Positions 1 to 64,000 of a stretch of 64,000 bases of DNA are shown here, piece after piece (positions within the stretch are counted from its first letter, which is position 1; every line of letters begins with the position of its first letter). The notes under the pieces were generated by a model. The model was not told the origin of the DNA, did no database searches, and saw only the letters and a program-made list of their open reading frames with translations. This DNA comes from Aquibium oceanicum. GTDB taxonomy: Bacteria > Pseudomonadota > Alphaproteobacteria > Rhizobiales > Rhizobiaceae. Position numbers and translations under genes: made by a program. The stretch is from NCBI RefSeq assembly GCF_001889605.1, contig NZ_CP018171.1, forward strand, positions 4,238,501-4,302,500. Direction: 5' to 3'.

Positions 1-491
1 TGTGCCACCGATTTCAGCAACGTCGCGATCTCCTCGCGATCGTCGGGATGGCGGAAGACCGGGAGGCCGAAGGTCGCCTCGGTGATGAAGACGTCGCACG
101 ACACCGGCTCGAAGCCGCGGCAGGTCGGGTCGGCCCGTCGCTTGTAGTCGCCCGACGCGACGATGCACTGCCCGCTATGCGCCACCCGTATCTGCGCCGA
201 ACCCAGCACATGCCCTGCCGGGTAGAACGTGACGGATACGCCGTTGATGGAGATCTCCTCGCCGAGGGCGGCCGCCTGCGTGGAACCGGCAAAATCCTCT
301 CCGCAGCGGATCGCCATGATGTCCAGCGTCTCGCGCGTCGCCAGCACCGCGCCATGGCCCGGCCGCGCGTGATCGGAATGCCCGTGCGTGATCAGCGCCT
401 TGTCGACCGGCTTCACCGGATCGATGAAGAAGTCGCCGGGCGGACAGTAGAGGCCTTCGGGTCTGGGCTGCAGCAGGTCTGACGGACGCAT
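1..491 (-). CDS. ligase-associated DNA exonuclease, partial (3' end outside window)
   Basis: Only the first 163 residues are present; the frame runs open off the left edge. The protein starts MRPSDLLQ and carries the metallo-beta-lactamase signature HGHSDH at about residues 36-41, followed by GHVLGSAQ and SGDYKRRADPT. These are typical of the metallo-beta-lactamase/beta-CASP exonucleases found beside ATP-dependent DNA ligases and helicases in proteobacteria. In that family the histidines and aspartate bind two metal ions for nucleic-acid hydrolysis. No ligase gene is visible here; it would lie to the left. The ATG at 491 is chosen because homologous proteins start at this point and nothing upstream in frame resembles the family. 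Family assignment is from recognition of the conserved N-terminal half; the C-terminal beta-CASP part cannot be checked. Confidence 0.82.
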   Translation of the reverse strand, partial: MRPSDLLQPRPEGLYCPPGDFFIDPVKPVDKALITHGHSDHARPGHGAVLATRETLDIMAIRCGEDFAGSTQAAALGEEISINGVSVTFYPAGHVLGSAQIRVAHSGQCIVASGDYKRRADPTCRGFEPVSCDVFITEATFGLPVFRHPDDREEIATLLKSVA

Positions 492-638
492 CCAGCCAAG
501 ATAGTGTTTTCGCGGCACGGGAGAAGATGCCTTGCGGGAGGGAGCGTACGGCTGCTGCCAATCCAGCCCCTTAAGCGGTCATGCTCGGGACGAGCCCTAG
601 CATGACGGCATCGGCAACGGCAGAACCGATGCGGCCGA

Positions 639-1589
639 TTACCCCGCCCAGGGCAGCCGGTCGAGATCGACGTTGCCGCCCGTGAGGATGATCCCCACCC
701 TCTGGCCCGCGAACAGTTCCCGGTTCTTCAGCACCGCCGCTACCGCCACCGCACTCGACGGCTCGATGACGATCTTCATGCGCTCCCAGACGAGGCGCAT
801 GGCATCGACGATTTCCTTTTCCGACACCGTCAGCACCTCGCTGACGTGGTTCGCCACGAAATGGAAGGTGAGCGGCTTCAGCGAGGCCTTCAGCCCGTCG
901 GCGATCGTCTGCGGCGCATCGTCCTCGACGATATGGCCAGCGCGCTTCGAGCGACAGGCATCGTCGGCCTGCTCGGGCTCCGCCGCATAGACCTTCGTCG
1001 CGGGGGAGAAGCCCGAAGCCGCGAGGCACGTCCCGCTGATCAGCCCGCCGCCGCCGACCGGAGCGACGATCGCATCGAGGTGTCCGGCGTCCTGCAGCAG
1101 TTCCAGCCCGCAGGTGCCCTGCCCCGCGATCACGTGGGCATCGTCGAACGGATGGATAAAGTTCGCGCCGGTCCGCTCCAGGACCGCGGCGACCGCCTCT
1201 TCGCGGGACCTGGTCCCCGGCGGACAGGTCACCACTTCGCCGCCATAGCCGCGCACGCCGTCAAACTTCGGCTTCGCCGCAGTCTTGGGCATGACGATCG
1301 TCGAATGGATGCCGCGCCGCCCAGCGGCATAGGCGATGGCCTGTCCGTGATTGCCGGAGGAATGCGTGGCGACGCCGCGCTTCGCCTCCTCGTCCGTCAG
1401 GCTGAAGACCGCGTTGCAGGCGCCGCGCGCCTTGAAGGCGCCGACCTTCTGGAAATTCTCGCACTTGAAGAACAGGCTGGCACCGGCGAGATCGCCGAGC
1501 TGGCCGTTGGTCAGGACCGGTGTGCGGTGAACGTGTGGTCCGATGCGATCCTGAGCGGCAAGAACGTCGTCGAATGTCGGGATGTCCAT
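639..1589 (-). CDS. PLP-dependent threonine/serine dehydratase family protein
   Basis: A 316-residue fold-type II PLP enzyme of the threonine dehydratase/serine racemase group. The PLP lysine lies in GAFKARGA, the substrate loop is SSGNHGQ, and the phosphate-binding glycine loop is GGGGLISG. There is no C-terminal ACT regulatory domain, so it is the short catabolic type rather than biosynthetic IlvA. The ATG at 1589 begins MDIPTFDDV, which matches the usual start of the family; upstream in-frame sequence is arginine-rich and not family-like. The gene starts 7 bp after the preceding dppF-like stop, so it is probably the last gene of the peptide-transport operon and may deaminate hydroxy-amino acids released from imported substrate. 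Exact substrate (Thr, Ser or a D-amino acid) cannot be told. Confidence 0.85.
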   Translation of the reverse strand: MDIPTFDDVLAAQDRIGPHVHRTPVLTNGQLGDLAGASLFFKCENFQKVGAFKARGACNAVFSLTDEEAKRGVATHSSGNHGQAIAYAAGRRGIHSTIVMPKTAAKPKFDGVRGYGGEVVTCPPGTRSREEAVAAVLERTGANFIHPFDDAHVIAGQGTCGLELLQDAGHLDAIVAPVGGGGLISGTCLAASGFSPATKVYAAEPEQADDACRSKRAGHIVEDDAPQTIADGLKASLKPLTFHFVANHVSEVLTVSEKEIVDAMRLVWERMKIVIEPSSAVAVAAVLKNRELFAGQRVGIILTGGNVDLDRLPWAG

Positions 1590-1596
1590 GGGACGC

Positions 1597-2424
1597 TCAG
1601 GCCGCCTTCTTCGCCAGCCGCTGCCGGATGCTCTCGACATCGGCGCGCGGCGTCGCCGCGAACAGCGTCCTGGTGTATTCGTGCTTCGGGTCGGCGAACA
1701 CCGCGTCGCGCGAGCCGTACTCCACCGCCTCGCCGAAATACATGACCATCACCTCGTCGGCGATGTACTTCACCACCGACAGATCGTGGCTGATGAAGAC
1801 GTAGGTGAGCTCGAACTCGTCCTGCAGGTCGGCGAGCAGGTTCAAGACCTGCGCCTGCACCGAAAGGTCGAGCGCCGAGACCGGCTCGTCGAGCACCAGC
1901 AGGCGCGGATTGAGCATCAGCGCGCGCGCGATGGCGATGCGCTGCCTCTGGCCGCCGGAGAACATGTGCGGATAGCGGTTGAAGTGCTCCGGCGCGAGGC
2001 CGACCTTGAGCAGCATCTGCATGGCCTTGTCGCGCCGTTCGGAGGCGGGCATGCCGGTATTGACCAACAGCGGCTCGCCCAGCACGTCGCCGATCTTCTG
2101 GCGCGGATTGAGCGATCCGTAGGGGTTCTGGAAGACGATCTGCACCTTGCGGCGCATCTCCGGCGTCATCGACTGCGTGCGGATGTCGACCGGCACGCCA
2201 TCGATGAAGAGCTCGCCGTCGGTCTGGGCGTCGATCATGGTGATGATGCGCGCCAACGTGGACTTGCCGCAGCCGGATTCGCCCACGATCGCCAGGGTCT
2301 TTCCCTTCTCCACCTTGAACGAGACGCCCTTGACCGCGTGTACCACGCGCTCCTGCGAGAACAGCCCGCCGCCCATGCGATAGTCGCGAACAATGTTGCG
2401 GCCTTCGACGACGATCTCGCTCAT
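1597..2424 (-). CDS. dppF: oligopeptide/dipeptide ABC transporter ATP-binding protein (DppF-like)
   Basis: A 275-residue ATPase of the peptide ABC family. It shows a Walker A motif GESGCGKST, the signature FSGGQRQR, and Walker B LLVLDEP followed by the conserved SALDLSVQAQ stretch. Its length and the LLADLQDEF region fit the DppF/OppF half rather than DppD. Its ATG overlaps the upstream dppD-like stop by 4 bp (ATGA), which indicates translational coupling. It should form the cytoplasmic heterodimer with the dppD product and drive uptake through the two permeases encoded upstream. Substrate class (di- or oligopeptide, possibly another peptide-like compound) is inferred from family only. Confidence 0.93.
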   Translation of the reverse strand: MSEIVVEGRNIVRDYRMGGGLFSQERVVHAVKGVSFKVEKGKTLAIVGESGCGKSTLARIITMIDAQTDGELFIDGVPVDIRTQSMTPEMRRKVQIVFQNPYGSLNPRQKIGDVLGEPLLVNTGMPASERRDKAMQMLLKVGLAPEHFNRYPHMFSGGQRQRIAIARALMLNPRLLVLDEPVSALDLSVQAQVLNLLADLQDEFELTYVFISHDLSVVKYIADEVMVMYFGEAVEYGSRDAVFADPKHEYTRTLFAATPRADVESIRQRLAKKAA

Positions 2425-3272
2425 CGGGCGTCTCCCGCCGCTTCAAAACCTTCCATGAAGCTGGCAATGGTCGGCAGCCTGTCGCCAGTCGCGCGCTCGG
2501 GCAGCGCCGAAAGCAGCGCCTTGGTGTAGTTGCTCTTCGGGTTCTCGAACAGCGACAGCACGTCGGCCTCCTCCATCTTGCGCCCCTTGTACTGGACGAT
2601 CACGCGGTCGGCGGTCTCGGCCACCACGCCCATGTTGTGGGTGATCATGATCAGGCCCATGCCGTGTTCCACCTGCAGCGACATCAGGAGATCGAGGATC
2701 TGCTTCTGAATGGTGACGTCGAGCGCCGTGGTCGGTTCGTCGGCGATCAGGAGCTTCGGGTTGCAGGCGAGCGCCATGGCGATCATCACGCGCTGGCACT
2801 GGCCGCCCGACATCTGGTGCGGGAAGGAGGACAGCCGCTGTTCGGGATCGGGAATGCCGACGTCGCGCAGCAGTTCGGCCGCGCGGGCGCGCCGCGCCTT
2901 GCGGTCGAGCCCGAGATGGAAGCGTAGCACCTCCTCGATCTGGAACCCGACCGTGAAGCAGGGGTTCAGGCTCGACATCGGCTCCTGGAAGATCATGGCG
3001 ATGTCCTTGCCGATCAGCTTGCGGCGGTCCGCCTCGCTCATGTTCAGGATGTCGCGGCCTTCGAACTCCATCCGGTCGGCCGTCACCTTCGCCGTCCACG
3101 GCAGGAGCCCCATGACGGCGAGCATCGACACCGACTTGCCCGATCCGGATTCGCCCACGATCGCCAGCACCTCCCGCTCGTCGACCGAGAGCGAAATGCC
3201 GTCGACCGCCCGGAACGGCCCGCTTGCGGTGGCGAATTCGACGACGAGGTTTTCGATGGTCAGAAGGGGCAT
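2421..3272 (-). CDS. dppD: dipeptide ABC transporter ATP-binding protein (DppD-like)
   Basis: A 283-residue ATPase with Walker A GESGSGKS, Q-loop MIFQEPMSSLNP, signature MSGGQCQR and Walker B LLIADEPTTALD. The QEPMSSLNP sequence is characteristic of the DppD/OppD half. It is coupled by an ATGA overlap to dppF downstream. A 187-residue gene of unrelated type separates it from dppC, with 93 bp between that gene's stop and this start; in most operons of this type dppC runs straight into dppD. The C-terminal region after residue 230 is shorter than in many DppD proteins (usually about 320 residues), so the C-terminal oligopeptide-transporter extension is reduced. Confidence 0.93.
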   Translation of the reverse strand: MPLLTIENLVVEFATASGPFRAVDGISLSVDEREVLAIVGESGSGKSVSMLAVMGLLPWTAKVTADRMEFEGRDILNMSEADRRKLIGKDIAMIFQEPMSSLNPCFTVGFQIEEVLRFHLGLDRKARRARAAELLRDVGIPDPEQRLSSFPHQMSGGQCQRVMIAMALACNPKLLIADEPTTALDVTIQKQILDLLMSLQVEHGMGLIMITHNMGVVAETADRVIVQYKGRKMEEADVLSLFENPKSNYTKALLSALPERATGDRLPTIASFMEGFEAAGDAR

Positions 3273-3365
3273 GGTCGAATCCCGATTGGATTTTTGCTTC
3301 GAAGACGCCTATGTTGATGGCGAACAGGTGAGATCTCTACGTTGTCCAAGCCGCGCCCCCTACCT

Positions 3366-3929
3366 TCAGTTCCGCCTATCAGCGGGCAAACCGGCCCGCG
3401 TCCCGGATATTGACGCACTGCCGCTCAGCGCAGCTTCGGCAGTAACGGCGAACTCACGCCAAGCGTCCCACATTCGCAGATAATCCTCGTACATCGATAT
3501 CTGCTGCTCACGCGATAGAGCTACGAAGCTTGGTGCACGCATGTCCTCAACGATCGAGTCGATGGCATTCCGTTGTCTCGCATAAAGCACGACCGGATCG
3601 ATCACAGCCTCCGGCAGCACGTGGATCTCGTTTACCAGCGCCTCAAACACAGACTGACGAACCGGCCGCGGGACTGAAACAGAATAGGCCGGGTCGCGCT
3701 CGTAGCGCGACTTCACCAGTACGAGTTGCTCGGCCACATCGTGTTGAACCAGGTTTCTCAATTCGCTTCTGATTTCCGCGCGAATCGCAATCTGGAAATC
3801 CCTGACCTTCTCATCCCGCCTCGCCTGCTCCAGTTTTCGCCCTTGCCGGAAGTTCAGTTGGACGACAGCAAGACTGATAAGACCCGAGATGATCGCTGCG
3901 ACGATGGCAGGTCCAACCCAGGCCTCCAC
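3366..3929 (-). CDS. small membrane-anchored protein of unknown function, inserted in the dpp operon
   Basis: A 187-residue protein, not recognised. I place the start at GTG 3929 (giving an N-terminus read as MEAWVGPAIVAAII), only 2 bp after the dppC stop; upstream in-frame sequence is a shadow of dppC. It has one N-terminal membrane helix (about residues 4-22), then a charged, probably coiled-coil region rich in Arg and Glu (RQGRKLEQARRDEKVRD), then a helical cytoplasmic domain ending near ALSGSASISGTRAG. Its base composition is visibly less G+C rich than the flanking dpp genes, and it contains TGAAACAGAAT at 3674-3684, one arm of the palindrome seen near other accessory genes here. Context and composition suggest an acquired gene (moron); no function can be given. 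Confidence 0.6.
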   Translation of the reverse strand: MEAWVGPAIVAAIISGLISLAVVQLNFRQGRKLEQARRDEKVRDFQIAIRAEIRSELRNLVQHDVAEQLVLVKSRYERDPAYSVSVPRPVRQSVFEALVNEIHVLPEAVIDPVVLYARQRNAIDSIVEDMRAPSFVALSREQQISMYEDYLRMWDAWREFAVTAEAALSGSASISGTRAGLPADRRN

Positions 3930-3931
3930 CC

Positions 3932-4849
3932 TCAACTCCTCTTCAACTTCGGGTCCAGCGCATCCCGCAATCCGTCGCCCATGAGGTTGATGGCCAGCAC
4001 GGTGACAAGGATCGCGATGCCGGGGAGCGTGACCACCCACCAGGCGCGCAGGATGAACTCGCGCGCCTCGGCAAGCATGGTCCCCCATTCGGGCGTCGGT
4101 GGTTGCGCGCCCATGCCCAGGAAGCCGAGCGCGGCGGCGTCGAGGATCGCAGTCGAGAAGGACAGCGTCGCCTGCACGATCAATGGCGCCATGCAGTTGG
4201 GCAGGATGGTCAGGAACATCAGCCGGAGCGGCTTGGCCCCGGCGACCCTTGCGGCCACCACGTAATCCTTGCCCTTCTCGGACATCACCGCCGCGCGCGT
4301 CAGGCGCACGAAATGCGGCTGCAGCACGAGCGCGATGGCTATCATCGCGTTCATCAGGCCGGGGCCGAGCACGGCGACCAGCACCAGCGCCAGGAGCAGT
4401 GACGGGAAGGCAAGGATGATATCCATCAGCCGCATGATGACCGTGTCCACCCAGCCGCGGAAATAGCCGGCGATCACGCCGACGAAGATGCCGCCGGTGA
4501 GCGCCAGCGTCGTCACCACCACGCCGATGAACAGCGAGTACTGCGCGCCGAAAAGAAGCCTCGAGAGGATATCGCGGCCGACCTGGTCAGTCCCCAAGAG
4601 GAATGCCGTGCTTCCGCCGTCCTGCCAGAACGGAGGAACGAGGATAGCGTCACGGAACTGGGCGTTGGGATCGTAGGGCGCGATGACATAAGCCAGCAGC
4701 GCCAGCACGACGAGGAGGACGAAAACGACGAGGCCGATCACCGCGCCCTTGTTTTCGGAGAAGTAGAACCAGAACTCGGTCAGCATCTGCCGCCGGGAGG
4801 CAGCGCCCGCCTTGGCCTGGTCCATTGCCGTGGTTGTCGCCTGAGCCAT
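3932..4849 (-). CDS. dppC: dipeptide ABC transporter permease (DppC-like)
   Basis: A 305-residue inner-membrane permease. After a hydrophilic N-terminus (MAQATTTAMDQ) and a first membrane helix near residues 36-57, it has the conserved periplasmic FLLGTDQVGRDILSRLLFGA region typical of DppC/OppC and the cytoplasmic EAA-type loop around AARVAGAKPLRLMFLTILPN, which docks on the ATPases. The C-terminus reads DALDPKLKRS, usual for the family. The ATG at 4849 is chosen because it gives the normal family length; the open frame continues upstream only as an overlap with dppB. The gene follows dppB by 8 bp. Confidence 0.94.
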   Translation of the reverse strand: MAQATTTAMDQAKAGAASRRQMLTEFWFYFSENKGAVIGLVVFVLLVVLALLAYVIAPYDPNAQFRDAILVPPFWQDGGSTAFLLGTDQVGRDILSRLLFGAQYSLFIGVVVTTLALTGGIFVGVIAGYFRGWVDTVIMRLMDIILAFPSLLLALVLVAVLGPGLMNAMIAIALVLQPHFVRLTRAAVMSEKGKDYVVAARVAGAKPLRLMFLTILPNCMAPLIVQATLSFSTAILDAAALGFLGMGAQPPTPEWGTMLAEAREFILRAWWVVTLPGIAILVTVLAINLMGDGLRDALDPKLKRS

Positions 4850-4857
4850 AGCCGACC

Positions 4858-5862
4858 TCAGTGCCTGATGCGCGGATTGATGAGGCCGTACAGGATGTCG
4901 ACCATGAGATTGACCAGCATGATAATGGCGGCGATCAGAAGCAGTCCGCCCTGGATGACCGGATAGTCCCGCCGGAACACCGAATCCACCATCCACTTGC
5001 CGATACCGGGCCACGAAAAGATCGTCTCGGTGAGGATGGCGCCGGCGAGCATCACGCCCACCTGCAGCCCGATCGTGGTGACCACCGGGATCATGGCATT
5101 GCGCAGAGAATGGACGGCGATGACGCGGAACGGCGGCATGCCCTTGGCGCGCGCCGTGCGCACGTAGTCCTCGCCCAGCACCTCCAGCATGGCCGAGCGC
5201 GTCTGGCGCGCGATGACCGCGAGCGGGATGGTGCCGAGCACGATCGTAGGCAGGATCAGATGGCTCGCGGCCGAGCGGAAGGCTCCCGCCTGTCCCGACA
5301 AGAGCGAATCGATCAGCATGAAACCGGTTGTCTGCGGGAAGTAGTAGAGCAGCGATATCCGGCCCGAGACCGGCGTCCATTGCAGGATGCCCGAAAACAG
5401 GATGATGAGCAGCAGCCCCCACCAGAAGATCGGCATGGAATAGCCGACAAGGGCGGTGCCCATGATCGTCTGGTCGAAGAACGAGCCGCGCTTGATGGCC
5501 GCGAAGACCCCGGCCGGGATGCCGATCAGCACCGCGAAGATGATGGCGCACAGCGACAGTTCCAGCGTCGCCGGAAAGAGCTCGCCAAACTGGTAGAGCA
5601 CCGGCTGCTTGGTGACGATCGAGGTACCGAAATCGCCGGAAAGGATGCCGCCAAGATAGTCGACATACTGCACGACCAGCGGCCGGTCGTAGCCGAGTTC
5701 GCGCGAGATCTGCTCGTAGCGATCCTGCGACATCACCCGTTCGCCCGACATCAGCATGACGGGGTCGCCGGGAAGCAGCCGGATGAAGGAGAACGCGATG
5801 ATCGAGACCCCGATGAAGGTCGGGATCAAGACGGCCAGTCGGCCGACGAGGAACCTGAGCAT
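4858..5862 (-). CDS. dppB: dipeptide ABC transporter permease (DppB-like)
   Basis: A 334-residue inner-membrane permease. It begins MLRFLVGRLAVLIPTFIGVS, the first membrane helix seen in nearly all DppB/OppB proteins, followed by the LLPGDPVMLM and LGYDRPLVVQY motifs. The EAA loop is YVRTARAKGMPPFRVIAVHSLRN. It ends LYGLINPRIRH, again family-typical. It forms the transmembrane channel with DppC. It lies 104 bp downstream of dppA, and that gap holds a strong stem-loop (5917-5947) which probably lowers read-through from the binding-protein gene. Confidence 0.95.
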   Translation of the reverse strand: MLRFLVGRLAVLIPTFIGVSIIAFSFIRLLPGDPVMLMSGERVMSQDRYEQISRELGYDRPLVVQYVDYLGGILSGDFGTSIVTKQPVLYQFGELFPATLELSLCAIIFAVLIGIPAGVFAAIKRGSFFDQTIMGTALVGYSMPIFWWGLLLIILFSGILQWTPVSGRISLLYYFPQTTGFMLIDSLLSGQAGAFRSAASHLILPTIVLGTIPLAVIARQTRSAMLEVLGEDYVRTARAKGMPPFRVIAVHSLRNAMIPVVTTIGLQVGVMLAGAILTETIFSWPGIGKWMVDSVFRRDYPVIQGGLLLIAAIIMLVNLMVDILYGLINPRIRH

Positions 5863-5916
5863 CTGATACCCTTGTTGCCGGAGATCAGCGACACCCGGCT
5901 GAGTAGCACAAAAGCA

Positions 5917-5947
5917 GCGGGGGCGCTCGCGTCGCGATCGCCCCCGC
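5917..5947 (-). terminator. stem-loop attenuator between dppA and dppB
   Basis: Perfect 9-bp inverted repeat GCGGGGGCG / CGCCCCCGC (5917-5925 and 5939-5947) with a 13-nt loop. Read on the minus strand the stem is followed by TGCTTTTGTG, a short T-run. It sits 20 bp after the dppA stop, where binding-protein operons often carry a partial terminator or mRNA-stabilising hairpin. Confidence 0.65.
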
Positions 5948-5966
5948 AGCCCGTTTCACCTACAGC

Positions 5967-7559
5967 TTATTCGGCGAGGTCGACGCCGGAGAAGCTGTGC
6001 TGGCCGAGCGGGCTCATCACATAGCCCTGCACTTCCTTGCGCATCGGCATCACGACCAGGCTGTGATCGATCGTGGCCCACGGCGCCTCGCGCTTGAAGA
6101 CCTCCTGCGCCTGTTCGTAGAGCTTGGTGCGCTCGTCCTTGTCGGTCGTGGTCTTGGCCTTGTTGACGAGGTCGTCGAACTCCTCGTTGCACCACTGCGC
6201 GCGGTTGTTGCCGCCGACGGCGTCGCAGCCGAGCAGGGTGTGGAGGAAGTTGTCCGGGTCGCCGTTGTCGCCGGTCCAGCCGAGCATCACGGCGCCGTCG
6301 CGGTCCTTCTCCTTGGAGCGCGAGAGATACTCCGCCCATTCGTAGGAGACGACCTCGGCTTCGACGCCGACCGCCGCCAGATCAGACTGGATGAGTTCGG
6401 CTGCGCGGCGCGCGTTGAGCATGTAGGGGCGCGCCACCGGCATCGCCCATACCTTCATCTTGAGGTCCGTGACGCCGGCTTCCTCGAGCATCTTCTTGGC
6501 CGCTTCCGGATCGTACGGATCGTCCTGGATGGCATCGTTGTAGGACCACATCGTCGGCGGGATCGGGTTCTTGGCCGGCGTGGCCGCGCCCTGGAACACG
6601 GCGTCGACGATCGCTTCCTTGTTGATCGCCATGTTCAGCGCCTTGCGCACCTCGGTCTTGTCGAAGGGCGCCTGGGTGGTGTTGTAGGCGAGATAGGCGA
6701 CGTTGAGGCCTTCCTGCTCCATCACCGTCAGGTCCGGATTGGACTTCATGGACTCGACGTCCGCGGCATTCGGATACGGGAAGATGTGGCACTCGCCGGC
6801 TTGCAGCTTCTGCAGGCGCACCGCCGCGTCGGTCGTGATGGCGAAGACGAGATCGTCGATCGCCTCCTTGCCCTTCCAGTAGTCCTCGTTGGCGCGATAG
6901 CGGATCACCGCGTCCTGCTGGTAGTTCACGAACTCGAAGGGACCGGTGCCCAGCGGCATCTGGTTGAGCTGGTCCATCTTGCCGTCGGCTTCCAGCTTGT
7001 CGGCGTATTCCTTCGACATGATGGAGGCGAAGTCCATGCCGAGATTGGCCAGGAACGGCGCTTCAGGCTTGTTGAGGGTGAACTTCACCGTCATGTCGTC
7101 GACCTTCTCGATCGACTTGATCAGGTCGGGCATGCCCATGCCGTTGAAGTATTCCCAGGCGGCGCCGGCAACGTACTGGTTCCACGGGTTGTCGGCGTTC
7201 AGCTGGCGCTCGAACGAGTAGATGACGTCATCGGCGTTCATGTCGCGCGAGGGCGAGAAGAAGTCGGTGGACTGGAACTTGACCCCCGGGCGAAGCTTGA
7301 AGGTGTATTCCAGCCCGTCGTCGGAGACTTCCCAGCTCTCGGCCAGACCAGGTTCGATCTGGGTCGTGCCCGGCGTGAACTCGACGAGACGGTTGTAGAC
7401 CGGGCGTGAGGAGGCGTCGAAGGTGGTACCGGCCGTGTAGAGCGCGGGGTCGAAGCCTTCCGGCGAACCTTCCGAGCAATAGACCAGGGTCTTCGCGCTT
7501 GCCGCGCCGCTCAACACCGTCGCGGCCAGCAGAGCGGCCGCGAAACTGAACCTTTTCAT
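5967..7559 (-). CDS. dppA: dipeptide-type ABC transporter substrate-binding protein (DppA-like)
   Basis: A 530-residue periplasmic binding protein (SBP_bac_5 family). It has a clear signal peptide, MKRFSFAAALLAATVLSG, with cleavage after ASA (about residue 22), then KTLVYCSEGSPEGFDPAL, the usual first strand of DppA. The typical internal features YTFKLRPGVKFQ, PLGTGPF and NFLHTLLGCDAVGGNN are present. The ATG at 7559 is chosen because it starts the signal peptide; the long frame upstream is not coding-like. It is the first gene of the transport operon, separated from dppB by a stem-loop. The strict substrate (dipeptide, heme precursor or other) is not readable from sequence. Confidence 0.95.
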   Translation of the reverse strand: MKRFSFAAALLAATVLSGAASAKTLVYCSEGSPEGFDPALYTAGTTFDASSRPVYNRLVEFTPGTTQIEPGLAESWEVSDDGLEYTFKLRPGVKFQSTDFFSPSRDMNADDVIYSFERQLNADNPWNQYVAGAAWEYFNGMGMPDLIKSIEKVDDMTVKFTLNKPEAPFLANLGMDFASIMSKEYADKLEADGKMDQLNQMPLGTGPFEFVNYQQDAVIRYRANEDYWKGKEAIDDLVFAITTDAAVRLQKLQAGECHIFPYPNAADVESMKSNPDLTVMEQEGLNVAYLAYNTTQAPFDKTEVRKALNMAINKEAIVDAVFQGAATPAKNPIPPTMWSYNDAIQDDPYDPEAAKKMLEEAGVTDLKMKVWAMPVARPYMLNARRAAELIQSDLAAVGVEAEVVSYEWAEYLSRSKEKDRDGAVMLGWTGDNGDPDNFLHTLLGCDAVGGNNRAQWCNEEFDDLVNKAKTTTDKDERTKLYEQAQEVFKREAPWATIDHSLVVMPMRKEVQGYVMSPLGQHSFSGVDLAE

Positions 7560-7807
7560 ATGTTTGATACTCCCGTGTCTTTTTGGCCGGAACCGTTGTG
7601 CCCCGGCCCGTGGAAGGCGGCATATAAGCACCGTTTGATCGCCAAGAAAACTCCCCTGCGGCGCTGTCGCTACGGAAGGTCGCCCTGGTCGCCGGCATAC
7701 GCACGGCCCGCATCCGCCCCTCCCGAGGAAGTGCTCCGTGCTTTGCAATTGCGGCATGCGTATCCTAACTGGATCGATTGGACGACAAACGAGATCGGAT
7801 CGCTTGC
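7560..7807. promoter_or_regulatory. divergent control region between dppA (-) and the DUF924 gene (+)
   Basis: A 248-bp gene-free stretch that must hold the promoters of the dpp operon and of the DUF924 gene. I see no convincing -35/-10 pair or palindrome in it, so only the position supports the call. Confidence 0.4.
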
Positions 7808-8356
7808 ATGCAATGGACGCCTGAGGAAATCCTGACATTCTGGTTCGTCGAGCACGGGAAGGAGGACTGGTTCGCCGGCAGCGACGAATTCGACGCGGAG
7901 ATCCGCTCCCGTTTCCTCCCGCTCTGCACGAACCTGCTCGGCACCCGGGCCGAGGACCATCTCGGCGACCCCCGTACAGCGCTCGCCGCGGTCATCGCTC
8001 TCGACCAGTTCCCGCGCCAGATCCACCGGGGAACCCCCGAGGCTTTCCTTGGAGACCCGGTCGCGATCGCGATCACCCAGGGGGCCATCTCGCGGGAATA
8101 CGATTCCGGGTTCGGGCCGGACGAGAAGCAGTTCCTCTACATGCCGCTGATGCATTCGGAGGTGCTGTCGGACCAGGAACTCTGCGTGAAGCTGTTCCAC
8201 GATCTCGGCAACGAAAACAGCCTGAAGTTCGCCATCGAGCACCGCGACATCATTGCAAGATACGGCCGGTTCCCGCACCGGAACCGGATACTTGGACGCG
8301 ACAGCACGCCGGAAGAGCTGGAATTCCTCTCGAACCACGAGGGGTTCGGCCAATAG
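7808..8356 (+). CDS. DUF924 family protein
   Basis: A 182-residue protein of the DUF924 family (TPR-like alpha-helical fold, function unknown). Family landmarks are the start MQWTPEEILTFWF, the WFAGSDEFDAEIRSRF segment, ALDQFPRQIHRGT, and the end RNRILGRDSTPEE. The last four reflect conserved aromatic and Arg residues of the family. The ATG at 7808 is preferred to an in-frame TTG at 7778 because homologues begin directly before the W-x-P-E-E segment. It stands alone between the divergent dpp operon and fadD. Confidence 0.85.
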   Translation: MQWTPEEILTFWFVEHGKEDWFAGSDEFDAEIRSRFLPLCTNLLGTRAEDHLGDPRTALAAVIALDQFPRQIHRGTPEAFLGDPVAIAITQGAISREYDSGFGPDEKQFLYMPLMHSEVLSDQELCVKLFHDLGNENSLKFAIEHRDIIARYGRFPHRNRILGRDSTPEELEFLSNHEGFGQ

Positions 8357-8394
8357 CGCCCCTTGAAGCAGCTTCGGGCAGGAAAAGGCTTACG

Positions 8395-8410
8395 CTTACG
8401 TTAGGGTAAG
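8395..8410. promoter_or_regulatory. candidate operator upstream of fadD
   Basis: CTTACGTTAGGGTAAG, an inverted repeat with arms CTTAC/GTAAG and a 6-bp centre, 126 bp upstream of the fadD ATG; an extra half copy CTTACG overlaps at 8389-8394. It resembles the TTTACGTTAACGTAAA-type sites bound by MerR-family regulators of acyl-CoA and leucine catabolism (LiuR type), as I recall them. No such regulator is encoded nearby. Confidence 0.4.
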
Positions 8411-8536
8411 ACTTGCGCGGCCTTCGGCATTGCTCCTAGATACGGTGAGATACGCCGGCAAGAGGATCGGTGGAAGAATGGCGTGCGCCCAGACAGTGAC
8501 TGGCTGCATCGCCGGCAATCGCTCGGGAGGCAAGGA

Positions 8537-10231
8537 ATGGCCACGAACAACGGGGCGGCGCAGGTCGTCCATCGCCCTTGGCTGAAAAGCTATCCGCAGG
8601 GCATCCCCGCCGACATCGCCGGGCTCCCGGCGAATTCGATCGGCGAGCTTCTCGTCCAGTCCTGCCGAAAGTATCCGGATCGCCCCGCCTTCACCTGCAT
8701 GGACAAATCCATCTCCTATTCGGAGGTGGAAAAAGCTTCCGCCGATTTCGGCGCCTTCCTCCAGTCCAAGGGTCTCGCCAAGGGCGCGCGCGTGGCGCTG
8801 ATGATGCCGAACGTGCTGCAGTATCCGGTCGCGATGATGGGCACGTTGCGTGCCGGCTGCACCGTGGTGAACGTCAACCCGCTCTACACGGCCCGCGAAC
8901 TCGAACACCAGCTCAACGATTCCGGCGCCGAGGCGATCGTGATCCTGGAGAATTTCGCCTCCGTCCTTCAGGCGGTCGTCGCACGCACGAAAGTCAAGCA
9001 CGTCATCGTCGCCTCGATGGGCGACATGCTCGGCCTCAAGGGGTTGATCGTCAATCTCGTCGTCCGCCGCGTCAAGAAGATGGTGCCGGCCTGGTCACTG
9101 CCGGGGCACGTGAAGTTCAACGAAGCCATGAAGGCTGGCGCTGCCGCGAGCCTGAAGCCGGTCGAAGTGGGCCCCGACGATGTCGCCTTCCTGCAATATA
9201 CCGGCGGCACGACCGGCGTCTCGAAAGGCGCGACGCTGCTGCATCGCAACGTTCTGGCGAACGTCGCCCAGAACGCGCTCTGGGTCGAGGCGGCCTACGC
9301 CAAGAGGCCGCGGCCGGACCGGCCTGTCTACCTCTGCGCCCTGCCGCTCTACCACATCTACGCGCTCACGGTGAACGCGCTGATGGGCATGGAACAGGGC
9401 GCGCAGAACATCCTGGTGCCCAACCCGCGCGACATCCCGGCGCTGGTCAAGGAGTTCCAGAAGTACAAGATCAACATCTTCCCGGGCCTGAACACGCTCT
9501 TCAACGCCCTCCTGAACAACGAGGATTTCCAGAAGCTCGACTTCTCGTCGATGGTGCTGACCTTCGGTGGCGGCATGGCCGTGCAGCGTCCGGTGGCCGA
9601 GCGCTGGAAGAAGCTGACGGGGCTGGTGATCGCCGAGGGCTACGGCCTGTCCGAGACCTCGCCGGTCGCCACGGGCAACCGCTTCGATGCGGACGAATTC
9701 ACCGGAACGATCGGCCTGCCGATCCCCTCGACCGAGATCGTCATCCGCGACGAGGACGGCGCCGACCTGCCACTCGGCGAGGTTGGTGAGATCTGCATCC
9801 GCGGGCCGCAGGTGATGGCCGGTTACTGGAACCGCCCCGACGAGACCGCAAAGGTCATGGCTCCCGACGGCTTCTTCAAGTCCGGCGACATGGGCTTCAT
9901 GAACGAGGACGGCTTCGTCAAGATCGTAGACCGCAAGAAGGACATGATCCTGGTCTCCGGTTTCAACGTCTATCCCAACGAGATCGAGGACGTCATCGCC
10001 GGCCATCCCGGCGTGCTCGAGGTCGCTGCCGTCGGCGTGCCGGACGAGCACTCGGGCGAAGTGCCGAAGGTCTTCATCGTCAAGAAGGACCCGGCGCTCA
10101 CCGCCGACGACATCCGCGCCTGGTGCAAGGACAAGCTGACGGGCTACAAGCGGCCGAAGCAGATCGAGTTCCGTACGGAACTGCCCAAGACGAACGTGGG
10201 GAAGATACTGCGGCGTGAGTTGCGGGGCTGA
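8537..10231 (+). CDS. fadD: long-chain fatty acid--CoA ligase (FadD-like)
   Basis: A 564-residue acyl-CoA synthetase of the ANL superfamily, cytoplasmic or membrane-associated. It activates fatty acids with ATP and CoA via an acyl-adenylate. Visible motifs in order: the P-loop YTGGTTGVSKGA, the aromatic/adenine motif GYGLSETSP, the hinge motif with SGDMGFMNEDGF and DRKKDMILVSGFNVYP, and the C-terminal catalytic lysine context PKTNVGKILRREL. Length matches E. coli FadD (561). The ATG at 8537 has GGAGG about 9 nt upstream and starts MATNNGAAQVVHRPW; the frame before it is not family-like. A candidate fatty-acid/acyl-CoA responsive operator lies at 8395-8410. It is probably monocistronic. Confidence 0.93.
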   Translation: MATNNGAAQVVHRPWLKSYPQGIPADIAGLPANSIGELLVQSCRKYPDRPAFTCMDKSISYSEVEKASADFGAFLQSKGLAKGARVALMMPNVLQYPVAMMGTLRAGCTVVNVNPLYTARELEHQLNDSGAEAIVILENFASVLQAVVARTKVKHVIVASMGDMLGLKGLIVNLVVRRVKKMVPAWSLPGHVKFNEAMKAGAAASLKPVEVGPDDVAFLQYTGGTTGVSKGATLLHRNVLANVAQNALWVEAAYAKRPRPDRPVYLCALPLYHIYALTVNALMGMEQGAQNILVPNPRDIPALVKEFQKYKINIFPGLNTLFNALLNNEDFQKLDFSSMVLTFGGGMAVQRPVAERWKKLTGLVIAEGYGLSETSPVATGNRFDADEFTGTIGLPIPSTEIVIRDEDGADLPLGEVGEICIRGPQVMAGYWNRPDETAKVMAPDGFFKSGDMGFMNEDGFVKIVDRKKDMILVSGFNVYPNEIEDVIAGHPGVLEVAAVGVPDEHSGEVPKVFIVKKDPALTADDIRAWCKDKLTGYKRPKQIEFRTELPKTNVGKILRRELRG

Positions 10232-10300
10232 GCGGGATATCGGTCGTGTCCACAGAACGGCGGTGCTCGATCGCCGGGCTATGAAAGGTGGGTTACCCCC

Positions 10301-10816
10301 GTGCTCTCGCTTGAAGACCACAGATGGGGGTACCTGCAACACGCATACGGGTGCGCGGAGAACGTTCCACGGCTGCTGAGAGAATTGCGCGCAACGACTG
10401 GTCCGAAGAAAAACTATCAGGACGAGCCGTGGTATAGCCTCTGGTCGTGCCTCTGCCACCAAGGTGACGTTCTTACAGCCTCTTATGCAGCTGTTCCGCA
10501 CATAGTGGAAATCGCAGCCGAAACGCGAACGCCCATCGACTTTTCGTTCTTCGAGCTACCTGCGGCAATTGAAGTCGCGCGGAGAGCGGGTCGAGGGCCC
10601 GATATCCCAGCCGAATGCGCCGACGACTATCACCGCGCTCTGGCAGGACTGGGCGAGATCGTGAGCCTCCATCGAAATGATGCTTGGGATCAAGCTACGC
10701 TATTGTCGGCAATGTCAGCTCTGGCCATCGCTAAAGGACATGTGGATGTCGCGGAAGCCATGCTGAATTTGGACAGCGATTTGATCGGAAGAATCAACAC
10801 GCTTGAGTTCAAGTAG
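10301..10816 (+). CDS. HEAT-like/immunity-type protein of unknown function
   Basis: A 171-residue protein with a GTG start (the only good start in frame). It contains WYSLWSCLCHQGDVLTASYAAVPHIV, close to the pattern LWSSLCHQGTVYSASFAALP that I recall from a widespread family of small helical, possibly HEAT-repeat proteins found as orphans and near polymorphic-toxin loci. The remainder is predicted helical (ALAIAKGHVDVAEAMLNLD). Its base composition is more A+T rich than fadD and pgi on either side. No toxin gene is adjacent, so an immunity role is only a guess. No membrane segment or signal peptide is visible. Confidence 0.6.
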   Translation: MLSLEDHRWGYLQHAYGCAENVPRLLRELRATTGPKKNYQDEPWYSLWSCLCHQGDVLTASYAAVPHIVEIAAETRTPIDFSFFELPAAIEVARRAGRGPDIPAECADDYHRALAGLGEIVSLHRNDAWDQATLLSAMSALAIAKGHVDVAEAMLNLDSDLIGRINTLEFK

Positions 10817-10950
10817 ACTCTCCTTCGACCGCCCATGCCGATACGCCGTCGGTATGAGCCGAGCATGATTCCACCGCCTTCAGGTGGCGCAGAGGTCGGC
10901 CTGCCGCGAACGGCGGCCCCTCCGCGGAAAATCCAGCCCGCCAAGACCTC

Positions 10951-11652
10951 TCACCCCGCAAGATACGCCGGCAAATCCACCACCGAGTTCAGCACGGCGT
11001 CGGCCATCGGTTCCAGTCTCTCTCGCGTGCCCGTGCCCGACAGCACCGCTACCGCCAGCCCGGCCCCGGCGGCGCGCGCCATCTCCAGGTCGTGCCGGTT
11101 GTCGCCGACCATCGCGACCTCTCGCGGCTTCAGGCCGGTAAGGTCGCAGAAGGCCTGGACGGTGTCCGGCGCCGGCTTCGGCCGCGCGACAGCGTCGTAT
11201 CCGTAAGCGGCGACGAACATGTGTGAGATGCCAAGCATCAGCAGCGTCTGCGAGGCGCCGGCGGTGGAATCGTTGGTCGCGACCGCCATCCTGTAGCCCT
11301 TGCCGTGCAGGGCCGCGAGCGCATCCAGCACGCCTTCCAGAGGCACGGCGCGCAGGGCGCCTTCGTTGGCGGTGAAGCTGTCGAACCGCTCGACCAGCCC
11401 CTTGCGCAGGCGGGGTGCGATGTCGGGATACCACAGCGCCACGATGTCGGCGTTGGTGCCTGCCGCGAAGACGGAGTCCGGGCGGAACCGGCGGGTCGAA
11501 AAGTCGTAGCCGGCCAGATCCATGAGATTGTCGGCCTTGTCGCGGTCGCCGCCCGCCGCCTCGAGCGCGAGCTGATCGCCGATGGCGTGCCAGGTCCTGT
11601 TGAAGTCGACGAGCGTGCCGTCCTTGTCGAAGAGGATACCCTTGATGGTCAC
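10951..11652 (-). CDS. HAD-family phosphatase (phosphoglycolate-phosphatase-like)
   Basis: A 233-residue HAD hydrolase. Motif I is [10 protein letters not shown] (nucleophile Asp at residue 9 with GTG as residue 1), motif II is VATNDST, motif III the Lys in RPKPAPD, and motif [14 protein letters not shown]. The cap domain between motifs I and II is the C1 helical type. The GTG at 11652 is chosen because it overlaps the pgi stop in a GTGA, and because family proteins begin just before motif I; sequence further upstream is a shadow of pgi. Co-translation with pgi suggests a sugar-phosphate phosphatase role, but substrate is not determinable. Confidence 0.85.
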
Positions 11653-13301
11653 GCGCGTCCGGTCTCCGCCAGTCCGCGCAGATGCTCCACCAGCCCGGCG
11701 GTCGATGCGTCGCTGGCCGCGGCATCCTTCTTCCCCTGAACGACGGGCAACAGGGCGGTGGCGAGTTCCTTGCCCAGTTCCACGCCCCACTGGTCGAAGG
11801 CGTTGATGCCGAAAAGCTGCGCCTCGACAAAGACGCGGTGCTCGTAGAGCGCGATCAGCCGGCCGAGCGCGAATGGGTCGAGCAGACGATGGAGGATGGT
11901 GATCGACGGCCGATTGCCGGGAAAGACGCGGTGCGGCGCGATCGCGTCCACCTTGGCGGCGTCCGTTCCTTTGGCGAGCATCTGCTCGCGCGCTTCATCG
12001 AGTGAGCGACCCTTCATCAGCGCTTCCGATTGCGCCAGGCAGTTTGCGAGCAGGAGTTCGTGCTGGTGGCGCAGGTCCGGCTCGTGGCCGAGCGCGGCCG
12101 CGATGAACTCGACCGGAATGACGTCGCTGCCCTGGTGCAGCAGCTGGAAGAAGGCGTGCTGCCCGTTCGTGCCCGGCTCGCCCCACACCAGCGGCCCGGT
12201 CGGGCCGCGCACGTTCTCGCCGCCGATCGTCACCGACTTGCCGTTGGATTCCATGTCGAGCTGCTGCAGATAGGCCGGCAGACGCGCGAGCCGCTGGTCG
12301 TATGGGATCACCGCGCGTGCCGGATAGCGGCGCACCACGCGGTGCCAGAAGCCGACCAGCCCCAGCACGACCGGGATGTTCTCGAGAAGCGGCGCCGAAC
12401 GGAAATGCTCGTCCATGGCGTGCGCGCCGGAGAGGAAGTCGCGGAAGCGCTCCGGCCCCACCGCCAGCATGATCGGCAGGCCGATCGCCGACCAGAGCGA
12501 ATAGCGCCCCCCGACCCAGTCCCAGAAACCGAAGACGCGCTCCTGCGCGATGCCGAATTCGCCGACCTTGTCGAGCGCCGTCGACACGGCGGCGAAATGC
12601 GCGCCGACCGCCTCACCGCCGAGCGCCTGCTCGATCCACCGGCGCGCCGTCGCGGCGTTGGTCATGGTCTCGACGGTCGTGAAGGTCTTCGATGCGACGA
12701 TGACCAGCGTCGTCGCCGGATCGAGGCCCTTCAGCACGTCGTGGACATGCGCGCCGTCGACGTTCGAGACGAAATGCGCGCGCGGACCGTCGTGGTAGGG
12801 CGCGAGCGCCAGCGTCGCCATTGCCGGCCCGAGATCGGAACCGCCGATGCCGATATTGACGACGTCAGCAATCGGCTTGCCCGTCGCGCCCCTGGCCTCG
12901 CCGGACCGCACGGCCTGTGCGAACGCCGCCATGCGGTCGAGCACCTCGTGCACGTCGGGAACCACGTTGCGGCCGTCCACCTCGAACTTCGCCTCGCGCG
13001 GCGCGCGCAGCGCCACGTGCAGCACGGCGCGGCCTTCGGTGGAATTGATGGGATCGCCGGCAAACATCGCGTCCCGGCGGGCTTCCACGTCCGCCGCCTC
13101 CGCGAGACGCGCGAGCAGATCCATCGCGCGGTCGTCGACCGACGTCTTCGACCAGTCGAGAAGCAGGTCGTCGAGCCGTAGCGAGAACCGTCCGAAGCGG
13201 CCCGGGTCCGTCTCGAACGCCGAGCGCAGATCCTCCGGCGCGAGATGGGCGGCGTGCGTATCGAGCTCAGCAAGCACGCGGGAGAAGGCGGTCCTGTTCA
13301 C
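11649..13301 (-). CDS. pgi: glucose-6-phosphate isomerase
   Basis: A 550-residue phosphoglucose isomerase, the cytoplasmic enzyme interconverting glucose 6-phosphate and fructose 6-phosphate. Visible features: [12 protein letters not shown] (phosphate site), [13 protein letters not shown], the [13 protein letters not shown] motif, catalytic Glu in [13 protein letters not shown], and the family signature [14 protein letters not shown] with the catalytic lysine near the C-terminus. The GTG at 13301 has GAGAGGA 6-12 nt upstream and gives the usual family length; the open frame extends a further 37 codons upstream but with no family similarity. It is coupled to a HAD phosphatase by a GTGA overlap. 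Confidence 0.96.
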
Positions 13302-13397
13302 GGCGGTTCCTCTCGGCTGGTCGGTCACGGATAGAGCAATCCGCGCCCGAAAAGAAGCCTGCCCTTCGGCGCTCCTGACCCAGCGGTCATACCGCCG

Positions 13398-13448
13398 TGG
13401 CATAATTGCCATGGAGACAAGAATCCGTGGCGCAACGGGTTGGACCAG
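13398..13448. promoter_or_regulatory. operator-like motifs upstream of the mocR-type gene
   Basis: Three motifs lie between pgi and the regulator gene: TGGCATAATTGCCA (13398-13411, inverted repeat TGGCA-N4-TGCCA), TCCGTGGCGCAAC (13424-13436) and TTGGACCAG (13440-13448). All three recur at 15014-15053, in front of the MttB-family gene, with the first two in the same order and nearly the same spacing. They are therefore likely binding sites of the adjacent MocR-type regulator. Confidence 0.55.
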
Positions 13449-13499
13449 CCTTGTCGCAGACGGTTCACATGTTTAGTGTTCGACACAAGGAGCGACAAA

Positions 13500-14993
13500 A
13501 TGCCCGCAAGAAGCGATTCAGCCATCTGGTCCGGCCTGTTCACCATCTCGCCGGATTCCGGCCAGACCCTTCAGGCACAGATCAGGCAGGCCATCGTGGC
13601 GGCGATCCTCGACCGGCAGATCGCCGCATCCATGCCCCTGCCCTCCTGCCGTATCCTCGCCGAAAAGCTCGGCGTCGCGCGCGGCACTGTGGTTCTCGCC
13701 TTCCAGCAACTCGTCGACCAGGGCTTTCTGATCGCGCGCGAGCGGCGCGGCCACTTCGTCAACCCGGACGTCCTGACCTCCCCCTCCAAGCCGGCGCCGA
13801 AGCAGGACAACAACGCGCCTGGCCTGAACTGGAAGGCGCGCCGCCGGATTGCAGCGAGCGACATGCCACCGCCGATGAAGATGGAGAACTGGATCAAGTC
13901 CTCCTATCCCTTCGTCTACGGGCAATTCGATCCGGGCTTGTTTCCCACGGCCGAATGGCGCGAGTGCAACCGCATGGCGCTGGCGGTTCTGGAAATCCGC
14001 AACTGGGCGGCCGACATGGTCGACCGCGACGACCCGCTGCTGATCGAGCAGATCCAGGCGCGGCTGCTGCCCCGCCGCGGCATCTTCGCCAATCCCGACG
14101 AGATCATCGTGACGCTGGGCGCCCAGAACGCAATCTACATGCTCGCCATGCTCCTGATGGCCAAGGGCTCGCGCGTGGCAATGGAGGATCCCGGCTATCC
14201 CGACGCCCGCTCGATCTTCCGGCTGGCCGGTGCCGACATCGATCCCGTCCGCGTCGACCAGCACGGCATCGTCGCCCGTGAGATCCCAGCCGAAAGCGGC
14301 TTCGTCTTCGTCACGCCGAGCCACCATTGCCCCACAATGGTGCCGTTGTCGGAGGATCGTCGCCGCGAACTCCTGTCGCTCGCCGCCCGCAACGACCAGA
14401 TCATCATCGAGGACGGCTACGACAGCCAGTTGATCGACGAAGCGCCGCAGCAGGCCCTGAAGAGCCTCGATCGCGCCGGTCGTGTCATCCATGTCGGCTC
14501 CATGTCGAAGACCCTCGCGCCGGGCCTGCGGCTCGGCTACATCGTCGCCTCGGCCGATCTCATCGCGGAACTCAGGGCGCTGCGGCGCTTCATGCTGCGC
14601 CATCCGCCGGCCAACAACCAGCGCGCGGTGGCGCTCTTCCTGTCGCTCGGCCACCACGACGCGCTGGTGCGCAAGCTGTCGAACGCCTTCGCCGAAAGGC
14701 GCAAACGATTGGTCCAGGCGATCTCGGCCTTCCTGCCCGAGTGGCGCGCGGCGGATTCGGCCGGCGGCACGTCCGTTTGGCTCGAGGGGCCGCAGGGCAC
14801 CGACGCCGGCAAGCTTGCCGAGCACGCCGCCACCCGCAGCGTGCTGGTCGAGCCCGGCGCGCGCTTCTTCGACGCGGGCGACGCACCGCGCCGATTCATG
14901 CGGCTCGGCATCTCTTCTATCGCACTCCAGCACATCGAGCCGGGCATCCGCGAACTCGCGACCGCGGCGGGCCGTCGTCCCGCGGCCGCCTGA
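13500..14993 (+). CDS. MocR-type transcriptional regulator (GntR HTH + PLP aminotransferase domain)
   Basis: A 497-residue PdxR/MocR-class regulator. Residues about 20-85 form a GntR winged helix (LQAQIRQAIVAAIL, PSCRILAEKLGVARGTV). The rest is an aminotransferase fold-I domain with the PLP-binding lysine in VGSMSKTLAPGLRLGY, the Asp in IIIEDGYDSQ and a C-terminal Arg in RFMRLGIS. In this class the aminotransferase domain senses PLP or an amine ligand rather than acting as a free enzyme. The ATG at 13500 has AAGGAG 6 nt upstream. The gene precedes an MttB-family methyltransferase, and operator-like motifs occur in front of both, suggesting that it controls the methyltransferase and itself. 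Confidence 0.9.
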   Translation: MPARSDSAIWSGLFTISPDSGQTLQAQIRQAIVAAILDRQIAASMPLPSCRILAEKLGVARGTVVLAFQQLVDQGFLIARERRGHFVNPDVLTSPSKPAPKQDNNAPGLNWKARRRIAASDMPPPMKMENWIKSSYPFVYGQFDPGLFPTAEWRECNRMALAVLEIRNWAADMVDRDDPLLIEQIQARLLPRRGIFANPDEIIVTLGAQNAIYMLAMLLMAKGSRVAMEDPGYPDARSIFRLAGADIDPVRVDQHGIVAREIPAESGFVFVTPSHHCPTMVPLSEDRRRELLSLAARNDQIIIEDGYDSQLIDEAPQQALKSLDRAGRVIHVGSMSKTLAPGLRLGYIVASADLIAELRALRRFMLRHPPANNQRAVALFLSLGHHDALVRKLSNAFAERRKRLVQAISAFLPEWRAADSAGGTSVWLEGPQGTDAGKLAEHAATRSVLVEPGARFFDAGDAPRRFMRLGISSIALQHIEPGIRELATAAGRRPAAA

Positions 14994-15013
14994 TCGTCCG
15001 CGCCTCCCAAATC

Positions 15014-15053
15014 TGGCATAATTGGACCAGAGCCCGGCATTCCGTGGCCCAAC
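15014..15053. promoter_or_regulatory. operator-like motifs upstream of the MttB-family gene
   Basis: TGGCATAATTG (15014-15024), overlapping TTGGACCAG (15022-15030), and TCCGTGGCCCAAC (15041-15053). They reproduce the set in front of the mocR-type gene, with a 16-nt gap between first and last motif instead of 15. Confidence 0.55.
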
Positions 15054-15150
15054 CGCGCGTCCGCAGGCAACAGCATAGTTTGCCTTGCACCGATGTGACC
15101 GGAACAAGAGATTCCGGCTTCGGTTGGACGGGGATTGCGGGAGTAGCGGA

Positions 15151-16734
15151 ATGCCTGTGCTGGCTGAAGACAGCGGTTCGATCGAGCAGCGTTCGCGCCG
15201 CTCAGGTGGACGCGAGGCGCGTCGCGCCATGCGGGCGGCTCCTCTTGCCGCCGATGTGAGGCCGATACGCCCCGGCATGGAGGGCGGAAAGCTCGGCGTC
15301 CTGTCCCGCAACGATCTCGAGCGCATCCACGAGGCGGTCCTGACCGTCCTGGAGACGGTCGGCTTTGCCAACGCCATTCCCTCCTGCATCGAGGCGCTGA
15401 CTAGGGTCGGTGCCGAATACGGTACGGACGGACGCATCCGCTTCCCGCGCAACCTGGTGCTGGAGACGATCCGCAACGCCCCCCGCCAGTTCACGCTCTA
15501 TGGGCAGGATCCGAAACACGACATGCTCGTGCAGGGCAAGAAGGTGCACTACGGCACCGCCGGCGCCGCGGTGCATGTCGTGGACGTCGAGAAGCGCGAA
15601 TATCGCGAATCCCTGCTCCAGGACATCTACGACGCCGCGCGCATCGTCGACCTGATGGACAACATCCACTTCTTCCAGCGGCCGATGGTGCCGCGGGACG
15701 TGGTCGATCCGCTCGACATGGATTTCAATACGCTCTACGCCTGCGTGACCGGCACGACCAAGCATGTCGGCACGTCCTTCACCGTGCGCGAGAATGTCGC
15801 CCCCGCGCTGGAAATGCTCTACGCCATCGCCGGGGGCGAGGAGAATTTCCGCGCCCGTCCCTTCGTCTCCAATTCCAACTGCTTCGTCGTTCCGCCGATG
15901 AAATTCGCCGAGGACGCCTGCGGCGTGCTTGAAGCCTGCGTCGAGGGCGGCATTCCGATCCTGCTCCTGTCGGCGGGCCAGGCCGGGGCCACCGCACCGG
16001 CGGCCATCGCCGGCGCCGTCGTGCAGGCCGTGGCGGAGGTCCTCGCCGGGCTGGTCTACGTGAATGCGCTCAAGCCGGGGCACCCGGCGATCTTCGGCAC
16101 ATGGCCCTTCGTTTCGGATCTTCGGACCGGCGCCATGTCGGGCGGGTCGGGCGAACAGGCGCTCTTGACCGCCGCCTGTGCCCAGATGGCGCAGTTCTAC
16201 GATCTTCCCGGCGGGTCAGCGGCAGGGATGGCGGATTCCAAGATGCCGGACATCCAGGCCGGCTACGAAAAGGGCATCACCAACGTGATGGCCGGACTGT
16301 CCGGGCTCAACCTGGTCTACGAGTCGGCCGGCATGCACGCCTCTCTGCTCGGGTTCTGCCTCGAAAGCCTGATCATCGACAACGACATGCTCGGCCAGTG
16401 CCTGCGCTGCGTGCGCGGCATCGAGGTCAGCGACGCGGCGCTCTCCGTCGACAGCATCGCCGACGTCTGTCTGAACGGGCCGGGGCACTATCTCGGCCAT
16501 GCCCAGACCCTGAAACTCATGCAGACCGAGTACTTCTACCCTGCCGTCGCCGACCGCTTCTCGCCCAAGGAGTGGGTCGAGAAGGGCCGCCCGGATATCC
16601 TGGAGCGCGCCATCGCGGAGAAGCGCCGCATCCTGTCGACCCACTTTCCCCGCCACGTGATCAAGGCCCTCGACGACCGTCTGCGCGCGCGCTTCGAGAA
16701 CATCCAGCTCTCCCGCGCAGCGATGGGACACTGA
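15151..16734 (+). CDS. trimethylamine methyltransferase (MttB) family protein, non-pyrrolysine type
   Basis: A 527-residue member of the MttB superfamily, TIM-barrel proteins that pass a methyl group from a quaternary or tertiary amine to a corrinoid protein. Family features seen: GGKLGVLSRNDLERIHEAVLTVLE near the start, GTAGAAVHVVD, TSFTVRENV, the GGSAAGMADSKMPDIQAGYEKG region, and a LMQTEYFYPAVADR C-terminal segment. There is no in-frame TAG, so the pyrrolysine of archaeal MttB is absent; non-Pyl homologues such as MtgB use glycine betaine or related compounds. No corrinoid protein or activase gene is visible nearby. The ATG at 15151 follows GGGAG. Substrate is unknown. Confidence 0.85.
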   Translation: MPVLAEDSGSIEQRSRRSGGREARRAMRAAPLAADVRPIRPGMEGGKLGVLSRNDLERIHEAVLTVLETVGFANAIPSCIEALTRVGAEYGTDGRIRFPRNLVLETIRNAPRQFTLYGQDPKHDMLVQGKKVHYGTAGAAVHVVDVEKREYRESLLQDIYDAARIVDLMDNIHFFQRPMVPRDVVDPLDMDFNTLYACVTGTTKHVGTSFTVRENVAPALEMLYAIAGGEENFRARPFVSNSNCFVVPPMKFAEDACGVLEACVEGGIPILLLSAGQAGATAPAAIAGAVVQAVAEVLAGLVYVNALKPGHPAIFGTWPFVSDLRTGAMSGGSGEQALLTAACAQMAQFYDLPGGSAAGMADSKMPDIQAGYEKGITNVMAGLSGLNLVYESAGMHASLLGFCLESLIIDNDMLGQCLRCVRGIEVSDAALSVDSIADVCLNGPGHYLGHAQTLKLMQTEYFYPAVADRFSPKEWVEKGRPDILERAIAEKRRILSTHFPRHVIKALDDRLRARFENIQLSRAAMGH

Positions 16735-17103
16735 ATTCCAGCCCCTCAGACTTCGACTGCGGTTCTCGTCGAAACCGTGATGTCCGAAGAGCGGGATACG
16801 GGGCGGGCCTTGTCGATGAATCGGGAGTGATCCGGCGAAACCTCCGCTACGTAGATGGAATCGAAAGCAGGGGATTCTAGCTCCGAACTGCCTCCGCGGC
16901 TGACTTTTTTCTAATTTCTTGCGAAAGCGGTCATTGCGAGCAATTTATCGGAATTCGTTAACTCCCCACGATTATCTTCCGTGCATAGGACCACGCAATC
17001 ATACTTGACCGGATCGATATCGGCCCGGCAAGCGCCGGCGGCTTTCTATCGTCGGAAGTGTGTCTTCACCGCAACCGGACCAAAGCGACCATAGGGGGTT
17101 AGA
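16735..17103. other. gene-free region before the soluble chemoreceptor gene
   Basis: A 369-bp stretch with no supported gene. The last 200 bp are more A+T rich and should contain the chemoreceptor promoter. AGGGGG lies 5 nt before the TTG start of the next gene. No palindrome or terminator stood out. Confidence 0.5.
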
Positions 17104-18627
17104 TTGGCGAATTTCTTCGGAGGCCTTGGACGTTCCAAGGCCGGCAACGATCACGTGGCTGAGCTTGAGGCAAAAGTCGCCGCAATCATGCGTTCTCAAG
17201 CTGTGATCGAGTTCGACCTCGACGGAACGATCCTCGCCGCGAACCAGAACTTCCTTTCGGCCATGGGCTATGCGGAAGCGGAGATCGTCGGCAAGCATCA
17301 CTCCATGTTCGTCGACCAGGCCTATGCCAACAGCGGCGAGTACCGTCAGTTCTGGGAGCGGCTGAATCGCGGCGAGTTCATCGCCCAGAAGTTCCAGCGC
17401 TTCGGCAAGGGCGGCAAGGAAGTGTGGATCGAGGCCTCGTACAACCCGCTGCTCAAGCCGGACGGCAAGCCGTTCAAGGTGGTCAAGTTCGCCTCCGACG
17501 TCAGCGCCGTCGAGTTCGAGCGCAAGCGCAACGAGGAAGAACGGGCCGCCCGCGCGGCGGAGCAGACCCACGTCGTGGAAGCGCTCGCCGCCGGACTGAA
17601 GAACCTCGCCGCCGGTAACCTGACGCACGACATTTCCGAACGCTTCCCCACCGAATACGATGCCTTGCGGGTCGACTTCAACCGCACCATCGACGCCCTT
17701 CGCAGCGCTTTGTCGTCGATCGCCAGCGGCGCCGATGCCGTGCGCGACGGCACGTCCGAGATTACCCGCGCCTCCGACGATCTGTCGAAGCGCACGGAGC
17801 AGACGGCGGCAAGCCTGGAGCAGACGGCGGCTGCGCTCAACGAACTGACCGACATGGTCAAGAAGACTGCCGAAGGCGCTCGCTCGGCTAATGCGACCGT
17901 TTCCACCACCCGTGGCGAGGCGGAAAAGAGCGGCCAGATCGTCCAGCAAGCGATCGCGGCGATGGAGCAGATCGAGAAGTCCTCCGACCAGATCAGCCAG
18001 ATCATCGGCGTCATCGACGAGATCGCCTTCCAGACCAATCTTCTGGCGCTGAATGCCGGCGTCGAGGCGGCGCGCGCCGGCGAGGCCGGTCGTGGCTTCG
18101 CGGTGGTCGCGCAGGAGGTCCGCGCGCTGGCGCAGCGTTCTGCCGAGGCGGCCAAGGAGATCAAGACGCTGATCTCGACCTCGACCGAGCATGTCGAGAA
18201 CGGCGTCTCGCTGGTTGGTACCACGGGTGAGGCGCTGATGCGCATCGTCTCGTCCTTCGGCGGCATCAGCCAGCTGGTCGGCGAGATGGCGGCTTCCGCC
18301 GAGAACCAGGCGACGGGCATCGCCCAGATCAACGTCGCCGTCGGCCAGATGGACCAGACGACCCAGCAGAACGCGGCCATGGTCGAGGAATCGACCGCCG
18401 CCGCCCATTCGCTGGCCCGGGAGGCCGACGGCATGGCCGCGCTGGTCGCGAAGTTCGAACTCGGCGAGGGATCGTCCGCGCCGACCGCACCCCGCCGCAC
18501 TCCGCCGAGGCATGACGGAAACGTCCGCGGCCAGCAGGCGAAGGTCGCCTCCTTCGCCGCGCATCGCTCCGCCACGGCCCGCAAGCTCCAGCCGGCGGAG
18601 GACATCGACGGCTGGCAGGAATTCTAG
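17104..18627 (+). CDS. cytoplasmic methyl-accepting chemotaxis protein with PAS domain
   Basis: A 507-residue chemoreceptor without membrane helices. Residues about 25-140 are a PAS domain ([23 protein letters not shown]; the block ending VVKFASDVS). Next is a HAMP-like linker ([20 protein letters not shown]) and the MCP signalling hairpin, with the tip sequence [24 protein letters not shown] and [13 protein letters not shown]. It ends in GWQEF, an aromatic C-terminal pentapeptide of the kind that tethers CheR/CheB. The start is TTG with AGGGGG upstream. PAS receptors of this form (Aer-2/BdlA-like) usually sense redox or a bound cofactor. It is followed 9 bp later by a small coiled-coil gene. 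Confidence 0.92.
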
Positions 18628-18636
18628 AGACGGGGC

Positions 18637-18903
18637 ATGACATCCACGCCTTCAGACGGTGGCGAGGAGAACGAAATATCAGAAGCGGAATGGCTCGACC
18701 GGATTGCCGATATGGCGGAAGCCTTTGTCGGCAACACGCTGGAGACCATCAGCAGTATCGAATCCCTCACCCCCGAGGCGCCGGCGAACGACCTGCGCCA
18801 GAAGCAACTGGCCGAATTGAAGAATCGGATCGAGACACTCGACGCCCTCCTGATCGAAGCCCGTGAGCTTTCGGCCAAGGTATCGGAGCGGAATGGCGGA
18901 TAG
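18637..18903 (+). CDS. small acidic coiled-coil protein downstream of the chemoreceptor
   Basis: An 88-residue protein, not recognised. It is acidic at the N-terminus (SDGGEENEISEAEW) and then strongly helical with heptad-like leucine spacing (LRQKQLAELKNRIETLDALLIEARELSAKV). It starts 9 bp after the chemoreceptor stop, on the same strand, with CGGGG before the ATG, so it is likely co-transcribed. A role as an accessory of the receptor array is plausible from position only. Confidence 0.6.
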   Translation: MTSTPSDGGEENEISEAEWLDRIADMAEAFVGNTLETISSIESLTPEAPANDLRQKQLAELKNRIETLDALLIEARELSAKVSERNGG

Positions 18904-19064
18904 AACGCCGGAAGCGCGGACCTGTGTGCCGCGCTTCTCCGTTCCACCCTCTTCGTCTCTTTCTTGCAAACGGACGGTCGACGCGCAGTGTACCGGACAA
19001 CCGCAGCGTGTTAAGCGTTGTCATTGATTCGAACTGATCCGCCTTCTGAAACGCTCCGACCTGG

Positions 19065-19955
19065 ATGGAAGAGAATCCCGTACTTCAACTCAAGTTCGAG
19101 ATCCCGGGGACGTCGCCGGAGGCGAAGCGGCGACTGAGCTGGCGCGGCTTTTCGGTCGAACACACGCGCATATCCGATCCCACCCCTTATTCCTTCGAAG
19201 TCAGCGGTGAACTCCACTATCTGGCGCTTCACGACCTCATCCTGGATGAAGGCGAGATGAAGGTCGATGGTCTGCCCCCGATCGAGGGAAGGGACCTGCG
19301 GAACCGCCTCACCTACATGCCGCGGCATTGCCGAGCGACCGGCTTCGCCACTCCGAAGGCCCGCGAGAACAGCTTCACGACGCTTTACTTCGACCCGGAA
19401 ATCATCTCGGCCGAAACGCAACGGTTGTATGGCGGCGACGGCGTCCCGATGATCTATTTCGACGATCGGCGGCTGCGGTCCACGCTGGAGAAGCTGCGAT
19501 CGATCGCGACGGCCGCTGGAAGCACGGCAAACGATCTCGACGACCTCTACGCCGAGACCTTGGGCGTTCTGGCGGTCGTCGAGCTCGCACGGCTCCAGGT
19601 CAGGGATGGTCGCTACGACGGGCTGCCCAGGCCGGGGCTCTCGGACACGCAGCGCAACCGCGTCCTCGACTACATCGATGCCAACCTGGTCTCGGATCTC
19701 AAACTCGATGCTCTCGCCGCTGTGGTGAATCTCAGCCGCTTCCACTTCGCCCGGGAATTCAAGGCCAGGGTCGGCGTTCCGCCTTATGCCTACGTCCTGC
19801 AGCGCAGGATCGAGCTGGCCAAGCGGCTCCTGAAGACGACGCGCCTCCCGGTCGGCGAGATCGCCTCCGCGACCGGCTTCAAGTCGGCGAGCCATTTCGT
19901 CGGCGCCTTCCACAAGGCGACGGGAGCGACCCCGACCGACTTCCGGCGCTCCTGA
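19065..19955 (+). CDS. AraC family transcriptional regulator
   Basis: A 296-residue regulator with a C-terminal AraC/XylS double helix-turn-helix (about residues 195-296). The first HTH contains LKLDALAAVVNLSRFHFAREFKARVG, and the second VGEIASATGFKSASHFVGAFHKATGATPTDFRR, matching the family signature. The N-terminal domain (residues 1-170) is a probable beta-barrel sensor not recognised in detail. The gene is convergent with the sugar-acid dehydratase gene (70 bp apart), and its target is unknown. Confidence 0.92.
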   Translation: MEENPVLQLKFEIPGTSPEAKRRLSWRGFSVEHTRISDPTPYSFEVSGELHYLALHDLILDEGEMKVDGLPPIEGRDLRNRLTYMPRHCRATGFATPKARENSFTTLYFDPEIISAETQRLYGGDGVPMIYFDDRRLRSTLEKLRSIATAAGSTANDLDDLYAETLGVLAVVELARLQVRDGRYDGLPRPGLSDTQRNRVLDYIDANLVSDLKLDALAAVVNLSRFHFAREFKARVGVPPYAYVLQRRIELAKRLLKTTRLPVGEIASATGFKSASHFVGAFHKATGATPTDFRRS

Positions 19956-20025
19956 CGCGCCGGCCTTCCGCGGCGCGCTATCGCTATCCGCCGATGATCA
20001 CACCGGCGGGGGAACGCTCGCGCCT

Positions 20026-21840
20026 TCAATGGTTATTGCGCGGAATGCCCATTTCCTGCGCGATACGGTGATACTTCACCGCCGGCTTCAGCACCATTCC
20101 CTCGGAAAGCTGGTCGACCATCCCGCGCTGGATTTCCTGCCAGGGGGTCTGGTGCGCGGGGAAGCGGTATCCCCCCTCCTCCGAAAGCGCGGACCTGCGT
20201 CTTGCCAGTTCATCCTCGTCGACCAGGATGTCGGCACGTCCCTTGTTGAGGTCGATCCTCACCCGGTCGCCGTCGCGCAGCAGCGAAAGCCCGCCGCCGG
20301 CGGCTGCCTCCGGGGAGGCGTTCAGGATCGAGGGCGAGCCCGACGTTCCCGATTGCCGCCCGTCGCCGATGCAGGGCAGCGCGTGGATCCCCTTCTTCAG
20401 GAGGTAGGCCGGCGGCTGCATGTTCACGACCTCGGCTCCTCCCGGATAGCCGATCGGACCCGTCCCGCGCATGAACAGGATCGTGTTCTCGTCGATGCCG
20501 AGCGCGGGGTCCTCGATGCGGGCATGGTAGTCCTCCGGCCCGTCGAACACGGCGGCCTTGCCCTCGAAAGCTTCCGGATCGGCCGGGTTCGAGAGGTAGC
20601 GCTCGCGGAACTCCTTCGAGATCACGGATGTCTTCATGATCGCGGATTCGAAGAGATTGCCCTTCAGATTGATGAAGCCCGCATGTTCCTTCATCGGCGA
20701 GGCGACCGTGCGAATGACCTTCTCATCGAGGTTTTCCGCCCCGCGGCAATTGTCTCCGAGCGATTTGCCGTTCACCGTCAGCGCGTCGGAATGCGGCAGG
20801 AGACCCGCCTTCATGAGTTCGGCCACGACCGCCGGAACCCCGCCGGCGTGGTGATAGTCCTCACCCAGATACTCGCCGGCCGGCTGCAGATTGACGAGCA
20901 GCGGCACGTGGTGGCCGACCCGTTGCCAGTCGTCATTGTCGAGCGAGACGCCGAGGTGGCGGGCGATGGCGTTGAGATGGATCGGCGCGTTGGTCGATCC
21001 GCCGATGGCGGAGTTGACCACGATCGCGTTCTCGAACGCCTGACGCGTCATGATGTCGGAGGGCTTCAGGTCCTCGTGCACCATCTCCACGATGCGCTTT
21101 CCCGTGTGATAGGCCATCTGCCCGCGCTCGCGATAGGGCGCGGGAATGGCGGCCGATCCCGGCAGCTGCATTCCCAGCGCCTCGGCGAGCGAATTCATGG
21201 TCGTGGCCGTTCCCATCGTGTTGCAGTAGCCGACGGACGGCGCGGAAGAAGCGACCATGTCCATGAACTGGCCGACGTCGATATGACCTTCGGCCAGCAT
21301 CTCGCGTGCCTTCCACACGATGGTTCCGGACCCGGTCCGCTCGCCCTTGTACCAGCCGTTGAGCATCGGCCCGACAGACAGCGCGATCGCCGGGATGTTG
21401 ACCGTGGCGGCCGCCATCAAAAGGGCCGGCGTGGTCTTGTCGCAGCCGATGGTGAGCACGACGCCGTCGAGCGGGTAGCCGTAGAGCACTTCCACCAGGG
21501 AGAGGTATGCCAGGTTGCGGTCCAGCGCCGCCGTCGGCCGCTTGCCCGTTTCCTGAATTGGATGGACGGGGAACTCGAGCGGAATACCGCCCGCCGCTTC
21601 GATGCCGGCACGGACCCGCTTTGCGAGTTCGAGGTGATGGCGGTTGCAGGGCGACAGGTCCGAACCCGTCTGCGCGATGCCGATGATTGGCTTGCCAGAC
21701 TGAAGTTCCTCGCGCGTCAGTCCGTAGTTGAGGTAGCGCTCGAGATAGAGCGCCGTCATACCGGGATCGGCCGGATTGTCGAACCATTGCTGCGAACGCA
21801 GCTTGGTGCCCTGTTTTTTTGAACCGTCCGAACCGCTCAT
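20026..21840 (-). CDS. IlvD/Edd family dehydratase, xylonate-dehydratase-like
   Basis: A 604-residue Fe-S dehydratase. Cluster-binding cysteines are seen in [19 protein letters not shown] and GYCNTMGTA, and the [17 protein letters not shown] and [16 protein letters not shown] blocks are family signatures. From its [21 protein letters not shown] beginning to its RNNH end it parallels Caulobacter XylD closely, as I recall that sequence, so a sugar-acid (D-xylonate or L-arabinonate) dehydratase is more likely than dihydroxyacid dehydratase IlvD. The ATG at 21840 has GGAGGAAATT immediately before it. A 16-bp palindrome with a central CG at 21860-21875 is a candidate operator. No other pentose-pathway gene is in the window. 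Confidence 0.88.
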
Positions 21841-21859
21841 AATTTCCTCCATGCCTGGC

Positions 21860-21875
21860 GCACTAGCGATAGTGC
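21860..21875. promoter_or_regulatory. candidate LacI-type operator upstream of the sugar-acid dehydratase
   Basis: GCACTAGCGATAGTGC: 6-bp arms GCACTA/TAGTGC around a centre containing CG, the symmetry typical of LacI-family operators. It lies 20-35 bp upstream of the dehydratase ATG, in the 134-bp divergent gap shared with the CoxG-like gene. Confidence 0.5.
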
Positions 21876-21974
21876 ACGGGCGTGCCATGGGCAAGCCGAG
21901 GCGCCGCCGCCGCGCTGGACAACCCCCAACGCCTGCGCTACTCCCGCCGCTAACCGAACGCGGAGGCAGGCACG

Positions 21975-22427
21975 ATGGCGATGAATCTCGGGGGCGAGGA
22001 GAAGATCAGCGCGCCGATCGGCAAGGTCTGGGAGGCTCTCAACGATCCGGAAATCCTGAAGCAGTGCATCCCCGGCTGCGAGTCCCTGGAGAAGAAGTCC
22101 GATACGGAACTGACGGCCGTTGTGTCGCTCAAGATCGGGCCGATCAAGGCGCGCTTCAACGGGGAGGTCCAGCTCATCAACCTGAACCCGCCGCATTCCT
22201 ATACGATCCAGGGCGAGGGCAAGGGCGGCGTCGCCGGCTTCGCCAAGGGCGGCGCCGACGTGGAACTGAAGGAAGCCGGTCCCAACGAGACCCTTTTGAC
22301 CTACACGGCCAAGGCGGACGTCGGCGGCAAGATGGCCCAGCTCGGCGGGCGCCTGATCGAATCGACGTCCAAGAAGCTGGCTGGCCAGTTCTTCTCGAAG
22401 TTCAACGCAATCGTCAGCGGCGCCTGA
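21975..22427 (+). CDS. CoxG-like SRPBCC family protein
   Basis: A 150-residue protein of the CoxG (carbon monoxide dehydrogenase subunit G) family in the SRPBCC ligand-binding superfamily. Family features: [30 protein letters not shown] at the start, [15 protein letters not shown], and the end [21 protein letters not shown]. CoxG proteins bind membranes or hydrophobic ligands and help recruit molybdenum hydroxylases. No coxLMS genes are in the window, so the role is open. GGAGG precedes the ATG by 8 nt. It is divergent from the sugar-acid dehydratase. Confidence 0.88.
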
Positions 22428-22451
22428 CGCCCGCCTTCAGACAAGCCGGCG

Positions 22452-23249
22452 TCAGCCAGACCTTTTGCGATAATTCGGCGCCCGCTTCTGCAGGAATGCC
22501 GAGACGCCTTCCTTGTAGTCGTCCGACATGCCGGCCTCGCGCTGCAGCTGGCGCTCCAGGTCGAGCTGTTCGTCGAGCGAATTGGTCGAGGCGGCGTGGA
22601 TCGCCTTTTTGGTGAGCGCGTAGGCGTTCGTGGGTCCCGCCGCGAAGGTCTCGGCCAGCGCCATAGCCTCGTCCATGAGCTTGTCGTCGTCGACCGCCTT
22701 CCAGATCAGGCCCCAGTCGGCGGCATCCTGCGCCGGCAGGGGATGCGCCGTCAGCGCCAGCGCCTTGGCCCGCGCCTCGCCGAGCAGCCGCGTCAGCCAG
22801 TAGGTGCCACCGGCATCGGGAACCAGGGCGATCTTCGAGAAAGCCTGGATGAACTTCGCCGACCGCGCCGCCAGCACCACGTCGCAGGCGAAGGCGACGT
22901 TGGCGCCCGCCCCCGCGGCCACCCCGTTGACCGCGCAGATCACCGGTTTCGGCATGCCCCGGATCATCCGGACCAGCGGGTTGTAGTAGGTCTCGAGCGT
23001 CTTGCCGAGGTCCGGCCTTTCGCCGCTGACCGATGGGTCGCGGTCGGAAAGATCCTGCCCGGCGCAGAAGCCGCGACCCGAACCGGTCAGCACGATGGCG
23101 CGGCAGTCGTCGTCCTGCGCGCACGCCTCCAGTGCCGCGCGCAGCTGGCGATGCTGCAATTCATTAAATGCGTTGAGACGTTCGGGGCGGTTCAGCGAAA
23201 GGATGCTGTAGCCGTCCCGCCGATCGTGCAGTACTGTTTCTTCGCTCAT
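22452..23249 (-). CDS. paaG: enoyl-CoA hydratase/isomerase family protein, PaaG-like
   Basis: A 265-residue crotonase-fold enzyme. The oxyanion-hole motif GRGFCAGQDLSDRD and the second one NGVAAGAGANVAFACD are present, followed by SKIALVPDAGGTYWLTRLLGEARAKAL. The GQDLSDR form, length and overall pattern match PaaG, the 2-(1,2-epoxy-1,2-dihydrophenyl)acetyl-CoA isomerase of phenylacetate catabolism. No other paa gene is next to it, so an ordinary enoyl-CoA hydratase role is possible. The ATG at 23249 begins MSEETVLHD, and sequence upstream in frame is not family-like. It is convergent with the CoxG gene. Confidence 0.85.
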   Translation of the reverse strand: MSEETVLHDRRDGYSILSLNRPERLNAFNELQHRQLRAALEACAQDDDCRAIVLTGSGRGFCAGQDLSDRDPSVSGERPDLGKTLETYYNPLVRMIRGMPKPVICAVNGVAAGAGANVAFACDVVLAARSAKFIQAFSKIALVPDAGGTYWLTRLLGEARAKALALTAHPLPAQDAADWGLIWKAVDDDKLMDEAMALAETFAAGPTNAYALTKKAIHAASTNSLDEQLDLERQLQREAGMSDDYKEGVSAFLQKRAPNYRKRSG

Positions 23250-23363
23250 GCGCCTGATCCTCCTTGCGCCGGCGGAGACGCTGGACTCGGCCGACAAGTC
23301 GGGTCATGAGCGGCAGAAAGCATTCATCCGGGGCAGGATGGCGGATACCGGTTGGAGCGGGTC

Positions 23364-24047
23364 ATGGCAAGTCAAATGCTGGAAATGGAAGAGCGGCCGC
23401 AACCGCGGGCGAGGCTCACGGAAGACATCTTCGATGCGCTGTTCGCCGGCTGCACGCACGAGCACTATCGCGCCGGACACTACCTGTTCATGCAGGACGA
23501 CGTCGCCGAGCGTGTCTACGGGGTGATCGAGGGCGCGGTGGAGATCGCGCTCTATTCGGAAGGCGGCCGCAAGCTCGTCGCCAATCTCGAGACGGAAAAG
23601 TGTGTCTTCGGGGAGATCGCCACGCTCGACGGCGGCACCCGCACCGCGACCGCGACCTGTATGACCGACGCCACGCTGGTCTCCCTCTCGCGCCGCCAGC
23701 TCTTCGACCGCATCGAGCAGCACCCGAAGCTGGCGACGACGATGATTGGCCTGTTGTGCGCGCGGCTGCGCTACGTCAGCGCCGAACTCGGCGACCAGGC
23801 CCTCCTCAAGATCGAGGCGCGGCTCGCCAAACGCCTCTCGTTCCTGTCGGGCCTCATCAAGGACGAGGGCGGATGGATCCACATTTCGCAGTCGGACCTG
23901 GCGGAGTTCCTCGGCGCGACGCGGGAATCCGTCAACAAGACGCTGACCGACCTGCGCAAGTCCAAGCTCATCGACGTCAAGCGCGGGGCCATCAAGATCC
24001 TCAACGGCCGCGGCCTCGAACGGATCGGCGCCGCCTCCGGCGACTGA
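23364..24047 (+). CDS. Crp/Fnr family transcriptional regulator
   Basis: A 227-residue regulator. Residues about 25-130 form the cyclic-nucleotide-binding beta-barrel (YLFMQDDVAERVYGVIEGAVEI, CVFGEIATLDGGTRTATATC, where the FGEIA..DGGTRTA segment aligns with the cAMP phosphate-binding cassette). The C-terminal winged helix has ISQSDLAEFLGATRESVNKTL. No N-terminal cysteine cluster is present, so it is Crp-like rather than an Fnr oxygen sensor. The ATG at 23364 is preferred to an in-frame TTG at 23352 because GGAG precedes it. It is convergent with the P450-DyP gene, whose upstream neighbour is an adenylate cyclase gene. Confidence 0.92.
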   Translation: MASQMLEMEERPQPRARLTEDIFDALFAGCTHEHYRAGHYLFMQDDVAERVYGVIEGAVEIALYSEGGRKLVANLETEKCVFGEIATLDGGTRTATATCMTDATLVSLSRRQLFDRIEQHPKLATTMIGLLCARLRYVSAELGDQALLKIEARLAKRLSFLSGLIKDEGGWIHISQSDLAEFLGATRESVNKTLTDLRKSKLIDVKRGAIKILNGRGLERIGAASGD

Positions 24048-24081
24048 GCCGCGGCGGCGGGCGCCCGGACTCCTGAGGCCC

Positions 24082-27000
24082 CTACGCGTCCACCAGTTCC
24101 CCTTCCACGGCCATCGCCTCCGCGGCTGGTCCGAGCGTCGACGGGTCGACGGCATTCGCCTCGCCGGCCAGCGCGCGCAGGTAGCGCAGCGAGCGCTTGC
24201 CGGGCATGAAGAAGTAGCCCCCGCCCTTCACCGTCACGAAAGCCGTCAGCCCCCGCAGCGTCAGCGGCCCGTCCGGCGTGGGGATGGTGTAGTTGCCCGG
24301 CGCCGACTGGTTGCCCACCAGCGGGTCCTGCTCGGCGCGCAGGCCGTTGAAGTTGGGGTTCATCACCCAGGTCTGCTGCACGAATTCGAACTGCCGTTCG
24401 ATGTCGGCATTGAGGCACATGAACAGGATGCCCTTCTCGGTCTCGCTCTCCCAGGCGCGGCTGATCCGCAGGATCCGGTGGCGCTTGGAAAGGGCGATCT
24501 GGGTGTCCGTGTCGGTGCCGAGCGAATCGCGCGGGTTGGAGCGGCGCACATGCGAACCGAAGGGGCACCGCAGGCCTTGCGGATCCTCCTTGGCGAACAG
24601 GAAGCCGTTGTCGGCCACGCTCCTCCTGCGGTTGGCGCCGGGCTGATCGGATGCGGAGGGATCGTCCTTGCGGGCGCTGCCGGTCGGATTGCGCACCAGC
24701 GACGAACCGTCCTTCCAGCGACCGAACATCTTGGCCCCGACCCACTCCTCCGTGGGCTTTCCGTCGATTTCGGGAGACCCGAGCGCCTCGGCGGCATCGC
24801 GGCAGAAATGCTCGAACCGGTCGACGTGCTGCGCCAGATGACGCACGACGAGGAACGATCCGTTGCGCCCGAAGTCCCGGCGCGTCGCATCCTCGGCGGG
24901 CGTCGTGGCCGAAGGCAGCCCCGCGAGATACCCGTCCGGATCGGTGGCGCCGTCCACGGTGAGCGACGTCGGCACGTAGCCGCTCTGGTCGGCATAGCCG
25001 AGCACGAACTCGCCCGCGGCGACCCGGTGCTGCCGGTCGCCCGCCGACCGCGCGCGCGGCGTGCCGTCGATGATCGGCTGCGAGATGCCGTCGCGGAAGC
25101 CGAAATGCTCGATCGGGTTGTCGTCGGCATCCTTCTTGATGATGAGCGGCTGGCGCGCGACCGCCACCATCCTCGAGGCCTTCGCGACCCGCGCGATCGC
25201 GGCGGTCTTCTTCCGCAGCCCGGCCTTCGTCCTGGCGTAGCACACGGCGACGGCATCGGCGGCGCTGTCGGGCGCGCCCCACAGCCAGTTCTCAGCCGCA
25301 CTTTCGCCGACGTCGCCCAGCACGCGAGCCTGGTTGGGAGCGGCCATGCCGCGCACGAACGCGGTCGGAAGTCCCGCGACGGCGCCGTCTCCGCCCAGGC
25401 CGAGCTTCCGCAGCCCCCCGGCGGCGAGGGCGACCACCATGGCGTCTTCCTCGGGCACGCGGTCGCCGAAGGTGGCGTTCGCCAGCACATGGTCGAGGAA
25501 GCGCCGCTTCTCGGTGTCGGTCAGATCCTCCGGCATGGAGAGCGCGATCATCTCCGCTTCACCGAGCTTGCCCATGCCGCCGAAGAAGATCGACTGGATC
25601 TCTTCGTTCTCGAGTTTCTGCGCGGGCAGCGGCGCCGAGCCGAACTCGGCGAAGAGCGCGGCGGCCTCGCTGTCGGAATCGGCCGAGGCGAAGGCAGTGC
25701 GGATTGCAGCGTTCTTGCGGATGTGGAAGGTCGTGAGCTTGGGATAGGCCGAATACCAGAACAGCGTCGGGATCTGCTGCTCGCGGGCCCAGAGCTTGAA
25801 CAGGTCGCCGTTCTCCGCCCCTCTCTGGAACAGGTTGCTGGTCTTCGGGTAGCCGAGCGTGTTGCTCCACACGCCCGTCAGGCCCTCGCTGGCCTTGGTG
25901 ATGAAGTCTTCGAGGTAGCTTCCCCAGCTGCCGCCGTAGTTGCTGAAGAAGAGCAGTTTGTTGGTTCCCGGCAGAAGCACCCAGCGCGCATAGTGGATCG
26001 AGCCGATGTCGGAGAGCCGCCCGGGCGGGAAGGCGTGCGTGGCTGCCCCCTTGATCACCGCGAATGCCAGCCGCAGAGTGAGCCGGCGCAAGAGCCCGGG
26101 CTTCATCACCGAGATGGCCGCCAGGTGATTGTGGGCGTGATGGTTCTCGCGATCGGCGATGGGGGCGAAACGCTCCGGCGGCAGAGGCGCGCCCTTCTCG
26201 GCGTCGCGACCTTCCTTCTGGCGCAAGGCCAGGTATGCGCCCCCGCCGATCGCCCCGACCAGGACGACGATCGACATGAACGCGAGCACGAAGCTCGCCA
26301 GCAGGATGAAGACGGCGCTCGCAACGCCGGTCACGGGTCCGAAGACGAAGCCGAAGAGCAGTGCCGTCAACCCCAGGCAGAGAACGGCTGCCGGACCCCA
26401 CACCTTCCAGTTCTTCAAGGTGGCCGAGAGCGCTTCCGTCAGCGGGCGCTCCGGACCCTCCAGCCCGTGCGACGCATGCTGGAAGGCCCATTCGAAGCCG
26501 CCGGCGAAGAGCACGGTTTCCCGCAGGCGTGCCAGCCGCTGGCTGGCGCTTTCGCCCGGCCGGCGCGGGTCGGTGGCGAGGATGTTCCGCAACCTCTCCT
26601 CGAAGGCGCTCTCCGCCTTGATGCGATGCACGGAATGGCCGGGCGTGCCGGTGAAGCAGAGCCCCGCCGCTTTGTGGATGCCGGGCGCGACGTCCACCGC
26701 GTGGCCGCGCATGAACTCGGCGAGATCGGCCCCCGGACGGAGCGCGCCGGCGGCCTCGAAGATCGGCCGCAGATGGCTCCCGGCATGTTCGGCGACGGCC
26801 GCGATGGCGGCGTCGCGCTCGCCATCGGCGGAAAACTCCAGCACCAGGTCGAGACGGTCGCCGGACTTCTCGGCCGCCGGATCAGCGCTACCGATCACCG
26901 ACATGCTGGCGAAGTGGACGATGCCGGTCTCGTCCAGCGCCCGGTTGATTCCTTCCATCGCCGGGTTGCCGAGCCTATCGACCGCCTCCCGCAGCATCTG

Positions 27001-28371
27001 CGCGTCGACACCTTCGCGCACCTTGGCAGCGATAGTGACGAAGGCATGGCCGACCGTCTTCGACGCCTCGGTCACGTCGAAATCGACATGCAGGGATTCG
27101 GGGAACGCGCCGCGACGCTTCATCTTGCCGGCCGAACCGGACGCGCGCCGCAGGTCCGGCCGCTGGAACAGCGCCCGCATGCATTCGGCGATCTGCACCT
27201 TGGCGATCGCGGAGCCGATGCACCAGTGGATGCCGTGGCCGTAAACCATGTAGTCCTTCGCCGGGCGGTCCGGGTTGAACCGCTCCGGATCGGCCACGGT
27301 CTCCTCGTCGAACATCGCCGACAGGATAGACGGCATGACAGTCATGCCCGCCTTCAGCTTCCTTTCGCGCCAGGTGCCCTGCGCGATCACGGCGTCGCTT
27401 GCGACATAGCGGAACGGGCCGATGAAGATCGGCTTGAAGCGCATCGTCTCCAGGATCGCCCGGTCGAGCGCTACGTCGTCGCCAGCCACCACCGCGTTGC
27501 GCACCGCGTGGTAGGCATCCTTGCGCGAGAGTAGGACGTCGAGGCAGTTGCCGGCCGCCAGCAGGTTAGTCGGCGCGAATCCGGAGATCATGCCCATCAT
27601 CACGGACTTGATGTCGTCACGCCGGAGCGTGTCGGGCTTGGCCTGGTGGATGGCGACCAGCCGGGCCAGCGGCGTGTCCGGCGGGCAGTCGCCGGCGATG
27701 GCGCGGTCGATGGAGCGATCGATCGCCTGGCGCATGTGATGAGCGGCGACGACGGCCAGTTCGCGGGTCTTGGCGTCGCCGGCCGGGTCGGAAAAGAACA
27801 GCGCGCTGAGCGCGATCGACCAGTCGGCGAACTGCTCCTCGTCGTCCACGACCATGCCGAAATACTCGCGGCAGATGCGCACGGGAATGCGCTTCAGGAG
27901 GCCGTCGACGGCGTCGAAGCCCGGTACCGCACCGCGCATGATCGCCTGCGAATGCGCGCGAGCGATCGGGCGGACGCGGCTTTCAACCTCGTCCGGAGGA
28001 AAGGCGGAGAGCACGGACGATTTCAGCGTCCGGTAGGCGCAGCCGTCCTGCATGCCGAGGATGAAGTTGGCCCCGCCGGCCATCTCCGCCATCTCGGGCC
28101 CGAACGGGGTCTGGAACACGTCCTGCCGCTCGAACACCTCGCGCACGTCGGCCGCCTTGGTGATGAGCGCGAAATTGCCGATGCGGGCGATCGGCCGGTA
28201 GCGCCGCAGCAGCGCCAGCCACCAGCGCGGGTTGTCGACCAGCGAGCCGATCACGCGCGAGGCCAGCCCCTTGCTGCGCATCCGTTCCGGATCGAAGGGC
28301 GGCAGTTCCGCCACCGGCTTCTGGCCGGCCTGCGCGCGCTTCACGCCGTCGAAGAATTTCGTCGTGAACAT
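24082..28371 (-). CDS. cytochrome P450 - transmembrane - DyP peroxidase fusion protein
   Basis: A 1429-residue protein with two heme domains. Residues 1-430 are a cytochrome P450: ExxR as ETMR (308-311), PERFNPDRP (362-370) and heme loop YGHGIHWCIG with the thiolate Cys384. The I-helix reads SGFAPTN (263-269), lacking the usual acid-Thr pair. Residues about 440-640 and 742-900 look like two alpha/beta ferredoxin-like units. Between them are two hydrophobic helices (about 657-681 and 685-715) that should anchor the protein in the inner membrane. Residues about 1000-1429 are a DyP-type peroxidase: GFRDGISQP (distal Asp1094) and CPFGSHVRRSNPRD (proximal His1274). No signal peptide. No frameshift or stop interrupts the reading frame, and codon use is uniform, so the fusion appears genuine. 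It lies 109 bp after an adenylate cyclase gene. A peroxide-driven oxidation role is inference. Confidence 0.9.
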   Translation of the reverse strand: MFTTKFFDGVKRAQAGQKPVAELPPFDPERMRSKGLASRVIGSLVDNPRWWLALLRRYRPIARIGNFALITKAADVREVFERQDVFQTPFGPEMAEMAGGANFILGMQDGCAYRTLKSSVLSAFPPDEVESRVRPIARAHSQAIMRGAVPGFDAVDGLLKRIPVRICREYFGMVVDDEEQFADWSIALSALFFSDPAGDAKTRELAVVAAHHMRQAIDRSIDRAIAGDCPPDTPLARLVAIHQAKPDTLRRDDIKSVMMGMISGFAPTNLLAAGNCLDVLLSRKDAYHAVRNAVVAGDDVALDRAILETMRFKPIFIGPFRYVASDAVIAQGTWRERKLKAGMTVMPSILSAMFDEETVADPERFNPDRPAKDYMVYGHGIHWCIGSAIAKVQIAECMRALFQRPDLRRASGSAGKMKRRGAFPESLHVDFDVTEASKTVGHAFVTIAAKVREGVDAQMLREAVDRLGNPAMEGINRALDETGIVHFASMSVIGSADPAAEKSGDRLDLVLEFSADGERDAAIAAVAEHAGSHLRPIFEAAGALRPGADLAEFMRGHAVDVAPGIHKAAGLCFTGTPGHSVHRIKAESAFEERLRNILATDPRRPGESASQRLARLRETVLFAGGFEWAFQHASHGLEGPERPLTEALSATLKNWKVWGPAAVLCLGLTALLFGFVFGPVTGVASAVFILLASFVLAFMSIVVLVGAIGGGAYLALRQKEGRDAEKGAPLPPERFAPIADRENHHAHNHLAAISVMKPGLLRRLTLRLAFAVIKGAATHAFPPGRLSDIGSIHYARWVLLPGTNKLLFFSNYGGSWGSYLEDFITKASEGLTGVWSNTLGYPKTSNLFQRGAENGDLFKLWAREQQIPTLFWYSAYPKLTTFHIRKNAAIRTAFASADSDSEAAALFAEFGSAPLPAQKLENEEIQSIFFGGMGKLGEAEMIALSMPEDLTDTEKRRFLDHVLANATFGDRVPEEDAMVVALAAGGLRKLGLGGDGAVAGLPTAFVRGMAAPNQARVLGDVGESAAENWLWGAPDSAADAVAVCYARTKAGLRKKTAAIARVAKASRMVAVARQPLIIKKDADDNPIEHFGFRDGISQPIIDGTPRARSAGDRQHRVAAGEFVLGYADQSGYVPTSLTVDGATDPDGYLAGLPSATTPAEDATRRDFGRNGSFLVVRHLAQHVDRFEHFCRDAAEALGSPEIDGKPTEEWVGAKMFGRWKDGSSLVRNPTGSARKDDPSASDQPGANRRRSVADNGFLFAKEDPQGLRCPFGSHVRRSNPRDSLGTDTDTQIALSKRHRILRISRAWESETEKGILFMCLNADIERQFEFVQQTWVMNPNFNGLRAEQDPLVGNQSAPGNYTIPTPDGPLTLRGLTAFVTVKGGGYFFMPGKRSLRYLRALAGEANAVDPSTLGPAAEAMAVEGELVDA

Positions 28372-28480
28372 CCGTGTCCCCGCGATTGGTCCCGGATGAC
28401 AGCTAGAGCCCTTCGCGACCAGGTGTAAGTGAGACGCTTCACAGAACGGCGGTTCTTGTTTGAACCCGCCGGGAATACAC

Positions 28481-30262
28481 TCAATCGCCGGTCATCAGGT
28501 ATCCGTCGATCAGGAACCGGTTGAGTTCGGCCCGCGCGAAGGGAATCACCTCGGCACGTTCGACGCGGAAGTCCGGGTCGCGCGCAAGAAGCAGGGATCG
28601 TTCGCGCCGCGCCTCTTCGCGCCGGCCCATCCGGGCGAGCGCGCCGACCTTGAGGAAGCGCGCGTACCAGTAGGAGGGGGCGAGCGCGAGCGAGCGGTCG
28701 GCGGCCGCGGCCGCGGCCGGCCAATCCTCCACATGGCTGTAGGCGGAGGCGAGCTCGCCGAGATTGTGGAAGCGGTAGAGATCGAACGGGCTCAGCCGTT
28801 CCGCGTCCTGGAACAGGGGAATGGCGCGCGACGCCTCGCCGAGCAGATTGTGCGCGCTGCCCATGGCGGAGCGCGCGAAGGCGAAGCTCGGATTGATCCG
28901 CAGCGCTTCCGCCAGATGTTCCAGCGCGTTCGCCGGGCGCGTCAGCATGATGTCGGTGATGCCCAGATGCGCGTGCGGGCGCGCGTCCTGGCTGTCCATG
29001 TAGAGCGCCTTGCGGGAATAGTGGACGACCTTTTCCAGATCCTTCTGGTAGTCGCCCGAGCCGCCGAAATTCACCCAGGCGCGCCAGAAGTGCCACCAGG
29101 CGAGTTCGTCGAGCACGGTGCTCGAATTGGGGTCGCGGTCGAAGGCGGCGAGGAAGAAGTCCAGCGCCATCTGCGTGTCCTCGCGGGTGCGGCGCTGCAT
29201 GTGCCAGCGGCCGCGCCGCACCAGTTGCCAGGTCTCCAGGCTCTCCCAGGGGACGCGGAAGGTCCGCGCCTGCTCCATGCGGTCGACTTCCTTTTCCAGC
29301 GTCGCGACGATCTCGGTTCCGATCTCGCTCTGCATCTCGGTCATCTCGCTGGCGTCGCGATCGTAGCGGCGCGACCAGATGTTGCGGTTGGTCGAGGCGT
29401 CGTCCAGCGCGGCGCGCAGGCGCAGCGTGCTGCCGCTGCGCGACAGGGTGCCGGTGACGACGTAGCGCGCGCCCAGCGCACGTCCGGCCGCTTCCGGCAT
29501 CATGGCTTCGTCGGTGAGCTGGCGGCTGGAGTTCATGGCGATCACGGGCAGCCAGCGCGTATTGGAAAGCCCTGCGATGATGTCCTCGGCGATGCCCTCG
29601 CCCATGTAGCGGATCTCGGGATCGTCCGCATCGATCCGGAAGGGAAGGACCGCGACCGCTGGCGGACCGCCCTTTCCGTCGGCGCGGAAGAAGGAGAACG
29701 CGGGCGCCGAATCCTGGCCTTCGGGGCGCGCCGACGTTCCCCGCTCGACGCGGTAGGCGCGCACGGGCAAAAGGATGTTGTGGAACTCCCGTTCCCCCAG
29801 ATCGACGAAGCTCACCGCCGCGCGTCCGCGGACGTGGTGCCAGGTGGTCTCCGAGATCACCACCCCGCCATCCGGCGCGATCTCCTGCAGCCGAGCGGAG
29901 ATGTTGACGTCGTCGCCGTACCGGCTCTCGTCGCGGACGATCACCTGGCCGGTGTTGATCCCGGCACGGAACGCCATGCGCCGCTCCGGCGGCAGGCCCT
30001 CGTTTGCGGCCCGGATGTGGTCCTGGAAGTCCAGCACGGCCAGCAGCGCGTCGATCGGCGCGCCGAACTCGGCCATCATGCTGTCGCCCGCCGGGCCGAA
30101 CATGCGGCCACCGAACCTGTTGCAGGTGGCGTCGATGAGGTCGCGCCGCTCCTCGAAGATCGCGACCGCCGCCTCGTCGTCGATACCCATCAGGCGCGAG
30201 AACCCGACCGCATCGATCGAAACGATCGTCGCCACGTGCCGTATGAAATCACGGCCGGCCAT
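28481..30262 (-). CDS. class III adenylate/guanylate cyclase with TPR domain
   Basis: A 593-residue protein. Residues 1-170 are a class III cyclase homology domain: metal-binding Asp17 in SIDAVGFSRLMG, second metal Asp60 in GPAGDSMMAEFG, and YGDDVNISARLQEIA with the Asn and Arg that position the transition state. Residues about 200-320 are a TolB-like region (AVAVLPFRIDADD, YMGEGIAEDIIAGLS), and the rest is TPR-like (ALEHLAEALRINPSFAFA, SLALAPSYWYARFLKVGALAR). This cyclase-TolB-TPR architecture is common in rhizobia. It probably produces cAMP and is cytoplasmic, since no membrane helix is seen. The next gene on the strand is the P450-DyP fusion, 109 bp away. A Crp-like regulator gene lies beyond that. 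Confidence 0.9.
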   Translation of the reverse strand: MAGRDFIRHVATIVSIDAVGFSRLMGIDDEAAVAIFEERRDLIDATCNRFGGRMFGPAGDSMMAEFGAPIDALLAVLDFQDHIRAANEGLPPERRMAFRAGINTGQVIVRDESRYGDDVNISARLQEIAPDGGVVISETTWHHVRGRAAVSFVDLGEREFHNILLPVRAYRVERGTSARPEGQDSAPAFSFFRADGKGGPPAVAVLPFRIDADDPEIRYMGEGIAEDIIAGLSNTRWLPVIAMNSSRQLTDEAMMPEAAGRALGARYVVTGTLSRSGSTLRLRAALDDASTNRNIWSRRYDRDASEMTEMQSEIGTEIVATLEKEVDRMEQARTFRVPWESLETWQLVRRGRWHMQRRTREDTQMALDFFLAAFDRDPNSSTVLDELAWWHFWRAWVNFGGSGDYQKDLEKVVHYSRKALYMDSQDARPHAHLGITDIMLTRPANALEHLAEALRINPSFAFARSAMGSAHNLLGEASRAIPLFQDAERLSPFDLYRFHNLGELASAYSHVEDWPAAAAAADRSLALAPSYWYARFLKVGALARMGRREEARRERSLLLARDPDFRVERAEVIPFARAELNRFLIDGYLMTGD

Positions 30263-30465
30263 TTAAGCCCCATCTCAATCGAGCCGGCACGATTGCGGGA
30301 TGTCCCCCCACGCGTCGTCCAGTGCGCTCGGCGTCTTAGTTTCGTTGGCGCGACGCCGCACGAGCAATCGATCAATGCACTTGCGACGCGACCGCGCACG
30401 CAAGCACTAGCAAATACAATTTAATATTTCTAACGAAAACGCCGGCGAGACGTTGTTGACGGGGA

Positions 30466-31617
30466 CTATTCGAACACGATCGCCGGTCCGGCGTCGCTCG
30501 ACTTCTCCTGTTCGAGACGCTCGATGACGCGTTGCGCGATGTCCCTGTAGATCTTCGCATGCGGACCGTCGGGCTGCGAGACCACTACGGGCGCGCCGCT
30601 GTCGGAGGTTTCGCGGATGGCCATCTCCAGCGGCACCTCGCCGAGGAAGGGCACGTCGAGCCGCTCCGCCTCCCTGCGGGCGCCTCCATGGCCGAAGATG
30701 TCGTAGCGCTTGCCGGTGTCGGGGGCGATGAAATAGCTCATGTTCTCGACGATGCCGAGCAGCGGCACGTCCACCTTGCGGAACATGTTCAGCCCCTTGC
30801 GCGCATCGATCAGCGCCAGATCCTGCGGGGTAGACACGATGACGGCGCCGGCGAGCGGCACCTGCTGCGCCATTGTCAGCTGCGCGTCGCCGGTGCCGGG
30901 AGGCATGTCGACGACGAGCACGTCGAGTTCGCCCCATTCGACCTCCCGCAGCATCTGCGTGAGGGCCGACATCACCATCGGCCCGCGCCAGATCATCGGC
31001 GTCTCCTCCTCCACGAGGAAGCCCATCGACATGACCTTGAGGCCAAACTTCTGCATCGGCTTCAGGATCTTGCCGTCGACCGTCTCCGGCCGGCCGGAGA
31101 GCCCGAGCAGCCTCGGCATGGACGGCCCGTAGATGTCGGCGTCGAGGACGCCGACCCTGAGCCCGTGCGTCTGCAGCCCGAGCGCGAGGTTGAGCGCGGT
31201 CGTCGACTTGCCCACCCCGCCCTTGCCGGAGGCGACTGCGATGATCGACGCCACGCCGGGCACCCCGCGCTTGCCCGACTGCCGCGACGCCGGGGCCGGC
31301 TGCGGAGCGGGTCTGGCCGCCTGGGGCGCCGGCCGCGGTGGCGCGGGGGCGCGTTCCATGCCGCCGCCCTTCTTTTCCGCCGTCAGTGCGACCACGGCGC
31401 CCGAGACGCCCGGCATCGCCTTCACGGCGCGCTCGGCGGCGGTTCGCAGCGGCTCCAGTTCCTGGGCGCGGGCGGCCGGGACGGTGATCGAAAAGAAGAC
31501 CTTGGCGTCGGCGATGAAGATGTCGGACACCAGCCCGAGCGAAACAATGTCGCCCTCGAAGTCAGGCCCCTTGATGGTGCGCAATGTTTCGACGACGGCT
31601 TCTCGGGTGACGGGCAT
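30466..31617 (-). CDS. mrp: Mrp/NBP35 family Fe-S cluster carrier ATPase
   Basis: A 383-residue protein with an N-terminal MIP18/DUF59 domain (residues 1-85), a proline/alanine-rich linker, and a P-loop NTPase of the Mrp/ApbC type. The deviant Walker A is SGKGGVGKSTT, followed by DADIYGPSMPRLLG, DMPPGTGDAQLT and ENMSYFIAPDTGKRYDIFG. The CxxC that bridges a cluster at this last position in E. coli ApbC and eukaryotic Nbp35 is absent (PDTG instead of CPxC). I recall this being usual in rhizobial Mrp proteins, so it need not mean loss of function. The role is assembly or transfer of Fe-S clusters in the cytoplasm. Confidence 0.92.
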   Translation of the reverse strand: MPVTREAVVETLRTIKGPDFEGDIVSLGLVSDIFIADAKVFFSITVPAARAQELEPLRTAAERAVKAMPGVSGAVVALTAEKKGGGMERAPAPPRPAPQAARPAPQPAPASRQSGKRGVPGVASIIAVASGKGGVGKSTTALNLALGLQTHGLRVGVLDADIYGPSMPRLLGLSGRPETVDGKILKPMQKFGLKVMSMGFLVEEETPMIWRGPMVMSALTQMLREVEWGELDVLVVDMPPGTGDAQLTMAQQVPLAGAVIVSTPQDLALIDARKGLNMFRKVDVPLLGIVENMSYFIAPDTGKRYDIFGHGGARREAERLDVPFLGEVPLEMAIRETSDSGAPVVVSQPDGPHAKIYRDIAQRVIERLEQEKSSDAGPAIVFE

Positions 31618-31687
31618 GGGCGGTTCCGGTTCGCTTCGCGCCCTGAGATAATGCAGTTGGCCGCATCGGCCAAGGGCGGGCCAGGAA

Positions 31688-32929
31688 CTACTCGGCCAAC
31701 GCCACGATGCTGCGCACGAATGTCGCCGGCACCGTCTCGTCGATCGACGACGTCCCGGACTGGTCGCTCGCGATCAGGTAGAGATTGCCGGAGCCGTGCC
31801 TGAAGGCCACGTAATCGCGATAGGTCTCGTAGACCTCGCCGTCCTTGCAGGCGGTGAACGCAGTCGAGATCGCCGGAGCCTCCTGCGCCGGCTTCTTGCC
31901 GGATGCAAAGGCGCCGCGGCATTTGCGGGCGTCCTCGGCGATCGCCTCCGCGATGACGCCGTCGAGTTGCGCCGAAGCCGCGTCGTAGACCTTCAGCACG
32001 CCGGGTCCGCGCGGCGAGGTCCAGGCGATGGCGGCCGAACGGTCGATCCCCGACGCATCCGCGCCAGCACCCGTGTGGTCGGTGAAGCGGTATTGCGCGA
32101 AGTCCTCCGAGCGGAAGATGCGAAACATGAACCGCACCGCGTCCAGCGTCGGCTCGGGCGCATCGAGCACCACCGGACCAATGCCGGAGGCAGCCGTGCG
32201 CTGGCCATCCGTGCCGGTGTCGGGCAGGTCGAGCGCCGCCGTTTGCGGCATCTGCGTCGTGCGGTTCGAAGCCTCCGCCGAAGCAGGCGCGGCCGGTGCC
32301 TGCGGCGCTTGCGGGCCGCTGCTCGCCTCGCGCCGCGTGGCTTCCGGCGCATGGGTCGGAATGGCGGTCGGCATCGCCCCGTCGAGGCTCATGGAGGCCG
32401 AAGGAACACCCGGCGCCCCGGGAGCCGGCCGCTCGCGGTAGTCGATGTTGCGCTCGACGCATTTGAGCGTCTGCGACAGGGCGCGCGACGTGCCCGTCAG
32501 CACGAAGGAATAGCTCTGGCTTCCCGCGTCGATCTTCAGCATCTTGCCGCGGCGGAACTGGTTGAAGACGCGATCGGTCGCGACGAGTTCGGCAAGCAGG
32601 AAGTCCGTTCCTATAACCCGCGCATCCGAGGCGGTGGCGCCGTAGCGGTCGACCTCATAGGAGATCTGGAAGCTCTCGCCCGGCGTCATCTTCCAGTCGG
32701 GATGCGACAGGCCGATCCGCCAGTGATAGGTCTTGTCGATGGCGAAATGCAGCCGGATGCCCGACTGGTAGTCGGTCGCCATGGCGCAATGGCTGAACGC
32801 GCCCTGGTCGGTATAGGCGCTGCCCGACCACTTTCCGGACCTGAAGCCGCTGCCGGCAATCTCGTCCGCCGTCGCCGGAATCGCGACCGCGATCATCAGG
32901 GCGCACGCTACTAGAATGCGTATTACCAT
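31688..32929 (-). CDS. exported protein of unknown function
   Basis: A 413-residue protein starting MVIRILVACALMIAVAIPATA, a signal peptide with a probable cleavage site after TADE or ATA. The mature part has two halves joined by a proline/alanine-rich linker (about residues 170-235). The first contains GKWSGSAYTDQGAFSHCAMATDYQSG and the second MFRIFRSEDFAQYRF and ACKDGEVYETYRDYVAFRHGSGNLYLIASD. Four cysteines suggest disulfides in the periplasm. I do not recognise the family. The ATG at 32929 has GGAGG 6 nt upstream. It lies 70 bp before mrp on the same strand, so they may be co-transcribed. Confidence 0.75.
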   Translation of the reverse strand: MVIRILVACALMIAVAIPATADEIAGSGFRSGKWSGSAYTDQGAFSHCAMATDYQSGIRLHFAIDKTYHWRIGLSHPDWKMTPGESFQISYEVDRYGATASDARVIGTDFLLAELVATDRVFNQFRRGKMLKIDAGSQSYSFVLTGTSRALSQTLKCVERNIDYRERPAPGAPGVPSASMSLDGAMPTAIPTHAPEATRREASSGPQAPQAPAAPASAEASNRTTQMPQTAALDLPDTGTDGQRTAASGIGPVVLDAPEPTLDAVRFMFRIFRSEDFAQYRFTDHTGAGADASGIDRSAAIAWTSPRGPGVLKVYDAASAQLDGVIAEAIAEDARKCRGAFASGKKPAQEAPAISTAFTACKDGEVYETYRDYVAFRHGSGNLYLIASDQSGTSSIDETVPATFVRSIVALAE

Positions 32930-33306
32930 GCCTGACCTCCCCACCGAGAGCGTTCATGTGGCAGTGGCGCGGCGCAAGTCGCCGCTCCGCCTATCGCGTC
33001 AGGTTCATCATAGCGTCAATCCGGCGGCGCGCCAATCTGCGACGGCACCGTTGCCGATTCCTGAGCGATATCGCCATCAAGATCGAGCAGATCCACCACG
33101 TCGCCTATCGCTCGAACCGCACGCCGAAGCATGCCGACTGGCAGCACATGAAAGAACCGGCCAAGGCGGGATGACGGTCAGGGACTACGCGGCGACGAGC
33201 CGCGGGGACGTGCTTGGCTTGCCATGAGGCATGCCTGTCCATCACTACGGAGGGCTTTGCATCCCCGGCAAAGATCAATCGCATCCGACACGACGGCCGA
33301 CCGCGC
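32930..33306. other. gene-poor region between the exported-protein gene and the small ORF downstream of patD
   Basis: A 377-bp stretch holding the promoter region of the exported-protein gene (minus strand) and one doubtful Arg-rich frame. No repeat or palindrome stood out. Confidence 0.4.
32956..33174 (+). CDS. possible small arginine-rich protein
   Basis: A 72-residue open frame starting MWQWRGASRRSAYRVRF, strongly basic (many Arg), with RRHRCRFLSDIAIKIEQ faintly recalling the DUF1127-type small proteins (RRLRxLSDxxLxDIG). No clear ribosome-binding site is seen, and high-G+C DNA makes chance Arg-rich frames common. It lies in the 377-bp gap upstream of the exported-protein gene. Listed only as a possibility. 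Confidence 0.22.
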   Translation: MWQWRGASRRSAYRVRFIIASIRRRANLRRHRCRFLSDIAIKIEQIHHVAYRSNRTPKHADWQHMKEPAKAG

Positions 33307-33612
33307 TTACCAATAGGCGTAGTGCAGATGGACCCCCGCGCCGCTGTCTCTCAGAACCTCGAAGGATACGACGAGGGAAGAAACTTCCTCCGCTCGCGCA
33401 TCCTTGACATTAAGTTCGGCTTCGACTGCGAAACCTCGGCCATCCAAAAATGCAACGATTGACGCGTCCTCTACGTGTTGACGAAGAGGCCTACAAAACT
33501 CCTGTTGGCCATAGGAATCTATGGTGGTCCAGAAGTGATTTCGGTGTTCCGGAAGCAGCGCTCCCTGTTCCGCGACAGCTCGGTGATCCCGGACGGCAAT
33601 GGCCATCATCAA
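33307..33612 (-). CDS. possible small protein downstream of patD
   Basis: A 101-residue frame from ATG 33612 (a TTG lies one codon upstream), ending HLHYAYW. It is not recognised. It lies in the same frame as the upstream patD-like gene, separated only by the patD TAG (33676-33678) and 21 further sense codons that also look coding-like (EILNDREIDEILALMM). Composition is more A+T rich than patD. No good ribosome-binding site precedes the ATG pair. It may be a short accessory gene, the remnant of one, or a read-through extension. Confidence 0.4.
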   Translation of the reverse strand: MMMAIAVRDHRAVAEQGALLPEHRNHFWTTIDSYGQQEFCRPLRQHVEDASIVAFLDGRGFAVEAELNVKDARAEEVSSLVVSFEVLRDSGAGVHLHYAYW

Positions 33613-33675
33613 AGCGAGAATTTCATCGATTTCCCGATCGTTCAGGATTTCGCCCGCTTTCAGATCATGAACTCC

Positions 33676-35103
33676 CTACCCGTGCGCCACCATCACGTGC
33701 CGGACCGCCGTGTAGTCCTCCAGCGCGTAGAGCGACATGTCCTTGCCGTAGCCGGACTGCTTCAGCCCGCCATGCGGCATCTCGTTGGTCAGCATGAAGT
33801 GCGTGTTGATCCAGGTGCAGCCGTATTGCAGCCGCGCGGCGGTCGCCATGGCCCGGCCGACGTCCTTTGTCCAGACCGACGAGGCCAGGCCATAGTCGCT
33901 GTCGTTGGCCCAGCCGACCGCCTCGTCGACGTCGGAGAAGCGCGTGACCGACACCACGGGCCCGAAAACCTCGCGCTGAACGATCTCGTCCTTCTGCTGC
34001 GCGTTGGCCACCACGGTCGGCTGGTAGTAGAAGCCGCCGGTATCGCCCGCCTTGCCGCCGGTCGTGATCTCGATGTGCTTGAGCTCGGCCGCGCGCTCCA
34101 CGAAGGAGGCGACGCGGTCGCGCTGGCGCTTCGAGATCAGCGGTCCGATCTCGTTCTGCGTGTCGTCCTCCTGGCCGTACTTGATGGTGGACACTGCCGA
34201 GGAGAGGTCCGCCACGAGCTTGTCGTAGATCTTGCCGCCGGCATAGATGCGGCAGGCGGCGGTGCAGTCCTGGCCGGCATTGTAGTAGCCGAAGGCGCGC
34301 AGCCCGTTCACGACCGCGTCGATGTCGGCGTCGTCGAAGACGATGACGGGCGCCTTGCCGCCGAGTTCCAGATGGGTGCGCTTCACCGACTTGGCCGCAG
34401 CCTGCAGCACCTTCTTGCCGGTGGCGACGTCGCCGGTGATGGAGATCATGTTGACCTTGGGATGGTTGATCAGCGCGTTGCCGACGCTCTCGCCGCGTCC
34501 GAGCACGACGTTGACGACCCCCTCAGGCAAGACATCGGCGAGGATCGTCGCGAGTTTCAGCGCCGTCAGCGGCGTCTGCTCCGACGGCTTGAAGACCACC
34601 GTGTTGCCGCCCGCGATCGCCGGCGCGAGCTTCCAGGCCATCATCATCAGCGGGTAGTTCCAGGGCGCGATGGAGGCGACGATCCCGATCGGATCGCGCC
34701 GGATCATCGAGGTGTGCCCCGGCAGGTATTCGCCCGAAACCACGCCGGGCATCGACCGCACCGCGCCCGCGAAGAAGCGGTAGCAGTCGACGATCGCCGG
34801 GATCTCGTCGTTCTTCACTGCGTTGATCGGCTTGCCGCAGTTCAGCGCTTCCAGTGCCGAAAACGCGTCGGCCTCCGCCTCGATGCGGTCGGCGATTTTC
34901 AGCAGGTAGCCCGAGCGCTGTGCCGGCGTGGTGCGCGACCATGTGGCGAAGGCCTTCTCGGCCGCGGCGACCGCCGCCTCGATCTGTCCCTGACTGGCCT
35001 CCGGCAGGTTCAGAATCGTCGCGCCCGTGCGCGGGTTGAGGATCGCTTCCTCGGTCTCGGTCCCGGCCTCGAATTTCGAGCCGATCAGCATTTGAGTGTC
35101 CAT
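33676..35103 (-). CDS. patD: gamma-aminobutyraldehyde dehydrogenase (PatD-like aldehyde dehydrogenase)
   Basis: A 475-residue NAD(P)-dependent aldehyde dehydrogenase. The glutamate general base is in [13 protein letters not shown], and the catalytic Cys in [15 protein letters not shown]. Cofactor contacts are in [20 protein letters not shown] and [12 protein letters not shown]. The GQDCTA form, length (E. coli PatD 474) and end [21 protein letters not shown] all fit PatD. It is the last gene of a polyamine ABC operon, which supports oxidation of 4-aminobutanal, formed from putrescine, to GABA. The ATG at 35103 has AAGGGAG 8 nt upstream; the frame before it runs through a repeat element and is not coding. 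Confidence 0.88.
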
Positions 35104-35126
35104 TGGTGTGTCTCCCTTGTTCAATC

Positions 35127-35200
35127 GGCAGTACGGCAGTAGGCAGTCGGCAGTCGGGGAAGCTCTTCGCCCCGACTGCCGACTGCCCACTGCCCACTGC
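35127..35200. repeat. GGCAGT-type repeat forming a long hairpin between potC and patD
   Basis: Tandem GGCAGT units lead into an 18-bp perfect inverted repeat, GGCAGTCGGCAGTCGGGG (35142-35159) and its complement (35170-35187), with a 10-nt loop. Further CACTGCC copies follow. It fills almost the whole 104-bp gap between the potC-like stop and the patD start, so it is transcribed within the operon. Confidence 0.75.
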
Positions 35201-35207
35201 CTCTGTT

Positions 35208-36023
35208 TCACTTCCCCGCCCCCGCGACCTGGTCGCCGTCCCTGGTCAGGTAGAAGGCCGCGAGGATGGGCAGGAAGGTGACGAGCACCACCACCATCGC
35301 CACGACGTTGGTGACCGGGCGCTGGCGCGGCCTCACCAGTTCCTCGAGCATCCAGATCGGCAGGGTCTGCTGCTGCCCGGCGGTGAAGGTGGTGACGATC
35401 ACCTCGTCGAAGGACAGCGCGAAGGCGAGCATGCCGCCAGCGAGAAGCGCCGTGCCGATGTTGGGCAGGATCACGTACCGGAACGTCTGGAAACCGTCGG
35501 CGCCGAGGTCCATCGACGCCTCGATCAGCGAACCCGACGTGCGCCGGAAGCGGGCGACCGCGTTGTTATACACAACGACGACGCAGAAGGTCGCGTGGCC
35601 GAGCACGATGGTCCAGGTCGAGAACGGGATCTCGGCCAGGTTGAACGCGGAACGTAGCGCGATGCCGGTGATAATTCCGGGCAGCGCGATCGGGAGTATG
35701 ACGAGCAGCGAGATCGTCTCGCGGCCGAAGAACTTCGTCCGGCTGACGGCGGCAGCGCACAAGGTGCCGAGCACCAGCGCGATCGCCGTCGAGATCGCCG
35801 CGACCTGCACCGACAGCGACAGCGCCTGCCACACGTCCGGCCGGTTCCAGGTGACTTCCAGCCAGCGCAGCGTCAGGCCCGGCGGCGGCCACTGGTAGCT
35901 CTTCTCCTCCGTCGTGAAGGCGTAGACGAAGATCAGCAGGATCGGCAGGTGCAGGAAGAGGAGCCCGGCCGCGGCGGCGAGTTTTAGCGCGAGCGGGGCA
36001 GACTGGCCGCGGTCAGAGAGCAT
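35208..36023 (-). CDS. potC: polyamine-type ABC transporter permease (PotC/PotI-like)
   Basis: A 271-residue permease with six predicted membrane helices, the first at about residues 14-35 ([22 protein letters not shown], cut short here to its core). The EAA loop is [21 protein letters not shown], which contacts the ATPase. The [14 protein letters not shown] segment is characteristic of PotC/PotI. It overlaps the preceding permease gene by 11 bp and is the second permease of the operon. Confidence 0.93.
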
Positions 36024-36984
36024 TGAACGCCCCCAGCCGTTTGGCGCCCCACAGGTAAAAGCCCATGACGACGATCGGCACCACCGTGAAGGCGGCGGCG
36101 AGTGGGATGTTGCCGGCCGTTCCCTGGTGCACGTAGACCGCCTGCCCGAGGAACAGGTGCGACGTGCCGACGATCTGGGGGATGATGTAGTCGCCCAAGG
36201 TGAGCGAGAAGGTGAAGATCGAGCCCGCGACCATGCCGGGCAGAGCCAGCGGGAAGATCACGTTGCGGAAGGTTTGCCTCGGCGAGGCGCCGAGGTCGGA
36301 GGAAGCTTCGACCAGGTTCCCCGGCACGCGCTCGAGTGCTGCCTGGAGCGGCAGGATCATGAAGGGCAGCCAGACGTAGAGGAAGACGAGGAAGGTGCCG
36401 GTGTAGCTGAAGGACAGCGAGCTGCCGCCGACGATCGGCAGCGACAGCCAGGCCTCGAGCAGCCACGCGAGGTGCAGCTTGGCGAGCAGCCAAGTGAGAA
36501 TGCCCTCCTTCGCCAGGATGAGCTTCCAGGCGTAGACCTTGACGAGGTAGCTCGACCACAGCGGCAGCATCACCGCCAGGTAGAAGAACGCCTTCCACTT
36601 GCCGCGCGCGTATCGCGCCGCGAAATAGGCGATCGGGAACGCCACGACCGCCGCGGCCAGCGTCACCATCGCGGCCATGCCGACAGTGCGGAAGATGATG
36701 TCGAGGTTCTGGGCGCGAAACAATTCGCCATAGGTCTTGAGCGTGAACTCGTAGCGGATCATTCCCGAGAATTCGTCGATCGAGAAGAAGCTCTGCGCGA
36801 GCAGGGCGAACAGCGAGCCGAGATAGACGATGCCCAGCCACAGCACCGGCGGCGTCAGCATCAGAAAGAGCAGCAGGCCGGGATGGCGCCAGAACGTGTC
36901 CGACAAGGCCCCGAACGCCCCGCCGCGTCCCGGCAGGACGGCGGGATTGCGGCTGGAACCGGAGGAGAAGACGGCGTCGGTCAC
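36013..36984 (-). CDS. potB: polyamine-type ABC transporter permease (PotB/PotH-like)
   Basis: A 323-residue permease with a GTG start at 36984 that overlaps the potA stop (GTGA). After a hydrophilic N-terminus the first helix is near residues 33-58 ([20 protein letters not shown]). The EAA loop is [26 protein letters not shown], and [12 protein letters not shown] is typical of the PotB/PotH half. It pairs with the next gene product in the inner membrane. Confidence 0.93.
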
Positions 36985-37979
36985 CCCTCCCCCTCCATCA
37001 CGTGCAGTTGCTCGCGGTTGAAGGTCAGCATGACGGCCTCGCCCTCTCCGGGCAGCCGGGCGCCGGCGGGCACGATGGCGTGGAGGCGCAGGCCTTCGGC
37101 GTCGAGGGCGACGCGGGTGGCGGCGCCGAGGTAGTTCTTCGAAACGACACGCGCGGGGACGCCATCGCCGGAGGCGGCCTGCTGGATGCGGATGGCTTCC
37201 GGCCGCAGGCTGCCCCAGGCCTTGCGGCCGTCGTAGCGCTGTACGAATTCCGGCGGCAGCACGTTGGAGGACCCGACGAAATCGGCCACGAAGCGCGAGG
37301 CGGGCCGCTGGTAGATGTCTTCCGGCGAGCCGACCTGCATGACGCGGCCGTCATTGAAGACGGCGACGCGGTCGGCCATCGACAGCGCCTCTCCCTGGTC
37401 GTGGGTGACGAAGATGAAGGTGATGCCGAGCTGGCGCTGCAGGGACTTCAGTTCCTCCTGCATCTGCTCGCGCAGCTTGAGGTCGAGCGCGCCGAGCGGC
37501 TCGTCGAGGAGCAGCACCTTGGGGCGGTTCACCAGCGCGCGGGCGAGCGCAACGCGCTGCCTCTGGCCGCCGGAGAGCTGGCCCGGGCGGCGCTGGCCGT
37601 AGCCGGGAAGCTGCACCAGCGCCAGCGCCTCCTCCGCCGCCTTCATGCGCTCGGCCTTTGCCACGCCGCGCACCATCAGGCCGTAGGCGACGTTGTCGAC
37701 GACGTTCAGATGCGGGAACAGCGCGTAGTCCTGGAACACCGTGTTGACGTTGCGCCGGTAGGGCGGAACGCCTTCCGCCGTCTCGCCGAATATCTCGATG
37801 TGCCCGGCGGTCGGCTGCTCGAAGCCGGCGATAAGGCGCAGGCACGTGGTCTTGCCGGAGCCCGAGGGACCCAGCATCGCGAAGAACTCGCCCGCCGCGA
37901 CGTCGAGATCGACCCGGTCGACGGCGCGAACGGGGCCGTAGTGGCGCGAGACGGTCTGAAAGGAAACGGCTGTGGTCAT
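36981..37979 (-). CDS. potA: polyamine-type ABC transporter ATP-binding protein (PotA-like)
   Basis: A 332-residue ATPase: Walker A LGPSGSGKTT, Q-loop VFQDYALFPHL, signature LSGGQRQR, Walker B LLLDEPLGALD, H-loop FVTHDQ, and a C-terminal TOBE domain (about residues 260-332: LRPEAIRIQQ, SKNYLGAATRVALDAEG). Architecture and length are those of PotA/PotG. The ATG at 37979 begins MTTAVSFQTV; the frame upstream runs into a RIME-like repeat. It is separated from the binding-protein gene by that repeat and a hairpin. Confidence 0.94.
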   Translation of the reverse strand: MTTAVSFQTVSRHYGPVRAVDRVDLDVAAGEFFAMLGPSGSGKTTCLRLIAGFEQPTAGHIEIFGETAEGVPPYRRNVNTVFQDYALFPHLNVVDNVAYGLMVRGVAKAERMKAAEEALALVQLPGYGQRRPGQLSGGQRQRVALARALVNRPKVLLLDEPLGALDLKLREQMQEELKSLQRQLGITFIFVTHDQGEALSMADRVAVFNDGRVMQVGSPEDIYQRPASRFVADFVGSSNVLPPEFVQRYDGRKAWGSLRPEAIRIQQAASGDGVPARVVSKNYLGAATRVALDAEGLRLHAIVPAGARLPGEGEAVMLTFNREQLHVMEGEG

Positions 37980-38004
37980 GGGTTGGTCGCTTCGGTTGAG
38001 ATAG

Positions 38005-38152
38005 CACCCCCTCACCGTCTCGCTTCGCGAGCCACCTCTCCCCCTGCCCGGGGGAGAGGAAACGCCAATCGCGAGGCTACGGTGTTCGTCCAGCCGCGGT
38101 TCCTCTCCCCCGGGCAGGGGGACAGGTGGCCCGAAGGGCCGGTGAGGGGGTG
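38005..38152. repeat. RIME-like palindromic intergenic repeat inside the pot operon
   Basis: About 148 bp with long imperfect inverted arms: CACCCCCTCACC...CTCTCCCCCTGCCCGGG at 38005-38060 and its counterpart CCTCTCCCCCGGGCAGGGGG...GGTGAGGGGGTG at 38101-38152. This is the form of the palindromic elements scattered in rhizobial intergenic regions. It lies between potD and potA and is transcribed with them. Confidence 0.8.
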
Positions 38153-38155
38153 ATG

Positions 38156-38180
38156 CCTCCCGGCGTGAAACGCCGGGAGG
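38156..38180 (-). terminator. stem-loop downstream of the polyamine-binding-protein gene
   Basis: Perfect 11-bp stem CCTCCCGGCGT / ACGCCGGGAGG with a 3-nt loop, 46 bp after the potD-like stop. No T-run follows on the minus strand, so it is more likely a 3'-end stabiliser or attenuator than a full terminator. Confidence 0.6.
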
Positions 38181-38225
38181 ATCGGTGCCGCAAGCGGCGT
38201 GCCGCGCCGTTGTCGTGGCGTTTCC

Positions 38226-39386
38226 TCAGCGCCCGCCGATCACGCCGACATAGTCCGAGACCCAGCGGTAGTACGGCACGCACTGGTCGTCCTGGCTGGC
38301 GCATTTCGAAGTCGGCGTGGTCCAGAAGCGGACCTGATCGAAATTGTCCATGCCGTTGGCCGTGCAGCCCTCCGCGGTCTGCATGCCCGAGCCGTCGGTG
38401 CAGGCGGCGGGCACGGAGGGGTTGGCGCCGAACCACACCGCGAGGTCGCTCTGCAGGTTGGAGGACAGCGTGTGCTCCATCCACTTGTAGGCGCAGTTGG
38501 GGTTCTCGGCGTCGGCATGCATCATGGTCGTGTCGGCCCACCCCGTGACGCCCTCCTTCGGGAAGACGGAGGCGACCGGCTGGTTGTCGGCCTTCAAGAG
38601 GTTGACCTGGAACGGCCAGGAACCCGACGCCACCACGCCCTCGTTCTTGAAGTCGTCGATCTGGATGAAGGCATCGTGCCAGTAGCGGCCGACCAGCTGG
38701 CGCTGCTGGCGCAACAGGTCGAGCGCCGCCTTGTACTGGTCCTCGTTGAGCTCGTAGGGGCTCTCGATGCCGAGGTCCGGCTTGTGTGTCATCAGGTAGA
38801 GCGCCGCGTCAGCGACGTGGATCGGCCCGTCATAGGCCTGCACGCGGCCCTTGTTGGACGAGCCGTCGCCGAGCGTCGTCTCCTCGAACACGACGTTCCA
38901 GGAATCCGGCGCCTCCTTAAAGACCTCGGTGTTGTACATGAGAACGTTCGGCCCCCACATGTAGGGCACGCCGTAATGGGTGCCGTCGACCGTGTGCCAG
39001 GGCGCGTCCTTCAGGCGGTCGTCGACCTTCGACCAGCTCGGGATCAGATCCACGTTGACCGGCTGGACGCGCTTGCCGGCGACGAGGCGCAGCGAGGCGT
39101 CGCCGGATGCGGTGACGAGATCGAACCCGCCTTCGTTCATCAGCGCCACCATTTCGTCGGACGTGTTGGCCGTCTTGACGTTGACCTTGCAGCCGGTGGT
39201 CTCCTCGAACTTGGTCACCCAGTCGAAGGACTTGTCGGTCTCGCCGCGCTCGATGTAGCCCGGCCAGGCGACGATGTTGACCTGGCCCTCGCTTTCGCCG
39301 ACCTCGGTCATCTGCGCCAGCGCCTGGCCCGAGACGGACAGGGCGAGCGCCAGCGCGGTGCAGGAATGCAGAAGCTTCTTCGTCAT
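38226..39386 (-). CDS. potD: polyamine-type ABC transporter substrate-binding protein (PotD/PotF-like)
   Basis: A 386-residue periplasmic binding protein. The signal peptide MTKKLLHSCTALALALSVSG ends near QALA (residue 24). The mature protein starts the bacterial extracellular solute-binding fold with VNIVAWPGYIERG, close to the VNWSGYI type strand of PotD/PotF, followed by KVNVKTANTSDEMVALM and YGVPYMWGPNVLMYN. Four cysteines near the C-terminus (CTDGSGMQTAEGC, CASQDDQC) may form disulfides and are unusual in the family. The ATG at 39386 has GGGAGA 7 nt upstream. Polyamine as substrate is inferred from the operon, which ends in a PatD-like gene. Confidence 0.88.
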   Translation of the reverse strand: MTKKLLHSCTALALALSVSGQALAQMTEVGESEGQVNIVAWPGYIERGETDKSFDWVTKFEETTGCKVNVKTANTSDEMVALMNEGGFDLVTASGDASLRLVAGKRVQPVNVDLIPSWSKVDDRLKDAPWHTVDGTHYGVPYMWGPNVLMYNTEVFKEAPDSWNVVFEETTLGDGSSNKGRVQAYDGPIHVADAALYLMTHKPDLGIESPYELNEDQYKAALDLLRQQRQLVGRYWHDAFIQIDDFKNEGVVASGSWPFQVNLLKADNQPVASVFPKEGVTGWADTTMMHADAENPNCAYKWMEHTLSSNLQSDLAVWFGANPSVPAACTDGSGMQTAEGCTANGMDNFDQVRFWTTPTSKCASQDDQCVPYYRWVSDYVGVIGGR

Positions 39387-39529
39387 GACTGATCTCCCGT
39401 TGAAAGGGCCCGCTCTCTTGTGGCGGGATGATCCCTGCGGCCACAGTGACAGGATTGCCGCCATTCGCAATTTCATTTGTCAGAAAGGCGGTATCGGTTT
39501 TTCCGATAGCGCAACTGACCTGCGCGGCG

Positions 39530-40144
39530 TCAGAAGCGTTCGAGCGTGGCGAGCGTGAGAGATAGCCCGCGAACGGCGGTGGAGACGATCTCCTCCGCGG
39601 CCGGAATCTGACGGATCGAGCGGTAGCCTTCCAGCCCCGGCTCGGTATGGACGTGGATCAGTTCCTTCGCCGCGTCGATGACCCAGAGTTCAGGGATGCC
39701 GAAATGGGCGTAGATCAGCGCCTTGCGCCCGAGATCCCAGCGCAGGCTGGAATCGGCGACCTCGATTGCGAGAAGCGCAGTGGAGGGTTTCAGAGCGGCA
39801 AGGCCGTCCGACTTGCGGAAGAACACGAAATCGGGCTCGACGAAACTGTCCTCGCGGAGGCGGAAGGTGGTTTCGACGGCGCACCGAAACTCCTCCGGCA
39901 AGGTTCTGGAGAAGAATCGCACCAGCGCATTTTTTAGCACCTCGTGCCGGATGCCTTTCGGGTTCATGGGCACGATCTCCCCGCCGATCAACTCGAAGCG
40001 CTCGTCCTCGTCGAGGACACCGGCTTTGACCATCGCTTCGATCTCGGCCACGGTCCACCGCCGCCGCTCCAGCCCCTCGGCGGCCCGGGTGGTGATCGGA
40101 AGGTCGGCTGAGCGAAGCTCGGGATTTCGGAAGAGCTGGTTCAT
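39530..40144 (-). CDS. Uma2 family endonuclease (DUF820)
   Basis: A 204-residue protein of the Uma2/DUF820 family, a PD-(D/E)XK nuclease-fold group of unknown biological role that is spread by horizontal transfer. Features: RRWTVAEIEAMVKAGVLDEDERFELIGGEIVPMNPKG near the start, EPDFVFFRK, then LLAIEVADSSLRWDLGRKALIYAHFGIPELWVID, which contains the D-x(n)-E-x-A-x(8)-K arrangement expected for the active site. It starts 116 bp from palindrome copy a (40261-40290). Confidence 0.9.
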   Translation of the reverse strand: MNQLFRNPELRSADLPITTRAAEGLERRRWTVAEIEAMVKAGVLDEDERFELIGGEIVPMNPKGIRHEVLKNALVRFFSRTLPEEFRCAVETTFRLREDSFVEPDFVFFRKSDGLAALKPSTALLAIEVADSSLRWDLGRKALIYAHFGIPELWVIDAAKELIHVHTEPGLEGYRSIRQIPAAEEIVSTAVRGLSLTLATLERF

Positions 40145-40260
40145 GCCGATGAGAATAGCATCGTCACCGAGGTCGGCAAACGGGTTTCGAAAACGTGCGG
40201 TATAGTCCGGAAGCCGACGTTCGGTGGCGCAGAGGATTTCCTGCCGCGGGGGACGAAATA

Positions 40261-40290
40261 TTGAAACAGAATACTATGATTCTGTATAAA
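40261..40290. repeat. short palindrome, copy a (TGAAACAGAAT family)
   Basis: TTGAAACAGAAT (40261-40272), 6-nt centre ACTATG, then ATTCTGTATAAA (40279-40290); arms pair at 10 of 12 positions. It shares the left arm and the CTATG centre with copy c at 58359-58386. It lies just 3' of the 80-residue gene. Confidence 0.7.
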
Positions 40291-40322
40291 TTCGAACGCT
40301 GGACATGGGTAGTGAGCAAGCC

Positions 40323-40565
40323 TCAAAATTCGGGTACACTATCGAAGCCCAGCGGGTACCAGATACCACGCCTGAGCCAGTTTCCCATATTCGGAACGAC
40401 GTGTTCTTGATCTAGATGGCTAAGGTCGTCGATAGGTGAAATCTGCAGTGGTTGTCGCTCATTACCAAACACCCTTGCAAGCAAAGCAAGCGCGTCGTCT
40501 TCAGACCGAGCCGTTATGCCAACGCCGGAAGCGTTCTCGAACTCAATCCAGTAGGGAATCAGCAT
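40323..40565 (-). CDS. small conserved protein of unknown function (IEFE...PNMG...GIWYPLG type)
   Basis: An 80-residue protein: YWIEFENASGVGITARSEDDALALLARVFG at the start and DQEHVVPNMGNWLRRGIWYPLGF at the end. I recall a scattered bacterial family of 80-95 residue proteins with the same frame (YWFEFE, GVTAxxxxDALALL, DxxHVxPNMGxxxxRGxWFPLG), with no known function. It is flanked on both sides by copies of the short palindrome (40261-40290 and 40598-40623), which suggests it moved as a unit. The ATG at 40565 gives the usual start (MLIPYWIEFE). Confidence 0.7.
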   Translation of the reverse strand: MLIPYWIEFENASGVGITARSEDDALALLARVFGNERQPLQISPIDDLSHLDQEHVVPNMGNWLRRGIWYPLGFDSVPEF

Positions 40566-40597
40566 GGGGACACCTGCAATTGGATCGCAAACGAATT

Positions 40598-40623
40598 CTG
40601 AAACAGTTCATAATTCTGTTCCA
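40598..40623. repeat. short palindrome, copy b (TGAAACAGAAT family)
   Basis: CTGAAACAG (40598-40606), short centre, then ATTCTGTTCCA (40613-40623). Arms TGAAACAG/CTGTTCCA pair at 7 of 8 positions. It lies 5' of the 80-residue gene, between it and the LysR gene end. Confidence 0.6.
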
Positions 40624-40660
40624 TCGGTCCATCGCATCGTCACAATCGCCACCACCCCCC

Positions 40661-41569
40661 TCACCTTCCCCGCATCGTCCTCTGCCCCTGCGCGATGCCG
40701 ATGAAGTCGCGCGCGGTCTGCGACAGGCTGGAGCCGCGGCGCCAGACCATGCCGACCTGCACCGCCGGCAGCGAGCCGGAGACGTCGCGGCTTTCGATGC
40801 GGTCGCCTTCCAGCGACCAGGGGCGGTAGACGAGGTCGGGCAGCAGGGCGATCCCCGCCCCGGTGGCGACGAGGCTGCGGACCGCCTCGACCGAGCGGGT
40901 GCGAAACGCGACGTGCGGGCGGGTGCCGAGCGCCATTAGGAGCTTGCCGGTGTTCTCCTCGATCTCGTCGATGGTGAGCATGATCAGCGGCAAGGTCGCG
41001 ATGTCGGCCAGCGTGATGATGTCGGCGCCGACCAGCGGATGGCCGAGCGGCAGCCACAGCCGGTAGGGCGAGACTTCGAGGATCTCGGCCTGCAGCGCCA
41101 TGCGGTCGCGCAGGTTGGAGATGACCATGACGGCGACGTCGAGCTCGCCGCCGACCAGCAGATGCTCGAGATAGTCGCCATTGTCCTCGATGGCCGAGAC
41201 CTCCACGCCCGGCCAGGCGCGGCGGTAGCGGGCGAGAAGGTCGGACAGCACGTAGCCGGCGACAAGCGAGGTCACGCCGAGTTGCAGGCTACCGGTTACG
41301 GTCTCCGGATCGCCCGAGAAGGTGCGCCGCGCGTCCGACACGTCGGCCAGAATCTTGGTGGCATGGCGCAGGAACTGGTGGCCCTTGTGGGTGATGGACA
41401 GCCCACGCGGATGCCGCTCGAACAGCTCCACCCCCAGATCGCCCTCCAGTTCCTTGATGGCTTCGGTGACCGACGACTGCGAGATCGACAGATTCTGCGC
41501 GGCGCGGCTCACCGTGCCCTGCTCGGCGACGGCGACGAAATACTGGAGCTGGCGGAGCGTGAAGGCCAT
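40661..41569 (-). CDS. LysR family transcriptional regulator
   Basis: A 302-residue LysR-type regulator. The N-terminal winged helix reads FTLRQLQYFVAVAEQGTVSRAAQNLSIS then SQSSVTEAIKELEGDLG, with LFERHPRGLSITHKGHQFL closing the DNA-binding domain. Residues about 90-300 are the periplasmic-binding-like effector domain (LGVTSLVAGYVLSDLLARY). The target is not indicated: neighbours are a small gene and, 540 bp away on the same strand, the end of the TAXI-TRAP operon. Confidence 0.93.
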   Translation of the reverse strand: MAFTLRQLQYFVAVAEQGTVSRAAQNLSISQSSVTEAIKELEGDLGVELFERHPRGLSITHKGHQFLRHATKILADVSDARRTFSGDPETVTGSLQLGVTSLVAGYVLSDLLARYRRAWPGVEVSAIEDNGDYLEHLLVGGELDVAVMVISNLRDRMALQAEILEVSPYRLWLPLGHPLVGADIITLADIATLPLIMLTIDEIEENTGKLLMALGTRPHVAFRTRSVEAVRSLVATGAGIALLPDLVYRPWSLEGDRIESRDVSGSLPAVQVGMVWRRGSSLSQTARDFIGIAQGQRTMRGR

Positions 41570-42109
41570 GGCCCATTCATAAGGGTGACGGGGCGAAAAG
41601 GAAGCGGCGTCACATGGGACCTCTCGCCGGAAAACCTGGCATGCTTCATCATCGCCACGCCCGCCGGAAGCGTCTGGCTATTGAAAAAACCCTCCGCGGA
41701 GGGAGGCGGTGCGCGCGCTGGCGGACGGTCCGACAGCGCTGTTTTTCTAAAACGATGCCCGGCAGACGCGCACCGCCGACGCTGCTGCCCCCCTCTGACT
41801 CACCCTGTGCCCGAAAGCCGTGGGTCGCCAGCACCGGAGGGGCCGGGACCGTGGGGCCTTGCCGAGGCAATCCCCGACCCCGCCAACCGGACGAGGCCAA
41901 TCCCGCGCGCCGCCACGTCCCCCCGGTCGGCCCGGCAGCCACCCAAGGCCCGGCGGAAGTGACGAAGGGGAGTATGATGGAGGAGCGGAAGGCGTGGACA
42001 GATATGGGGCGGGAGTATCGACCAATCGAGCATTTCGCAACGAAATCAATGATTTGCTCTCTTCAGCCGGCCAGGTGTATCCACGAAGGCCGTACAGTCC
42101 TTGTGGAGC
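41570..42109. other. gene-free region upstream of the LysR gene
   Basis: A 540-bp stretch between the DUF1850 gene end and the LysR start. It contains a probable terminator (41684-41703) and presumably the LysR promoter. Several long frames cross it but they are proline/arginine-rich chance frames without starts or family resemblance. Confidence 0.5.
41681..41703 (-). terminator. intrinsic terminator (minus strand)
   Basis: The 14-bp perfect palindrome CCCTCCGCGGAGGG (41690-41703) is followed on the minus strand by TTTTTTCAA. It lies about 410 bp beyond the DUF1850 stop and can end the TAXI-TRAP operon transcript before the LysR gene. Confidence 0.7.
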
Positions 42110-42472
42110 CTAATCCTCACAGCCCCTGATTTCGACCGGTTCGGCCGGCTCTGCGCCGATCGTCAGGCAATTGCCGTCCGCGCATAGCATCCACCCGCCA
42201 ACCGTCGCGCCGGAACTGGCAAGACGCAGCGCCTCCTGCGGCGGCAGGGCCGGATGGTAGGTCCACATGCCGTCCTTCAGCACCGCTCCATCGGGGATCT
42301 CCATGCCGGCGCCGGTGCCCTCGACGCGTGCCGCGGCGAGTTCGAGGCCGGCTGGCGTGACCCGCCAGTCCTCCTCCCAACGCGTCTTTTCGACAGAGTG
42401 CGTCCAGGACAGTGTGAACGCCGCCGCCGCAAGCACCGTGGTCTTGCCGGCGGCGAGGATGCAGAGCGGCAT
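42110..42472 (-). CDS. DUF1850 domain-containing protein
   Basis: A 120-residue protein of the DUF1850 family, known mainly as the small partner encoded with TAXI-type TRAP transporters. It has a hydrophobic N-terminus (ILAAGKTTVLAAAAFTLSW) that may be a signal or anchor, then SVEKTRWEEDWRVTPAGLELAAARVEGTGAGMEIPDGAVL and GWMLCADGNCLTIG with two cysteines. The HSVEKTRWEEDW and ARVEGTGAGME blocks are typical. It begins 3 bp after the permease stop. Confidence 0.9.
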   Translation of the reverse strand: MPLCILAAGKTTVLAAAAFTLSWTHSVEKTRWEEDWRVTPAGLELAAARVEGTGAGMEIPDGAVLKDGMWTYHPALPPQEALRLASSGATVGGWMLCADGNCLTIGAEPAEPVEIRGCED

Positions 42473-42475
42473 CTT

Positions 42476-44581
42476 CTAACCTTCGGGAGCCGGCTCCGCC
42501 GCCCTGCCCCGCGTCCGCCACAAATGCGCGCCGATCACCACCGCGGCGAGCGCGAAGCCGATCTCGTCGGTCACCGGCAGCGCGGCGATCAGGGTAAAGG
42601 CGGCGGCGGCGGCGATGAGGCGTTCCCAGGCCGCGAGCGGCGTGCGCAGGTAGCCGATGACGGCCGCGCCCCACAGGCAGATCGCCAGCCCCGCCTTGAA
42701 GACGATGTAGGCGACGGCCGGCCAGTAGCCGATGGTTTCGGCCAGCGGTCCGCCGTCCTGCAGCATCAGCGCGGGCGTGTAGACGGCCATGTAGGGGATG
42801 ACGAAACCCGCGGCGGCGACCTTCACGGCTTCCATGGAAATGCGCAGCCCGCCCTCCTTGGCGATGGGGGCCGCGGCGAAGCAGGCGAGAGCGACCGGCG
42901 GCGTCAGGTCGGCGAGGATGCCGAAATAGAAGACGAACATGTGGCTGACGATGAGCGGCACGCCGAGTTCCAGCAATGCCGGGCCGGCGATCGTCGAGGT
43001 GATGATGTAGTTCGGGATGGTCGGTATGCCCATGCCGAGCACGATGCAGGTGATCATGGTCAACACCAGCGACAGGAACAGCGAGTTCTGCCCGACCGAG
43101 ACGATGTACTGGCCGAAGGTGTTGGCGACGCCGGTCAGCGTCATGGTGCCGATGATGATGCCGACGATCGCGCAGGCGATGCCGACGGGAAGCGCGGTGC
43201 GCGCGCCATCCGCAAGCGAGTCGCGACAGACCGCGAGCGTCTTGCGGCCGCCCTCGACGAAGACGTTGGCGAGGATCAGCAGCGCGACGGCAATCAGCAC
43301 GACGTTGATGCCAAAACGGAAGAAGCTCGCGGCGACGAGACCAAGGCCGATCCAGAAGATGACGCGGATGACCTGGCCGGGCAGGCCGAGCGCCACCGAG
43401 CCGCCGAGGATCAGGAGCACGGTGAAGGACAGGCCGACCGTGCCGGCAAAGAGCGGCGTGTAGCCGGTGAAGAGCAGGTAGACGAGCACGCCGAGCGGCA
43501 GCAGCAGGTACCATCCCTTCGTGAGGGCGCCCCAGGCGGAGGGGAGTTCGGATTTCGGCAGGCCGTGCAGCCCGCGCTTGCCGGCTTCAAGGTGCACCAT
43601 CCAGAAGGTCGAGGCGAAATAGAGGATGGCCGGCACGATGGCCGCCTTGACGACCTCGTAGTATTCGATGCCCAGCGTCTCGGCCATGATGAAGGCCACG
43701 GCGCCCATCACCGGCGGCATGATCTGCCCGCCCATCGAGGCCGTCGCCTCGACGCCGCCGGCAAAGGCCGGGCGGTAGCCGAAGCGCTTCATCAGCGGGA
43801 TGGTGAACTGGCCGGTGGTGACGACATTGGCCACGCCCGAGCCGGAGATGGTGCCCATCAGTCCGGACGAGATGACCGACACCTTCGCCGCGCCGCCGCG
43901 GGCATGGCCGACGAGGCCGAGCGAAATGTCGGTGAAGAGCTTGATCATGCCGGCCTTCTCGAGGAAGGCGCCGAACAGGATGAACAGGAAGATGTAGGTC
44001 GACGAGACGTAGACCGGAATGCCGTAGATGCCTTCGGTCCCATAGGCCATGTGGTCGATGACCTGCGCGAAATCGTAGCCGCGGTGGTTGAGCGGCGCCG
44101 GCAGGTATTCGCCGAACAGGCAATAGGCAAGGAAGGTGCCCGAGATGATCGGCAGCGCCGGCCCCATGATCAGCCAGGCGGCGAGGAATATCGTGGCGAG
44201 CGCGACGACGCCGAAGACAATGTCGAGCGGCAGCGGATCGCCGGCGCGCAGGATCAGCGGCTTGTACTCGATCCACTGGTATGCGGCGACCGCCATGGCG
44301 GCGAGGCCCAAGGCCCAGGCGAGCGTCTTCCACGGCATCCGCCAGCCGGCGGCGGCCGCGACGAGCGGGAAGGCCAGCAGCAGCAGGAAACCGACGTGGA
44401 ACGCGCGCACGATCTGGCTCGGCAGCGTGACGACGTGGGCGGCGGTGGCGAGCTGGAAGACGGAGAAGGCGACCGCGATCCAGAACAGGACGCGTCCCTC
44501 GCGCGACAGCGGAAAGCCGCCGCCCGTGGGATCGTGGAAGGTGGCGGAGGAACCGACGTCGCTGGCGGCCGGATTGCTCAT
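42476..44581 (-). CDS. TRAP transporter fused permease, TAXI family
   Basis: A 701-residue integral membrane protein in which the small (DctQ-like) and large (DctM-like) permease subunits are fused, the usual arrangement for TAXI transporters. It has many predicted membrane helices. Conserved blocks include GPALPIISGTFLAYCLFGEYLP, AGMIKLFTDISLGLVGHARGGAAKV, SSGLMGTISGSGVANVVTTGQFTIP, EATASMGGQIMPPVMGAVAF and MGIPTIPNYIITSTIAGPAL. The ATG at 44581 starts MSNPAASDVGS; the longer frame upstream is a GC-rich shadow. It works with the TAXI receptor encoded upstream in ion-driven solute uptake; the substrate is unknown. Confidence 0.95.
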   Translation of the reverse strand: MSNPAASDVGSSATFHDPTGGGFPLSREGRVLFWIAVAFSVFQLATAAHVVTLPSQIVRAFHVGFLLLLAFPLVAAAAGWRMPWKTLAWALGLAAMAVAAYQWIEYKPLILRAGDPLPLDIVFGVVALATIFLAAWLIMGPALPIISGTFLAYCLFGEYLPAPLNHRGYDFAQVIDHMAYGTEGIYGIPVYVSSTYIFLFILFGAFLEKAGMIKLFTDISLGLVGHARGGAAKVSVISSGLMGTISGSGVANVVTTGQFTIPLMKRFGYRPAFAGGVEATASMGGQIMPPVMGAVAFIMAETLGIEYYEVVKAAIVPAILYFASTFWMVHLEAGKRGLHGLPKSELPSAWGALTKGWYLLLPLGVLVYLLFTGYTPLFAGTVGLSFTVLLILGGSVALGLPGQVIRVIFWIGLGLVAASFFRFGINVVLIAVALLILANVFVEGGRKTLAVCRDSLADGARTALPVGIACAIVGIIIGTMTLTGVANTFGQYIVSVGQNSLFLSLVLTMITCIVLGMGIPTIPNYIITSTIAGPALLELGVPLIVSHMFVFYFGILADLTPPVALACFAAAPIAKEGGLRISMEAVKVAAAGFVIPYMAVYTPALMLQDGGPLAETIGYWPAVAYIVFKAGLAICLWGAAVIGYLRTPLAAWERLIAAAAAFTLIAALPVTDEIGFALAAVVIGAHLWRTRGRAAEPAPEG

Positions 44582-44710
44582 GTCATGCCCCGGAAAATGG
44601 TGCCGGTCGCCGCCCGGCTGGCCGCGGCTTCCCGAACGGGCCATCCTGGCCGGGCGGGAAAGGCCGCGGAGCGCCCGCGGACGATCCGCCGGCACCGACA
44701 TCGGAAGCGA

Positions 44711-44727
44711 CCGCCCCGTGAGGGCGG
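44711..44727 (-). terminator. small intercistronic hairpin after the TAXI receptor gene
   Basis: CCGCCC / GGGCGG (44711-44716, 44722-44727) with a 5-nt loop, in the 183-bp gap between receptor and permease genes. No T-run on the minus strand; at most an attenuator or mRNA-stabilising element. Confidence 0.35.
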
Positions 44728-44764
44728 CCGCGGTTCTTCAGGACGGATCGGGAACGGAGCCCGA

Positions 44765-45721
44765 TCAGAGCAGGCCCTTTTCCTTGTAATAGCGCTCGGC
44801 GCCTGGGTGCAGCGGAATCGGCAGGCCAGCGGCTCCCTTTTCCGCGCTGATCGCCTTGGCGGCGGCATGCGCGGCGACCATCTCCGGCAGGTTCTCGAAG
44901 AGCTGCTTGGTCATCTGGTAGGCGGTCTCGTCCGAGACGTCCGAATGGGTGACCAGGATGTTGGTGATGGCGAGCGTCGGCACGTCTTCGGACTGGCCTT
45001 CGTAGGTGCCGGCGGGGATCGTCTCGGCCAGGAACGGCGCGCCGAGCGTCTCGGCGACCGAAGCCGGCACGGCGACCATGGTGATCGGCAGCGACGTGGC
45101 GAGATCCTTGATGGAGGCGACGCCGAGGCCGGCCGACTGCAGCGTGGCGTCGAGCTGGCGGTTCTTGATCAGTTCGACGGACTCGCCGAACGGCAGGTAT
45201 TCCGTCTGGCCGAGATCCTCGTAGCTCATGCCCATCGCCTCGAAGATGCGCCGGGCGTTGAGTTCGGTGCCGGACTTCGGCGCACCGACCGAGAGGCTCT
45301 TGCCCTTCAGGTCCTCGAAGGTCGCGATGCCGCTGTCCTGTGAGGCGACGATCTGGATGAAGTTGGGATAGATGGCGGCGATGCCGCGCAGCTTGTCGAG
45401 CTTGCCGGGGAAACCGGCCTCCTCGTCGCCTTCCCACGCCGACTTGACGGAATCGCCGAGGGCGAAACCGATCTCGCCCTTGCCCTGCTGCAGGAGGTTG
45501 AGGTTCTCGACGGACGCCTTCGTCGACTGCACCTGCGTGCGCGCGCCCTCGATCTTCTCGCCGTAGATCTGGGCCAGAGCCGCGCCGAGCGGATAGTAGA
45601 CGCCCGATGTACCGCCGGTGAGCACGTTGATGAATTCCTGCGCCTTCACGGACGTGGCCCCGAAGGCGAGGCTGAACGCCATGGCGCCGGCCGCTATAAG
45701 TTTCTTCTTGTGGATCGTCAT
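44765..45721 (-). CDS. TAXI family TRAP transporter solute-binding subunit
   Basis: A 318-residue periplasmic receptor. The signal peptide MTIHKKKLIAAGAMAFSLAFG ends near VKA (residue 27), and the mature chain opens with FINVLTGGTSGVYYPLGAALAQIY, the diagnostic TAXI sequence. Other family blocks are TQVQSTKASVENLNLLQQGKGEIGFALGD and SVGAPKSGTELNARRI. The ATG at 45721 has GGGAGGAA 5 nt upstream. It is the first gene of the receptor-permease-DUF1850 operon. Homologues bind glutamate-like or other carboxylates; the ligand here is not determinable. Confidence 0.95.
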   Translation of the reverse strand: MTIHKKKLIAAGAMAFSLAFGATSVKAQEFINVLTGGTSGVYYPLGAALAQIYGEKIEGARTQVQSTKASVENLNLLQQGKGEIGFALGDSVKSAWEGDEEAGFPGKLDKLRGIAAIYPNFIQIVASQDSGIATFEDLKGKSLSVGAPKSGTELNARRIFEAMGMSYEDLGQTEYLPFGESVELIKNRQLDATLQSAGLGVASIKDLATSLPITMVAVPASVAETLGAPFLAETIPAGTYEGQSEDVPTLAITNILVTHSDVSDETAYQMTKQLFENLPEMVAAHAAAKAISAEKGAAGLPIPLHPGAERYYKEKGLL

Positions 45722-45874
45722 GCATTCCTCCCGAGGGAACCTTTTGGATTGACGCCGACAAAGGGCGATGCCCGACCGGCTGCGAGAGGCGATCCTAATG
45801 GAAGTGGCGGGAATGCAAAGTCCCAATGTGACGGAGGTTCGCGGAATTCGGCGTTTGCGCCGCCGTCGAGGGGT

Positions 45875-46264
45875 TCAGAACAGGTCGCAATGACCGTGAT
45901 CGACCTCGTCGTGCTGGTGCGGGACGTAGACGCTCGCACCGATCTTGCGGACGAGTTCGGTGAGCTTCAGGCTGCGCGTCGCGCCGCCGGTCTCGATCTC
46001 CCACTCCGCGGGCATGATGTCCGCCAGCGTGCGCAGGAAGCCGGCGATGCCCTCGACCTTCTGGTAGAGGAGGTCCGCCTCCTGCATGGCGCGCATGAAT
46101 GCCGGCTCGCCTTTGCCGCGCTCGCCGACGGCCACCGCTATGTGCGCGTGGTTGGCGTCGATCGCATGGGCGATCGTTTCGAGTTCCGCCTCGATGCGCG
46201 CGATGACGTCGCGCACCGGCTCGTGATGCGGGTCGTGCGCGAAGGCTGGGGCTGCGGCAGGCAT
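45875..46264 (-). CDS. cheT: CheT-like chemotaxis protein (CheZ-type DxxxQ motif)
   Basis: A 129-residue helical protein encoded last in the chemotaxis operon, the position of cheT in Sinorhizobium meliloti. Residues 64-68 read DLLYQ within QEADLLYQKVEGIAGFLRTL, matching the D-x3-Q catalytic motif of the CheY-P phosphatase CheZ (QDLTGQ context in E. coli) in spacing and helical setting. It ends HGHCDLF, a short acidic/aromatic tail that could contact a response regulator. I recall CheT described as a CheZ-like phosphatase and adaptation factor in S. meliloti. The ATG at 46264 is 12 bp after the cheD stop, and TAGGAG supplies the ribosome-binding site. Confidence 0.78.
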   Translation of the reverse strand: MPAAAPAFAHDPHHEPVRDVIARIEAELETIAHAIDANHAHIAVAVGERGKGEPAFMRAMQEADLLYQKVEGIAGFLRTLADIMPAEWEIETGGATRSLKLTELVRKIGASVYVPHQHDEVDHGHCDLF

Positions 46265-46276
46265 GCGACGACGCTC

Positions 46277-46819
46277 CTAGAACAACTCGAGATCGCCGCC
46301 GGCCGGAACCTTCGGCACGCGCGGTTCGGCGACCGGCAGGGGCGCGATGGCCTGCGGCAGCAGGAACTGACGGGCCCGACCCGTCGCGGGCTGGTATTCG
46401 AGCCTGCGACCCTGGTTTCCCCCCACGCTTCCGCCGTGGAAGGCGATACCCTCGTTTTCGAGGAAACGCCGGGCGAAATCGACGTTCTTGCCGCCGATGT
46501 CGGTGAAGCCCTGCACGGTGCGGGCGCCGCCGAAGAGCTTGGCCTCGATGTTCTCGCGCCGCGCGCCGCGCTTCAGCAGACCGTTGACGAGAAGCTCCAT
46601 CAGGTAGACGCCGAACCGCTCCGCCTCGTTGAGGCGCGAGCGTTCGCCCTCTCCGGGCAGGAGGAAGTGGTTCATGCCGCCGATCTTGAGGACCGGATCG
46701 CGCATGCAGGCGGCAACGCAGGAACCGAGCACCGTCGTCAGCACGGTTTCGGGTTCATCCGTTACAGCGCACTCACCCTGGATGACATGGATACGCCCGG
46801 GGCGGCGGCTGTCGATCAA
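46277..46819 (-). CDS. cheD: chemoreceptor glutamine deamidase CheD
   Basis: A 180-residue CheD, the cytoplasmic deamidase that converts receptor glutamines to glutamates. Catalytic Cys34 is in LGSCVAACM and His51 in [16 protein letters not shown] and [14 protein letters not shown] are also family blocks. Its ATG overlaps the cheY2 stop (ATGA). The C-terminal tail is extended ([21 protein letters not shown]) and ends in an acidic-aromatic LELF, an echo of the DLF end of the neighbouring CheT. Confidence 0.94.
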
Positions 46820-47205
46820 TGCAGCCTCCCCACGATGGCCTCGAGCGCCTTCTTGAGATCCGGAGCGGTGAAAGGCTTGTTCAGGTAATTGTTGAGCCCG
46901 AGCTTGCGGCCCTCGATCAGCACGTTCTTGTCGGCATTGCCGGTGAGGATCATGAACGGCACCTTGGAGGTGGGCTTGTAGCTGCGCACGGCGTGGAGGA
47001 GCTGCAGCCCGTTCATCTTGGGCATGTTCATGTCGGAGATGATGAGATGCGAGGGCTGCGACATCATCAGCTGCATCGCCTGTTCGCCATCGGCCGCGAC
47101 CGCGATGTTGCGGAAGCCGATGGTTTCGAGCGCGTCGCGCAGAAGCATCCTGCTGGTGGTGGTGTCGTCGACCACGAGTATCTTCAACTGGGCTAGGAGT
47201 GACAA
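46816..47205 (-). CDS. cheY2: chemotaxis response regulator CheY2
   Basis: A 129-residue single receiver domain. The acid pocket is VVDDTTTSR, the phosphorylated Asp58 is in [12 protein letters not shown], the Thr is in MILTGNAD and the Lys in [10 protein letters not shown]. Length and the gene position between cheB and cheD fit CheY2, which in S. meliloti is the motor-binding regulator, while CheY1 is the phosphate sink. It overlaps the end of cheB by 13 bp. Confidence 0.92.
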
Positions 47206-48260
47206 AGGACGGTCCCTTCTCTAGTCGACCTCGCGCCCGAGAAGATCTCGCGCGCGATACGGTTCAATGGCAACTGTTTCTGCACGGCACCGACTTCGCT
47301 GGCGACGCGGGGCATTCCGTAGATCAGCGACGACTGTTCGTCCTGACCGATTGTCCGGGCGCCGGACTGGCGCATTTTCAAGAGACCCTGCGCACCGTCC
47401 TTCCCCATGCCCGTCAGGATCACGCCCACGGCGTCCTGTCCGACGGCCGAGGCGACCGAAGCCATCAGGACGTCGACGGAGGGACGATGGCCCGAAACGG
47501 TCTCGCCTTCGCGCAGCCGGGTTTCCATGCCGTCGCCGCGACGCACGATCTCCAGGTGGCGTTCGCCGCCGGGTGCGATGTAGATGTTGCCGCGGGCGAG
47601 TGGACGTCGGTCTTCCGCCTCCTGCACGGTCGGCCGGCACATCCGGTCGAGGCGCTCCGCGAAGGACCGCGTGAAGTTGGCCGGCATGTGCTGGGTGATC
47701 ACCGTGGGCGGACAATCGGCCGGGAAATCGGACAGCATGGCGATGAGCGCCTCTACGCCACCCGTGGACGCGCCGACGGCGACGATCCTTTCGCGCGCGA
47801 CGGAAAGGCCGGTGGTCGCGGGAGCCGGCATGGAAGGCTCGGGAGACGGCCTGCTCGGCCGTGCGCGATTGCGTCCCGCGCCCGCCGCGATCACCTTTTC
47901 CACCAGATCCTCGAAGGAGCGGTCGTCCTTGAGCGACGGCTTGGCGACACAGTCGAAGGCGCCGAGCGCCAGTGCCTCGATCGTCACCGCAGCGCCGTTG
48001 ACCGTCAGCGTCGACACCATGATGACCGGCCGCGGCCGGTGCTTCATGACGCGGCGCAGGAAATCGATGCCGTTCATCTTCGGCATCTCGATGTCGAGCG
48101 TGATGACGTCGGGATCAAGCGAATCCACCAGCCGGAACGCCTCGGTCGGATCGGGCGCCTCGCCCACGACCTCGATGGCCGGGTTGCTCGCCAGCGCGAA
48201 GCCGATGATCTTGCGCATGGTCGCGCTGTCGTCGATGATCAGGACACGGACAGGCCTCAC
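47193..48260 (-). CDS. cheB: protein-glutamate methylesterase CheB
   Basis: A 355-residue CheB. The N-terminal receiver has IIDDSATMR and Asp56 in [12 protein letters not shown] linker rich in Pro/Arg (about residues 130-160) leads to the methylesterase domain with the catalytic Ser in [10 protein letters not shown], His in [10 protein letters not shown] and Asp in [10 protein letters not shown]. The GTG at 48260 overlaps the cheR stop (GTGA) and is preceded by GGGGAG; it starts [10 protein letters not shown]. The enzyme demethylates and deamidates chemoreceptors for adaptation. Confidence 0.95.
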
Positions 48261-49138
48261 CGCACACTCCCCTTGATGTGGTGCCAGGTGGTGATGCCCT
48301 CGCACGTGAAGTAATCGGTCGCCGGCCCCGAAATCCGCTCCGAGTGGCCGATGTACAGCCAGCCATCGGGCTTCAGCACGGACGAGAAGCGCGTCCACAG
48401 GTCGGCTTGCTTCACCTTGTCGAAATAGATGACGACGTTGCGGCAGAAGACGATGTCGAACTTCTTCTGCATGGGCCACTTGGCGAACAGGTTGAGTTCG
48501 CGGAAGGAGACCAGGTCCTTCAGTTCGTCCGCCACCTGCCACTCGTCGCCGCCCACGGCCGCGCGGCGGAACCAGCGCTTGCGCAGCTCGGGCGGAACGT
48601 CGGTCAGGGCCTGGCCCGGATACTGTCCGATGCGGCCTTCCTGGATCATGTTGGGATCGATGTCCGAAGCGAGGATGCGCACGTCGTGCTTGCCCGCGTC
48701 CGGCATCATCGACAGGATGACCAGCGCGATCGAATAGGCCTCCTGCCCGTTGGAGCAACCGGCCGACCAGATACGCACCGGGGCTCCCCGCTTCGCAGCG
48801 CCGAGCAGATCGGGAAACACCGTCCGCTTCAGATGCTCGAAATGGTGCGCCTCGCGGTAGAACTTGGTGACGTTCGTGGTGAGAGCGGCCACCATGCGCT
48901 GGCGCTCGTCCAGTCCCTCCGACTTGACCACGTAGGAGCAATAGTCGCGGAAGTTCTCCAGCCCGAGCGCCCGCAGGCGCTTGGCCAGCCGCGCATAGAC
49001 GAGCGCGGCCTTCGTCTCCGACAGCTGGATGCCAGCGTGATCGTGGAGGATGGCTGCGATCTGGCGGAAGTCGTCAGCGGTGAGCAGGTACTCACCCGGA
49101 ACGATCCCACCCGTCCTTGACGCGGCAGTCTGGCTCAA
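48257..49138 (-). CDS. cheR: chemoreceptor methyltransferase CheR
   Basis: A 293-residue CheR with an N-terminal helical domain ([34 protein letters not shown]) and a C-terminal SAM-dependent methyltransferase domain ([44 protein letters not shown]). I place the start at TTG 49138, because it overlaps the cheW stop in a TTGA in the same way as the ATGA and GTGA junctions of the other che genes, and gives the usual family length. The longer frame upstream is a shadow of cheW. It methylates receptor glutamates using SAM. Confidence 0.92.
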
Positions 49139-49611
49139 TTGAGCAATCCCGAGCTTTCGCGAGTGGACTGGAGAACGCTGTCGAGCCCGATGAGGCTGAT
49201 CATGCGGCCTTCGATCGCCAGCACGCCCTTCATGAAAGCCCTTGCGAGTTCGGACGCGACGTCCGGCGTCGGCTGGATGGTCTCCGCGTTGATCGTCAGG
49301 ATGTCGGACACCGCATCGACCAAGAGACCGACCGACTGGTTGCCGACCTGCGTCACGATGATGACATGGCGCGCCGTCGGCTCGGTGGAGCGGAAGCCCA
49401 GGCGCGCGGCCAGGTCGATGACCGGAAGCACGGAACCGCGCAGGTTGATGACCCCCTTCACGTATTCGGGCGAATGCGGCAGCGGCGTGGTCTGGGTCCA
49501 GCCGCGGATGTCGCGCACCGACATGATATCGACGCAGAACTCCTGTCCGCCGAGCCTGAAGGCGATGAGCTCGCTCGCCTTCGATACATCGTGTTCCTTG
49601 ACGTGCATCAT
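49135..49611 (-). CDS. cheW: chemotaxis coupling protein CheW
   Basis: A 158-residue CheW scaffold linking receptors to CheA. It shows [53 protein letters not shown] and [12 protein letters not shown], all typical. ATG 49611 overlaps the cheA stop (ATGA). Confidence 0.95.
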
Positions 49612-51833
49612 GCTGCATTCCTCTTGCGGTTGGCGCCGTCGGCCTTCGCCGTATCGGATCGGTTGCCGGCGACGATCGCGTCGACGTCCAGGATGACGGC
49701 GACCCGGCCATCGCCGAGAATGGTTGCCGCGGCGACGCCGAACACTTGCCCGTAGTTCGTCTCCAGGCTCTTAATGACGACCTGCTGCTGGCCGATGATT
49801 CCGTCGACCATCAGGGCGCTCTGCGCGCGGTTTTCCGACTCGACCATGATCGCGACGCTGTTGATGGGATCGGCTTCCTCTTCGCGGTAGCCGAGCTTGT
49901 TGCCGACATCGATGAGCGGGATGAAGGAGCCGCGGATCGCGATCACCTTCGCGCGCTCGCCCAGCCCGTGGACGTCCGAGGCTTTCGGCTGCAACGTCTC
50001 CACGATCGCCGTCAGCGGCACGACCAGCGTCTGCCCCGCCACGGTGACCACCATACCGTCGAGGACGGCCAGCGTCAGCGGCAGGCTGAGCGTGAACACC
50101 GTGCCCTTGCCGGGTTTGGACGAGATGCTGATGCGGCCGCCGAGGGCCTGGATGGAGCGCTTGACGACGTCCATTCCGACGCCACGCCCGGAAACGTCCG
50201 AGACGGTGCTGGCGGTCGAGAACCCCGGCGCGAAGATCAGGTCGTCGATCTCGCCGTCCGAAAGCTGGACGTCGGGCTCGATCACGCCCCTCTTGATCGC
50301 GATCTCCTTGACGCGGGCGCGGTTGATGCCGGCACCGTCGTCGGACACCTCGATGATGACCCGGCCGGACCGGTGGGCGGCCGACATGCGCACGACGCCC
50401 TGCTCGGGCTTGCCCGCCTTGACGCGCTCCTCCGGCTTTTCGAGACCGTGGTCGATGGCGTTGCGGATCATGTGCGTCAACGGATCGGCCAGACGCTCGA
50501 TGACCGTCTTGTCGACCTCGCAGTTCTCGCCCTCCGTCACGAGGCGGACGGATTTGCCGGTCATGTCGGCGACTTCGCGCACGACGCGCGACATGCGCTG
50601 GAAGATCGGGCGGACCGGCTGGGCGCGGATCGCCATGACCGAGTCCTGGATCTCGCGGGTCAGCTGCTCGAGGTCGTCGAGGCCGACGGCGACTTCCGAC
50701 AGCCGGGCGATGCCCGCTTCGGTGACGCGCTGCGAGAGCATCGACTGGTTGATGACGAGCTCGCCGACCAGATCGATCAGGCGGTCGACGCGGTCGAGAT
50801 CGACGCGGATCGTGGTCTGCGCCGCCTGTGCCGGCTGCGCCTGCGAGTTCGCGGCCGTCAATGCCTTGGCGGGCTCGGCCGACGCGATCTCCGCGATCTT
50901 GGCCATGACCGCTTCGGGGATCAGCGGCCCCTCGCCCGCCTCCTCCGCCTTCTCGCCGACGGGAACGATCGGTTCGGGGACGAATTCGAAATTCGGGTCC
51001 GGTTCCGGCTCCGGCTCGACCGTCAAGTCGCAGTCGAACTCGACGAATTCGAAGACTTCGCGGATCTTGGCTTCCGGCTCGGTGGTGGCGAGCCGGATGT
51101 TCCACGAAAGATAGGCGCCTTCGGGATCGAGTTCGCTGAGCAGCGGCACCGCGGAAATGTCGCAGGCGATGTCGGCCTCGCCGAGCGCGGAGATCTCCCG
51201 CAGCAGCTTGATGGCGTCGTTCGCCTTCGCGTAGAGTTCGGGCTTCGGCTTGAACCAGACCTTGTAGACCCGCTGGCCGTCGTCCTGCGCATCGTCGCCG
51301 TCGCCGGCCAGCAGATCGTCGAAGGAGATGGTGATGGGGACGAAGTCGTCCTCGGGGGCGGTCTCCTGCTCCTCGGGCTCCGGCTCCGGCGCCTTGGCCG
51401 CCTTCTTGGGCTGCTTCTTCGCCGGCTTGGTTTCGGCGACTTCTGCGTTCGGATTGGCGGCACGCGTGAGTTCGTCGTGGAGCTGGGAAACGCGGGCGTC
51501 GTCCTTCTCGCCCCCGTCACGCGAAAAGCGAACCAGGTCAGCGAGCGTGTCGGAGGACCGCAGCATCAGCTTGATCAGCCCGGCATCGGGCTCGATCTGG
51601 CCGCTGCGGACGAGATCCAGCGTCGTCTCGAACGTGTGGGCGAAACGGACGAGGTCCTCCAGACCGAAGGCGCCGGCGCCGCCCTTGATGGAGTGCACCG
51701 CACGGAACACGGCGTTGACCGTATCCTCGTCGGTTTCTCCGCTCTCGATCGCGAGAAGTCCGGTTTCGAGTTCGGCAAGCTGTTCTTCGCATTCCTGGAA
51801 GAACGTCTGCTTGATCGCCGCCATCGTATCCAC
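49608..51833 (-). CDS. cheA: chemotaxis histidine kinase CheA
   Basis: A 741-residue CheA. P1 (residues 1-110) has the phosphorylated His47 in [15 protein letters not shown] Pro/Glu/Lys-rich linker leads to a P2-like CheY-binding domain ([22 protein letters not shown]), then another acidic linker. P3 dimerisation and P4 kinase follow with the N box [13 protein letters not shown]1 SDDGAGIN, F box FAPGFST and G2 [10 protein letters not shown]5 is CheW-like and C-terminal. I prefer the GTG at 51833 (start [19 protein letters not shown]) to the ATG three codons later, because GGGGGA is 8 nt before it and rhizobial CheA begins MDM-x-x-IK. Confidence 0.95.
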
Positions 51834-51862
51834 TGGCAAGGTCCCCCGGGGTCTTGAATGCG

Positions 51863-52228
51863 TTATGCCGCGACGCGGTTGATGGCGCTCACCAGCTTGA
51901 CCGGATCGAAGGGCTTCACGATCCAACCGGTGGCGCCGAGACGGCGCGCGCGGTCCTTCTTGTCGTCCACGCTCTCGGTCGTGAGCACCAGGATCGGGAT
52001 CGCCCGGTGACGCTCGCTGCCGCGCACGGCCTCGATGAAGCCGAAGCCGTCCATGCGCGGCATGTTGATGTCGGTGACGATCACGTCCGGCATCGAGCCG
52101 TCGAGCACTTCCAGCCCCTGCATGCCGTCCTCGGCCTGCAGGACATCCATGCCGGCGTCGATAAGCGCCGCCCGGAGCATTTCCCGTATGGTCCTAGAAT
52201 CGTCTACCGTCAGAACTGTCTTCTTCAT
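51863..52228 (-). CDS. cheY1: chemotaxis response regulator CheY1
   Basis: A 121-residue receiver starting MKKTVLTVDDSRTIREML, nearly identical in layout to S. meliloti CheY1. The acid pocket is VDDSRT, Asp53 in VTDINMPRMDGF, Thr in LVLTTESVDD and Lys in WIVKPFDPVKL. In the two-CheY scheme it acts as a phosphate sink for CheY2 through CheA. An in-frame ATG three codons upstream exists, but homologues start at MKK. Confidence 0.93.
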   Translation of the reverse strand: MKKTVLTVDDSRTIREMLRAALIDAGMDVLQAEDGMQGLEVLDGSMPDVIVTDINMPRMDGFGFIEAVRGSERHRAIPILVLTTESVDDKKDRARRLGATGWIVKPFDPVKLVSAINRVAA

Positions 52229-52229
52229 C

Positions 52230-52523
52230 TCAAGCATTCCTCGCAGAAAAATTGGCCGGCTCGAGCCCGGCGATCCCAAGTCGCTCGACCAGCACAGGAG
52301 AGGGTCGGGCCAGCTCGAATTCCATGCCGTCGTTGACCCAGGTCGCGACGGCCGACAGAAGCACCTGAATACACTGGGCGCCGATCTTCTCGACCTTCGA
52401 TCCATCGACGGAGACGTCCTTGCCCCGGGCCGCCATCAGATCGGCGGCGAGCGGCGCGGCTGCCGTGATGTCGAGCACGGGCGGAAGAGAAACGGTCGCG
52501 GCCATGTCTGATTTCATCCCCAT
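52230..52523 (-). CDS. cheS: CheS-like STAS-domain chemotaxis protein
   Basis: A 97-residue single STAS domain: LPPVLDITAAAPLAADLMAARGKDVSVDGSKVEKIGAQCIQVLLSAVATWV is the anti-sigma-factor-antagonist-like core. Its place between icpA and cheY1 and its length match S. meliloti CheS, which I recall binds CheA and speeds drain of phosphate from CheY1. Three in-frame ATGs (52523, 52517, 52505) are possible; the first lies 3 bp after the icpA stop and is used here, while GGGGAT upstream of the third makes MAATVSLPP a real alternative. Confidence 0.85.
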   Translation of the reverse strand: MGMKSDMAATVSLPPVLDITAAAPLAADLMAARGKDVSVDGSKVEKIGAQCIQVLLSAVATWVNDGMEFELARPSPVLVERLGIAGLEPANFSARNA

Positions 52524-52526
52524 CGC

Positions 52527-54134
52527 TTAGAATTCTTCCCAGCCATCCTGCTCGGCGGCCGGCTTCAGCGCAGTGTTTCCGCGCACGGGAGCGGCGGCGG
52601 CAGCCTTCGGGCGCGATGCCGGTCTCGCTGCGGACGAAGGCGCGCGCGCCGGCGCCGGTCTTGCCTGCCCCGAGACGGAGAAGCTGGCGATCGCGCGGAC
52701 GAGTTCCCCCGCTTCGTTGCGCAGCGAATGGACGGCCGCGGTGGTTTCCTCGACCATCGCCGCGTTCTGCTGCGTCGCCTGGTCCATGTGCGAGATGGCG
52801 GTGTTGATTTCCGCCAGACCGGTGGACTGTTCCCTGGACGAGGAGGCCATGCCGGCGACGAGCTGATCGATCTCGATGACCTGGCTGATGATGCGCTCCG
52901 ACACCTTGCCGGTCTGGTCCATGAGCTTCACGCCGTTCTCGACATGGGTCGTGCTGTTCTGGATCAGCGACTTGATCTCCTTGGCGGCCTCCGCCGAGCG
53001 CTGCGCCAGCGCGCGGACTTCCTGAGCGACAACAGCGAAGCCGCGGCCGGCTTCGCCTGCACGTGCCGCCTCGACGCCGGCGTTGAGGGCGAGGAGATTG
53101 GTCTGGAACGCGATCTCGTCGATGACGCCGATGATCTGCGAAATCTCGTGCGCCGACTTCTCGATGCTAGCCATCGCGGCAACCGCGTCGGTCATGATCT
53201 TGCCCGACCTGTCGGCGTCCTGGCGAGCCGCGACCACCTTCTCGGCAGCCGCGTTGGCGCCTTCGGAAGACCGTTTGACGCTGGCGGTCAGTTCCTCGAC
53301 CGCCGCGGCGGTCTCCTCGAGGCTCGCCGCCTGCTGCTCGGTGCGGCGGGAAAGATCGTCGGACGCCTGACCGATCTCGTCGCAGCTGCCGCCGATGCTG
53401 TTGGAGACCTGGGAGACGTTCGCGATCGCGGTCTCGAGCCCGTTCGCCATCAGGTTGAAATCGGCCCGCAGCGTTTCGAACTCGTCACCCAGCGGCGTGT
53501 CGATGCGCGCACGCAGGTCTCCCTTCGCCAGCGTGGAGAGTGCCAGTCTGATCGCCTGCAGGGCATTGTCCTGCCGGTCCTTCGCTTCCTGCTTTTCGGC
53601 ATCCGCCTTGGCCTTCTCCTGCTCAAGCGCGAGAAGATAGGTCGAGATGGCGAGATCCATGTCGAGGAGCACCGCCTTCATGAGGCTCGAAACCGATGCC
53701 GCCATGGCAGTGTGGCCGCCGTTCCGCGCGCCGAACCGGGGCCACTGATCAGCGATGAGGGCGCCGAGCAGCTTTTCGGCGATCAGCGCATAGCCGCCGA
53801 TGTACCAGCGCGGCTCGAGGCCGAGGCGTGCATGAGTGTTGCCGATCGTGGTGACCGCGTCGGCATAGGCGGAGCCGAACTGCGCGTCGGCGATGACGTT
53901 CCAGTGCTTCTCCTGCCGGTTCTTGGCGCTCGCGACGTGGGATTCGCCGGAGAAGAACTTCGACGTGGCCGGGTTGGCGCGCGCCTTGGCGTAGAAGGCA
54001 TCGAGCGCCGGGCCGATCGACTTCGCGATGAGTGGTTTCAACTTCTGCAGACTCGCCCGCGCGCTCGCGTCGAGGTCCATAAATTCCAGACGCTCGGCAA
54101 CATGCTGGTCGTTGCCGCGAGACAGAGCCGTCAT
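52527..54134 (-). CDS. icpA: globin-coupled chemoreceptor IcpA
   Basis: A 535-residue cytoplasmic chemoreceptor. Residues 1-170 are a protoglobin domain, with the likely proximal heme ligand His101 in [26 protein letters not shown]-like segment ([26 protein letters not shown]) joins it to the MCP hairpin with the tip [24 protein letters not shown]. The C-terminus is GWEEF, the same aromatic pentapeptide type as in the PAS receptor at 17104-18627. As the first gene of the che operon it should feed oxygen or other gas signals to CheA. No membrane helix is present. Confidence 0.94.
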
Positions 54135-54339
54135 CCGCGTGATCCTGAAGAGACTGAGATGGACATGCCGAAGGAACCGGCGGAAGAGCGCGGCTTCATG
54201 CCTTTGGCGTCAAACGTCCAAGCCCCCGCCAGAAGGTTTGACACGCAATAGTTTAACACCTGTTAACATGATCGCCGCTCCGGAAAATTGGTGGTAGACC
54301 AATGAATGGAGCCCCACGATCATTCGGACTGGGGGTTAT
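54135..54339 (-). promoter_or_regulatory. promoter region of the chemotaxis operon
   Basis: Just over 200 bp between the flagellin terminator and icpA, with an A+T-rich patch around 54240-54275. The che operon promoter should be here. I cannot assign -35/-10 elements with confidence. Confidence 0.4.
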
Positions 54340-54373
54340 GGCCAAAGAAAACCCCGGCGCGAAGGCCGGGGTT
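54340..54373 (-). terminator. intrinsic terminator of the flagellin gene
   Basis: Stem AACCCCGGC / GCCGGGGTT (54350-54358, 54365-54373) with a 6-nt loop, followed on the minus strand by TTTTCTTT. It lies 35 bp past the flagellin stop and separates flagellin from the che operon. Confidence 0.88.
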
Positions 54374-54408
54374 CAGATACGGATGAAGCGTGCAGGCTCA
54401 GTGGCTTA

Positions 54409-55395
54409 CTAGCCCTGGAAGAGCGAGAGGATGCCCTGAACGCTGGCGTTGGCGATGGAGAGGCCCTGGATGCCGAGCTGCTGCTGGACCTGCAAGGCCT
54501 GGAGCCGGGTGGATTCCTCGTTCATGTCGGCATCCACCAGCGCACCCACGCCGCGATCGATCGCGTCCATGAGGTTGTTGACGAAGCTCACCTGGAGATC
54601 GACGCGCTTTTTTGCCGCACCGAGATCGCTGGCCGCGATGGTCATGCGCGAGATCGAGTCGTCGACGCCGGCGATGTAGTTGTCGAGGAGCGAGAGATCG
54701 GCGGCGTTGTTGGTCAGCGTCGAGATATCGAGGGTCGAGACGGTGAAGGTCGTGATCGAGGTGTTGGTGATCCTTGCACCGGTGTCTGCGTCGTAGTTGG
54801 CGTCGAGGATGCCGACGCCGGTTTCGACATCGCCCACGCCTGCCGGCGCCACATCGACCGCGGAATCGTAGAGCTTGATGGAGTCGGTGTTGATCGTGAT
54901 GGTGGAGACCGAGACCGTGCCGTCCGACGCTCTCGTGAAGGAAGCCACCATGGACTTGCTGGAGTTGTAGTCCGTCGAGTCCGAATCGACCGACAGCCAG
55001 TTCTCTCCCGCGAAGGACGAGGTTGCCGCGTTTCCGACCAGCTGGCCCTGCAGCGCGGTGATTTCCGCCTGGATCTTGGAGCGGTCGACGCCGGGCTCGC
55101 GGGCAGCCACCAGCTTGGCCTTGATCTCGTCCACCACCTTGATGGTTTCGTTGACGCCGGTGTAGGCGATGTCGATCTTGGCGGCGCCGAGGCCCAGCGC
55201 GTCCTGGACGGTGAGCAGCGCCTTGTTGTCGGAGCGCATCGTGGTGGCGATGGACCAGTAGGCCGCGTTGTCGGCGGCGGAGCCGACCCGGTACCCGGTG
55301 GAGATGCGAGCCTGCGTCGTCTCCAACATCTTGTTGGTCGCCTGAAGGCTCTTCAGCGCGGTCATCGCAGCGGCGTTGGTCAGAATACTGGACAC
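54409..55395 (-). CDS. flagellin
   Basis: A 328-residue flagellin. The N-terminal conserved domain reads SSILTNAAAMTALKSLQATNKMLETTQARISTGYRVGSAADNAAYW, and the C-terminal one KKRVDLQVSFVNNLMDAIDRGVGALVDADMNEESTRLQALQVQQQL, which together form the filament core; the central region (about 140-240) is variable and Ser/Thr-rich. The short length matches rhizobial flagellins such as FlaA. The start codon is GTG at 55395 with AGAGGGG upstream. No other flagellar gene is in the window. Confidence 0.95.
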   Translation of the reverse strand: MSSILTNAAAMTALKSLQATNKMLETTQARISTGYRVGSAADNAAYWSIATTMRSDNKALLTVQDALGLGAAKIDIAYTGVNETIKVVDEIKAKLVAAREPGVDRSKIQAEITALQGQLVGNAATSSFAGENWLSVDSDSTDYNSSKSMVASFTRASDGTVSVSTITINTDSIKLYDSAVDVAPAGVGDVETGVGILDANYDADTGARITNTSITTFTVSTLDISTLTNNAADLSLLDNYIAGVDDSISRMTIAASDLGAAKKRVDLQVSFVNNLMDAIDRGVGALVDADMNEESTRLQALQVQQQLGIQGLSIANASVQGILSLFQG

Positions 55396-55997
55396 GCTAA
55401 GCCCCTCTTGTGATCGGTCCCGTCACTACCGGACCATTTCCCGTCTTCCACGCGGTTGAGGTTTTCCGATTCGCGGGCCAAACCCCTGACGCGTCTTAAT
55501 CTTTGTGAATGAACGTACTTAACAAAACGTAAACCGGCTTTTGACCGGCGCGCGGCGGGGGCGGGTAAGGTATGCGGATGACGGCCGAACCTTCGAAAAC
55601 GGGCGGAAAACCGGGCTCTCACCGGGGATCGGCGGTGAACGAAGGTCTATTTCGAGGCTTAACGCGCCGGCAAGCTTGGTTAACCGGGCGGGGGGTCCGC
55701 GTTACCGATAGTGTCAGGGAATTCGGTCCGTTCGCATGGCACGACGTGGCCATTCTGATTCGCGATCGCCCGGAGCGTTCGCGACATGATCGCCTGCGCT
55801 TCCTTCAGCCGACCCGTCACTGGGCAGTGTTGAGGCAGGCGCACCCCTCGCCCCGTGGTGGTGCATCGGCCGAAACGAAAACGGCGCGCTGCCTTTGAGA
55901 TCGGGCAGCGCGCCGGTGGATGGTTTGAAGTCAGGTCTTGGGGCCGGGCGAATTCAGTTCGGCTGCCCGGCTTTCGGGGGCCGCGACGCCGCTACGG
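55396..55997. other. gene-free region upstream of flagellin
   Basis: About 600 bp. The part next to flagellin has an A+T-rich block (about 55495-55545) and should hold its promoter and leader. The far end holds the terminator at 55872-55915. No gene is supported; the open frames here are short and lack starts or family resemblance. Confidence 0.5.
55872..55915 (-). terminator. intrinsic terminator of the 97-residue gene
   Basis: A 12-bp perfect stem CGGCGCGCTGCC / GGCAGCGCGCCG (55882-55893, 55904-55915), followed on the minus strand by TTTTCGTTTC. It lies 82 bp past the stop of the small gene at 55998-56291. Confidence 0.85.
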
Positions 55998-56291
55998 TCA
56001 GCCGACGGTTTCGCTGGCCTCGAGGAACATCACTTCGAGTTCGAGTTCGACCTGGTGGAAGAATGCGCCGACCAGTTCGTCCTGCTCGTCTTCGCTCAAT
56101 CCGAAATCCGCCAGTTCGGCGAAGTACTGCCGTGCCAGGGCATGGCGGAAATCATCGGCATCGTCGGTGTCGGCAATGACGGCGAGCGTCGTGGCGGCGC
56201 GGCGCACCTCGGCCGTGCGGCGCCAGAGCGGGAAGACGTTTATGCGGCATTCGACGGTTTCCGTTTCGACGACGTTCAGTTCAACGCTCAC
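55998..56291 (-). CDS. small acidic protein of unknown function
   Basis: A 97-residue protein starting at GTG 56291 (VELNVVETETVECRINVFPLW after the initiator), preceded by GGAGAGAAG at good spacing; an ATG five codons upstream lacks such a site. It is acidic and helical in the second half (FGLSEDEQDELVGAFFHQVELELEVMF). I do not recognise it. It has its own strong terminator, so it is probably a real monocistronic gene. Confidence 0.65.
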   Translation of the reverse strand: MSVELNVVETETVECRINVFPLWRRTAEVRRAATTLAVIADTDDADDFRHALARQYFAELADFGLSEDEQDELVGAFFHQVELELEVMFLEASETVG

Positions 56292-56485
56292 GATACTTCT
56301 CTCCATACATCGACGCCGCACGAGCCGGAGGTCCGGCGGTGTGGTTCCTGCGGCCGGTCCGTCGCCTCGCGGCGACCGGCCGGGCAATCCGGTGCCGAAT
56401 CGCTTTGCGACCGGCGATTGCGAGATTGCTTGGAGAATGTTGATGGAAGGTTAGCGCGGACGGCCGCGGGCGAGCGGCCGGCCGT

Positions 56486-57243
56486 TCAGGTCTTCAGCTT
56501 GTAGCCGGTGCGGAAGATCCAGGCGACGATGGCCAGGCAGGCGGCGAGGAAGGCCAGCGTCATGCCGAGGCTGACGACGACGTTGACGTCCGACTGGCCG
56601 TAGAAGCTCCAGCGGAAACCGCTGACCAGATAGACCACCGGATTGAACAGTGTGACCGTGCGCCAGAACGGCGGCAGCATGTCGATCGAATAGAAGCTTC
56701 CGCCCAGGAAGGTGAGCGGGGTGACGATGAGCAGCGGCACCAGCTGCAACTTTTCGAAGCCGTCGGCCCAGATGCCGATGATGAAGCCGAACAGGCTGAA
56801 GGTGAAGGCGGTGAGCACCAGGAACAGCAGCATGACAGCCGGGTGCATGATCTGCATGGGCACGAACAGGAACGCCGTCGCCAGGATGATGAGCCCGAGG
56901 ATGATCGACTTGGTCGCCGCCGCGCCGACGAAGGCGATGACGATCTCGAAATAGGAGATCGGTGCCGACAGGAGCTCGTAGATCGTGCCGACGAATTTCG
57001 GGAAATAGATGCCGAAGGCGGCGTTCGAGATACTCTGGGTCAGGAGCGACAGCATGATCAGCCCCGGCACGATGAAGGCGCCGTAAGAGATGCCGTCGAT
57101 CTCCTCGATGCGCGAGCCGATCGCGGCGCCGAAGACCACGAAATAGAGCGACGTGGAGATGACCGGGGAAACGATGCTCTGAAGCAGCGTCCGGCGGGTG
57201 CGGGCCATCTCCTGCCGGTAGATGGCCCAGACGGCGTGACCGT

Positions 57244-57247
<4 letters not shown>
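56486..57247 (-). CDS. ABC-2 type transporter permease (YadH-like)
   Basis: A 253-residue inner-membrane permease of the ABC-2 exporter family, with six predicted helices: [23 protein letters not shown] at the start, [25 protein letters not shown], and the [33 protein letters not shown] block that is the family signature. It is closest to the YadH type. It overlaps the preceding ATPase gene by 4 bp (ATGA). The exported substrate is unknown. Confidence 0.93.
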
Positions 57248-58170
<923 letters not shown>

Positions 58171-58549
58171 GGCGCCCATGTAGGAGACCTGCGGCGTTTT
58201 GTCAGCAGGCACGGTGTTGGGCCAGTGGAGGCTGCTGACAATTCAATGGAGCAGGCACCGATGTACCGACAGGTCGAGCGCGGCGCGCGGATTCTCACCG
58301 CCGTCCAGTCGCCGCCGGGTTGTCAGGTGGCGCCTCGAGGGGTGAGGCAGGCAGAGATTGAAACAGAATGCTATGCTTCTGTTTCAGATTGACGGTTTTC
58401 GCGGGCGAGAAGGAAGCCCGAGCCTGTGCTATTCTGCTTCCTGAAAGCGATCTTCACCGCGACGGACCCATGAACCCACCCGGACGTTTGAAGTTGAAAA
58501 AAGGTCTCTTCGAAACTCCGACTTCGCCGTGCAACGAGGAGACGAAACA
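58171..58549. other. gene-free boundary region with a short palindrome
   Basis: About 380 bp between the ABC exporter start and the methyltransferase. G+C content drops along it. It contains palindrome copy c (58359-58386) and a decayed half-copy ATTCTGCTTCC at 58431-58441, so the left edge of the accessory island lies here. Confidence 0.55.
58359..58386. repeat. short palindrome, copy c (best copy)
   Basis: TGAAACAGAA (58359-58368), 8-nt centre TGCTATGC, TTCTGTTTCA (58377-58386); all 10 bp pair. It lies between the ABC exporter and the methyltransferase gene. Confidence 0.85.
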
Positions 58550-59383
58550 TTGCCCAAAATGCAGGAACCCGACACCTTCGCAGCGTTGGAAAGGCGTGAA
58601 TGGGCTGATGCTAGAGTTGCGCATTCCTACGCTCGGGTCTTTGCGAAAGCGGCGGATATGGTGGTGCCGTACTTGGTTAAAGCTGTCGAGGCTAAACCCG
58701 GCATCAAAGCCCTCGACCTGTGCTGCGGACACGGCAACGTGACCTCCGGACTGGTCAAAGCCGGCGCCCAAACTACTGGCCTCGATTTCTCACCTGCCAT
58801 GCTTGACATGGCACGCGTTGCTGTCCCGGAGGCCCGGTTTGTTGAAGGCGATGCCATGGCCTTGGATTTTGACAATGAGTCTTTTGATGCCATTACAATC
58901 GGCTTTGGGATGCCGCATGTGCCTGACCCTCCAAGAGTCGTGGCAGAAGCGCGCCGTGTTCTGCGGTCCGGTGGACGACTAGCGTTTTCGGTGTGGTGTG
59001 GGCCGGACGTGGATACTGCCCTTGGCTATGTTTTTGGTGCAATTGGTCGATACGGTGCCTCCGACATTGCATTGCCGCCGGGGCCCGGTGCGAATGACTA
59101 TGCCGATCCAGTTCTGGCATTTGCGGTTCTGGAGGCAGCCGGATTCGCGGACTGCCGCCAATTTACGGTCGCCTCAGGGTGGCAGATAAGTGATCCCGGC
59201 GCGCCTTATGATTTCTTCCGCAATGGCACGGCAAGGGGCGGTGCGTTGTTACGACCTCAGCCCCCAGAAAACGCAGCGGCCATCCGAGCGGCGGTGATCG
59301 CCAAGGTGCTGGAAAAACACGGGGAAGGACCTTCATGGAACGTTCCGATCCCCGCTGTGGTGACTGTTGCAGTCGCGGTGTAG
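58550..59383 (+). CDS. class I SAM-dependent methyltransferase
   Basis: A 277-residue protein with a Rossmann methyltransferase domain: motif I ALDLCCGHGNVTSGL, motif II TGLDFSPAMLDMAR, FVEGDAMAL and ITIGFGMPHVPDPPRVVAEARRVLRSGGRLAFSVW. The UbiE/methyltransf_11 type is the closest, and no substrate can be given. TTG 58550 is used as start because GAGGAG lies 8 nt before it; ATG 58559 and GTG 58529 are alternatives. Its composition is clearly less G+C rich than the flanking genes. Palindrome copies c and d lie directly 5' and 3' of it, the latter 7 bp after the stop. Confidence 0.85.
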   Translation: MPKMQEPDTFAALERREWADARVAHSYARVFAKAADMVVPYLVKAVEAKPGIKALDLCCGHGNVTSGLVKAGAQTTGLDFSPAMLDMARVAVPEARFVEGDAMALDFDNESFDAITIGFGMPHVPDPPRVVAEARRVLRSGGRLAFSVWCGPDVDTALGYVFGAIGRYGASDIALPPGPGANDYADPVLAFAVLEAAGFADCRQFTVASGWQISDPGAPYDFFRNGTARGGALLRPQPPENAAAIRAAVIAKVLEKHGEGPSWNVPIPAVVTVAVAV

Positions 59384-59390
59384 ATGAAAA

Positions 59391-59419
59391 CTGAAACGTG
59401 ATTAGAGATTCTGCTTCAG
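59391..59419. repeat. short palindrome, copy d
   Basis: CTGAAACGTGAT (59391-59402) and ATTCTGCTTCAG (59408-59419); arms pair at 8 of 12 positions. It lies between the methyltransferase stop and the truncated FMN-protein gene, both ends of which point at it. Confidence 0.6.
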
Positions 59420-59482
59420 AATCGAACGCCAGAGATAGAACCCGGCCATTCTGCCCGATTTCGGCAAACGGAAAATAGTCTC

Positions 59483-59854
59483 TCAATAGAGCCCGGTCCC
59501 ACGGTCTTCTCGTACGCCAGCCTCGACCTCTTCTATCGCTTCGGTCATAGCCCCATGCGAAAGGAATATGTGTGCGAGGGTTGGGACGTCTGACGTATCC
59601 GGCCATGCGTCTGGCTGCCACACTTTTCCCCGAACGAAAGCCTTTGGGCAATGGCACATCACCCTCTCGACTCGTGGCAGAAGGACGAGTTCAGCCGGAC
59701 GACCATTGACCGCGAAGTCCTGCGCGAGAACCGTACCCTTTCCACTCGCCCGTAGAGTGTCGCGGTGCCTAGGAATGATGAATATCAAGCCAATATTTGG
59801 GTTCTCGAAGACATTTTCAAACGTGTCCATCCGCCTGAATGAAGCAGAATTCAC
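59483..59854 (-). pseudogene. N-terminally truncated pyridoxamine-5'-phosphate-oxidase-like FMN-binding protein
   Basis: A 123-residue frame (GTG start at 59854) matching the C-terminal two thirds of a family of about 200-residue split-barrel flavin proteins: MDTFENVFENPNIGLIFIIP, LRASGKGTVL, ERVMCHCPKAFVRGKVWQPDAWPD and an intact natural end REDRGTGLY. The N-terminal strands that begin the FMN-binding barrel are missing. The first residues (NSASF) are encoded by palindrome copy e itself, so the 5' part of the gene was lost exactly at the repeat. It may still be expressed but is unlikely to be a complete enzyme. Confidence 0.75.
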
Positions 59855-59866
59855 ACTTCTGTTTCA
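59840..59866. repeat. short palindrome, copy e
   Basis: TGAAGCAGAA (59840-59849), 7-nt centre, TTCTGTTTCA (59857-59866); 9 of 10 pair, with one G-T. It overlaps the first codons of the truncated FMN-protein gene and lies 34 bp from the TetR stop. Confidence 0.8.
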
Positions 59867-59900
59867 CTCTGCGCTGACAAGCCTCATCTGCTTTTTTGCA

Positions 59901-60536
59901 TCACAATCCGCTTGGGTCGTGTTTCATCAAATCGGACCCGGGTTCAAAGTCTTCCGCGGTCCCGAGTGTGCCGACGACAAGTGTTTCCACCATATGCGCG
60001 ATGGTCGCGCGCGCAGTCGCGGGATCTGCCTGAGCTACATCAAGCAGGGCAATCATGGCCTCGGTGCCGGTCGCCACTGACAATTCTCGCACGAGCCGTT
60101 CGCACGCCTCATCCCCGATCTTGTGACGCACTTCCTGCAAGGCGGAACGAAACATGGTGATGCGACGCCCGCCGCGAGTGGGCGCCTGATGGTCCAACCG
60201 CCAACTTTCCAGCCACCGTGACAGGAAACTCCGAAATTCGGCCTCGTGCTCGATGGCTTGGTCGAAAAAGAACAACGCAACGGCGCGCACCCGCGCCTGC
60301 GTGCTGAAGCAATCCCGAACGATGTCTTCGTAAGGGATGACACTAACGTCAAGTCCAGCCTCGGCGGCCAGCACGGAAGGGTCTGAGAAGTACCTGTAGG
60401 CTGTCGCCCGAGAGATGTTCGCGGCCTTCGCAACGGCAGGGATCGTCAAAGTCGCCTTTTCAGACAGGAGGCGTCGTGCGGTCGCGAGAAGCGCTTCGCG
60501 GGTGCGTGATTTTTGCGCATGGCGTTCGAATGACAC
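59901..60536 (-). CDS. TetR family transcriptional regulator
   Basis: A 211-residue regulator. The N-terminal HTH is in REALLATARRLLSEKATLTIPAVAKAANISRATAYRYFSD (recognition helix around SRATAYRYF), followed by a helical ligand-binding domain. I place the start at GTG 60536, which has CGGAG 8 nt upstream; the frame further upstream covers the intergenic operator region. It is divergent from the cupin gene, and the palindrome GAGACTATTGTCTC at 60555-60568 between them is the likely operator. Both genes have lower G+C than the core. Confidence 0.88.
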   Translation of the reverse strand: MSFERHAQKSRTREALLATARRLLSEKATLTIPAVAKAANISRATAYRYFSDPSVLAAEAGLDVSVIPYEDIVRDCFSTQARVRAVALFFFDQAIEHEAEFRSFLSRWLESWRLDHQAPTRGGRRITMFRSALQEVRHKIGDEACERLVRELSVATGTEAMIALLDVAQADPATARATIAHMVETLVVGTLGTAEDFEPGSDLMKHDPSGL

Positions 60537-60554
60537 GAAGGCATCTCCGGTAAT

Positions 60555-60589
60555 GAGACTATTGTCTCGTAACGATACATGTGTATTAT
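60555..60589 (+). promoter_or_regulatory. TetR operator and cupin promoter
   Basis: Palindrome GAGAC-TATT-GTCTC (60555-60568). A -35 like TTGTCT (60562-60567) and -10 like TATTAT (60584-60589), 16 bp apart, read toward the cupin gene; the palindrome overlaps the -35, as expected for repression. Confidence 0.6.
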
Positions 60590-60624
60590 GAGCAGGTATT
60601 GTCAACATGTTCAAGGAGAGAACC

Positions 60625-61110
60625 ATGGCCGATCCCGCACGAGACTCGACTGCGCGGCCCCGCCGCTACGAAGCGCTCGGCATCCTGATGACGTTCCACG
60701 CATTCCCAGCCGAGGTGTCTGACAAGTATTGCCTTGTCGAATGCGTTGTTCCTCCGGGTCTGGGCGCTCCGCCGAACAGTCACGCCGGCGAAACAGAGAC
60801 TTTTTTCATTATGGATGGCGAACTGGAGTTCATGGTCGAGGGCAAAGCCATTCGAGGCAGGGCTGGCGAGAGCGTCCGGGTTCCCGACGGGGCAGTGCAT
60901 GCTTTTTCGGCCGTGGGGCCGGCACCCGCTCGCGTCCTGATCGTCAACGCGCCCGGCCACATGCACGAAGGCTTCTTTACTGAGCTTGGCGCACAGGTCA
61001 CCGACGACCGGACTCAGCCAGCACCGATGGACGGCCCCCCAGACGTGGCTCGCGTCGTGCAAGTGGCCGAGAAGTGGGGTATGACCATCATGACGCCGGC
61101 GGAAGCTTGA
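60625..61110 (+). CDS. cupin domain-containing protein
   Basis: A 161-residue single-domain cupin. The metal motif 1 region is PPNSHAGETETFFIMDGELEFMVEG (His and Glu ligands in a G-x5-H-x-H-like setting, here with one His replaced), and motif 2 VPDGAVHAFSAVG carries the second His. ATG 60625 is chosen because AAGGAGAGAACC stands directly before it; an ATG six codons upstream has none. Under the divergent TetR regulator it is likely an inducible enzyme or binding protein; substrate unknown. Confidence 0.85.
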   Translation: MADPARDSTARPRRYEALGILMTFHAFPAEVSDKYCLVECVVPPGLGAPPNSHAGETETFFIMDGELEFMVEGKAIRGRAGESVRVPDGAVHAFSAVGPAPARVLIVNAPGHMHEGFFTELGAQVTDDRTQPAPMDGPPDVARVVQVAEKWGMTIMTPAEA

Positions 61111-61196
61111 CCCAGCACCCAAGGGAGGGGCGACCGATGGACGCCGCCTCTCCCCAGAGACGGGACAAGTTACCCTCGTTCACTGGCGTACCAGTC

Positions 61197-61223
61197 AAAA
61201 ACAGAACTCTCAATTCTGCTTCA
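61197..61223. repeat. short palindrome, copy f
   Basis: AAAAACAGAACT (61197-61208) and AATTCTGCTTCA (61212-61223), 8 of 12 pair. It lies between the cupin stop and the end of the glutamine-synthetase-like gene, at the right edge of the accessory island. Confidence 0.6.
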
Positions 61224-61283
61224 TCCAGCATCCCTTCGGGTAGAGCACCAGTGGAATTGCGGATACCGGAGCGTCCGCCCCCC

Positions 61284-62738
61284 TCAAAACAGCGAAAAAT
61301 ACTCCCGCTGCTCCCATTCCGAGACCGTCATGAGATAGCGGTCCCATTCGGCGCGCTTGATGCGGGTGAGCCAGGCGACGGTGTCGGGGCCGAGCCTGTC
61401 CTTGTAGAATTCGCTCATTTCGAAGCGTTCGATGGCGGCGATCAGGCTCTTCGGCAGGAGGGCGGCGGCGCTTTCGTAGGGGCTCTCGACCGGCGGCGGG
61501 GCGGAGAGCCCGCGCTCGATGCCGTCGAGGCCGCAAAGGATCTGCGAGGCGAAGTAGAGGTAGGGGTTGGCGGCCGGCTCGGCGACGCGGTTCTCGATGC
61601 GGCTGGCGCGATCGCCCGGCTCCATCAGGCCGCGGATCATGGCGCCCTTGTTGTCGCGGCCCCACTGGATGCGGTCGGGCGCGAGCTGGAACGGCTGGTA
61701 GCGCTTGTAGCCGTTGACCGTCGGCGTGGTCAGAAGACACGTCTCGGCGGCGTGGTCGAGCAGGCCGGCAATCCAGCCGCTCGCGGTGTCCGACAGCGTG
61801 CCGTCGGCGTGCGGCATGAAGAGGTTTGCGCCGGTCGCCGCATCCACCACCGACTGGTGCAGGTGCCAACCGCTCGCCATGCCGTTGTCGACCTTCGGCC
61901 GGCACATGAAGGTGGCGTGCAAGCCTTTTCGCGCGCAGACCTGCTTCACCAGCGAACGGAACAGCATCATGGCGTCGGCATGCGCCATCGGCGCGTCCGG
62001 CTCGAAGGTGAACTCGCACTGGCTGGGGCCGAACTCGGCCTCCATGGAGCGCACGGGCGGGCCGAGCTGCTGGCAGGCGCGGCGCAGATCGTCCATCACC
62101 TCCTCCAGCGCGTCGTAGCGGGCGTCGGTGAGGAGCTGGTAGCCATGCGAAAGCAGGCTCGTCTCGGGCGGCGAAGCCGGCATGCCGCCATCGGTATGCG
62201 CGAGCCTCGGATCGGCGAGGCGGTAGACGTGGAACTCCACCTCGAGGCCGCAGACCAGGCGCCTGCCCGTGGCGGCGAGACGGTCGATCGCCTTGCGCAG
62301 GATGGCGCGGGAGGAGATGGGGATCGGCGCGCCGTCCTTGTGGAAGAGGTCGCAGAGCAGCCAACCTGAATGCGGCGACCAGGGCAGGACGCGGAAGGTC
62401 GCCGGGTCCGGCACCATGAGGATGTCGCTGGCCCCGGTGAGCATGCCGTCGCCGAACCCGATGTCGCCGCTCCAGACCGGAAAAGCGGTCCGGTGCGAGG
62501 TGTCCTTCAGGAGCAGCGTCGAGGTGACCGCCACGCCGTTGCGGAAGGCCGAGGCGAGGCCGGAGGCAACCACGGTCTTGCCACGCAGGACGCCGTGCTG
62601 ATCGGCAAAGAGGATGCGGATGGTCTCGAGGTTTTCCGAGGCAACGCGGGCGATGACGTCCTCGGCGAGGCGGAGCTGGTCGTCGGAAAGAAGGGCGTGG
62701 GCGGATGTGAAGCCGCCCGTCACTTGTCCAGCGTTCAT
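61284..62738 (-). CDS. glutamine synthetase family protein (gamma-glutamyl-amine ligase type)
   Basis: A 484-residue GS-fold ligase. Seen: RILFADQHGVLRGKTV in the beta-grasp domain, GLEVEFHVY and MEAEFGPSQCEFTFEP (metal-binding Glu residues), GWHLHQSVVD, the YKRYQPFQLAPDRIQWG block and NRVAEPAANPYLYFASQI. The Tyr-adenylylation site of GlnA is absent, and the sequence fits the GlnA-like/PuuA group that glutamylates amines rather than ammonia. It is on the same strand as the Rieske oxygenase gene, 266 bp downstream of it, which suggests a joint role in amine breakdown. Substrate unknown. Confidence 0.88.
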   Translation of the reverse strand: MNAGQVTGGFTSAHALLSDDQLRLAEDVIARVASENLETIRILFADQHGVLRGKTVVASGLASAFRNGVAVTSTLLLKDTSHRTAFPVWSGDIGFGDGMLTGASDILMVPDPATFRVLPWSPHSGWLLCDLFHKDGAPIPISSRAILRKAIDRLAATGRRLVCGLEVEFHVYRLADPRLAHTDGGMPASPPETSLLSHGYQLLTDARYDALEEVMDDLRRACQQLGPPVRSMEAEFGPSQCEFTFEPDAPMAHADAMMLFRSLVKQVCARKGLHATFMCRPKVDNGMASGWHLHQSVVDAATGANLFMPHADGTLSDTASGWIAGLLDHAAETCLLTTPTVNGYKRYQPFQLAPDRIQWGRDNKGAMIRGLMEPGDRASRIENRVAEPAANPYLYFASQILCGLDGIERGLSAPPPVESPYESAAALLPKSLIAAIERFEMSEFYKDRLGPDTVAWLTRIKRAEWDRYLMTVSEWEQREYFSLF

Positions 62739-62797
62739 GCGCGGGGCTCCGGACGGGGATTTGCGCGAAACCGCCGTAGAATTGGGCGCTCCGAGGT

Positions 62798-62954
62798 CCC
62801 CCCCTCTGCCCTGTCGGGGATCTCCCCCTCCAGGGGGGAGATCAGCGGCTTCGCTGTCCAGGCCCGTTCTGCAACATCCGAGGACGGCGGAGATCGCAGC
62901 GGCAAGTGATCTCCCCCCTTGAGGGGGAGATGCCCGTCAGGGCAGAGGGGGGTG
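62798..62954. repeat. RIME-like palindromic intergenic repeat
   Basis: Inverted arms CCCCCCTCTGCCCTGTCGGG...ATCTCCCCCTCC at 62798-62843 and GATCTCCCCCCTTGAGGGGG...CAGGGCAGAGGGGGG at 62907-62954, around a 63-bp centre. It is the same type of rhizobial intergenic palindrome as at 38005-38152, here between the Rieske oxygenase and the GS-like gene. Confidence 0.8.
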
Positions 62955-63004
62955 AAGCCGAACGCGTTCATGATCGAAAGATTTCCGGTACGATGCGGCT
63001 GCCG

Positions 63005-64000
63005 CTACAGCGCCGCCGGCCATTCGCACGCCGCGCGGCGGGTGCGGTCGGCTTGCGGCCAGAGGTCTTCCCAGGCGTCGGTCGGGCCCATGGCGTCGAT
63101 GGAGACGGGGCCGCGTACCGCTTCCACCTCGGGCGCATCGCCGCGCATCGGCAAGGTGGACAGATCGCCTTCCTTCACGCTTTTGATCGCCGCCAGCAGC
63201 TTGCGGCGGTTTTTCATGATGGCGACGTCGGTGCGGCCGAGATGCTCGTCGGTGCGGTCCTGGATGCGGCCCATGGATTCCACCGCCCACTGGTCGTGCA
63301 CGTTGATGTCGAGCCCCATGCCCGTATAGGTCAGGCTCTCCTGCTCGTCGGGATTGTAGCCGTAGTTGTTGCGCTTGTTCTTGAGCGGCGCGTAGTCCGG
63401 CAGGCGGTGTTCCTTCATGCGTTGCTCGCGCATCAGTGTCTTGTTCACCGGTTTGCCGAAGCTCGTGAACATGGAGTACCAGTAGCAGGTCTCGTCGTCG
63501 ACGGGCACGTGCCACTGGGTGATCGTCATCTCGTTGGACATCGGGATGCAGATCGCCTCCGGAAAGATCTGGTTGGTGACGCGCACGTGGCTGCGCCCGT
63601 CCTTCATGTGGCGAAGCGAGATCAGCCGCAGCCCGAAATCGGTCTCCTCGACGCGGATGTCGGGGCGCGGATATTCGCGCAGGAGCTGCGTCATCGGCAT
63701 CTCCGTGTTGCCGGCCTTGTCGCGGAACTGCTTGCCATAGCCTTCCGACGGATCCTCGTCCTGCAGGAAGCGGTGCAGGAAGGAGGCATGCGCGGGATCG
63801 ATGCCGACCTCCATCGCCTGCAGCCAGTTGCACTCCCACAGGCCCTTGAAGGCGAAGACGTGGCTGTCGGGCGCGGCGAAGCAGTCGAGCGCCGGGAATG
63901 GCGGCGGGTCGCCGGGGCCCATGTAGGCGAAGACGATGCCGTTCTTCTCGACCACGGGATAGGAGACGGCGCGGATGTTCTCGTGCATGCGGCTGCCTTC
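63005..64000 (-). CDS. Rieske non-heme iron oxygenase alpha subunit, partial (5' end outside window)
   Basis: The last 331 residues of an aromatic ring-hydroxylating oxygenase; the frame is open to the right edge and the N-terminal Rieske [2Fe-2S] domain is outside the window. The catalytic domain has NWLQAMEVGIDPAHASFLHRF with the two His of the iron triad and the bridging Asp, plus a later Asp candidate in GRIQDRTDEHLGRTD. FAYMGPGDPPPFPALD near the left of the visible part and the general layout resemble the phthalate 4,5-dioxygenase group. It catalyses oxygenase or demethylase reactions with electrons from a separate reductase, not seen here. Confidence 0.88.
   Translation of the reverse strand, partial: EGSRMHENIRAVSYPVVEKNGIVFAYMGPGDPPPFPALDCFAAPDSHVFAFKGLWECNWLQAMEVGIDPAHASFLHRFLQDEDPSEGYGKQFRDKAGNTEMPMTQLLREYPRPDIRVEETDFGLRLISLRHMKDGRSHVRVTNQIFPEAICIPMSNEMTITQWHVPVDDETCYWYSMFTSFGKPVNKTLMREQRMKEHRLPDYAPLKNKRNNYGYNPDEQESLTYTGMGLDINVHDQWAVESMGRIQDRTDEHLGRTDVAIMKNRRKLLAAIKSVKEGDLSTLPMRGDAPEVEAVRGPVSIDAMGPTDAWEDLWPQADRTRRAACEWPAAL

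Follow-up and report, generated by a model that had tools for sequence, protein, structure and literature searches.

A conserved membrane-anchored P450-DyP fusion of bacteria and its possible role as a peroxide-using two-haem tandem

The Fusion Gene and Its Conservation

Many soil bacteria encode what, judging from sequence, is a membrane-anchored fusion of a cytochrome P450 and a DyP-type peroxidase. In the window (the whole stretch of 64,000 nucleotides from Aquibium oceanicum analysed here) this four-part fusion is a single frame on the minus strand, running from 28371 to 24082 over 1429 codons, with an ATG start, no internal stops and the order P450, FD1, TM hairpin, FD2 and DyP. By analogy with known systems, the fusion may be a redox-partner-free tandem of two haems that uses (hydro)peroxide on a lipophilic substrate, a reading which we favour tentatively and hold to be somewhat less than probable. 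The parts of the fusion and its two neighbours are as follows.

27082..28371, minus strand: P450 domain, residues 1-430 (Pfam p450, PDB matches, family and control alignment)
27220-27222, minus strand: codon of the haem thiolate Cys384 (alignment)
27568-27573, minus strand: I-helix Pro267-Thr268, replacing the usual acid-Thr pair (family and control alignment)
26482..27057, minus strand: FD1, alpha/beta domain, residues about 439-630 (AlphaFold model, HMM map)
26209..26409, minus strand: TM hairpin, helices about 655-675 and 683-721 (AlphaFold model, hydropathy)
25648..26178, minus strand: FD2, alpha/beta domain, residues about 732-908 (HMM map, AlphaFold model)
24172..25611, minus strand: DyP domain, residues about 921-1400, with Asp1094, His1274 and Arg1302 (TIGR01413)
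28481..30262, minus strand: CYC, class III cyclase domain with TPR repeats, 110 nt upstream of the fusion (Pfam Guanylate_cyc, TPR)
23352..24047, plus strand: Crp/Fnr-type regulator, convergent, 35 nt from the end of the fusion (Pfam cNMP_binding, HTH_Crp_2)

An earlier sequence-only reading had claimed a continuous frame and a single membrane-anchored chain with two haem enzymes, and both proved to be real. The four-part chain was found in 45 loci, including all five genomes of the genus and 36 of the 297 sampled genomes of the family, so that the homologues are not always separate genes. An assembly error or a chance frame was ruled out by these loci, by the genus genomes (frame intact in 5/5, the source genome included) and by pN/pS. 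Against the 88% relative this ratio was 0.15 for the P450, 0.05 for the junction at 420-450, 0.22 for FD1, 0.52 for the TM hairpin, 0.12 for FD2 and 0.19 for the DyP domain; against a 65% relative it was 0.34-0.51 for the domains and 0.80 for the TM hairpin. A phage or defence gene was likewise rejected, as PHROGs and PADLOC gave no match for the fusion. The earlier reading did not include FD1 and FD2, nor did it mention the neighbouring genes, the existence of split and reversed forms, or the resemblance to P450-peroxidase fusions of fungi and oomycetes.

The Two Haem Domains

The proposed search for Pfam p450 and Dyp_perox on one protein was borne out for the P450, matched above the cut-off at residues 302-408 (E 1.4e-10), whereas Dyp_perox_C reached 17.4 bits, below its cut-off of 20; the NCBIfam family TIGR01413 (Dyp-type peroxidase) was found above its cut-off at residues 1031-1393 (100.7 vs 100.5 bits). 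P450 sequences of the PDB align over about residues 51-399 and DyP sequences over about residues 1159-1400. Alignment recovered the claimed haem ligand Cys384, Asp1094 and His1274 lie where they had been placed, and the distal Arg is R1302. With the GXXDG Asp, the proximal His, the distal Arg and the family HMM all present, the C-terminal domain can be assigned on sequence grounds to the DyP family. These Asp, His and Arg residues are invariant in 92/92 DyP rows.

The P450 domain has the motifs of its superfamily, ETMR (ExxR) at 308 and the haem loop with Cys384, in which the first Phe is replaced by Tyr. The conventional O2-activating acid-alcohol pair is absent: Pro267 stands at the acid position and Thr268 is retained. 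When the acid column was placed by alignment, not by structure, Pro occupied it in 45/45 fusions, in contrast to the control P450s (acid in 22/25, Pro in 0/25). Since the Thr is retained in all 45 fusions, the I-helix pair is half lost. Among all DyP-associated P450s, the position is Pro in 55/59 and acid in 2/59, ten low-scoring rows being left out of the 59: four with canonical Glu-Thr (two in the contig of L042, plus L062 and L063), five weak reversed fusions and L188, a weak P450 (96 bits). The P450s of L045 and L042 retain the canonical Asp-Thr pair. A nine-residue insertion in the haem-binding loop, described in the available part of PMC8124189 as marking the CYP74 clan (plant and animal hydroperoxide isomerases), was found in none of the loops of the 45 fusions.

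A crude motif scan, covering fusion loci only, found no ferredoxin beside the fusion P450s. Together with the lost acid and the intact DyP site, this is consistent with a pair in which the P450 hydroxylates a lipophilic substrate with H2O2 and the DyP oxidises the product or lowers the local peroxide, no hydroperoxide intermediate being passed on. Such a peroxygenase pair appears unlikely to us; it leaves unexplained the replacement of the P450 by a catalase-related protein in other modules.

The Region Between the Haem Domains

The two TM helices claimed between the haem domains were predicted at about 655-675 and 683-721 in an AlphaFold model of residues 430-930 (pLDDT 90.2, pTM 0.87), and a hydropathy scan gave the hairpin as one hydrophobic run, 657-717. 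No Pfam family matched FD1; FD2 occurs as a separate protein beside DyP genes in other phyla. The best Foldseek match of FD1 and FD2 was 9ltx (E 4.9e-3, prob 1.00, TM 0.55 by target and 0.28 by query, rmsd 8.8), followed by an ABM/SchA-like protein (prob 0.41), and in this search, with the ABM-like/dimeric alpha-beta barrel compared, no match fell below E 1e-3.

Split and Reversed Forms and the Catalase-Related Partner

The 92 DyP rows, from a locus sample biased towards the four-part family because loci were found using the fusion protein or FD2, comprised 45 fusions, six reversed fusions, 14 P450-adjacent genes, 13 catalase-related-adjacent genes (L062 and L063 counted here, not as P450-adjacent) and 14 for which neither was found. 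A class-wide survey that scored two candidates per genome returned mostly ordinary P450s, and the fusion count takes nothing from it. Outside the four-part fusions, the same parts occur as adjacent genes, and the reversed order DyP-P450 is found in a distinct clade of DyPs. In five of the six reversed fusions the P450 half is weak (42-63 bits against the HMM built here), and for one of these, L050, Pfam made no P450 call.

In some FD2-DyP modules a catalase-related protein fills the P450 slot; L176, in which DyP and a catalase-related protein are fused, was called from low scores, 60 and 82. Where the slot holds a catalase-related gene in Methylorubrum, a nearby canonical P450 (AGHETT) is accompanied by a ferredoxin and an FAD oxidoreductase of its own. 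Of ten FD2-DyP plasmid regions inspected, five contain no annotated catalase or P450. An AOS-specific fold of the catalase-related partner was ruled out, coral AOS standing at ranks 40 and 44 with true catalases as high. Elsewhere in the genus a catalase-related gene was found in one of five genomes, as a weak match.

Of the coupled chemistry proposed earlier, peroxide-driven oxidation agrees with the missing I-helix acid, whereas peroxide removal guarding an ordinary oxygenase is less supported, because these P450s do not have that acid and can be replaced by a catalase-related protein. An ordinary monooxygenase that draws on unlinked ferredoxins while the DyP protects it from peroxide leak would agree with the retained I-helix Thr, ExxR and Cys-loop motifs and with the two DyP-associated P450s that keep Asp-Thr, but not with the contrast between fusions and controls at the acid position or with the catalase-related swap, and we regard it as improbable.

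DrDyP from Deinococcus radiodurans (PDB 8RE2/8RE3) is the best PDB sequence match of the fusion's DyP domain and belongs to the same wider clade; unlike the fusion DyP, it is free-standing and was studied alone, and the accessible part of that study reports it as inactive at neutral pH. The same portion of its description makes no mention of neighbouring FD2 or catalase-family genes. Locus L194 is an FD2-DyP-catalase triad of D. radiodurans, and its DyP is almost surely the same gene as DrDyP, as its key residues keep a constant 3-residue offset.

These neighbours bear on a further alternative, membrane detoxification, in which the DyP and the second haem protein would destroy lipid or organic hydroperoxides and the cyclase and Crp proteins would be stress regulators. 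The interchangeable catalase-related and P450 partners, the modelled TM anchor, the Crp neighbour and the adjoining DyP and catalase genes of D. radiodurans all speak for it. Peroxide detoxification is, however, usually done by catalases and peroxiredoxins, and a fusion would imply channelling rather than scavenging. As DrDyP is also, from what is available of its study, a poor peroxidase at neutral pH, we think detoxification an unlikely function.

Gene Neighbours

The neighbour that recurs most regularly is a TPR protein, in most cases carrying a cyclase domain; it lies upstream on the same strand in 42/45 fusion loci. In the window, CYC matches Pfam Guanylate_cyc at 24.0 bits vs the cut-off of 21.9, and its metal Asp pair is retained in 35/44 relatives. 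A convergent Crp/Fnr-type gene lies within 400 nt in 33/45 fusion loci. Such partners might suggest a sensor whose haem domains detect a lipophilic oxidant or a gas and relay the signal to them, but the DyP catalytic residues are invariant and, in the fetched loci, the split and catalase-related forms mostly occur without cyclase and Crp partners. Nor was a shared palindrome revealed upstream of CYC or CRP, the best repeats occurring in 3/34 and 3/35 close relatives. A sensor is thus very improbable.

Lipid-related proteins made up 4/40 of the neighbour or module proteins scanned, a raw count with no chance control. In L184, a patatin gene lies between the DyP and P450 genes, which a FadL-type porin adjoins; in L045, an LCAT-like protein is 12 nt from the P450; and in L175 a DUF676 serine esterase lies by the catalase-related gene.

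Known Fusions and the Proposed Tandem

Fusions of a P450 with a haem peroxidase are already known, in the sources as far as available, from fungi and oomycetes; no P450-DyP fusion was found in the literature searched. Fungal dioxygenase-P450 fusions (DOX-CYP; linoleate diol, epoxy alcohol and allene oxide synthases, CYP6001-CYP6005) likewise join a haem peroxidase-type enzyme to a P450. In the available part of PMC13049297 they are called self-sufficient and, like the fusion P450, retain the bacterial HxC motif and have an unusual I-helix region, which in the 9-AOS members contains Pro, as '(V/A)PxT' and 'TPxG'. Unlike in the bacterial fusion, their peroxidase is of the cyclooxygenase superfamily and stands first, with the P450 last; FD1, TM hairpin and FD2 do not figure in the portions of the DOX-CYP descriptions at hand. 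Oomycete CYP5619 has the bacterial order, P450 N-terminal and haem peroxidase/dioxygenase C-terminal, but the latter is of fungal type according to its authors, not DyP (PMC5919972, in part). The FD2-DyP-catalase-related triads recall coral allene oxide synthase-lipoxygenase, a dioxygenase with a catalase-related isomerase (PDB 3dy5, 1u5u), and the cyanobacterial 10S-dioxygenase with a catalase-related hydroperoxide lyase; these use a lipoxygenase or COX-like dioxygenase where the bacterial triads use DyP (PMC5617202, in part; title of Brash 2014). By this analogy, the pairing of a haem peroxidase with either a P450 or a catalase-related protein is typical of oxylipin (hydroperoxide-isomerase) systems.

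In the favoured peroxide-using tandem, FD1 and FD2 with the TM hairpin would keep both haem enzymes at the membrane, where the lipophilic substrate would enter. The DyP haem, charged by peroxide, would oxidise the substrate, or make or handle its hydroperoxide; the P450, without the usual O2-activating acid, would isomerise or cleave the (hydro)peroxide or use peroxide directly, a step needing neither ferredoxin nor reductase. The second haem protein, P450 or catalase-related, would be the isomerase, as in the fungal dioxygenase-P450 and coral catalase-related AOS-lipoxygenase fusions. We infer that both haems are active, and likewise the order of steps, the lipid substrate and any signalling function linked to the cyclase and Crp proteins.

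This tandem is supported by the parts shared among four-part, split and reversed forms, by the lost I-helix acid and the P450/catalase-related swap, by the invariant DyP residues and the self-sufficiency of the fungal DOX-CYPs, and by the lipid-related neighbours in L184, L045 and L175. It is weakened by the Asp-Thr of L045 and L042 and the Thr retained in the fusions, by a catalase-related fold that resembles true catalases at least as closely as coral AOS, by the plasmid regions with no annotated catalase or P450, by the reported inactivity of DrDyP alone, by the low and uncontrolled count of lipid-related neighbours and by the crudeness of the ferredoxin scan. The bacteria carrying the fusion are not known to contain polyunsaturated fatty acids, a lack that would speak against linoleate as their own substrate. 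A bolder version, which we consider rather doubtful, would make the fusion an independently evolved bacterial counterpart of fungal oxylipin synthases: the DyP would be a lipid dioxygenase or peroxide-level oxidase, joined by the membrane module to a P450 acting as a redox-free hydroperoxide isomerase, with catalase-related isomerases replacing the P450 in other bacteria and lipid-derived signals under cyclase/Crp control.

Studies of DyPs have dealt with the free enzymes, and what DyPs do in nature is mostly unsettled. The fixed partnership of FD2 with a P450 or a catalase-related protein, in operons and in fusions of two orders, offers a concrete hypothesis for the role of one DyP clade, and this association may bear on why, at neutral pH, DrDyP by itself is inactive. 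Should the P450 be a hydroperoxide isomerase, bacteria would hold a DyP-based version of the fungal and oomycete dioxygenase-P450 tandem, and the fusion would be a self-contained biocatalyst with no reductase requirement.

A lipoxygenase search matched 0/5 genus genomes, but its control likewise matched nowhere, so the negative result carries no weight. An_peroxidase (PF03098), which we take to be the cyclooxygenase-type haem peroxidase domain and which is the DOX-CYP type, was not found by Pfam in the fusion protein at E 0.001. It was revealed in two of the five genus genomes, including the source genome, far from the fusion locus; another candidate oxidase is therefore present in the source genome.

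Structure and distribution of the P450-DyP fusion

The sequence-only reading had proposed that a cytochrome P450, membrane helices and a DyP peroxidase are joined in a single polypeptide of Aquibium oceanicum. Its continuous frame of 1429 codons was confirmed on the minus strand of the window (28371 to 24082, ATG start), and the heme ligands Cys384, Asp1094 and His1274 had been placed correctly; Arg1302 is added here as a further residue of the DyP haem site. The protein is arranged as follows:

Residues 1-430: P450 (Pfam match)
Residues about 439-630: FD1, alpha/beta domain, no Pfam family
Residues about 655-721: transmembrane (TM) hairpin
Residues about 732-908: FD2, alpha/beta domain, no Pfam family
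Residues about 921-1400: DyP (NCBIfam match, barely over the cut-off)

The Pfam DyP model scored under its cut-off, and neither FD1 nor FD2 matched any Pfam family or PDB sequence. An assembly artefact is ruled out by stop-free frames in the genus and by purifying selection. The full frame was present without stops in all five Aquibium genomes (own genome included; identity 64-100%), and substitution patterns indicated purifying selection on every domain and on the P450-FD1 junction, with looser constraint on the TM hairpin than on the other parts.

The FD2 profile matched in 50 of 297 sampled Rhizobiaceae genomes and 27 of 398 sampled Pseudomonadota genomes (two genomes, G542 and the window's own G000, are shared by both samples). 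Reading of these loci revealed the four-part fusion (P450-FD1/TM/FD2-DyP) in 36 (37 loci) and seven genomes, respectively. The fusion set comprised 45 loci, some of them from Pararhizobium, Novosphingobium and Sulfitobacter plasmid records. One genome, G420, carries two four-part fusions (L139, L152), one of each main type. Publicly the gene is annotated as 'cytochrome P450' or 'Dyp-type peroxidase domain-containing protein', and no P450-DyP fusion was reported in the searched literature, represented mainly by titles and beginnings of abstracts, with subscription journals mostly uncovered.

AlphaFold modelling of residues 430-930 from 45 relatives (mean pLDDT 90.2, pTM 0.87) gave two alpha/beta domains, FD1 and FD2, around two long helices. 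The top Foldseek matches were polyketide decarboxylase 9ltx (E 4.9e-3) and, with low probability, an ABM/SchA-like protein. Since no structure matched below E 1e-3, the possible likeness of the model to ABM-type barrels is a lead only.

Other forms of the module

Among 92 DyPs, 45 belonged to four-part fusions and six to reversed DyP-P450 fusions, 14 had an adjacent P450 gene and 13 a catalase-related gene, adjacent or fused; neither partner was found for the remaining 14. In the DyP tree, which has long branches on some rows, the reversed fusions form a single clade (support 100/99) separate from the four-part fusions, and the labels change three times for four-part and three times for catalase-related forms. 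Because of these clades and label changes, the two fusion orders are taken to have separate origins, and the P450 or catalase-related partner to have been swapped more than once.

The reversed fusions (L051:710-3733, L050:9685-13614, L162-L165) encode 1007-1309 aa, and in five of the six the P450 half is highly divergent. A 900-aa frame at L176:6688-9390 apparently joins DyP to a catalase-related domain, with a second catalase-related gene about 4.3 kb away. Three long DyP proteins (L052:7926-11534, 1202 aa; L166:6120-10193, 1357 aa; L190:392-5155, 1587 aa) have extended C-terminal parts. Rhizobium FD1-FD2-DyP proteins without P450 (L060, L122 and L123, the last split into two pieces) stand beside the fusions in the tree; an Exo_endo_phos-family protein (below cut-off) adjoins that of L060 and likewise the unrelated L046.

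The catalase form is also present in Methylorubrum. An annotated 'catalase family protein' precedes or follows FD2-DyP in five of 10 viewed plasmid regions from other groups (Acinetobacter, Rhodococcus, Deinococcus, Sphingomonas, Paracoccus) and is absent from the other five (Granulicella, Streptomyces, Gloeothece, Sinorhizobium, Bradyrhizobium). In Deinococcus radiodurans (L194:5695-8928) a DrDyP-matching gene is flanked by an FD2-like hypothetical gene on one side and a catalase-family gene on the other.

DrDyP is the nearest solved DyP by sequence. It is reported to show no activity at neutral pH, and the authors of that study speculate on control by other proteins in vivo. The DrDyP gene is almost surely a member of an FD2-DyP-catalase triad, and such neighbours may explain the poor activity of DrDyP alone.

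Haem sites and gene neighbours

All 92 DyPs retain the three haem-site residues (catalytic Asp, proximal His, distal Arg), and the Cys is present in each of the 59 well-scoring DyP-associated P450s. At the I-helix acid position these P450s have Pro (55), Asp (two; L045, L042), Ala (one) or Gly (one), and all 45 four-part fusions have Pro-Thr at the I-helix pair; 10 low-scoring P450s were kept apart (four canonical Glu-Thr, six without the acid). This position is acidic in 22 of 25 control P450s drawn from the surveyed genomes, and Pro occurs there in none of them.

In Methylorubrum, a catalase-related gene occupies the partner slot and the adjoining P450 is of the canonical kind, accompanied by ferredoxin and FAD oxidoreductase genes of its own. 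When the 4 kb around the 45 fusions were scanned for small-ferredoxin motifs, three frames came up, and these resemble antisense GC-rich frames more than genes.

A same-strand TPR protein is encoded upstream in 42 of 45 fusion loci (strict rule). Main-clade versions of this protein include a class III cyclase domain, whose metal-binding Asp pair is kept in 35 of 44 aligned relatives and absent in nine more distant ones. In 33 of the 45 loci, a Crp/Fnr-type gene is convergent with the fusion and no more than 400 nt away. Lipid-acting genes adjoin split modules at L184 (patatin and FadL), L045 (LCAT-like) and L175 (DUF676 esterase), a raw count of four among 40 scanned neighbour or module proteins without chance control. 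The annotated surroundings of catalase-type modules include 3-hydroxyacyl-CoA dehydrogenases, a thioesterase and an acyl-CoA dehydrogenase. The patatin (L184:6708-7739), inside a DyP-P450 operon, is similar to CBASS defence phospholipases (under the NCBIfam cut-off), and a RoxA-like cytochrome c gene (L185:2885-4279) adjoins an FD2-DyP pair.

Possible function

Both the module and oxylipin systems pair a haem peroxidase with a P450 or a catalase-related protein. A cyanobacterial dioxygenase is reportedly paired with a catalase-related lyase. Published texts describe P450-haem peroxidase fusions in fungal DOX-CYP (PMC13049297) and oomycete CYP5619 (PMC5919972), a catalase-related partner in coral AOS-lipoxygenase (PMC5617202), P450s of the oxylipin fusions as self-sufficient, and Pro near the haem in 9-AOS I-helix regions (both PMC13049297). 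Because the alternative partners and the I-helix Pro resemble these systems, we tentatively favour a tandem that would act on a lipophilic (hydro)peroxide without redox partners, although this is somewhat short of an even chance: lipid clues are few, the I-helix Thr is still present, two DyP-associated P450s are canonical, and the catalase-related fold is no nearer to AOS than to catalases. If such a redox-free tandem exists, the fusion would work like DOX-CYP; it is excluded from DOX-CYP itself because its peroxidase belongs to a different superfamily. An An_peroxidase (cyclooxygenase-superfamily) match is found elsewhere in the window's own genome (L201; G000:C1:3773814-3774341).
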